NCBI GenBank assembly: GCA_003245815.1
Contig: QKCD01000094.1
Location: 1 to 32,971, forward strand
Length of the DNA: 32,971 nucleotides
Reading direction: 5' to 3'
From: Sulfuricurvum sp.
GTDB taxonomy: Bacteria > Campylobacterota > Campylobacteria > Campylobacterales > Sulfurimonadaceae
The notes beneath the pieces were generated by a model. The model was not told the origin of the DNA. It ran no database searches and saw only the letters and a program-made list of their open reading frames with translations. The first letter of the stretch is position 1; each line of letters opens with the position of its first letter. Positions 1-32,971 of this stretch are shown piece after piece. A program made the translations under genes and the position numbers.

Positions 1-2
1 AT

Positions 3-125
3 AAAAATTACCCATGTATGTACGACGATCTATATAATAAGTTAAGTGATAAAGAGAAAAGGAATCTGAATTTGTTTTTGAACGCTTCGCTTCATGATAT
101 CGGAGCCGGAACATGTCACTATTAA
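3..125 (+). CDS. C-terminal fragment of a cassette-type ORF truncated by the window edge (…MYDDLYNKLSDKEKRNLNLFLNASLHDIGAGTCHY*)
   Basis: Open frame 3 from the window start to TAA at 123-125; the stop is the TAA of the TAAC that begins the first attC-like repeat. Confidence 0.5.
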   Translation, partial: KNYPCMYDDLYNKLSDKEKRNLNLFLNASLHDIGAGTCHY

Positions 126-191
126 CAAATCAGGGGAGTCCACTCAAAAACCCACTAGCGGCTTTTTGATTGCTCATTTTAAACGTTAGAC
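119..191 (+). repeat. attC-like site 1 (integron recombination site)
   Basis: TAACAAATCAGGGGAGTCCACTCAAAAACCC…GGCTTTTTGATTGCTCATTTTAAACGTTAGAC; ends with GTTAGAC, a perfect GTTRRRY match; same architecture as the repeats at 610-680 and 1091-1162. Confidence 0.75.
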
Positions 192-207
192 ACTAAAGGA
201 ATTAATA

Positions 208-615
208 TTGTTTAAGGGAAATGGCAAATACGATAATTTTGTCCCTACAAACATCTTTAAAAAAGACAGAGACAAAAATGACGTCTATTTTCAGTGGGGC
301 AAATTTGGAAATGGATATATTATAGATGACCAAGAAACAAAAGAAAAACTCATCGACCTTGAAGGTTATAAACACTTTTTTGTATCATATAAGCCTCCAG
401 TTCTTTTACCAATTATAATCGCTGCTCTTATTGTGGGAATAGGAATATCATTTTCAACTGATGACCAAGATGAAGTAAAAGGTTTGATGGCAACCATTAC
501 CGTAGTTCTTTACTTTATTACCATATCAATTTACTTTTTGAAAATCACCAGGACATTAAAAGGTTGTAAAAAAATCTCTAAAGATGAAAAGAAATGGATA
601 TTCGAAAATGTCTAA
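208..615 (+). CDS. Cassette-encoded hypothetical membrane protein (TTG start)
   Basis: ORF between two attC-like sites; two hydrophobic segments; upstream AAAGGA; stop TAA (613-615) overlaps the start of attC 2. Confidence 0.65.
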   Translation: MFKGNGKYDNFVPTNIFKKDRDKNDVYFQWGKFGNGYIIDDQETKEKLIDLEGYKHFFVSYKPPVLLPIIIAALIVGIGISFSTDDQDEVKGLMATITVVLYFITISIYFLKITRTLKGCKKISKDEKKWIFENV

Positions 616-680
616 CAAATCAAAGGAGACCAATCAATAAGTGCCCGCGGGTTTTTGATTGATCAATTTAAACGTTATAT
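610..680 (+). repeat. attC-like site 2
   Basis: GTCTAACAAATCAAAGGAGACCAATCAATAAG…GTTTTTGATTGATCAATTTAAACGTTATAT; R'' = GTCTAAC is the exact reverse complement of the R' GTTAGAC at the start of the same cassette (185-191). Confidence 0.8.
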
Positions 681-703
681 ATGTATGGAGTAAAGAAATA
701 GCG

Positions 704-1153
704 ATGAGTTTGATTATGAGCATAATATTTTTACTCATTCCTTTTGGAGTGTTAAGCGCAAACCGTTTATTCCTATCAAACAAGTTAGGCAAGACTTCGG
801 TTTCGGCAATATCTGCTGCGTTAGTTTATATCACTATTATAGGCATTATCGTATACACAAACCACAAGCTTGATGCTGAGTTAGCTGCATTCGATTTGAA
901 TGGAGATGGTTCCTTTTCTGGTGACGAAATTACTCCTGAACAAGAAATCGCAATGGATCGCGTCACCAACGATACGGGAAGAAATTTTGCTCCAATCACA
1001 GGTGCCATCTTCTCATTTATCTATTTTTTGTGTATCTGGTCAATATGGTCTATCTCATCCTGGATAAGGAGAATATATGCCAATAGAAACACTAAACAAA
1101 TCAGTGGAGACCAATCAAAAACCCGCTGGCGGCTTTTTGATTGCTCTTTTTAA
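704..1153 (+). CDS. Cassette-encoded hypothetical membrane protein with an EF-hand-like loop
   Basis: ORF in the second cassette; hydrophobic segments; DLNGDGSFSGDE fits a 12-residue EF-hand loop; the frame reads into attC 3. Confidence 0.55.
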   Translation: MSLIMSIIFLLIPFGVLSANRLFLSNKLGKTSVSAISAALVYITIIGIIVYTNHKLDAELAAFDLNGDGSFSGDEITPEQEIAMDRVTNDTGRNFAPITGAIFSFIYFLCIWSIWSISSWIRRIYANRNTKQISGDQSKTRWRLFDCSF

Positions 1154-1162
1154 ACGTTAAGG
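1091..1162 (+). repeat. attC-like site 3 (last recognisable)
   Basis: ACTAAACAAATCAGTGGAGACCAATCAAAAACCCGCTGGCGGCTTTTTGATTGCTCTTTTTAAACGTTAAG; internal CAATCAAAAA…TTTTTGATTG stem; same ends as sites 1 and 2. Confidence 0.72.
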
Positions 1163-1168
1163 CAGATA

Positions 1169-1723
1169 ATGAACAACACCATCATGATTTTCAGTATTCT
1201 TTTTTCACTAAGTGCCGAGGCTGAGATTTATCGAGAAGCAAAAGTTTGCAACGAGTCTGGAAAGATATGCTTTTACTGGTGGCCAAAGCTCAAAGCAGTA
1301 CCGGGATGGGAGCAGGACATTCCGCACAGTTACCACTATCGGATGAATACGCAGGCACCGGCCGGCTTCTCTTTCGCCAATGCCGAAGCGGTCATTTATG
1401 CTAGAGCGGTCTATAAGCCTGAGCAGCCGGATGCGAAAACCCTTGATGCGTTTATCGCAAACGACAAAGCCGATTTTCTCAGCCATGACCCGTCACTATC
1501 CATCACTCGGTCGGAAACTCTGAAAGACAAAAAGGGGAGAAGCTTTATCTCGTATCAATTCAAGCCGAGCGGTAAAGGCAATTGGGAGCAGATAGCTTAT
1601 TCTGAAGAAGTGGACGGTGACAACAACGAATACTATCTCGTATTTGTTCTGAGCTCCAGAACCGAATCCGGGTACAAGGCGTCACTTGATGCATTTAATC
1701 AATTTGTAACCAGCTATGAGTAA
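1169..1723 (+). CDS. Hypothetical, probably exported protein
   Basis: ORF directly after the last attC-like site; hydrophobic N-terminus. Confidence 0.6.
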   Translation: MNNTIMIFSILFSLSAEAEIYREAKVCNESGKICFYWWPKLKAVPGWEQDIPHSYHYRMNTQAPAGFSFANAEAVIYARAVYKPEQPDAKTLDAFIANDKADFLSHDPSLSITRSETLKDKKGRSFISYQFKPSGKGNWEQIAYSEEVDGDNNEYYLVFVLSSRTESGYKASLDAFNQFVTSYE

Positions 1724-1802
1724 AACGCTGACAGGGCAAAAGCGCCTATTGCGGTTATTCTGAGACATTTTAACGCCAGGAAGAAACAGGAGAAGAACCA
1801 TA

Positions 1803-2351
1803 ATGCGAACCTGGGATGACCTGCTATGGCTTTATAGCCAACCTGAATTTATAGCTTTACTCTTATTCAGCATGGCTCTGTATCCGTTGCTCAAATTTCT
1901 GCGACGCTTTTATCCGGAGTCGCTGCAAAAAGCAGCAAACGAATCCGAAAACTTCGCTAAAGAGTTGCAGAAAAACAGTGAGAATAGAAAAATATACCGC
2001 AAAGCAAATATGAAAATCGGATTCTTTATTTTCGGTCCGACTTTTATATTGTTATTTATTTACATTGCCTACAGTCTAATCATTGGATCGGAGCTGAAAG
2101 CGGCATGTGTGAAAGAGGTATTTGGGAAAATTTCCACGATCGCCATTATCACGCTTGGCATATATGCCATCAAAGCCGACCGGATCGACAGGCTCTTGCT
2201 CCAGGACGATTATGAAAAAGCGATGGAACTGACGAAGAAACAGATAGGCAGCGATCCATTCTACAGGTATTATGAAAAGTATTTGCCGTTTTTCGGTTAT
2301 TTTTTCATACTGCTTGGGATTGTCGGATTTGTAGCACAGGTTTTCTTCTGA
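1803..2351 (+). CDS. Hypothetical membrane protein
   Basis: 182-aa ORF with several hydrophobic segments; same strand as the cassettes. Confidence 0.6.
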   Translation: MRTWDDLLWLYSQPEFIALLLFSMALYPLLKFLRRFYPESLQKAANESENFAKELQKNSENRKIYRKANMKIGFFIFGPTFILLFIYIAYSLIIGSELKAACVKEVFGKISTIAIITLGIYAIKADRIDRLLLQDDYEKAMELTKKQIGSDPFYRYYEKYLPFFGYFFILLGIVGFVAQVFF

Positions 2352-2363
2352 AAAGTATAGGAA

Positions 2364-2960
2364 ATGAACATGAACACCACCATGCAATCTTACCTCGCCG
2401 AAACCCCCATCATCGACTTTACCGACCCCGCCGTCAGCGCATTGGCGGCGGAACTGGCGCAGGGGTGTGCGACCGATGTGGAGATCGCCCGCAACTGCTT
2501 TGAGTATGTCCGCGACGAGATCCGCCACAGCGGCGACCACAAAGACCCCGTCACGACCTGCAGGGCCAGCGACGTGCTGAAACAGGGCACGGGGTGGTGC
2601 TACGCCAAGAGCCACCTGCTTGCCGCCCTGCTCCGGGCCAACGGCATCCCGGCGGGCTTCTGCTACCAGCGGCTGAGCTGTTCGGAGTATGAGACGGAGC
2701 GATTCTGCCTCCACGGGCTCAACGCCGTCTATCTCAAAGAGTACGGCTGGTATCGGGTCGACGCCCGCGGCAACAAAGAGGGTGTCGATGCGCAGTTCGA
2801 CCCGCCCGTCGAGAGACTCGCCTTCGCGCTGCAACCGGGCGAAACGGAAGTGCCGGGGATACTGACCGAACCCCTTGACGTCGTCGTCGAAGCGCTGAAG
2901 AACCAGACGACCTACGAGGCCATGGTCGGGCACTTCCCCGATATCAAACCCGTTCTATAA
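2364..2960 (+). CDS. Transglutaminase-like (papain-fold) domain protein
   Basis: GTGWCYAKSHLLAALLRANGIPAGFCYQ … FCLHGLNAVYLKEYGWYRVDARGN resembles the transglutaminase-like Cys-His-Asp pattern. Confidence 0.85.
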   Translation: MNMNTTMQSYLAETPIIDFTDPAVSALAAELAQGCATDVEIARNCFEYVRDEIRHSGDHKDPVTTCRASDVLKQGTGWCYAKSHLLAALLRANGIPAGFCYQRLSCSEYETERFCLHGLNAVYLKEYGWYRVDARGNKEGVDAQFDPPVERLAFALQPGETEVPGILTEPLDVVVEALKNQTTYEAMVGHFPDIKPVL

Positions 2961-2972
2961 ACGTAAAGAGGA

Positions 2973-2996
2973 GAAAAAAACTCCCCCAAGGGGAAG
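2973..2996 (-). terminator. Putative intrinsic terminator downstream of nifK
   Basis: Minus strand: CTTCCCCTTGGGGGAG followed by TTTTTTT; further GC hairpins lie at about 3032-3085. Confidence 0.55.
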
Positions 2997-3092
2997 CCTT
3001 TGTAAGGATTATGAAGTTGTAACGAATCTGTGATTGCCCTTTCGGGCGGTTGAGAGAGAACGGATGGCGGCCCGAGGGCCACCGGGTAGAGA

Positions 3093-4637
3093 TTAGCGGA
3101 TAAGGTCGAAGAAGTAGTCTGTCGACGCGATACCCTTGGTCTCTTCGTCCAGCTGGTCGAGGACCTTGTTGGTGATCCAGGTCAGCAGGTTCAGCGCACC
3201 GTCGTAACCGCTGATGGAGTAGCGGTGCAGGTGGTGGCGGTCGAAGATCGGGAAGCCGATGTAGATCAGCGGCGTGCCCGTGTCGCGCATCAGCTCTTTA
3301 CCGTAAGAGTTACCGATCATGAAGTCGACCGGCTCGGTGAAGAGCAGTGAACGCATATGCCAGAGGTCTTTGCCTGCCCATACGTGGCAGCTTTCAGCAG
3401 CCGGAGACGTATCGAGCATCGCTCTCATCTCATCTTCCCAGCCTTTCGGCGCGTTGTGACAGAGGACGTGAGTCGGCTCAGCACCCATTTCGAGCAGGAA
3501 TGAAACGACACCTACGAGGAAGTCAGGGTCACCCCAGATTGCGAACTTCTTGCCGTGCATGTACGGGTAGGAGTCCTGCATTGCGTCAACCAGTCTGCCG
3601 CGCTCTACTTTCAGTTTAGCCGGAACCTCTTTGCCAGTCAGTTCTGCAAGTTTCATAACGAACTCGTCAGTACCTTTCAGACCGATCGGGTTGCTAAAGC
3701 CGCCCGCGTGTTTCCAGCGCTTCTGAACCATTTTCATGGTTTTGACAGTCGCGTACTTCTGCAGAGAGATCGTCGCGCTGGAGTTGATACAATCTTTCGC
3801 GTCAGCGATCGGCGTACCGCCGGCAAACATGCTGTACTCGCCAGCCGGCATGTCCCACTGGTCAGAGTGGTCGCCCAGCATCAGGTAGTTGCAGTCGAAA
3901 GACTCGACGATGCTCTTGACGGAACGGAGTGAACCGATGTACGTCTCGAAGCCCGGGATGATGTTGATGCGCTCTTTTTTCTCGCCTTTCTGACCTTCTG
4001 TCAGCTGGCTCATGATACCGTGCATCATGTTGTCGTAGCCTGTAATGTGGCTGCCGACGAATGACGGTGTGTGTGCGTACGTGATCGGGAACTCTTCGGG
4101 CAGGTGCTCGCCGCCGTCTTCCTCTTTCGCTGCAACTGCGAACGCGTAGAGGTCGTCACCGATAACTTCGGCCATACATGTCGTGGAAACCGCGATCATT
4201 TCAGGCTTGTAGAGGGCCGCACAGTTTTTGAGGCCGTCTTTCATGTTGACCAGGCCGCCGAATACCGCCGCGTCTTCTGTCATAGAGTCGGAAACACACG
4301 GTGTCGGCTCTTTGAAGTGACGTGTAAAGTAAGAACGGAAGTAAGCGACACAACCGTGGGAACCGTGAACGTACGGCATCGTGTTTTCGAAACCGAGGGC
4401 AACCATAACGGCGCCGAGGGGCTGACACGCTTTTGCCGGGTTAACGGTGATCGCTTCGCGGGCAAGGTTTTTCTCGCGGTATTCCCACGTTTTTGTCCAC
4501 TCTGCGACTTCTTTGACTTTCTCAGGGTTGATCGCACCCATGCCGCCTTCGAACTGCTTCTTGTTTCTCAGTACTTCTTGGTATTCCGGTCTCTGGAAGA
4601 GATCTTTACCGTTGACAATTTTTTCTACTTCTTGCAT
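3093..4637 (-). CDS. nifK: Nitrogenase molybdenum-iron protein beta chain
   Basis: NPAKACQPLGAVMVALGFENTMPYVHGSHGCVAYFRSYFTRHFKEP; linked to nifD and nifH. Confidence 0.98.
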   Translation of the reverse strand: MQEVEKIVNGKDLFQRPEYQEVLRNKKQFEGGMGAINPEKVKEVAEWTKTWEYREKNLAREAITVNPAKACQPLGAVMVALGFENTMPYVHGSHGCVAYFRSYFTRHFKEPTPCVSDSMTEDAAVFGGLVNMKDGLKNCAALYKPEMIAVSTTCMAEVIGDDLYAFAVAAKEEDGGEHLPEEFPITYAHTPSFVGSHITGYDNMMHGIMSQLTEGQKGEKKERINIIPGFETYIGSLRSVKSIVESFDCNYLMLGDHSDQWDMPAGEYSMFAGGTPIADAKDCINSSATISLQKYATVKTMKMVQKRWKHAGGFSNPIGLKGTDEFVMKLAELTGKEVPAKLKVERGRLVDAMQDSYPYMHGKKFAIWGDPDFLVGVVSFLLEMGAEPTHVLCHNAPKGWEDEMRAMLDTSPAAESCHVWAGKDLWHMRSLLFTEPVDFMIGNSYGKELMRDTGTPLIYIGFPIFDRHHLHRYSISGYDGALNLLTWITNKVLDQLDEETKGIASTDYFFDLIR

Positions 4638-4670
4638 GTTATCTCCTTCTTTTTCTCAGAGAAGCGGGGC

Positions 4671-6137
4671 TTACGCCTCGCTCTCCCACGGCGCTTTAGA
4701 GTGGCCCCAGACCGGAGAGTTGATCGCAAGATCCATGTCTTTGGCAAAAATCGCGAAACCGTCATACCCGTGGTACGGACCGCTGTAGTCCCAAGAGTGC
4801 ATCTGGCGGTACGGCAGACCCATTTTCTGGAACACGTATTTCTCTTTGATACCTGAAGCAACGAGGTCCGGCTGAAGTTTCTTGACGAATGCTTCAAGCT
4901 CGTATTCGTTGACGTCGTCGTAGATCACCGTGGAACGGAAGATCTCGTCTTTGGTACGTTTGTAGTCGTCGTCGTGTGCGAATTCGTAACCCGTACCGAT
5001 AACTTCCATACCGAGGTCTTCGTAGGCACCGATAACGTGGCGCGGGCGGAGACCACCGACGAACAGCATGACCTGCTTGCCTTCGAGGCGCGGGCGGTAT
5101 TTGTTGACGACTGCGTCGATCATCGGCTGGTACTTCGCGATGACCTCTTCACATTTCGCCTGGATGCTCTCGTCGAAGAACGCGGCGATTTTGCGCAGAG
5201 ACTTGATCGTCTGTGTCGGGCCGAAGAAGTTGTACTCTACCCAGGGAATCCCGAACTCTTTCTCCATGTGGCGGGAGATGTAGTTCATGGAACGGTAGCA
5301 GTGCAGCAGGTTCAGCTTCACTTTCGGTGTGGCTGCCATCTCTTTCAGAGTCGCGTCACCGGACCACTGAGCAACAACACGCAGACCCATCTCTTCGAGA
5401 AGGATACGGCTTGACCATGCGTCACCGCCGATGTTGTAGTCGCCGATGATGGCAACGTCGTATTCTGTCGGCTCGATCGCTTCACCCAGGGTGTCGACTT
5501 TACCGTCGAAGACGTAGTCACGAACCGTGTCGTTCGCGATGTGGTGACCCAGGGACTGAGAAACACCGCGGAAACCTTCACAGTTGACCGGAACAATTGT
5601 TTTACCCGTTTTCTTCGCGTAGACTTTGGAAGTCGCGTTGATGTCGTCACCGATCAGACCGATCGGACATTCAGACTGGACGGTAATCCCGTTGTTCAGC
5701 GGGAAGAGTTCGTCGATCTCTTCGAAACAGACCGCCAGTTTCTTGTCACCGCCGAAGACGATGTCTTTTTCCTGGAAGTCGGAAGAGAAGTTCATCGTTA
5801 CGAAGGTGTCGACACCTGTCGTACCGATGTAGTAGTTACGGCGACCTGCACGGGAGTACTGGCCACAACCGATAGGACCGTGGGAGATATGGACCATATC
5901 TTTGACCGGACCCCATACAACGCCTTTTGAACCCGCGTAGGCACAGCCGCGCTGGCTCATGACACCGGGAACAGTTTTCTTATTCGAACGAACGTTACCG
6001 CAAGTTTTTTGCGTTTCGTCTTCAGGACCGCCGACACCGAGGTGCTTGGCACGGTTTTTGGCGGCTTTCGCCGGGTAGGCCTTGAGGACCTCCTCGATCG
6101 CCGCTTTCTGTTTTGCTTCCAATGATTCCGGACCCAT
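4671..6137 (-). CDS. nifD: Nitrogenase molybdenum-iron protein alpha chain
   Basis: [47 protein letters not shown], typical of Mo nitrogenase NifD. Confidence 0.98.
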
Positions 6138-6176
6138 ATTATCCTCCTCTATGATTCTTTTGGATTACGTGTGTGC

Positions 6177-6527
6177 TTACGCCGCAGTGATGCGGAACAT
6201 TGCCATAGAGTCGAATTTCTTACAGAGTGCCATCGTCTCGTCGTCTTCTTTGTCAAGACGTTTGGAAAGCTCTGCAATCTGGTAACGGTTGGTGTAGATC
6301 ATGTAGTCAGACTCAGACGTTTTTACGTAGTGAGCCAGGGCTTTGAACATGAACGTGTCCTTGTTCGTATAAGAAAGCTCTTCTTTTTGACCTTCACGGC
6401 TCTCCATAGTCATTTTGATTTCGCTGAAAGCGACGTCACCGAGTTCAGATTCCAGTTTTTCAACGACTTTTTCGTCCGGGATTGAGTTGCCCATATCAGC
6501 GGGGAAGTGGAAACCAAGAATAAACAT
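6177..6527 (-). CDS. Uncharacterised 116-aa protein encoded between nifH and nifD
   Basis: Intact ORF in the nifHDK operon; no family recognised by eye. Confidence 0.8.
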   Translation of the reverse strand: MFILGFHFPADMGNSIPDEKVVEKLESELGDVAFSEIKMTMESREGQKEELSYTNKDTFMFKALAHYVKTSESDYMIYTNRYQIAELSKRLDKEDDETMALCKKFDSMAMFRITAA

Positions 6528-6578
6528 GTTAATTCTCCTTCTTTTTCTGTTGTTTTCTTTTCATTATGAGAATTGTCG

Positions 6579-6596
6579 TTTCCCCCGAAGGGGAAA
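6579..6596 (-). other. Intercistronic stem-loop downstream of nifH (TTTCCCC-TTCG-GGGGAAA on the minus strand)
   Basis: Perfect 7-bp stem with a UUCG tetraloop between the nifH stop and the next gene. Confidence 0.75.
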
Positions 6597-6627
6597 AACT
6601 CTGGGTGTGCGTTCCGAAAAAACGGGA

Positions 6628-7560
<933 letters not shown>

Positions 7561-7614
7561 TCAAATCTTCAAGAAGACTTTCGGAGGCGTCCGTGATGTA
7601 CTTCGCCGTAGTTG

Positions 7615-7632
7615 TTGCATGGTCCGTTCCCG
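7615..7632 (-). promoter_or_regulatory. Putative sigma54 (-24/-12) promoter of nifH
   Basis: Minus strand CGGGAACGGACCATGCAA; GG-N10-GC spacing; same GGAA-N8-GCAA layout as the nifB element. Confidence 0.5.
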
Positions 7633-7651
7633 CTTTTTTTACGCCGCAAAA

Positions 7652-7673
7652 GCGACAAAACGGCTTTTGTCGC
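7652..7673. promoter_or_regulatory. Perfect inverted repeat GCGACAAAA-CGGC-TTTTGTCGC upstream of nifH (candidate operator)
   Basis: 9-bp perfect arms about 35 bp upstream of the putative -24/-12 element. Confidence 0.55.
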
Positions 7674-7692
7674 GTCAAATGTCGTAAAAGGG

Positions 7693-7704
7693 TACAAATT
7701 TGTA
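7693..7704. promoter_or_regulatory. Palindrome TACAAATTTGTA upstream of nifH
   Basis: Perfect 12-bp palindrome sharing the ACAAATTTGT core with 24945-24956. Confidence 0.4.
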
Positions 7705-7922
7705 AGAATAAATTATGCAGCCGCCGCGCCCTGACGCTACAAGGCGCTCCAAAGCCCTGAAACAGGGCATTTGCCCGAATGCGTAAAATCAGCGACAAAA
7801 AGGGACAAACGGGGTGTCGGGAAATGTCTGTGGTTAAAAAGCGGGCAATATGCGGTTGCAGAAAAGGGGCGCCGCGCCCCGTTCGGGCGCCCTGCCAAGG
7901 CCCTGCCGCGGGGAGTTTGGGG

Positions 7923-8531
7923 TCAGTAGCGGACGTACCCCTCCCCCGCTTTGGCGATCGTCCCCTCGTCGACGAGCTTCTTCAGCATGCGCGACAGGGT
8001 CTCGGGAGTCATGTTGAGCATCGCGGCGATCTCGTAGCGGCGCATCGACGCAAAAAGCTCGGGGGTCGTTTCGACGCAATGGAGCACCCGGGCCCGGGAG
8101 TCCATTACGAGGTTTCTTGCGATGACCGCCTCCAGGGTGCGGATCTTGGTCGAGAGCGAGAGAATCAGCAGGCGCGAGAGTTCGGGGTTGCCGAGGAAGC
8201 GCGCTTCGAAGCGGCCGTAATCGATGAAGATCACCTCGCCGTCGCTTTCGAAAACCGCCGTAGCCGGAAAGGGGATACGGTTGTAGACCGCCATCTCGGC
8301 GATCATGGAGACGGGCGTGAAGCGGTGCAGCACCACTTCCCTGCCGTCGTCGGCGCTCTTGTAGAGTTTGAGTACGCCCCGTGTCAGAATCATCAGGTGC
8401 GTGGGATCGTCCCCTTCGTAAAAGAGGAGCTCCCCCCTCCGGTAGCGTTTCGTGCGGGAAATTTCGGCCAGCATCGCAAGCTGGGTCGCGTCCAGGGAGG
8501 CAAAAAGGGGAATCTCTTGGAACGGGTTCAT
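7923..8531 (-). CDS. Crp/Fnr-family transcriptional regulator
   Basis: Cyclic-nucleotide-binding-like domain plus C-terminal HTH (RRYEIAAMLNMTPETLSRMLKKLVDEGTI); no N-terminal Cys cluster for an FNR [4Fe-4S]. Confidence 0.9.
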   Translation of the reverse strand: MNPFQEIPLFASLDATQLAMLAEISRTKRYRRGELLFYEGDDPTHLMILTRGVLKLYKSADDGREVVLHRFTPVSMIAEMAVYNRIPFPATAVFESDGEVIFIDYGRFEARFLGNPELSRLLILSLSTKIRTLEAVIARNLVMDSRARVLHCVETTPELFASMRRYEIAAMLNMTPETLSRMLKKLVDEGTIAKAGEGYVRY

Positions 8532-8617
8532 CGGCGCCTCGCGGTATCAAAGCGGAGAAACCGCTTTCGGTTCTGGATGAACCCATTATAGCGCAAAGCG
8601 CGGGGGCATGAACGGGG

Positions 8618-9040
8618 CTAGCAGGCGCCTCCGCCGCAGGGTGCGGCGCCGTGGACGAGGTAGTTGGCCGTCACGGTGTCCATGGTCCGGATATGGGAGA
8701 CGATCCACTCGGGCAGTGTCTCGTCGATATAGTGCGCCAGCACGTCGAAGTCGTGCTTGTCGTTCCAGATCAGCAGCTGTATCCGCAGCTCCTGCAGGGC
8801 CCGCTCGTGTTCGGCCCGGTGCATCGGATAGGGCGGAAAGCCTCCCTCGCGCATCATCGCCTCTTCGGCGGTGAAATGTTCGACGGTATGCATGGCCAGC
8901 CGGTCCAGCAGCTGCGTCACCTGCCCCTGGTTTCCCTCGGCGATCGCTGCCGAAATCTTATTGATAAGGATCAGCTCCTCGAGATGCGTGTCGTTCATGG
9001 CGGCCAGGGCCACCAGCGGCAATTGTGTTTCGGTCATCAT
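8618..9040 (-). CDS. Bacteriohemerythrin-like O2-binding protein
   Basis: HLEEL…HTVEHFTAEEAMM…HRAEHERAL…HIRTMD His/Glu pattern of hemerythrins. Confidence 0.88.
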   Translation of the reverse strand: MMTETQLPLVALAAMNDTHLEELILINKISAAIAEGNQGQVTQLLDRLAMHTVEHFTAEEAMMREGGFPPYPMHRAEHERALQELRIQLLIWNDKHDFDVLAHYIDETLPEWIVSHIRTMDTVTANYLVHGAAPCGGGAC

Positions 9041-9147
9041 GGTCGTCTCCTCCTGCCGAAACTCTACACCCCCGGCGGGGAATACGCATTGATATAGGTC
9101 AAGAGGGAAGCGAAAAAAAAGCGGGAGTGCCGGTAAGCAGCGGGGGC

Positions 9148-9654
9148 TCACTGCCCCAAGGGCAGGTTGCGGTAGTAGAGGTTCATCCGTGTCGGACGGA
9201 AGCCGCGGGCTTCATAGAAGGCCAGTGCGGGCGTGTTCGCCGTGTCCGCGGCGAGCTGGAGCCGGAGGTAGCCGCGTTCCGAGGCGAGGGCGGCGACGGC
9301 CTCGATCAGCAGGCTGCCCACGCCCATGCCACGGTACTCCGCGCTGACCACGACATCCTCGACCAGGCCGGCATAGCCCCCTTCTGCCGTGGAGACGACG
9401 CGCTGCAGCGTCGCCATGCCGATGATGCCGTTGCGGTGCTTGGCCACGAAGAGGTCCGAATGACGCTCCTGGAAGAGGAGTTTCAGCGCGCCGTACTGGC
9501 TTTCGAAATCGGCGGCATACTCCGTTTCGACGGCGAAGAGCTCCCCGACGAGCCGGGCCATGACACGCAGATCGTCGAAATGCGCCTTGCGGATGACGCA
9601 GGAGAAGGCCGGGGATGCCGGGGCGAGGTCGGGCTGCAGGGTTTTATGAGTCAC
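9148..9654 (-). CDS. GNAT-family N-acetyltransferase (GTG start overlapping the upstream gene)
   Basis: VEDVVVSAEYRGMGVGSLLIEAVAALASERGYLRLQLAADTANTPALAFYEARGF, acetyl-CoA-binding motif. Confidence 0.85.
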   Translation of the reverse strand: MTHKTLQPDLAPASPAFSCVIRKAHFDDLRVMARLVGELFAVETEYAADFESQYGALKLLFQERHSDLFVAKHRNGIIGMATLQRVVSTAEGGYAGLVEDVVVSAEYRGMGVGSLLIEAVAALASERGYLRLQLAADTANTPALAFYEARGFRPTRMNLYYRNLPLGQ

Positions 9655-9922
9655 TTTTGAGTCCTTCGAGGAGGCGCGCCGTCCGGTCGTGGCGCAGCTG
9701 GATCTGGCGTTCGATCTCTTCATAGTCGAAGTTGCCGAAGTGGGCCATGTCGAAGAGCTTCGACAAAACGGCCCGGCAGCAGTTCTTGTCGCATTCGGTC
9801 ACCAGTTTTTTTGCTTTTTTGAAAGGCAGCGAAGTGTTCTGGAAGATCTCGATGGCGTCGGCGACGCACTTGTCGCCGCACTCGCAGATCTGCTGGGCGA
9901 GGATCTCTTCTTTGGATTTCAT
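9644..9922 (-). CDS. Small Cys-rich uncharacterised protein in the nif operon
   Basis: ICECGDKC … CDKNCCR; overlaps the downstream GNAT start. Confidence 0.75.
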   Translation of the reverse strand: MKSKEEILAQQICECGDKCVADAIEIFQNTSLPFKKAKKLVTECDKNCCRAVLSKLFDMAHFGNFDYEEIERQIQLRHDRTARLLEGLKSDS

Positions 9923-9979
9923 GACGTGCTCCCTGAACCCCGGTGAACCCGGACGGCGCCGGAAACGGCGCGTTGCGGG

Positions 9980-10174
9980 TTAGAGACCGTTCTCGGTCTT
10001 GTAGGTGTTGGCCTCTTCGACCGCCTGAACGAGCTGGGCGCTCAGATCGGGCATCTTCACATAATCCACCCAGAGGGTGTCTTCCACGATGTCATGGATC
10101 TGCGAGGCGATCTCGACCGCCTGGCGCTTCAGTTTGGCCAGCTCTTTTTTCTTCTCTTTGGTCTCTTCGGACAT
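9980..10174 (-). CDS. DUF683/CCE_0567-like small helical nif-associated protein
   Basis: KKKELAKLKRQAVEIASQIHDIVEDTLWVDYVKMPDLSAQLVQAVEEA. Confidence 0.75.
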   Translation of the reverse strand: MSEETKEKKKELAKLKRQAVEIASQIHDIVEDTLWVDYVKMPDLSAQLVQAVEEANTYKTENGL

Positions 10175-10233
10175 AACAGGTTCTCCTTGGTTGTGGTTTG
10201 AAGCGATGCGCTTGTGCGGATGATGCCGCCTGC

Positions 10234-10458
10234 TCAGATCCGGTGTACCTCGATCTGCTGCGCTTCGTCTTTGCGCAGGGCGACCAGGGTACGGTTGATC
10301 ATGATCTGGACGGTGCTGCGGAACCAGCCGTAATGCTTGATCCGGATCTGGGAGCCGGCGGTAAGGCCCAGGATGCCGAGACGGCGTTTGAGCTCGCCCT
10401 CGACATTGACCGCGTCCACCGACAGCAGCTCGCCGACGTTCATCTGCAAAAGACACAT
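10234..10458 (-). CDS. feoA: FeoA-domain protein
   Basis: GELKRRLGILGLTAGSQIRIKHYGWFRSTVQIMINRTLVALRKDEAQQIEVHRI. Confidence 0.8.
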   Translation of the reverse strand: MCLLQMNVGELLSVDAVNVEGELKRRLGILGLTAGSQIRIKHYGWFRSTVQIMINRTLVALRKDEAQQIEVHRI

Positions 10459-10489
10459 TGACAGCTCCTTAAGGTTCCCTGTGGGACAC

Positions 10490-10540
10490 CTTTGGAACCC
10501 CTGCCCAAGGAGTGAAGAGAAAACGACAGGGGTTCCAAAG
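10490..10540. repeat. 14-bp perfect inverted repeat, 23-nt spacer, between the GNAT gene and feoA
   Basis: CTTTGGAACCCCTG … CAGGGGTTCCAAAG. Confidence 0.8.
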
Positions 10541-10543
10541 ATG

Positions 10544-11371
10544 TCACAGCGAGAATGCGTAGATATTCTCGAAGCGGACATCCCCGTTGCCGCCGCGCGA
10601 CATGTGGACGAAGCGCTGGCGGTTCTGGAAATGGTAACGTTCATACAGGTCGACGACGTGGGCCATGCCCAGCGGTACGTCGGCGACCACCTTTTTAAGA
10701 CCGCGGAAATAGAGGACGCCGCGCATCATCTTCTCCGCCTCCTCCTCGTGCCCTTCGCGCACCTGCCACGGTCCGAGGTAGACGTGGCGGGCGTTCACGA
10801 CGCTGGAGTGCTGAAAGCCGTTGGGCAGCGCGAACTTGAGCGAACTGTTGCGCTCCATCTCGTCGAAGAGGAAATCCATGCGGTCCTCGTTGAAGGTCTC
10901 CCGGTCGATGGCCGTGATGATCGCGTCGAAATTGCCGCTGTCGAGCTCCTTCGCGTGGGCGTTGGTAAAGTTGAACGGCGGGACTTTGCCGACGTTGACA
11001 AAGCGACCTACCTCCATCTTCGACTCGAACCCTTGCTCCTCGAAGAAGGGGACGAGCTGCGGGTTGGCGTGGAGGTAGATCCGCTCATACTCGCTGTGAA
11101 GCGCACCCATCAGGGTTTCGAAGAGGCGGCGGCCGATCCCCTGGCGCTGGAACCGCTCCCGCACCATGAAATACTTGATCATCGCCGAACGTTCGAATTC
11201 GATGGCCATGACGGCCCCGATGAGTTTCCCCTCCTCGTAAGCACCGTAACAGAGGTGGGGGGAGTGCATCATCATCAGTTTGACGTGGTACCCGTCGACC
11301 AGCCAGCCCACCTCTTCGGCGATGGCCACCAGTTCACTCACATCGGCGAATTTCAGCCATCCTATAAACAC
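10544..11371 (-). CDS. GNAT-family N-acetyltransferase overlapping nifV
   Basis: [51 protein letters not shown]; start overlaps the nifV 3' end by 10 bp. Confidence 0.85.
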
Positions 11372-12477
11372 AGGCTCTCCCTGTAGAGCGTCACCAGTTC
11401 CGCATCGTCAAGGACGCGCTTGCGGGAGGTGACGATCTCGCGGATGCGCGGCAGCAGGTGCTGCAGCGCATGTTTCTCCGCGGAGATGCCCAGCTGTTTG
11501 AGATGGTAGAGGATCGTTCCCGTACCCGAGTGTTTGCCGATCGGGAAGGCGCGTTCGCACCCCACCTCTTCGGCATCGAAGGGTTCGTAGGCCCGGCCGT
11601 TCTTCATCATGCCGTCGGCGTGGACCCCGCTCTCGTGGGCGAAGATCCGTTCCCCGATGATCGGGGCGTTGGGCGCAAGTGCCATGCCCGCGGCGTTGGC
11701 GACGGTCGTCACCAGGTTGCGCATCCCAAGCGCGTCGGTCGGACGCGCCTGGCCATAAAGATGCTTCAGGGCCATGGAAATCTGTTCGAAGGAGGCGTTC
11801 CCGGCCCGTTCACCCAGCCCGATGACCGTCGTGTTGACGCTGACCGCCCCCGCGTCGATACCGCTGAGGGCGTTGGCGTTGGCAAGACCGAAATCGTTAT
11901 GCGTATGCATTTCGATGGGAAGGAGTGCCATCGCTGCCAGACCGCTGATCGTCTCATAGGTCTGCGTCGGCGTCATGATGCCGACGGTGTCGCAGTAACG
12001 GAATCGGTCGGCACCCAGTTCCCGGCCGAGGCGCATCACCTCGGCGATAAAAGCGTCCGATCCGCGGGAGCTGTCCTCGCCGCCGATGCAGACGAAGCAC
12101 CCCTCGCGTTTGGCGGCGAGAATCACCGCCTCGAGGTCGCGGAGCATCCGCTCCCGGTCGCCGCCGAACTTGACGTCGATCAGGATGTCGGAGACGGGAA
12201 TAGAGAGGTCGACGGCTTTGACACCACACGCCAGAGAGGCTTCGAGATCGCGCATCTTCGCGCGGTTCCAGGTCATCATGCGCACATCCAGGCCGAGGCC
12301 CAGCAGCTCCTTGATGTCTTCCTGTTCACGCGTCCCCATGGCGGGGATGCCGATCTCGAGCTCGTCGGCGCCGCAGGCCGCAAGGCCGCAGGCGATGGCG
12401 AGCTTCTCCTCGGTGTTGAAGGCGACGTAGGGAGCCTGCTCCCCGTCACGCAGCGTGGTATCGTTGATCAGCGCCAT
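11362..12477 (-). CDS. nifV: Homocitrate synthase
   Basis: [75 protein letters not shown]. Confidence 0.95.
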
Positions 12478-12527
12478 TGAAAACCTCTCTTTCCATCCTG
12501 CCGACCGCTACACAGCGGCCAGCGAAA

Positions 12528-12552
12528 GCTGCCTGGGTCTCGCTCAGGCAGC
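12528..12552. other. Stem-loop between nifB and nifV
   Basis: GCTGCCTG-N9-CAGGCAGC. Confidence 0.6.
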
Positions 12553-12562
12553 GACAACTAAA

Positions 12563-13996
12563 CTAGTTCGCCTCTTTCTCCGCGGCTTCCATCTCCTCGG
12601 GGAGATTGAAGTACTTGCGCGTCGCCTTGAGGACGGATGCCTCGATCGGCTGGAAGGCGTAGCTCTGGTCGGCGATGAGGCCGGCCGCGGCGAGGTCGTT
12701 CTGCGGACAACCGCCGATCTTCGCCGTCAGGATGAGCTTACAATCCTTGAGCTTCTCAAGGATCGGCTGCAGCGGGTTGGTCCCGTCGGGGCCGGCACAG
12801 TACTCGTAATCCACCTTGCGGTGGTGGATAAAGCGGATACCGCGGTCACCGGCCTCGTAGACCAGGAACTCCTTGACGGAACCGAAGTGCTGGTTGATCA
12901 TCCCTTCGCCCATCGTCGTGACGGCGACGAGGATCGTCTGTCCGTCGGAGCTGAGCTCCGCCTTCTCCTTGCGGACCCGTTCGTTCGCCTGGTCGAGGAA
13001 GAAGCGGAACTCCTCGATCTTCGCCTGGGCATCCTGGCGGCCGGCGAGATCGTAATGCTCTTCGAGCGCCTCGAAAGACATGGCGGCAAAGCGGTCCTTG
13101 GTGAATTCCGCACCGCGGTCCTCACCGATGAGGCCGACGGCGTCGGCGCGGCACTGGCGGCAGTGCTGCATCAGTTTCATATCCATGCCGCACGCTTCCT
13201 GGGCCTCCATCTGCTGCTGGTCGGTCGCGCTCGGGATGCCGTCGAGACCGAACTTCGTGCCGAACTCCGGCTCGGAGATGATCGGCATGATGTTGTGGAG
13301 GAAGACGCCGATCTCTTTGAGCTTCTTGGAAACTTCCGGCAGGTGCTTGTCGTTGATACCCGGGATCAAAACGGAGTTCGCCTTGATCAGGATCCCGTTC
13401 TCGACACACTTCTTCATCCCCTCAAGCTGACGCTCGAGCAGGATCTGCGCCGCTTCCTTGCCGTAGTAGCGCTTGTTGTTGTAGAAGATCCACGGGTAGA
13501 TCTGGGAACCGATCTCTCCCGTCGTGTCGACCGTATTGATCGTGACGGTCACGTGGTCGATGTCGTACTTGACCATCTCGTCGACGAACTTCGGCAGCTC
13601 GAGGCCGTTGGTCGAGAGACAGAGTTTCAGGTCGGGCGCCTTTTCGCGGACGAGGCGGAAGGTCTCGAAGGTACGCTCCGGGTTGGCCAGGGCATCGCCC
13701 GGTCCGGCGATCCCCAGAACGCTCATGCGCTGGACTTCGCCGCCGACGAACATGACCTTCTTCGCAGACTCTTCCGGAGTGAGGCGTTCGCTGGTGACAC
13801 CGGGACGGCTCTCGTTCGAGCAGTCGTATTTCCGGTTACAGTAGTTGCACTGAATGTTACAAGCCGGTGCGACGGCGACATGGATACGGGCGTAGTGGTG
13901 GTGCGCCCCTTCGCTGTAACAGGGGTGGTTGTGGATCTTCTCCTGGATATCGTCCGGGAGGAAGGCTTCCGCAGGATTACTTGAACTGCAGCTCAT
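12563..13996 (-). CDS. nifB: FeMo-cofactor biosynthesis radical SAM protein NifB with C-terminal NifX-like domain
   Basis: APACNIQCNYCNRKYDCSNESRPGVTSE radical SAM motif; C-terminal ILVAVTTMGEGMINQHFGSVKEFLVYE. Confidence 0.98.
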   Translation of the reverse strand: MSCSSSNPAEAFLPDDIQEKIHNHPCYSEGAHHHYARIHVAVAPACNIQCNYCNRKYDCSNESRPGVTSERLTPEESAKKVMFVGGEVQRMSVLGIAGPGDALANPERTFETFRLVREKAPDLKLCLSTNGLELPKFVDEMVKYDIDHVTVTINTVDTTGEIGSQIYPWIFYNNKRYYGKEAAQILLERQLEGMKKCVENGILIKANSVLIPGINDKHLPEVSKKLKEIGVFLHNIMPIISEPEFGTKFGLDGIPSATDQQQMEAQEACGMDMKLMQHCRQCRADAVGLIGEDRGAEFTKDRFAAMSFEALEEHYDLAGRQDAQAKIEEFRFFLDQANERVRKEKAELSSDGQTILVAVTTMGEGMINQHFGSVKEFLVYEAGDRGIRFIHHRKVDYEYCAGPDGTNPLQPILEKLKDCKLILTAKIGGCPQNDLAAAGLIADQSYAFQPIEASVLKATRKYFNLPEEMEAAEKEAN

Positions 13997-14076
13997 TTTA
14001 GCTCCTTATTATGAAGATAGTATGGAATTCAAATGACCTTGCATCATGTAGCTACAATCATTTCTTGCGACAGGGA

Positions 14077-14094
14077 TTGCAACTGGTATTCCAA
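14077..14094 (-). promoter_or_regulatory. Putative sigma54 (-24/-12) promoter of nifB
   Basis: Minus strand TTGGAATACCAGTTGCAA; GG-N10-GC spacing with a TTGC -12 element. Confidence 0.6.
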
Positions 14095-14123
14095 GGGTGC
14101 GGCGCCCTTATAACGGGCGTAAT

Positions 14124-14145
14124 GGACAAAAGGGGACGTTTTTGT
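14124..14145. promoter_or_regulatory. Inverted repeat GACAAAA-N8-TTTTGTC upstream of nifB (candidate operator)
   Basis: Same half-site as at nifH; adjacent overlapping TGTCGC-N6-GCGACA at 14142-14159. Confidence 0.5.
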
Positions 14146-14178
14146 CGCACGTCGGCGACAGGATGGGAGTGCTCCGGG

Positions 14179-16959
14179 TCAGATCCCGGCGCGGGGGATG
14201 GAGAAGAGGTAGCCCTGGGAGTAGGCAACGCCGAGCCCGACCAGTATCTCGAAGACGGCCTCATCCTCGACGAACTCCGCGACGACTTCGATCCCCTTCT
14301 TCCGGGCGAAGTGGAGGATGCTCTCGACGATATAGCGCTGGTCGTCGCTGACGGTGATGTTCTTGATCAGCGAGCCGTCGATCTTCAGGTAGTCGACGTC
14401 AAGCCGGCTCAGGTAGCTGAAATTCGAATACCCCGTGCCGAAATCGTCGATGGCGATCTTGCAGCCGCAGCCGCGCACCCGTTTGATAAAGGCGGCGACC
14501 TCGTCGAAACTCTCGATCCCCTCCGACTCGACGATCTCAAAAACGAGCCGGTTCGCGGCCGGCGAGCGCTCGATCGACGCGTAGATGAAGTCACGGGTCG
14601 TCTCCGAGAGGATGTCCTGCAGCGCCAGGTTGAGCGAGAACTCGCACGACTGCGCCTCGAAAAAGGCGAGCGTCTTGGCGACCATGACGCGCGTCAGCTG
14701 CTCGTAGAGCTTCGATTTCTTCGCATGTTCAATAAAGTGGAAAGGGGTCAGCACGCTGCCATCGCGGTCGATGAGCCGGATCAGCGCCTCGTACTTGACA
14801 ATGCGCCGGGTGGCGTTGTCGATGATCCCCTGGAAATAGGGAACGATGCGGTCCTCCTCGATCGCCGCGCGGATCGTCTCGGCCATGACGATGTTGTTGC
14901 GGCTCTTCAGCGCCAGGTCCCGGTTATCGTCAAAGAAGACGACCTTCGCCTGCTGCGCCTTCGCCTCCTTGAGGGCGACATGGGCCATGTTGTAGACGCC
15001 CCCGGCTTCGGCGAAGGCAACGCCCGCGGAGAGGTGGACGGTGACGCCGAATCCCCCGATATCGAAGCTCTCGTGTTCCATCATGCCGATATAGTCGAAG
15101 AGGTCCATCCGGCAGCGGTTCTCGAACTCCGACTCCGTACAGAGGTAGGCGAATTCGTCGCCGGTGATGCGGTAGAGCTTCCCGCTCTGCAGCAGCCCCT
15201 TGAAGCGTTTCGCAAAGGCACGCAGCAGCTTATCCCCCGTCTCGAAACCGAAAAAGTCGTTGATGTCCGAGAAACGGTCGATATTGAAGAGGACCAGTCC
15301 GCAGCGCTCCGCCATCTCCTGCAGATCCTCGAAGAGCGCCGTGCGGTTTTTCAGCCCGGTCAGCGTGTCCCGGCGCTGGCGCTGGATGATCTGCTCTTTC
15401 TCCACCAGGTCCGTAACGTCCGTACTCGCCGCAATATACTCGACGATGGCGCCGTTGTCGTCAAAAATCGGGACGACGACCGACTTGATATAGTAATCCC
15501 GCCCCCCCTTGGTCCGGTTGCGGAAGGTCTCCTTCCAGACCCTGCCCGCGGTGATCGTCTGCCAGAGCCCCTTGAAAAGTTCCTGGGGCGTGTCGGGGTG
15601 GCGGACAATATTGTGCGAATTACCCAGCAGTTCGCTGCGGCTGTAGCCCGAAATCGTACAAAATGCGTCGTTGACGTAGGTGATGCGCCCCTCCGCATCG
15701 CTCTTGGAAACGATGGCGCTCTCGTCGAGCACCATCTTGTACTGGTCGAGGAAGGTGATGGTCTCATCGAGCTCTCCCTGGGTGACGTTGACCAGGTGGG
15801 TGAGGGATTTGAGCATCGTGTGGTGGTAGTCGCGCGCCGAGCGTCCTGCGCCCTCGGGCAGCCCCGCCGACTCGCTCAGAGAAAGGGTCGTCGTCGTCAC
15901 GTTGAGCAGCTGGGTCTCGGCGCTGGTGTGGAAAAACTCCCCGTAGGTGAAGAAACCCGCCGTCGGCGCGATCTCGTTGAAGAGGCCGAACTCGTAGTTG
16001 AGCTGCTCCTGGAAGAAGAGCTTCCGGACCGAACAGGAGTAGATGTAGGTCGCTTCCACCGGCTGCGCGGCGATAAGATCGCGGACATCCGCCGCGTGGT
16101 TAAGCACCTCCTCGACGTTGCCGATGGCGAAGCGGACCCGGTCCCCCGCCCTGAAGTGGCCCGCGTAGACGAAGGCGCCCTCCTCCGTCTTAGCGACGGG
16201 GGCCCGTGCGACCCGGATACCATCGACGATCTTCACCAGCGGGAACTCGATCGCCCCCGCCGGTACCCGTTCGACAGTCTCCGGCCCCAGGTAGTGGCTG
16301 TAGAGCTCCTCGATCGGCCGGCCGTCGATCTCGTAGATGACGTTTTTGTCGGCACGGGTGACGACCATCTCTTTGCCGATCGGGGTCCAGTAAAGCGAAT
16401 AGGCGTTGTGCACCTGCAGCACGTCGCTCTCCAGCGCCGCGACGACCACCCCGTCGTCGTGGATGGTCGTCCCCTCGATGACGTAGGTACGGGTAAAGGT
16501 GAGGTCGTCCCCGGCGTTGCCCCCGGCCACCATCACGTCACCGCGCACCGAGTCGAACCCCTCCAGGAAGGATTCGGTATCGCCACGCAACCCCTCCCCG
16601 AAGACAATGCACGCCTTCGTCCGGTCCGTCAGGACCGCCTGCGCGGCCTCCACGCCTCTTTCGAAGCCCGCCTCCGGGAAGTAGAAACTGCGGACTTCCG
16701 TCCCCTCGAAGAGGGAGAAGGCGATCACGATGGAGCCCGAGCTCATCACGCCGTCCATGATCTCGCCGGCCGTCGTCGCCCCGATCACCACCGCGTCGGG
16801 CAGCAATTCGGCAAGTTGCCGCAGTACCGGGATCATGGCCGTTTTATCCATCACCCCGCTGAAGAGCTGGACCAGGACCGTCGCATCGGCGGGTACCGAT
16901 TCGCGGACTACGGTTTCCAGGGCTTCGGGGGATTCGTACCTATGGTTGATCAGGCGCAT
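14179..16959 (-). CDS. FIST sensor - PAS - GGDEF - EAL protein (likely c-di-GMP phosphodiesterase)
   Basis: N-terminal FIST-like region (VVIGATTAGEIMDGVMSSGSIVIAFSLF); PAS (YVNDAFCTISGYSRSELLG); degenerate GGDEF (ITGDEFAYL); EAL motifs YEALIRL, DDFGTGYSN, YLKIDGSLI. Confidence 0.9.
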   Translation of the reverse strand: MRLINHRYESPEALETVVRESVPADATVLVQLFSGVMDKTAMIPVLRQLAELLPDAVVIGATTAGEIMDGVMSSGSIVIAFSLFEGTEVRSFYFPEAGFERGVEAAQAVLTDRTKACIVFGEGLRGDTESFLEGFDSVRGDVMVAGGNAGDDLTFTRTYVIEGTTIHDDGVVVAALESDVLQVHNAYSLYWTPIGKEMVVTRADKNVIYEIDGRPIEELYSHYLGPETVERVPAGAIEFPLVKIVDGIRVARAPVAKTEEGAFVYAGHFRAGDRVRFAIGNVEEVLNHAADVRDLIAAQPVEATYIYSCSVRKLFFQEQLNYEFGLFNEIAPTAGFFTYGEFFHTSAETQLLNVTTTTLSLSESAGLPEGAGRSARDYHHTMLKSLTHLVNVTQGELDETITFLDQYKMVLDESAIVSKSDAEGRITYVNDAFCTISGYSRSELLGNSHNIVRHPDTPQELFKGLWQTITAGRVWKETFRNRTKGGRDYYIKSVVVPIFDDNGAIVEYIAASTDVTDLVEKEQIIQRQRRDTLTGLKNRTALFEDLQEMAERCGLVLFNIDRFSDINDFFGFETGDKLLRAFAKRFKGLLQSGKLYRITGDEFAYLCTESEFENRCRMDLFDYIGMMEHESFDIGGFGVTVHLSAGVAFAEAGGVYNMAHVALKEAKAQQAKVVFFDDNRDLALKSRNNIVMAETIRAAIEEDRIVPYFQGIIDNATRRIVKYEALIRLIDRDGSVLTPFHFIEHAKKSKLYEQLTRVMVAKTLAFFEAQSCEFSLNLALQDILSETTRDFIYASIERSPAANRLVFEIVESEGIESFDEVAAFIKRVRGCGCKIAIDDFGTGYSNFSYLSRLDVDYLKIDGSLIKNITVSDDQRYIVESILHFARKKGIEVVAEFVEDEAVFEILVGLGVAYSQGYLFSIPRAGI

Positions 16960-17043
16960 ACATCGCTTTCAGAGTGGTATTCGGCCGTTTAGGCATCTTC
17001 CTATTCTATTGCATTTCAACTGAAAATAGCACCGGTTTTCGTC

Positions 17044-17090
17044 CTATGCGTCGCAGCAGGAAACAACCCCGTATCAAAGGAGACGCATAG
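17044..17090. repeat. 9-bp inverted repeat in the FIST/NifX-like divergent intergenic region
   Basis: CTATGCGTC … GACGCATAG with 29-nt spacer. Confidence 0.45.
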
Positions 17091-17175
17091 AAGCAGGAAT
17101 AAAATATGCATTTTTGTGATCATCCAAGTCAAACGCCTGCACACCGTTTGGCCGAATCGAACCGAAAGGTCAGGA

Positions 17176-17616
17176 ATGAAGATAGCCATCCCGGTCCGTC
17201 ACGAGATGACGTTCTACCACGACAACCCCTGTACCGCCCCCAAGTTCGCCCTCTACGCCGTCGAGGGAAAAGCCCCCGATATCCGATACCGTCTGCTCAG
17301 CGTCATCGAGAATCCCTGGTCGCGCCCCAAGTGCGACCATTTCAGCGAAGAGCAGATCCAGTGCGCCTGCGACGAAGACCGTCGCAACAACGTCCGCCAT
17401 ATCTGCGAACACTACGCCCTGCTCGACGCCGTCACCGGCTGCAGCTACCTGCTGGCGGACCGCTACTGCGAAAATACCGCCCGCGCCCTGCGCAACGGCG
17501 GCATCACCCTCTTCAAGGTCCCCCCCATCATCGACCGCATCGACGGCGTCATTAAGAACTTCCTGATCGGCAGCGCCCTGGCGAGCAAGGTGCAGCATAT
17601 CAACCGCGCTTCCTGA
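17176..17616 (+). CDS. NifX/NafY-like dinitrogenase iron-molybdenum cofactor family protein with Cys-rich insertion
   Basis: MKIAIPVRHEMTFYHDNPCTAPKFALYAVEG … YCENTARALRNGGITLFKVPPIIDRIDGVIKNFL; C-x9-C-x-C-x11-C. Confidence 0.75.
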   Translation: MKIAIPVRHEMTFYHDNPCTAPKFALYAVEGKAPDIRYRLLSVIENPWSRPKCDHFSEEQIQCACDEDRRNNVRHICEHYALLDAVTGCSYLLADRYCENTARALRNGGITLFKVPPIIDRIDGVIKNFLIGSALASKVQHINRAS

Positions 17617-17846
17617 GACGCTGCATCCTTCCGGCCTGAGGGCTGCGCCCCTCGGCGCCGATGCCATGTCTCTCTCCGCTCACGCACTTCCGGCCACTTC
17701 CCCTTTTAGCGCGTTTTGTGGTCGTTTCAACGGCTTTCGCGCCCGTTTTTGCGCTTCATCGACATTTTTTCGCCGTTTTTTCCGAAAAAGTGTCTCTCAA
17801 GAACACATTATGCAATTTCAGCGGCAAATCACCCAAGGAGCCCCCT

Positions 17847-18362
17847 TTGCAGATCATATGCAACACATCCACCATGCGGCTCGAAGACCTGCCCCTCGAC
17901 ATCGGCTACGCCTCGGAGCCGGTCACCCTCACGGGCAGCGACGGTGCCACGGCCGTCCTCGGCGGCCAGAAGGGCACGACGCAGCTGATCGTCACCGCCC
18001 CCTTCATCGATGACGCCTTCGTCGAGGAGATGCAGATCATCGACCGCGGTCTCACCGACATCGGCAACGAAACGCTGAGCGCGGCCATCGTCGTCGCCAA
18101 CGAGACCCACAGCGACCCGCAGCTGCAGCATTTCAAGTTCTTCGTCGACAGCGACGGGGAGTTCGGAGACTGGTACGGGGTGCGCCTCGTCGGCGAGCCC
18201 TGCGACGGCGAGCTGACCAAGGCGATCTTCGTCATCTCAAAAGACGGCGCCCTCTTCTACGACGAGTTCGCCGACAACCTCCACCGCCGCTTTAATGCCG
18301 ACACGCTGCTGCGCAAGGTCGCGGCGGCACAGGAATGCTACACCGGAAAAGGATGCCACTAA
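17847..18362 (+). CDS. Thiol-peroxidase (Tpx)/peroxiredoxin-like protein apparently lacking the catalytic Cys (TTG start)
   Basis: AAGGAG ribosome site; FGDWYGVRLVGEPCDGELTKAIFVISKDGALFYDEF resembles the Tpx C-terminal half; position of the Tpx active-site loop reads VTAPFIDDAFVEEM with no Cys. Confidence 0.65.
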   Translation: MQIICNTSTMRLEDLPLDIGYASEPVTLTGSDGATAVLGGQKGTTQLIVTAPFIDDAFVEEMQIIDRGLTDIGNETLSAAIVVANETHSDPQLQHFKFFVDSDGEFGDWYGVRLVGEPCDGELTKAIFVISKDGALFYDEFADNLHRRFNADTLLRKVAAAQECYTGKGCH

Positions 18363-18363
18363 G

Positions 18364-19212
18364 ATGTGTGAAACAATCGATATCAACGACACGATCGCAA
18401 CGATCAAAAAAGAGATCCGCAACCAGACGACCGTCCCCTACTTCGGGCTCGGCGTCTTCGCGGGAACCACGACCAAAGAGGGCGAGCAGATGCCCTACGA
18501 CTCCGACTCCATGATCCTCATGATGAACAACGGCCGCCCGATGAGCCAGCGGCTGATGTTCGAATACTCCCGCGCCGCCATGCACCTCGAGCAGCGCCGC
18601 GGCGTCGACTACATCAACCAGCTGATAAACTGGATCTACACCAAGGAGTTCGAACCGACCCCGCTGCACAAGGCGATCGTCAACATGATGCCGCGTTACA
18701 TCATCGACACCAACCGCGACACGAAACTGCAGGAGCTCTTCGCCTACGAGCCCCACTGCCTCATCGTCGGGAAGTCGCGCATCCTTGACAACGACTACCG
18801 CTACGAGATCTTCGAGTACGACGTCGAAAACAGGAAGTACTTCCAGGTCGAAGAGGAGGTCCTCGACGACGCCAAGAAGATCCTCTTCAAGCCGATGGGC
18901 TCCCCGCTGCCGGAGCCGAGCTTCATCATCTCCGACGCCGACTACGTCGACTGGCTGACCGAGGCGATGGGCGGTTTCGCCGTCCCCCCGGTGCTCAAGA
19001 CCTACCGCAAGACCAAGAAATACCTCTTCCTGGGGACCTTCTTCGACCGCGACACCGACCGCATGGTGGCCAATGAGCTGACCCTCGACCTGGAGGGGGG
19101 CTATGTCATCACCGACAAGGAGCTCGGGAAGAAGGAGAAAAAGTTCGTCGAGAAACACAACCTCGAGGTCCTGCCGCTCTCCCTGGATGAGTTCAGCAAG
19201 GCGTTTGTCTGA
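18364..19212 (+). CDS. SIR2-like domain protein
   Basis: VPYFGLGVFAG near the N-terminus; YIIDTNRDTKLQELF; SFIISDADYVDW; KYLFLGTFFDRDTDRMV, an order reminiscent of SIR2-like proteins. Confidence 0.6.
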   Translation: MCETIDINDTIATIKKEIRNQTTVPYFGLGVFAGTTTKEGEQMPYDSDSMILMMNNGRPMSQRLMFEYSRAAMHLEQRRGVDYINQLINWIYTKEFEPTPLHKAIVNMMPRYIIDTNRDTKLQELFAYEPHCLIVGKSRILDNDYRYEIFEYDVENRKYFQVEEEVLDDAKKILFKPMGSPLPEPSFIISDADYVDWLTEAMGGFAVPPVLKTYRKTKKYLFLGTFFDRDTDRMVANELTLDLEGGYVITDKELGKKEKKFVEKHNLEVLPLSLDEFSKAFV

Positions 19213-19233
19213 ATTGAAACGCTTCCGGAACAG

Positions 19234-19325
19234 AACAAGGGGAGCGTTCGCTGAGCGGTGTTTCCCCGATAAGCCGACCCCTGCCGGGGCGAAAACCTGT
19301 TGTTTCCGGAGTGCCGACTCCGGGT
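19234..19325 (+). other. Hairpin-rich leader region upstream of clpP
   Basis: CCGGAGT-GCCG-ACTCCGG at 19306-19323 plus CCCC-TGCC-GGGG just upstream. Confidence 0.5.
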
Positions 19326-19348
19326 AAAACCACGCAAAAAGGATTGAT

Positions 19349-19945
19349 ATGCCGTACATACCTACCGTCAAAGACCGCACCCCGAGGGGCGAGCGCTATT
19401 TCGACCTCTTCTCCAAACTTCTCGGGGACCGTGTCGTTATGATCACCGAGCCCATCGACGACCATATGATGGGTGTTATCGTCTCCCAGCTGCTCTACCT
19501 CGAAGCCGAAGATTCCGAAGAGCCGATCCACATGTATATCAGTTCTCCGGGCGGTTCGGTCATGGCCGGTCTCGCCATCCTCGACACGATGCAGCTGATC
19601 GAGGCGCCGGTCTACACCTACGCGATGGGGATGGTCGCCTCCATGGCCGCCGTCCTCTTCACCTGCGGCGAGCCGGGCCACCGCTACGTCCTTCCCAACG
19701 CGGAGGTGATGATCCACCAGCCCCTCGGCGGCGCTTCCGGTCAGGCGAGCGACATCGAGATCCAGGCCAACCATATCATCAAGCTCAAGCAGCGCCTCTA
19801 CAAGATCCTCTCCAAGGCGACGGGCAAGAGCGTCCGCACGATCGAAAAAGAGAGCGACCGGGACAACTACTTCGAAGCGGCCGACGCGGTCAAATTCGGG
19901 CTCGCCGATACGATTCTCGACAGCCTCACGAAAAAGGATGTGTAA
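19349..19945 (+). CDS. clpP: ATP-dependent Clp protease proteolytic subunit
   Basis: YTYAMGMVASMAAVLFTCGEPGHRYVLPNAEVMIHQPLGGASGQASDIEIQ; catalytic Ser and His contexts present. Confidence 0.96.
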   Translation: MPYIPTVKDRTPRGERYFDLFSKLLGDRVVMITEPIDDHMMGVIVSQLLYLEAEDSEEPIHMYISSPGGSVMAGLAILDTMQLIEAPVYTYAMGMVASMAAVLFTCGEPGHRYVLPNAEVMIHQPLGGASGQASDIEIQANHIIKLKQRLYKILSKATGKSVRTIEKESDRDNYFEAADAVKFGLADTILDSLTKKDV

Positions 19946-21153
19946 TGAAAGAGGAAAAAACCTGTTCCTTCTGCGGACGCAAGCAGAGCGAAGTGAAGAA
20001 GATGTTCTCCTCGGAGAAGACCCATATCTGTAACGAGTGCGTCGCCACCTGTTCGAACATTCTCCAGAAGGAGGTTCGGTTCGAGCAGCGGGCCGAAATG
20101 CGCCAACAGCTCCCCAAGCCGGAGCGGATCGTCACATTCCTGGACAAGTACATCATCGGCCAGGAGGATGCGAAGAAGGTGCTCGCCGTCGCCCTCTACA
20201 ACCACTACAAGCGGATCGAGAACCCCGTCTACAACAACGTCGAGCTCGAGAAGTCCAACATCCTGCTCCTGGGCCCCACCGGCAGCGGCAAGACCCTGCT
20301 GGCGAAGTCCCTGGCGCGCATCATGAACGTCCCCTTCGCCGTCGCCGACGCGACGGCGCTGACCGAGGCGGGCTACGTCGGCGAGGACGTCGAGAGCATT
20401 CTCTCGCGGCTGCTCGCGGCGGCGAACTACGACATCGAACTGGCCCAGCGCGGTATCGTCTATATCGACGAGATCGACAAGATCGCCCGCAAGAGCGAAT
20501 CCTCGACAATGGGGCGCGACGTCTCCGGCGAGGGAGTGCAGCAGGGGCTGCTGAAGATCCTCGAAGGGAGCGAGGTCTACGTCCCCGTCAAGGGGAGCCG
20601 CAAGAACTCCACCACCGAGACGGTCCTCTTCGACACGACCCACGTCCTCTTCGTCTGCGGCGGTGCCTTCGTCGGCCTCGTCCCCGACACCCACACGAAA
20701 AAGAGCAACAAGGTCGGTTTCGGCTCCGTCCAGAAGAAAGAGGCCAAAGCCTTCAAGGTCGACCAGAAGGCGCTGGTGCACTACGGCATCATCCCCGAGT
20801 TCATCGGCCGTATCCCCGTCATCGCCCAGCTGCGCGAACTGACGAAAGAGCAGATGGTCCAGATCCTCAAAGAGCCCGACAACGCCCTGATCAAACAGTT
20901 CCAGGCGCTCTTCGACATGGACGGCATCACCCTCGATTTCGAGGACGCCGCCCTGGAGGCGATCGCCCAGAAAGCGATCGATAAGGGCGTCGGTGCCCGC
21001 GGCCTGCGCGGCATCATCGAAGAGGTGATGCTGCCGCTGCAGTACAGCTGTCCCTCCCGGGAGAACCTCGACACCTGTACCATCACCGAGGCGGTCGTCG
21101 AAGACCCGGAGAAAGAGCCGATTTTCACGTTCAAGAAAGAGGAAGAGGCCTAG
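19945..21153 (+). CDS. clpX: ATP-dependent Clp protease ATP-binding subunit
   Basis: Zinc-binding domain [15 protein letters not shown]…[22 protein letters not shown]; start overlaps the clpP stop (TAATG). Confidence 0.97.
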
Positions 21154-23198
21154 GCGGAGACGACTCTGTCGCGGCCCGACTCCTTGGCACGGTACATCGC
21201 CGCATCGGCCGCCTCGATCAGCTTGGCGGGTGCGTCTGCATCTTCGGGGAATACGGCGACCCCGATACTCACCGTCAAGTAGTAGCCCGCTTCCCCCTGC
21301 GACATATAGGGTTCGCCGGCGACCGCCCTGCAGAGCCGTTCCGCCAGTTCCATCCCCTCTTCACGTCGCGTTTCGGGCAGCATGATGACAAACTCTTCGC
21401 CGCCGTAACGCGCGATGATGTCGCTGCGCCGCATCGTTTGCTTTAACACATCCGCAACCCTGCACAGTGCCGCGTCCCCGACCTGATGCCCATGGGTATC
21501 GTTGATCCTCTTGAAATGATCGATGTCGAGCATAAACAGGGTAATCGGGTGGTGATAGCGCCCTGCCCTGTCTACCTCTGCGCCAAGACGCTCTTCCAGT
21601 ACGCCGCGGTTGTAAAGCCCCGTCAGACCGTCATGCCGCGCCGAATAGATAAGGGCTTGCTCCTTGCGCGTCCGTTCGGTGATGTCGCGGATGATGCCGA
21701 GGACCTGAAGCCCTTGCCCCGTCAAAACCGGGGAACCGGAAATTTCGGCCATGAAGAGTGTGCCGTCTTTGCGCCGCAGTTGCGCCTCCCGCCGACCCGG
21801 CTGCTCCGTACGTTTGATCCGGGAGAGGAGTTCCGGTTGCACGCCGGGCGCTAAAAGATCGGGGATCGACATCCGAAGCAGTTCCTCCTTCGAATAGCCC
21901 AGAAGCTCGCTGCAGGCGGTGTTGACCATGATGAAACGGCCCTCCATGTCCGACAGGGCGATCCCCTCTATGCTCTGTTCCACCAGCGCACTCAGCAGTG
22001 CTTCGCGCTCCGCCAGTCTCTGTTCATAGAGTTTCTGGTCGGTGATGTCCGACATCGTTCCGATGGAACGCACCGGCGTCCCCTGCTCGTCGTAAAAGGT
22101 TTCGCCGCGCACCAGAACGTGTTTCACGCTGCCGTTTTGCAGCAGCAGCCTGTGTTCGAGTTTGCAGGGGGTATGATGGGCGACCGAATCGTTATAGGTC
22201 GTCTCGACCGCTCCCCTGTCATCGGGGTGGATGAAGTTGACCAACGCCTTGAAAGAGGCGTCGAACGCTTCCGGTGTGACTTCAAAGATCCGGTAAGCCT
22301 CCTTCGAATAGGTCATGCGATGGGTCGTCAGGTCAAGTTCCCAACTGCCGATATGCGCCAGCCGTTGTGCTTCCTGCAGCTTCTCCTCGGACTCCGCCAG
22401 TTTTTCCGTGCGTTGTTCGACAAGCTGTTCCAGCTCTTTGAGAGTCATGATATTGCGTTGATCCAGATAGCGGTAGATTAGGAGATTGACAAAGATGAAT
22501 CCGAGAATAACGCTGAAAAGCAGGCGCTCGTTGTATTCGATCTTTCGGTGCAACTGCGCGAATGTCGCATCGATCCTGTGATTGAGCATGGAGAGGAAAT
22601 CATCGATGGGATCCATGATCTGGCGCTTGGCATCGTAATAGGCTTTGGAGTGCAGCAGCGCGACCGCGTGCTGCGGATCGGGTTCTCCCTCTACCGTGTA
22701 GTGCCCCTCCGCATCCCTGAAGCGCCCCTCCAAAGCGTTGAACGCCTCCACTTCCAGGTCGACCAGATCGTTGGAGTTCTTCTCCGCTTCCTGCAGTTTG
22801 GCCAGCTCTCCGGGCGTAAACGGTAGCGCCCCGATCAGCGCGTCCAGGGACTTGTTCGCTCCCGCGGGGTGTTTCCGTTCTCTTACCTCCTTCGGCAGGT
22901 CCCAGTAAATTTCTGAGTAGCCGGCCGGCCGGGGTGCTTTGCCGTTGCGGATGTCGAGCGTTGCAAAGTAGCGCTCTTTGAATTCAGGGTTTTGCGTCAC
23001 GGCGTACGTGCGTGCGAAATGGGTGAGATCATCCGAGGTATGCCGCAATTCATCCGCTGCAATGAGCATTTTTTTCGCATCGAGCGCTTCTGTGACCATC
23101 GACTCATGCAGCATGGATGCTCTGTAAAAAATTGTGGCGACCATCCCGAGCATCGCGATCTCGCTCAGAATGATAAACAGATTGACTTTTGATTTCAT
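21150..23198 (-). CDS. Membrane-anchored PAS-PAS-GGDEF diguanylate cyclase
   Basis: N-terminal and internal TM segments; PAS motifs; RYGGEEFVIMLPET intact GGEEF. Confidence 0.92.
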   Translation of the reverse strand: MKSKVNLFIILSEIAMLGMVATIFYRASMLHESMVTEALDAKKMLIAADELRHTSDDLTHFARTYAVTQNPEFKERYFATLDIRNGKAPRPAGYSEIYWDLPKEVRERKHPAGANKSLDALIGALPFTPGELAKLQEAEKNSNDLVDLEVEAFNALEGRFRDAEGHYTVEGEPDPQHAVALLHSKAYYDAKRQIMDPIDDFLSMLNHRIDATFAQLHRKIEYNERLLFSVILGFIFVNLLIYRYLDQRNIMTLKELEQLVEQRTEKLAESEEKLQEAQRLAHIGSWELDLTTHRMTYSKEAYRIFEVTPEAFDASFKALVNFIHPDDRGAVETTYNDSVAHHTPCKLEHRLLLQNGSVKHVLVRGETFYDEQGTPVRSIGTMSDITDQKLYEQRLAEREALLSALVEQSIEGIALSDMEGRFIMVNTACSELLGYSKEELLRMSIPDLLAPGVQPELLSRIKRTEQPGRREAQLRRKDGTLFMAEISGSPVLTGQGLQVLGIIRDITERTRKEQALIYSARHDGLTGLYNRGVLEERLGAEVDRAGRYHHPITLFMLDIDHFKRINDTHGHQVGDAALCRVADVLKQTMRRSDIIARYGGEEFVIMLPETRREEGMELAERLCRAVAGEPYMSQGEAGYYLTVSIGVAVFPEDADAPAKLIEAADAAMYRAKESGRDRVVSA

Positions 23199-23245
23199 CG
23201 TACCCCGATTATAGCAATGCAATGGACAACAGTAATCCAAAGTGA

Positions 23246-24582
<1,337 letters not shown>

Positions 24583-24583
<1 letters not shown>

Positions 24584-24903
24584 TGCGTCGCTACCGCAAT
24601 ATCACCGACGAGGAGCTCTCGGACCTCGGGGCGACCCGGGAGTGGGACGCCCTGAGGGCGCGGTCCCTCCTTGCCCCGGAGGGCGAGCTCCTCTGGGTCC
24701 ACAACCGCCGCCAGAAATTCTCTTCCATCGAACCGGCCGACGCACGCCTGCTGCGCCGCGTCAAAATCCTCAAAATCGACGCCTACGACATCACCACCGA
24801 TTTCGGGCGCTACTCTCTCGACACCGGGCGCAACGTCCACGACGCCTGCGGCTGTATGCGTTTCTGCGACTGCTACGGCCGGCTCTACCTCCCGGCGGAG
24901 TAA
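24583..24903 (+). CDS. Small uncharacterised protein with C-terminal CGCMRFCDC motif
   Basis: Start overlaps the nifS stop (TGATG); HDACGCMRFCDCYGRLYLP. Confidence 0.8.
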
Positions 24904-24944
24904 TCCCGCCCGGCGCATCCGCGCCACTTTTGTCCCCACTCCCC

Positions 24945-24956
24945 GACAAATTTGTC
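24945..24956. promoter_or_regulatory. Palindrome GACAAATTTGTC upstream of the porin-mod operon
   Basis: Perfect 12-bp palindrome; shares the GACAAA half-site with the nifH/nifB repeats and the ACAAATTTGT core with 7693-7704. Confidence 0.4.
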
Positions 24957-25086
24957 ACCGCCGCGTCACCCTCTTCATAGGTTTTTTATATTCAAGGCGC
25001 TATATTTTCAATAATACAACACTTATTCAGCCATTTTACGCCTATATATAGTGCTTTTATGAATTCTGGAGCGTTATTTGCATAGT

Positions 25087-25108
25087 GTTATATATTCTAG
25101 TATATAAG
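25087..25108. promoter_or_regulatory. ModE-like box
   Basis: GTTATATA-TTCTAG-TATATAAG; TTATATA-N6-TATATAA perfect palindrome ending 11 bp before the porin ATG. Confidence 0.65.
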
Positions 25109-25118
25109 GACAAGAAAG

Positions 25119-26441
25119 ATGATTGAGAGACAACTGATTGGCAGATCGCTGCTCCTGGCGGGCCTTCTCGGCGCCGCGTCCGAAGCCGCACAGATCAACG
25201 ACGACTGGAGCGTCGACGCCGAGGTGCGCCTGCGCTTCGAGCACATGGACGGCTTCAACGACAAGCAGTACGGTGAAAACGTCACCGTCGGCAGCAGCTG
25301 GGACAACTACCTCCTCAGCCGCATCCGCCTCGGTACCACCTATCGCATCAATCCCGACCTCCTCGTCAAGGTCTCCATGCAGGATGCCCGCGCCATCCGC
25401 TGGGGCTTCGAATACGAAGACTGGTACAACAAGGAGTTCGACCTGATCCACAACCCGCAGGAGGATAAGCTCGAGCTCTACCACACCTACCTGCAGGCCT
25501 CCCACCTCGGCGGGCTGCCCCTGACGCTGACCCTCGGCCGCCAGCGCATCGCCTACGGCGACCGCCGCGTATTCGGGCCGGGCGAGTGGAAAAACTCCGG
25601 CAAGTGGATCTGGGACGCCGCCAAACTCTCCTACAAGAAGGGCGACCACTTCGTCGACCTCTTCGTCGGCAACACGGTCCTGCACGATCCCGACACCTTC
25701 AGCCTCGACCACCGCTGGGGCTACACGGGTGCCGGCCTCTACGGTCACTACGCCTGGAAAGAGGGCGCGGTCGAGCCGATCCTTGTCTACAAACACAACG
25801 GCAACGGCGAACTGAAGTACGAGGAGCTGACACATTACTACGCCGGTTTCCGCGTCTACGACGACAACATCGAGAACTTCTTCTACAACGCGACCCTGAT
25901 CAAGCAGTGGGGCGAACAGACGAAGCTCGGCGGTACCGAAGTGGACGTCGACGCGCTGGGCTGGCACGTCGACGCCGGCTACGGCTTCGGCAAGGAGTAC
26001 GGGAGCCTCAAACTCGGCGCGGGTTACACCTACGCCTCCGGCGACGACGCCTCGACGCCCGAAGTCGAAAAGTTCGACGCGGTCTTCGGCGCTTCGGACA
26101 AATACTACGGACGGATGAACCTGATGAGCTGGTCGAACCTGCTCGACGCCGAGCTCTTCGCCACCTTCAAGCCGATGAAAAAGGTAAACGTCAAGGCCGA
26201 ATACCACAACTTCGCCCTCGCCGACGACAGCGACAAGTGGCGCACCTACGGCAATACCGCGGGCAACAGCGAGGACGCCCTCGGCGACGAGATCGACATC
26301 GTCGCGAAGTACGGCTACTCCGAAACGCTCGGCATCCAGGTCGGCTACGGCCACTTCTGGCCCGGCGCATTCATGAAGGCGAACGTCCCCTCCGACAAAG
26401 ACGCGGACTGGTTCTTCGTCCAGACGACCTTCGCGTTCTAA
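25119..26441 (+). CDS. Alginate-export-family outer-membrane porin
   Basis: Signal-like N-terminus; AEVRLRFEHMDGFND…LTLGRQRIAYGDRRVFGPGEWKNSGKWIWDAAKLSY; C-terminal aromatic (TTFAF). Confidence 0.8.
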   Translation: MIERQLIGRSLLLAGLLGAASEAAQINDDWSVDAEVRLRFEHMDGFNDKQYGENVTVGSSWDNYLLSRIRLGTTYRINPDLLVKVSMQDARAIRWGFEYEDWYNKEFDLIHNPQEDKLELYHTYLQASHLGGLPLTLTLGRQRIAYGDRRVFGPGEWKNSGKWIWDAAKLSYKKGDHFVDLFVGNTVLHDPDTFSLDHRWGYTGAGLYGHYAWKEGAVEPILVYKHNGNGELKYEELTHYYAGFRVYDDNIENFFYNATLIKQWGEQTKLGGTEVDVDALGWHVDAGYGFGKEYGSLKLGAGYTYASGDDASTPEVEKFDAVFGASDKYYGRMNLMSWSNLLDAELFATFKPMKKVNVKAEYHNFALADDSDKWRTYGNTAGNSEDALGDEIDIVAKYGYSETLGIQVGYGHFWPGAFMKANVPSDKDADWFFVQTTFAF

Positions 26442-26453
26442 GGGGGGACCGGT

Positions 26454-27164
26454 ATGAAACGCCTCCTATTCCTGCTGATCGGCTCCGCCCTCCTTCTGGG
26501 GGCGGAGACCCTGACCGTCGCCTCCGCCAAGGGGTATAAAAAGCCGATGACGAAGCTCTTCGAACAGTTTGAAGCCCAGAGCGGCATCACGGTGACGCCG
26601 ATCTTCGGCAACATGCGCCAGGTCATCTCCCAGACCGAGCTCAGCGGCAAGGTCGCCGTCGTCGTCGGGGACCGCGCCTTCCTGGAACGCTCTTCGCTGA
26701 GCCTCGCCTCCATGACGCCCCTGGGCAACGGCCGCCTCGTGCTCGCCTACCCCAGGGGCTCCGAACTGACGGCCATCGCGCAGATCGCCGACGCCAAGGT
26801 CCGCCGCATCGCCGCGCCCGATCCGAAAAAAGCGATCTACGGCAAGGCGGCCTCCCAGTACCTCGGCAACAGCGGCCTCGCCGCGCAGGTGAGCGACAAG
26901 CTGATGACCGTCGGCACCGTTCCCCAGGTCTCCGCCTACCTTATCACCGGCGAGATCGATGCCGGCTTCATCAACCTGACCGATGCCCTGGGCATCAAGG
27001 ATCAGATCGGCGGTTACATCGTGGCCGATCCGAAGCTCTACGCGCCGATCGACATCGTCTGCGGCGTCGTCTCCGGCCGCGAAGGCGACAAGGGGGCCCA
27101 GGCCTTCACCGCATTCCTCGGAACGCCCGAAGCGCGTGCCCTGCTCGAATCCTACGGTCTATGA
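26454..27164 (+). CDS. modA: Molybdate ABC transporter substrate-binding protein
   Basis: Signal peptide; LTVASAKGYKKPMTKLFEQFEAQSGITVTPIFGNMRQVISQ; first gene of a modAB…C cluster. Confidence 0.88.
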   Translation: MKRLLFLLIGSALLLGAETLTVASAKGYKKPMTKLFEQFEAQSGITVTPIFGNMRQVISQTELSGKVAVVVGDRAFLERSSLSLASMTPLGNGRLVLAYPRGSELTAIAQIADAKVRRIAAPDPKKAIYGKAASQYLGNSGLAAQVSDKLMTVGTVPQVSAYLITGEIDAGFINLTDALGIKDQIGGYIVADPKLYAPIDIVCGVVSGREGDKGAQAFTAFLGTPEARALLESYGL

Positions 27165-27856
27165 CCCCGTACTTCTCCCTCTTCACCGACCCGGCCGTCG
27201 TGGCCCCCCTCTGGCTCAGCGCGAAGATCGCGCTGGCCGCGACGGGGCTGCACCTGGTTTTCGGGGTCGGCATCGGGTACCTGCTCAGCCGGGAGCGCCT
27301 GCCGCTACGGGGGCTGCTGGATGCGCTGGTCACCCTTCCGCTGGTCTTTCCGCCGATCGCCACGGGCTTTTTCCTCCTGCTGCTTTTCGGGCGCGACGGC
27401 TGGTTCGGCGCCCCGCTCGGGGACCTCGGCGTGGAAGTGATCTTCTCTTTCTGGGGGGTGCTGCTCGCCGCCTTCATCGCGGGGCTGCCCCTGATCGCCA
27501 AGCCGGTGCAGTCCGCCGTCGAGACGAGCGCCGCCGGTTACCGCGAAGCCGCCTACGTCCTGGGCAAGAGCGAGCTGCAGACCCTTCTGCGGGTGATCCT
27601 GCCCAACATCCGCCCCACCATCGTCGCGGGGCTGACCCTCGCCTTCGGACGTTCCATGGGCGAGGTGGGGATCACACTGATGCTCGGCGGCAACATCATC
27701 GGCCGAACCGAGACTGTCTCCCTGGCCATCTACAACGCTGTTTTCGACGGGGAGTTCGAGCGGGCCGCCGCCCTCTCCGTCCTCCTGGGAACCATCTCCC
27801 TGGGACTCTTTTTCTTCCTGCGCCGCCTCTCGGGCGTGCGCTCCGGGATGTTCTGA
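27161..27856 (+). CDS. modB: Molybdate ABC transporter permease
   Basis: YREAAYVLGKSELQTLLRVILPNIRPTIVAGLTLAFGRSMGEVGITLMLGGNIIG (EAA-type loop). Confidence 0.95.
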   Translation: MTPYFSLFTDPAVVAPLWLSAKIALAATGLHLVFGVGIGYLLSRERLPLRGLLDALVTLPLVFPPIATGFFLLLLFGRDGWFGAPLGDLGVEVIFSFWGVLLAAFIAGLPLIAKPVQSAVETSAAGYREAAYVLGKSELQTLLRVILPNIRPTIVAGLTLAFGRSMGEVGITLMLGGNIIGRTETVSLAIYNAVFDGEFERAAALSVLLGTISLGLFFFLRRLSGVRSGMF

Positions 27857-27897
27857 TGCGCCCCGTGTGCACTCCCCGGCTGGGCCCGCCCTGACGC

Positions 27898-27946
27898 GCG
27901 GCCGCTTCTCTGCCGACAATAAGGGCACCTTCGGAGAAGCGGCCGC
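27898..27946. repeat. 13-bp perfect inverted repeat, 23-nt spacer, between modB and the first mop gene
   Basis: GCGGCCGCTTCTC … GAGAAGCGGCCGC. Confidence 0.8.
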
Positions 27947-27987
27947 AACCGTCATACGGGTCCAGAGGGTGCCCGAAAGGATCGATC

Positions 27988-28407
27988 ATGAAAGTCAGCG
28001 CGCGTAACCAGCTTCACGGTACCGTGACAAAGCTGGTCAAAGGCATGGTCAACACGGAAGTGGACCTCACCCTCGATGGCGGTGACACCATCGTCGCCAT
28101 CGTCACCAACAAGGCGGCCGACAGCCTGGCGCTTGCCGAAGGCAGCAAAGCCTACGCGATCATCAAGGCGTCCTGGGTCGTACTGACCAACACGCCGGTC
28201 TCCGGTATCAGCGCCCGCAACAACCTCTGCGGCACCATCAGCGATATCGTCGACGGGCTGGTCAGCACGGAAGTGGACATCAAACTGCCCGGCGGCAGTG
28301 TCATTACGGCGATCGTCACTCATGAATCCGCACACAACCTCAAGCTCGAAAAGGGCGCCGAGGTTTGCGCTTTTTTCAAAGCCTCGACCGTTATTCTCGG
28401 CGTCTGA
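27988..28407 (+). CDS. mop: Di-Mop molbindin
   Basis: Two tandem Mop domains: MKVSARNQLHGTVTKLVKGMVNTEVDL and GISARNNLCGTISDIVDGLVSTEVDI. Confidence 0.9.
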   Translation: MKVSARNQLHGTVTKLVKGMVNTEVDLTLDGGDTIVAIVTNKAADSLALAEGSKAYAIIKASWVVLTNTPVSGISARNNLCGTISDIVDGLVSTEVDIKLPGGSVITAIVTHESAHNLKLEKGAEVCAFFKASTVILGV

Positions 28408-28419
28408 CGCCGTGGACCG

Positions 28420-28484
28420 GCCTCCTTCGGGAGGCACGGGCGTTCGGGGATCCCCCGCGACCTGCGGGGCTTCCCCGAACGCCC
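28420..28484 (+). other. Structured intergenic element: UUCG hairpin plus long nested stem-loop
   Basis: GCCTCC-TTCG-GGAGGC (28420-28435) and GGGCGTTCGGGGA-TC-CCCCGC-GACCT-GCGGGG-CT-TCCCCGAACGCCC (28438-28484). Confidence 0.75.
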
Positions 28485-28501
28485 TACCATCAAGGAGTAC
28501 C

Positions 28502-28558
28502 ATGCCTACTACCCTGCCATACGCCCCCGCCGCGATCTTACCCGGAGCATACCGATGA
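28502..28558 (+). CDS. Putative 18-aa small ORF (MPTTLPYAPAAILPGAYR) coupled to the second mop gene
   Basis: AAGGAG-TACC-ATG ribosome site; stop TGA overlaps the next start (ATGA). Confidence 0.4.
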   Translation: MPTTLPYAPAAILPGAYR

Positions 28559-28962
28559 ACCGTCTCGAAGGAAGCATTGCCGCCGTCCAGAGTTCCGACG
28601 CCCTCTCCCTCGTCGACATCGACGTCGGGGGCGACCGCTTCTCGGCCCTCGTCGTCGAGACCCCGCAGAGCAATCCCCATCTCCGCAGCGGCAGGCGTGT
28701 CCGCATCCTCTTCAAGGAGACAGAGGTCTCCATCGCCAAGGGGCTCACCGGCGGCCTGAGCTGCCGCAACCGGCTCGGGTGCACGATCCGAGCCATCGAG
28801 ACCTCGCCCGTCCTGGCCAAGCTCACCCTCGACTACCGCGGTACGACCGTCGTCTCCATCATCACGACCCGTTCCGCCGAGGCACTCGGCCTGCAGGTCG
28901 GTGACAGCGTCGAGGGGATCGTCAAGTCCAACGAAATCACCATCCGCGAGGGGGACGCATGA
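28555..28962 (+). CDS. Mop-domain protein (divergent N-terminal plus C-terminal Mop domain)
   Basis: GLSCRNRLGCTIRAIETSPVLAKLTLDYRGTTVVSIITTRSAEALGLQVGDSVEGIVKSNEI. Confidence 0.8.
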   Translation: MNRLEGSIAAVQSSDALSLVDIDVGGDRFSALVVETPQSNPHLRSGRRVRILFKETEVSIAKGLTGGLSCRNRLGCTIRAIETSPVLAKLTLDYRGTTVVSIITTRSAEALGLQVGDSVEGIVKSNEITIREGDA

Positions 28963-29831
28963 TCCATTTCAACATCAAGAAGCGGCTCTTCTCCGCCGAG
29001 GGGGAGATGGAGCTCGCCGTCGATTTCAGCGTCAACGAGGGGGAGTTCATCACCCTCTTCGGCAAATCGGGGGCGGGCAAGACGACCCTGCTGCGCATCC
29101 TTTCGGGGCTCGACACGCCCGATGAGGGGACGATCACCGTCGGCGGCGAGACCTGGTTCGACAGCGCGAAGCGGATCAACCTGCCGCCCCAGAAGCGCCG
29201 GGCGGGTTTCGTCTTCCAGGACTACGCCCTCTTCCCCAACATGACCGTCCGCCAGAACCTGGAGTTCGCCCTTGAGCGCGGCGGCGACCGCGCCGTCGTC
29301 GAAGAGCTGCTCGAAACCGTCGGGCTGAGTGCCCTGGCCGGCCGCTACCCCGACACCCTCTCCGGGGGTCAGAAACAGCGCGTCGCCCTCGCCCGCGCCC
29401 TCGTGCGCCGGCCGAAGATCCTGCTGCTGGACGAACCCCTCTCCGCCCTCGACCTGGAGATGCGCCTCAAGCTCCAGGACGAGCTGATCGCCGTTCACCG
29501 CCGCTTCGGTGTCACGACCCTCCTGGTGAGCCACGACCTCTCGGAGATCTTCAAACTCTCCGACCGCGTCGTCATGATCGAGCGTGGGGCCGTGTCGCGT
29601 ACGGGGAGCCCTTCGGAGCTCTTTATCAAAGACGAGCTCGGGGGCAAATTCAAGTTTACCGGGGAGGTGCTGCGCATCGACCGCGACGGGGTGCTGGAGA
29701 TCCTTACCCTGCTTATCGGCAACAGCGTCGTCAAGATCGTCGCCACCGACGAGGAGGTCGCGCAGCTCAAGGTCGGCGACCGCATCGCCGTCGCCTCCAA
29801 GGCCTTCAACCCGATTATCGAAAAGCTTTGA
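28959..29831 (+). CDS. modC: Molybdate ABC transporter ATP-binding protein
   Basis: LFGKSGAGKTTLLRILSGL; TLSGGQKQRVALARALVRRPKILLLDEPLSALD; C-terminal TOBE-like domain. Confidence 0.95.
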   Translation: MIHFNIKKRLFSAEGEMELAVDFSVNEGEFITLFGKSGAGKTTLLRILSGLDTPDEGTITVGGETWFDSAKRINLPPQKRRAGFVFQDYALFPNMTVRQNLEFALERGGDRAVVEELLETVGLSALAGRYPDTLSGGQKQRVALARALVRRPKILLLDEPLSALDLEMRLKLQDELIAVHRRFGVTTLLVSHDLSEIFKLSDRVVMIERGAVSRTGSPSELFIKDELGGKFKFTGEVLRIDRDGVLEILTLLIGNSVVKIVATDEEVAQLKVGDRIAVASKAFNPIIEKL

Positions 29832-29890
29832 GTATTGAATGCCAACTGCGGTTGGTATCAGTATTGCACGTCGAAATGAAAGGAGAGCCC

Positions 29891-30094
29891 ATGCGCTATA
29901 TTATCGAAACCCGTACCCCGGAACAGAAGAAGAGCACCTACCGCATCGAAGCCTCGAGCGAAAGCGAAGCCCTGGAGCGCCTGAAACTCCGGTTCCCCCC
30001 GGAGCTGCGCGAGGCCATTACCGTCGACAGCATGAAGATCGACCTCACCACCGTCGGCAACGACGACCCCTACGGACTCTTCGGCGGGGAGTGA
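29891..30094 (+). CDS. 67-aa hypothetical protein downstream of modC
   Basis: AAAGGAGAG ribosome site before ATG. Confidence 0.6.
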   Translation: MRYIIETRTPEQKKSTYRIEASSESEALERLKLRFPPELREAITVDSMKIDLTTVGNDDPYGLFGGE

Positions 30095-30103
30095 TCCCCG
30101 TTT

Positions 30104-30862
30104 TTATCTGCGGATCGTTTTCAGGCGTGCGACAAAATCGCCGAAGAGGGCGACGTCTTTGAGCACCGCCCGCGTCGCGACCCCCTCATTCGAGAGATGC
30201 AGGAAGAGCTCGCCGCTTTTGCTCGTAAAAATCGGCTGGTGGATCGTCGCGATGAGGAAGACGCCCGAATCGCCGGCGTCGAGGGTATCTTTGAGGGCTT
30301 CGAGTTTTTTACCCCCGGGAAAATCCATGTCGATGAAGCCGTCCTTGTGGCCCGAACCGATGGCGCGGAAACGGAAATGCTCCCCCGCCTTCGCCTGCAT
30401 GATTTCCGGGAGATGGTTGAAAAAGAGGCTCAATACGTCGTCGGGGGCGTAAAAGGGCGTTGCCTTCTCGCTGCGGCTTTTGACCCGTTCCCCGGCGTAG
30501 CGCGTCTTCTCCTTCACCACCCTCTGGGCGGCGTGGTCGAAGCGGTAGACGAGAATATCCTTCTCATCCTTGGAGGCTTTGTAGCGGATGTTCGTATAGG
30601 TCTCCGGCACGAAGAGGCCGTCGACGACGGTGCCGACGCTCTCGAGGGTGTCGACGCGCCCGTGGCTCATGCTGCCCGCCATCCCCGTCGCTTTGGCGGT
30701 CACGGCGATGCGGTAGCGGTTCTGTTCATCGACGCTGAAACTCCCCTGCGCTTCCCCCACTTTCCCGATAAAACCGAAATTGACTTCATAGGCGATCTCG
30801 GTCGACCTGCCCGCTCCGAAGAGGAACGTGCCGAGTAAAAGGGCAACAACGATCAGACGCAT
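30104..30862 (-). CDS. DUF3108-like exported protein
   Basis: Signal peptide MRLIVVALLLGTFLFGAG; YRIAVTAKATGMAGSMSHGRVDTLESVGTVVDGLFVPE…DVLSLFFNHL. Confidence 0.7.
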   Translation of the reverse strand: MRLIVVALLLGTFLFGAGRSTEIAYEVNFGFIGKVGEAQGSFSVDEQNRYRIAVTAKATGMAGSMSHGRVDTLESVGTVVDGLFVPETYTNIRYKASKDEKDILVYRFDHAAQRVVKEKTRYAGERVKSRSEKATPFYAPDDVLSLFFNHLPEIMQAKAGEHFRFRAIGSGHKDGFIDMDFPGGKKLEALKDTLDAGDSGVFLIATIHQPIFTSKSGELFLHLSNEGVATRAVLKDVALFGDFVARLKTIRR

Positions 30863-30973
30863 CAAGACTCCTTGGCGGCAACCGGCAGCCGTCTGCCGTA
30901 CCGATGCAATAGCATATATGATATTGTAGCGGCGTGATCTTAACACATTCACCCGCCGTTCAGGCATCGCGTC

Positions 30974-32149
30974 TTACGAGATCACGCGGTAGAGTGCATC
31001 GCGCAGCGCCACTTCCCGCGGATCGCCGGTCAGCGCCGTGCCCATGCGGTTGGTGACGTACCCGTAACCGATGCCCGCCTCGGGATCGGCGAAACCGAGT
31101 GAACCGCCCGAGCCCGGCGCACCGTACGACGCCGTGCCGCCGAAGGGCCACAGGGGACTGTGTTTCATAAAGCCCAGGGAAAAATGAACGCCGTCGGTCA
31201 TCATGCACTCGTCGTAGAAACCGCGGGTCGGGGGGACGGCCGGTGCGGCGAGGGCCTGCAGCGTCTGCGGCCGCAGCTGAAGCTCCCGCCCGCCGTCGGC
31301 AAAAACGCCGTAGGCCCGGGCGATGGCACGTGCGGTTCCGACGCCTCCACCGGAGGGAACCTCGAAACCCCGGGCATAGATCCGCCCTTCGTCGTGGGAA
31401 AACTGCGATCCCGCGAGCGCGCGGGAGATGTTCGAACGGGGATTGAATACGGTCAGCATGAACCGTATCGGAAAGCCCAGAAGCATGGCAAAAAGACCGG
31501 GATTCTCCAGGGTCGCCAACCTAGCGTCCGGGAGCGATGCCGGCAGGCGTATATAGAACTCGAGACCGAGGGGCGTTGCGATCTCTTCCTGGAAGAACTG
31601 CCCCAGCGTGCGATGCTTCGGGTCGACCCGGCGCAACAGCTCGCTTTCATAGTAGCCGAGGGTGATCGCATGGTAGGCCTGCCGCGTACCCGGTTCCCAG
31701 GCGGGACGCTGGCGCGCGAGGAGGTCGGCCAGTCGGTCGGGATCGGCGATGAGGCTCCGCTCCGCCTGCCCGTCGAAGGCGAACAGCCCCGCCTGGTGCG
31801 CCAGAAGCTGGCGGACGGTGACATTCTCCTTACCTTCCCGGGCGAACTCCGGCCAGTAGCTGCAGACCCGTTCCCCGTAGTCGATCCACCCCCTCGAATG
31901 GGCCAGCGCCAGCGTCATCGCCGCCAACCCCTTGGTCGTCGAGTGGACCAGGACCATGGTGTCCGCTTCCCACGGTTCCCCCGTCGCGCCGTTGCGCACC
32001 CCGCCCCAGAGATCGACGACCTTTTCGCCCCGGTAGTAGACGCAGCAGGCGCCGCCGAGTTCGTCGCGCCGGGTAAAGTTCTCTACGAATGCATCGCGTA
32101 CGGCTTCAAATCCGGCGCTGACATGCCCTCCGATTCGCGGTTTCTGCAT
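30974..32149 (-). CDS. Serine hydrolase / class C beta-lactamase family protein
   Basis: VLVHSTTKGLAAMTLALAHSRGWIDYGERVCSYWPEFAREGKENVTVRQLLAHQAGL; SxxK motif STTK. Confidence 0.92.
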   Translation of the reverse strand: MQKPRIGGHVSAGFEAVRDAFVENFTRRDELGGACCVYYRGEKVVDLWGGVRNGATGEPWEADTMVLVHSTTKGLAAMTLALAHSRGWIDYGERVCSYWPEFAREGKENVTVRQLLAHQAGLFAFDGQAERSLIADPDRLADLLARQRPAWEPGTRQAYHAITLGYYESELLRRVDPKHRTLGQFFQEEIATPLGLEFYIRLPASLPDARLATLENPGLFAMLLGFPIRFMLTVFNPRSNISRALAGSQFSHDEGRIYARGFEVPSGGGVGTARAIARAYGVFADGGRELQLRPQTLQALAAPAVPPTRGFYDECMMTDGVHFSLGFMKHSPLWPFGGTASYGAPGSGGSLGFADPEAGIGYGYVTNRMGTALTGDPREVALRDALYRVIS

Positions 32150-32207
32150 TTTTATTCCTTGATGTCCGCCCTGCCGGTACGCCGAAACGGCCAGGGACTT
32201 CAGAACG

Positions 32208-32954
32208 TCACTCCGTATCCAAAGCTGCGGCACGGGCCCCGCAGCTGACCGTCATCGAGCCCAGGGTGAGGATAAAATCCTCTTTCGGCGGTTTGGCGAC
32301 CCGGCGCAGTACCGTCGACAGGGGGCCGACGGAGCGCGGCGCCTCGCGGGAACCGGCCGCCACCTGGATATAGTCGCCCACCTTCAGTGCCAGCCCTGCG
32401 GGGATACGGACCTTCCATCGCACCCACGAATCGACGCCCGGGGAGCACTCCCCCATCGCGATCCGCCCCGCCTGCAGCTCCGCATCCGTGATCTGGCGGT
32501 TGCGGGCCGCTTCGGCCGCGCTCAGATCGTAGTCCCAGAATGCCGCGGTGCCGTACACCTCCACGCGCATCGCGCCGTCCGGGGCGACGGCTCCGCAACG
32601 GAACTCCCGGCCGTCGGTCGCGTATTTGTAGGGGAAGTAATCCGTCTCGGCGGCGGCGCTGCCGCCGAGGTAGCGGCCGAAATAGCGGCTGAACGCCCCC
32701 TCGGCGCCATCCGCCTCTTCGGCGGCGATTTCGACGATATCCCCCTCTTTGACCGCCGTTCCTTCGGGAATCAGGACGTAACCGTGGCGCCGCCGGACAA
32801 GCCCGCCCGGCGTTTCGGGTTCGACGTAGCACCCCGTGATCAGCAGGCGCCCCGACGTGACATCTTCGCGCGTGACGCCGCGTTCGATGGCCAGGGAGAA
32901 GCCCGGATGCCACTGCAGATCCTGGCGCCGGGTCGGCATCCGGGTGACGACCAT
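32208..32954 (-). CDS. Hypothetical protein (start may be outside the window)
   Basis: Long ORF with high-GC coding character; no family recognised. Confidence 0.6.
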   Translation of the reverse strand: MVVTRMPTRRQDLQWHPGFSLAIERGVTREDVTSGRLLITGCYVEPETPGGLVRRRHGYVLIPEGTAVKEGDIVEIAAEEADGAEGAFSRYFGRYLGGSAAAETDYFPYKYATDGREFRCGAVAPDGAMRVEVYGTAAFWDYDLSAAEAARNRQITDAELQAGRIAMGECSPGVDSWVRWKVRIPAGLALKVGDYIQVAAGSREAPRSVGPLSTVLRRVAKPPKEDFILTLGSMTVSCGARAAALDTE

Positions 32955-32971
32955 GACGAAGCGGTCGCCGG

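Follow-up and report, generated by a model that had tools for sequence, protein, structure and literature searches.

What kind of element stands at the very end of a contig, beside the nitrogen-fixation island of a GC-rich bacterium, and why is no integrase seen with it? The window, by which we mean the whole stretch of DNA analysed here, is the entire contig C65 (positions 1-32971, 32,971 bp). The source MAG (2.15 Mb in 133 contigs, 81% complete, 6% contamination) represents an uncultured, GC-rich, sulfur-oxidiser-type bacterium of a Sulfurimonas-like family. Handles beginning with G, C and L denote genomes, contigs of this MAG and loci, respectively. Judged from its sequence, this contig almost certainly carries at its left end the right-hand end of an integron cassette array; two of the cassettes are complete, a third is represented by its tail, and the array is cut off at base 1. 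The features of this region are as follows.

1-119, forward strand: 3' part of a truncated cassette; ORF 3-125, 40 codons visible, open from the contig start, with its TAA (123-125) within the attC site.
120-191, forward strand: attC site 1; R'' TATTAAC (120-126), hairpin, R' GTTAGAC (185-191), crossover G185/T186; 88.2 bits with covariance model R1.
186-674, forward strand: complete gene cassette 1, 489 bp; ORF 208-615 with TTG start, 135 aa.
610-680, forward strand: attC site 2; R'' GTCTAAC (610-616), R' GTTATAT (674-680); 80.8 bits with R1.
675-1156, forward strand: complete gene cassette 2, 482 bp; ORF from ATG at 704 to the stop at 1151-1153, 149 aa, entering attC site 3.
1091-1162, forward strand: attC site 3, the last recognisable attC; R'' ACTAAAC (1091-1097), R' GTTAAGG (1156-1162); 93.3 bits with R1.
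1157-2360, forward strand: AT-rich tail, 43.6% GC; ORFs 1169-1723 and 1803-2351, with no attC behind them.
2364-2960, forward strand: transglutaminase-like gene (PF01841) of host-like GC.
3093-4637, reverse strand: nifK (PF00148, 4.8e-132; nifK TIGR01286, E 9.7e-242), the first host gene of the nif island.

The initial annotation had described three attC-like repeats, and three were found where it placed them, all in the same orientation, with R''-to-R' spans of 120-191, 610-680 and 1091-1162. Their spacing was also given correctly (the starts are 490 and 481 bp apart, and the two complete intervals measure 489 and 482 bp), and it was right to place the stop codons 123-125 and 613-615 within the TAAC of attC sites. 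One ORF had been assigned to each interval. The ORFs are present, but that of cassette 2 runs through attC site 3, and the left ORF (3-125) is truncated by the contig start. The outer core of attC sites has the consensus RYYYAAC for R'' and GTTRRRY for R'. In the window the outer cores are TATTAAC/GTTAGAC, GTCTAAC/GTTATAT and ACTAAAC/GTTAAGG; AAC and GTT are invariant in all three, and some of the variable bases are off consensus.

A covariance search, proposed as a check, matched all three sites with scores of 80.8-93.3 bits and, for a genome of 2.15 Mb, E-values between 3e-15 and 3e-18, well beyond what chance would give. The model used, R1, was built from seven sites of this genome including the three of the window; because it was trained on its own sites, the independent weight lies with intI-adjacent copies in other genomes and with pairing at the level of the cassette. 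No Rfam family matches the repeats at the gathering score. An independent grammar scan of the 33 kb (degenerate R''/R' plus hairpin) returned site 3 as its sole strong match and was too strict to test sites 1 and 2. With filters off, no further attC was detected past 1162 up to position 5000, and a weak look-alike seen by eye at about 1727-1785 was not supported.

Folding of the bottom strand, another suggested check, gave a mixed outcome. Sites 1 and 3 clearly favour the bottom strand (-10.1 versus -4.9 kcal/mol for the top strand, z -3.4; and -17.3 versus -11.2 kcal/mol, z -5.1), but the bias at site 2 (607-683), the least stable of the three, is negligible (top -4.5, bottom -4.8). Across 87 sites the hairpin is established as conserved: it has 20 pairs, 93.6% of cells are paired as against 31-46% when the alignment is slid, and compensatory changes on both sides occur in 14 of the 20 pairs (0 of 500 shuffles). 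At 76 of the 87 the bottom strand folds more stably than the top.

In an integron, the four variable bases of R' are expected to complement the R'' of the same cassette and not that of the same site. Within 59 cassettes the mean complementarity was 3.10 of 4, with 30 perfect, and within sites it was 1.80, with 3 of 95 perfect; none of 20,000 permutations reached the cassette mean. As had been claimed, the cassette at 186-674 begins TTAGAC, and the R'' at its end, GTCTAAC, is complementary to GTTAGAC (185-191) at all 7 positions. The ends of the cassette at 675-1156 are mismatched (R' GTTATAT and R'' ACTAAAC, 1 of 4 variable bases), and taken alone this cassette does not show the pairing. The cassette is established as a moving unit. 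The integron of G226 and a different chromosomal locus in G227 share a 1,079-bp stretch at 98.5% identity, which consists of one cassette and the attC sequence that bounds it. The identity ends at the sites and does not extend into either flank; orthologous flanks of these genomes mostly share about 84-93% identity. This stretch appears to be a direct sign of cassette movement.

The product of cassette 1 has two likely membrane helices as seen by eye. Its ORF has no Pfam, NCBIfam or PADLOC match, and in the 229 family genomes its only relative outside its own genome is a weak 34% partial match in G223. The cassette 2 product (704-1153) has membrane segments with an EF-hand-like motif, DLNGDGSFSGDE, between them, and no family match. 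With the ends of cassette 2 unpaired and the fold of site 2 weak, the window array may be of some age and no longer fully active.

Searching the 229 family genomes with R1 revealed tandem attC of the window type beside full-length IntI. G226, a complete genome, has intI at 973383-974324 on the forward strand and five attC on the opposite strand, from 972022 down to 969047; the first cassette has R' GTTAGAA at attI, an exact match to its R'' TTCTAAC. With TIGR02249, whose cut-off is 265, this IntI reaches 420.9 bits, and its match to IntI4 of V. cholerae (2A3V) is at 6e-80. The same arrangement of IntI and attC occurs in G035, with 14 aligned sites. IntI matches are present in 83 of the 229 family genomes and exceed the cut-off in 71, and the site type was found in 54 of 398 sampled genomes of the class, across 23 genera. 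The reading of the repeats as attC sites that define an integron cassette array is thus strongly supported, by IntI-adjacent copies in relatives and by R'/R'' pairing at the level of the cassette. The site type is established, as is the presence of IntI and attI beside it in relatives, and the sites at 120-191, 610-680 and 1091-1162 are attC bounding two complete cassettes. In such a system the bottom strand of each attC would fold into a hairpin, IntI would cut and join this hairpin at G/TTA, and the cassette would leave as a circle or be inserted into attI, another attC or a secondary site. We infer both the action of IntI on these particular window sites and the route by which the array reached nif.

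The surroundings of the array differ sharply in composition. GC content rises from 34.8% in the array to 43.6% in the tail up to 2360 and 62.3% in the transglutaminase-like gene, the rest of the contig being at 59.9%; the 25-point contrast between the array and the rest of the contig indicates a foreign composition. No family match above the cut-off was obtained for the tail ORFs 1169-1723 and 1803-2351. The AT-rich tail (1157-2360) is either a remnant of old cassettes that have lost their site or a foreign flank. The position next to the nif island, as first described, holds for the window, but it is lineage-specific, since ORFs of the window array are absent downstream of nifK in 20 relatives. 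Gene order is accordingly not fixed among relatives, the array missing beside nifK in those 20; like the covariance matches, this speaks for the initial annotation, which had named a fixed order and a lack of attC matches as refuting it. Recurrent insertion downstream of nifK was considered and rejected, as no window ORF was found there in the same 20 relatives.

Homologues of the transglutaminase-like gene occur in 49 of 229 genomes, usually not near attC of the window type. In G149 (L175:4953-5639) such a homologue is the first cassette adjoining intI, and at L169 (G113) one is preceded, at a distance of about 25 bp, by an attI core, with intI not detected on that contig. Two further loci bring nif and integron parts together. 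In G010, of another genus, an attI-like core (L211:5062-5073) lies about 3.4 kb downstream of nifK, with no adjacent window-type attC reported. At L059 (DCUJ01000012.1, Sulfurospirillum sp. UBA2217) about 8 kb separates nifK from an intI and a single attC, which makes this the second instance of nif genes near an integron.

A pattern search found seven attC of the window type in this genome, on the four contigs C65, C34, C68 and C22. The outermost sites on these contigs are at most 700 bp from a contig end (the last of the window is at 1162). Contigs C65, C34 and C22 each show a right-hand array end followed by host genes, and C68 shows a left-hand array start, so that there are at least three array places. 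Upstream of the C68 start are chromosomal genes (pgpA-like and ATP sulfurylase-like, by eye), with no intI and no attI core. On C34 (L019), two decayed attC at 3481-3558 and 4213-4290, whose R' boxes are lost, lie up to 3.6 kb past the last good site, which indicates that arrays in this genome were formerly longer.

No IntI was detected above the TIGR02249 cut-off of 265 in this 81%-complete genome, where the best match reached 58.6 bits, and the window itself begins inside the array. The TIGR02249-like matches on C93 and C51 were rejected as IntI; the two proteins, 275 and 285 aa long and scoring 58.6 and 49.3 bits, are recombinases of the Xer-like kind. On the contig ends of this genome no attI core was found, and of four matches with 2 mismatches none is at an array; the array start of the window lies off the contig. 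The sedentary chromosomal integron of Campylobacterota (TIGR02249 IntI; the phylum is listed in PMC8618304) shares with the window the attC type, the G/TTA crossover and the cassette anatomy. It differs in that the window genome is without detected IntI or attI and has only 2-3 cassettes visible per contig end.

Three attC within 1.05 kb and no intI on a 33-kb contig agree with the definition of a CALIN (at least two clustered attC without intI), though this may be an assembly effect. CALINs, as Cury et al. are cited in PMC8618304 and PMC9024848, likewise have several attC in the same orientation within a few kb and no intI on the contig; as far as those citations describe them, the window differs in that its array is truncated by the contig, so that the absence of intI may result from the assembly. 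Formally, then, the array in this genome is a CALIN, whether a piece of an integron broken by the assembly or an array without an integrase. In Sulfurimonas autotrophica, one In0 and one CALIN have been recorded (PMC10295459).

The relatives show how arrays without an integrase may begin. Upstream of intI in Campylobacterota loci lies an attI core with a consensus of approximately TATAATGTTC-TTGAATAAATA/GTTA, and the same core heads many intI-less arrays. The attI matrix was trained on intI-adjacent sites that had been picked with the core pattern, and it therefore favours that form of the core. Over 335 kb of array loci the matrix gave scores of at least 14 at 22 places; almost every one lies upstream of a first attC, and they often carry the R' which that attC requires. 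Among held-out intI-less arrays, 12 of 20 have an attI core 200-950 bp upstream in the correct orientation, and the antisense score never exceeded 10.6; these arrays, drawn from loci with the strongest attC matches, guard for the presence of this attI core and not for other forms of attI. Several of the attI-headed held-out arrays are in genomes without any IntI match. The scattered sites have the core form TGAATAAATA/GTTA, often with a TATAAT-like box immediately before it. Arrays without intI that start at the core AATAAATA/GTTA with a -10-like box were noted at L140, L141, L142, L144, L146, L147, L148, L150, L152, L186 and L190-L192. The held-out loci listed with such a start are L221, L223, L225, L226, L228, L229, L231, L233 and L235-L238.

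Sequences in front of these cores are also repeated. Leader A, of about 235 bp, recurs in G225, G226 and G227, and the unrelated leader B, of about 200 bp, is found at four array starts in G226 and G227; G035 has one further repeated leader pair. The similarity ends exactly at GTTA. The copies of leader B are as follows.

L136:7443-7643, L137:4757-4963, L148:9437-9642 and L152:2570-2773: leader B, 79-91% identical to the L148 copy, each ending exactly at the attI crossover.

Of the array loci without intI that were checked, only four (L144, L150, L188 and L225) have IntI remnants alongside. Stages of intI loss can be seen when L133:9108-9411 is compared with L142:7231-7463 and L144:5166-5540. 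The gene is intact in G226, cleanly deleted at the orthologous place in G225 and, at another G225 locus, reduced to its 5' start and its last 31 codons. Arrays headed by attI with few IntI remnants suggest either that whole integrons multiplied and repeatedly lost intI, or that attI modules were scattered and served in trans.

Why, then, is no integrase seen with the array of the window? An even chance is given to a true orphan CALIN: AT-rich cassettes of a relative would have been inserted by a transient or since lost IntI at non-attI sites, in at least three places of a GC-rich host, and would now be relics. The several loci (at least three array ends on C65, C34 and C22 and one start on C68), the 25-point GC contrast, the decayed sites of C34 and the unmatched ends of cassette 2 are consistent with such a history, as is the lack of intI and of an attI core in what is assembled. 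The start on C68, the sole visible one, has no attI core and has chromosomal genes upstream, and it leans the same way. However, this is a draft genome that lacks 19% of its sequence, and each of the arrays extends past the end of its contig; intI and attI may simply be unassembled. The initial annotation had expected the integrase to the left of the window, that is, a complete chromosomal integron whose intI/attI end falls in the missing part of the assembly, and to this we give slightly less than an even chance. The contig does break inside the array, repetitive arrays are known to break assemblies and draft assemblies to overstate CALINs (PMC9024848), and IntI exceeds the cut-off in the 71 of 229 family genomes counted above. 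Against it, no contig of the MAG holds an IntI above the cut-off, not even as a fragment, and no intI lies upstream of the start on C68.

A further reading, which we put forward tentatively and consider somewhat doubtful, is that the integron of Sulfurimonadaceae-like bacteria is a set of scattered attI, each heading its own short array at a separate place on the chromosome, with one IntI acting in trans or lost; the window array would be a member of this set whose head lies off the contig. It is very improbable, by comparison, that the repeats are some other dispersed palindromic intergenic repeat, of the REP or terminator-like kind, with unrelated ORFs between them. A strong hairpin and dispersal over the chromosome would fit such a repeat. 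We rejected it because R' and R'' pair across the ORF, spanning the cassette, and not within the repeat; in addition, divergent IntI and attI adjoin arrays, the G/TTA ends are conserved with the sequences diverging exactly there, and no Rfam family was matched at the gathering score.

Whichever history applies, the array in the window is an ordinary element of a known type and of low novelty; it is well verified, and its host and place are unusual. Off-target insertion, loss of intI and rearrangement have all been named as possible origins of CALINs (PMC8618304). Insertion of cassettes into genomes at attG sites (Loot et al. 2024, via PMC12901181), as far as it is presented there, would account for arrays that lack attI, the start on C68 among them. 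The dispersed CALINs of Xanthomonas resemble the arrays of the relatives in being intI-less at several fixed chromosomal places (PMC12444791) and were interpreted, in the portion of that report drawn on here, as traces of ancestral integron activity. In contrast, many of the Sulfurimonadaceae-like arrays start at an attI core, and the same portion mentions no such attI for Xanthomonas (PMC12444791). The attI of integrons outside class 1 are poorly described and go undetected by the standard program (PMC9024848), so that a pattern of attI-headed arrays could have been overlooked; in a limited search of the literature we found no report of attI heading CALINs. Novelty would lie in the scattered attI sites of the relatives, a set to which the window array may belong.

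With the window array, integron cassettes are clearly documented next to the nitrogen-fixation island of a Sulfurimonas-like bacterium that is uncultured and GC-rich. The relatives matter more than the array itself: their complete genomes bear on the origin of CALINs and, as these contain intI-less arrays that start at an attI core, make the question of that origin directly testable.
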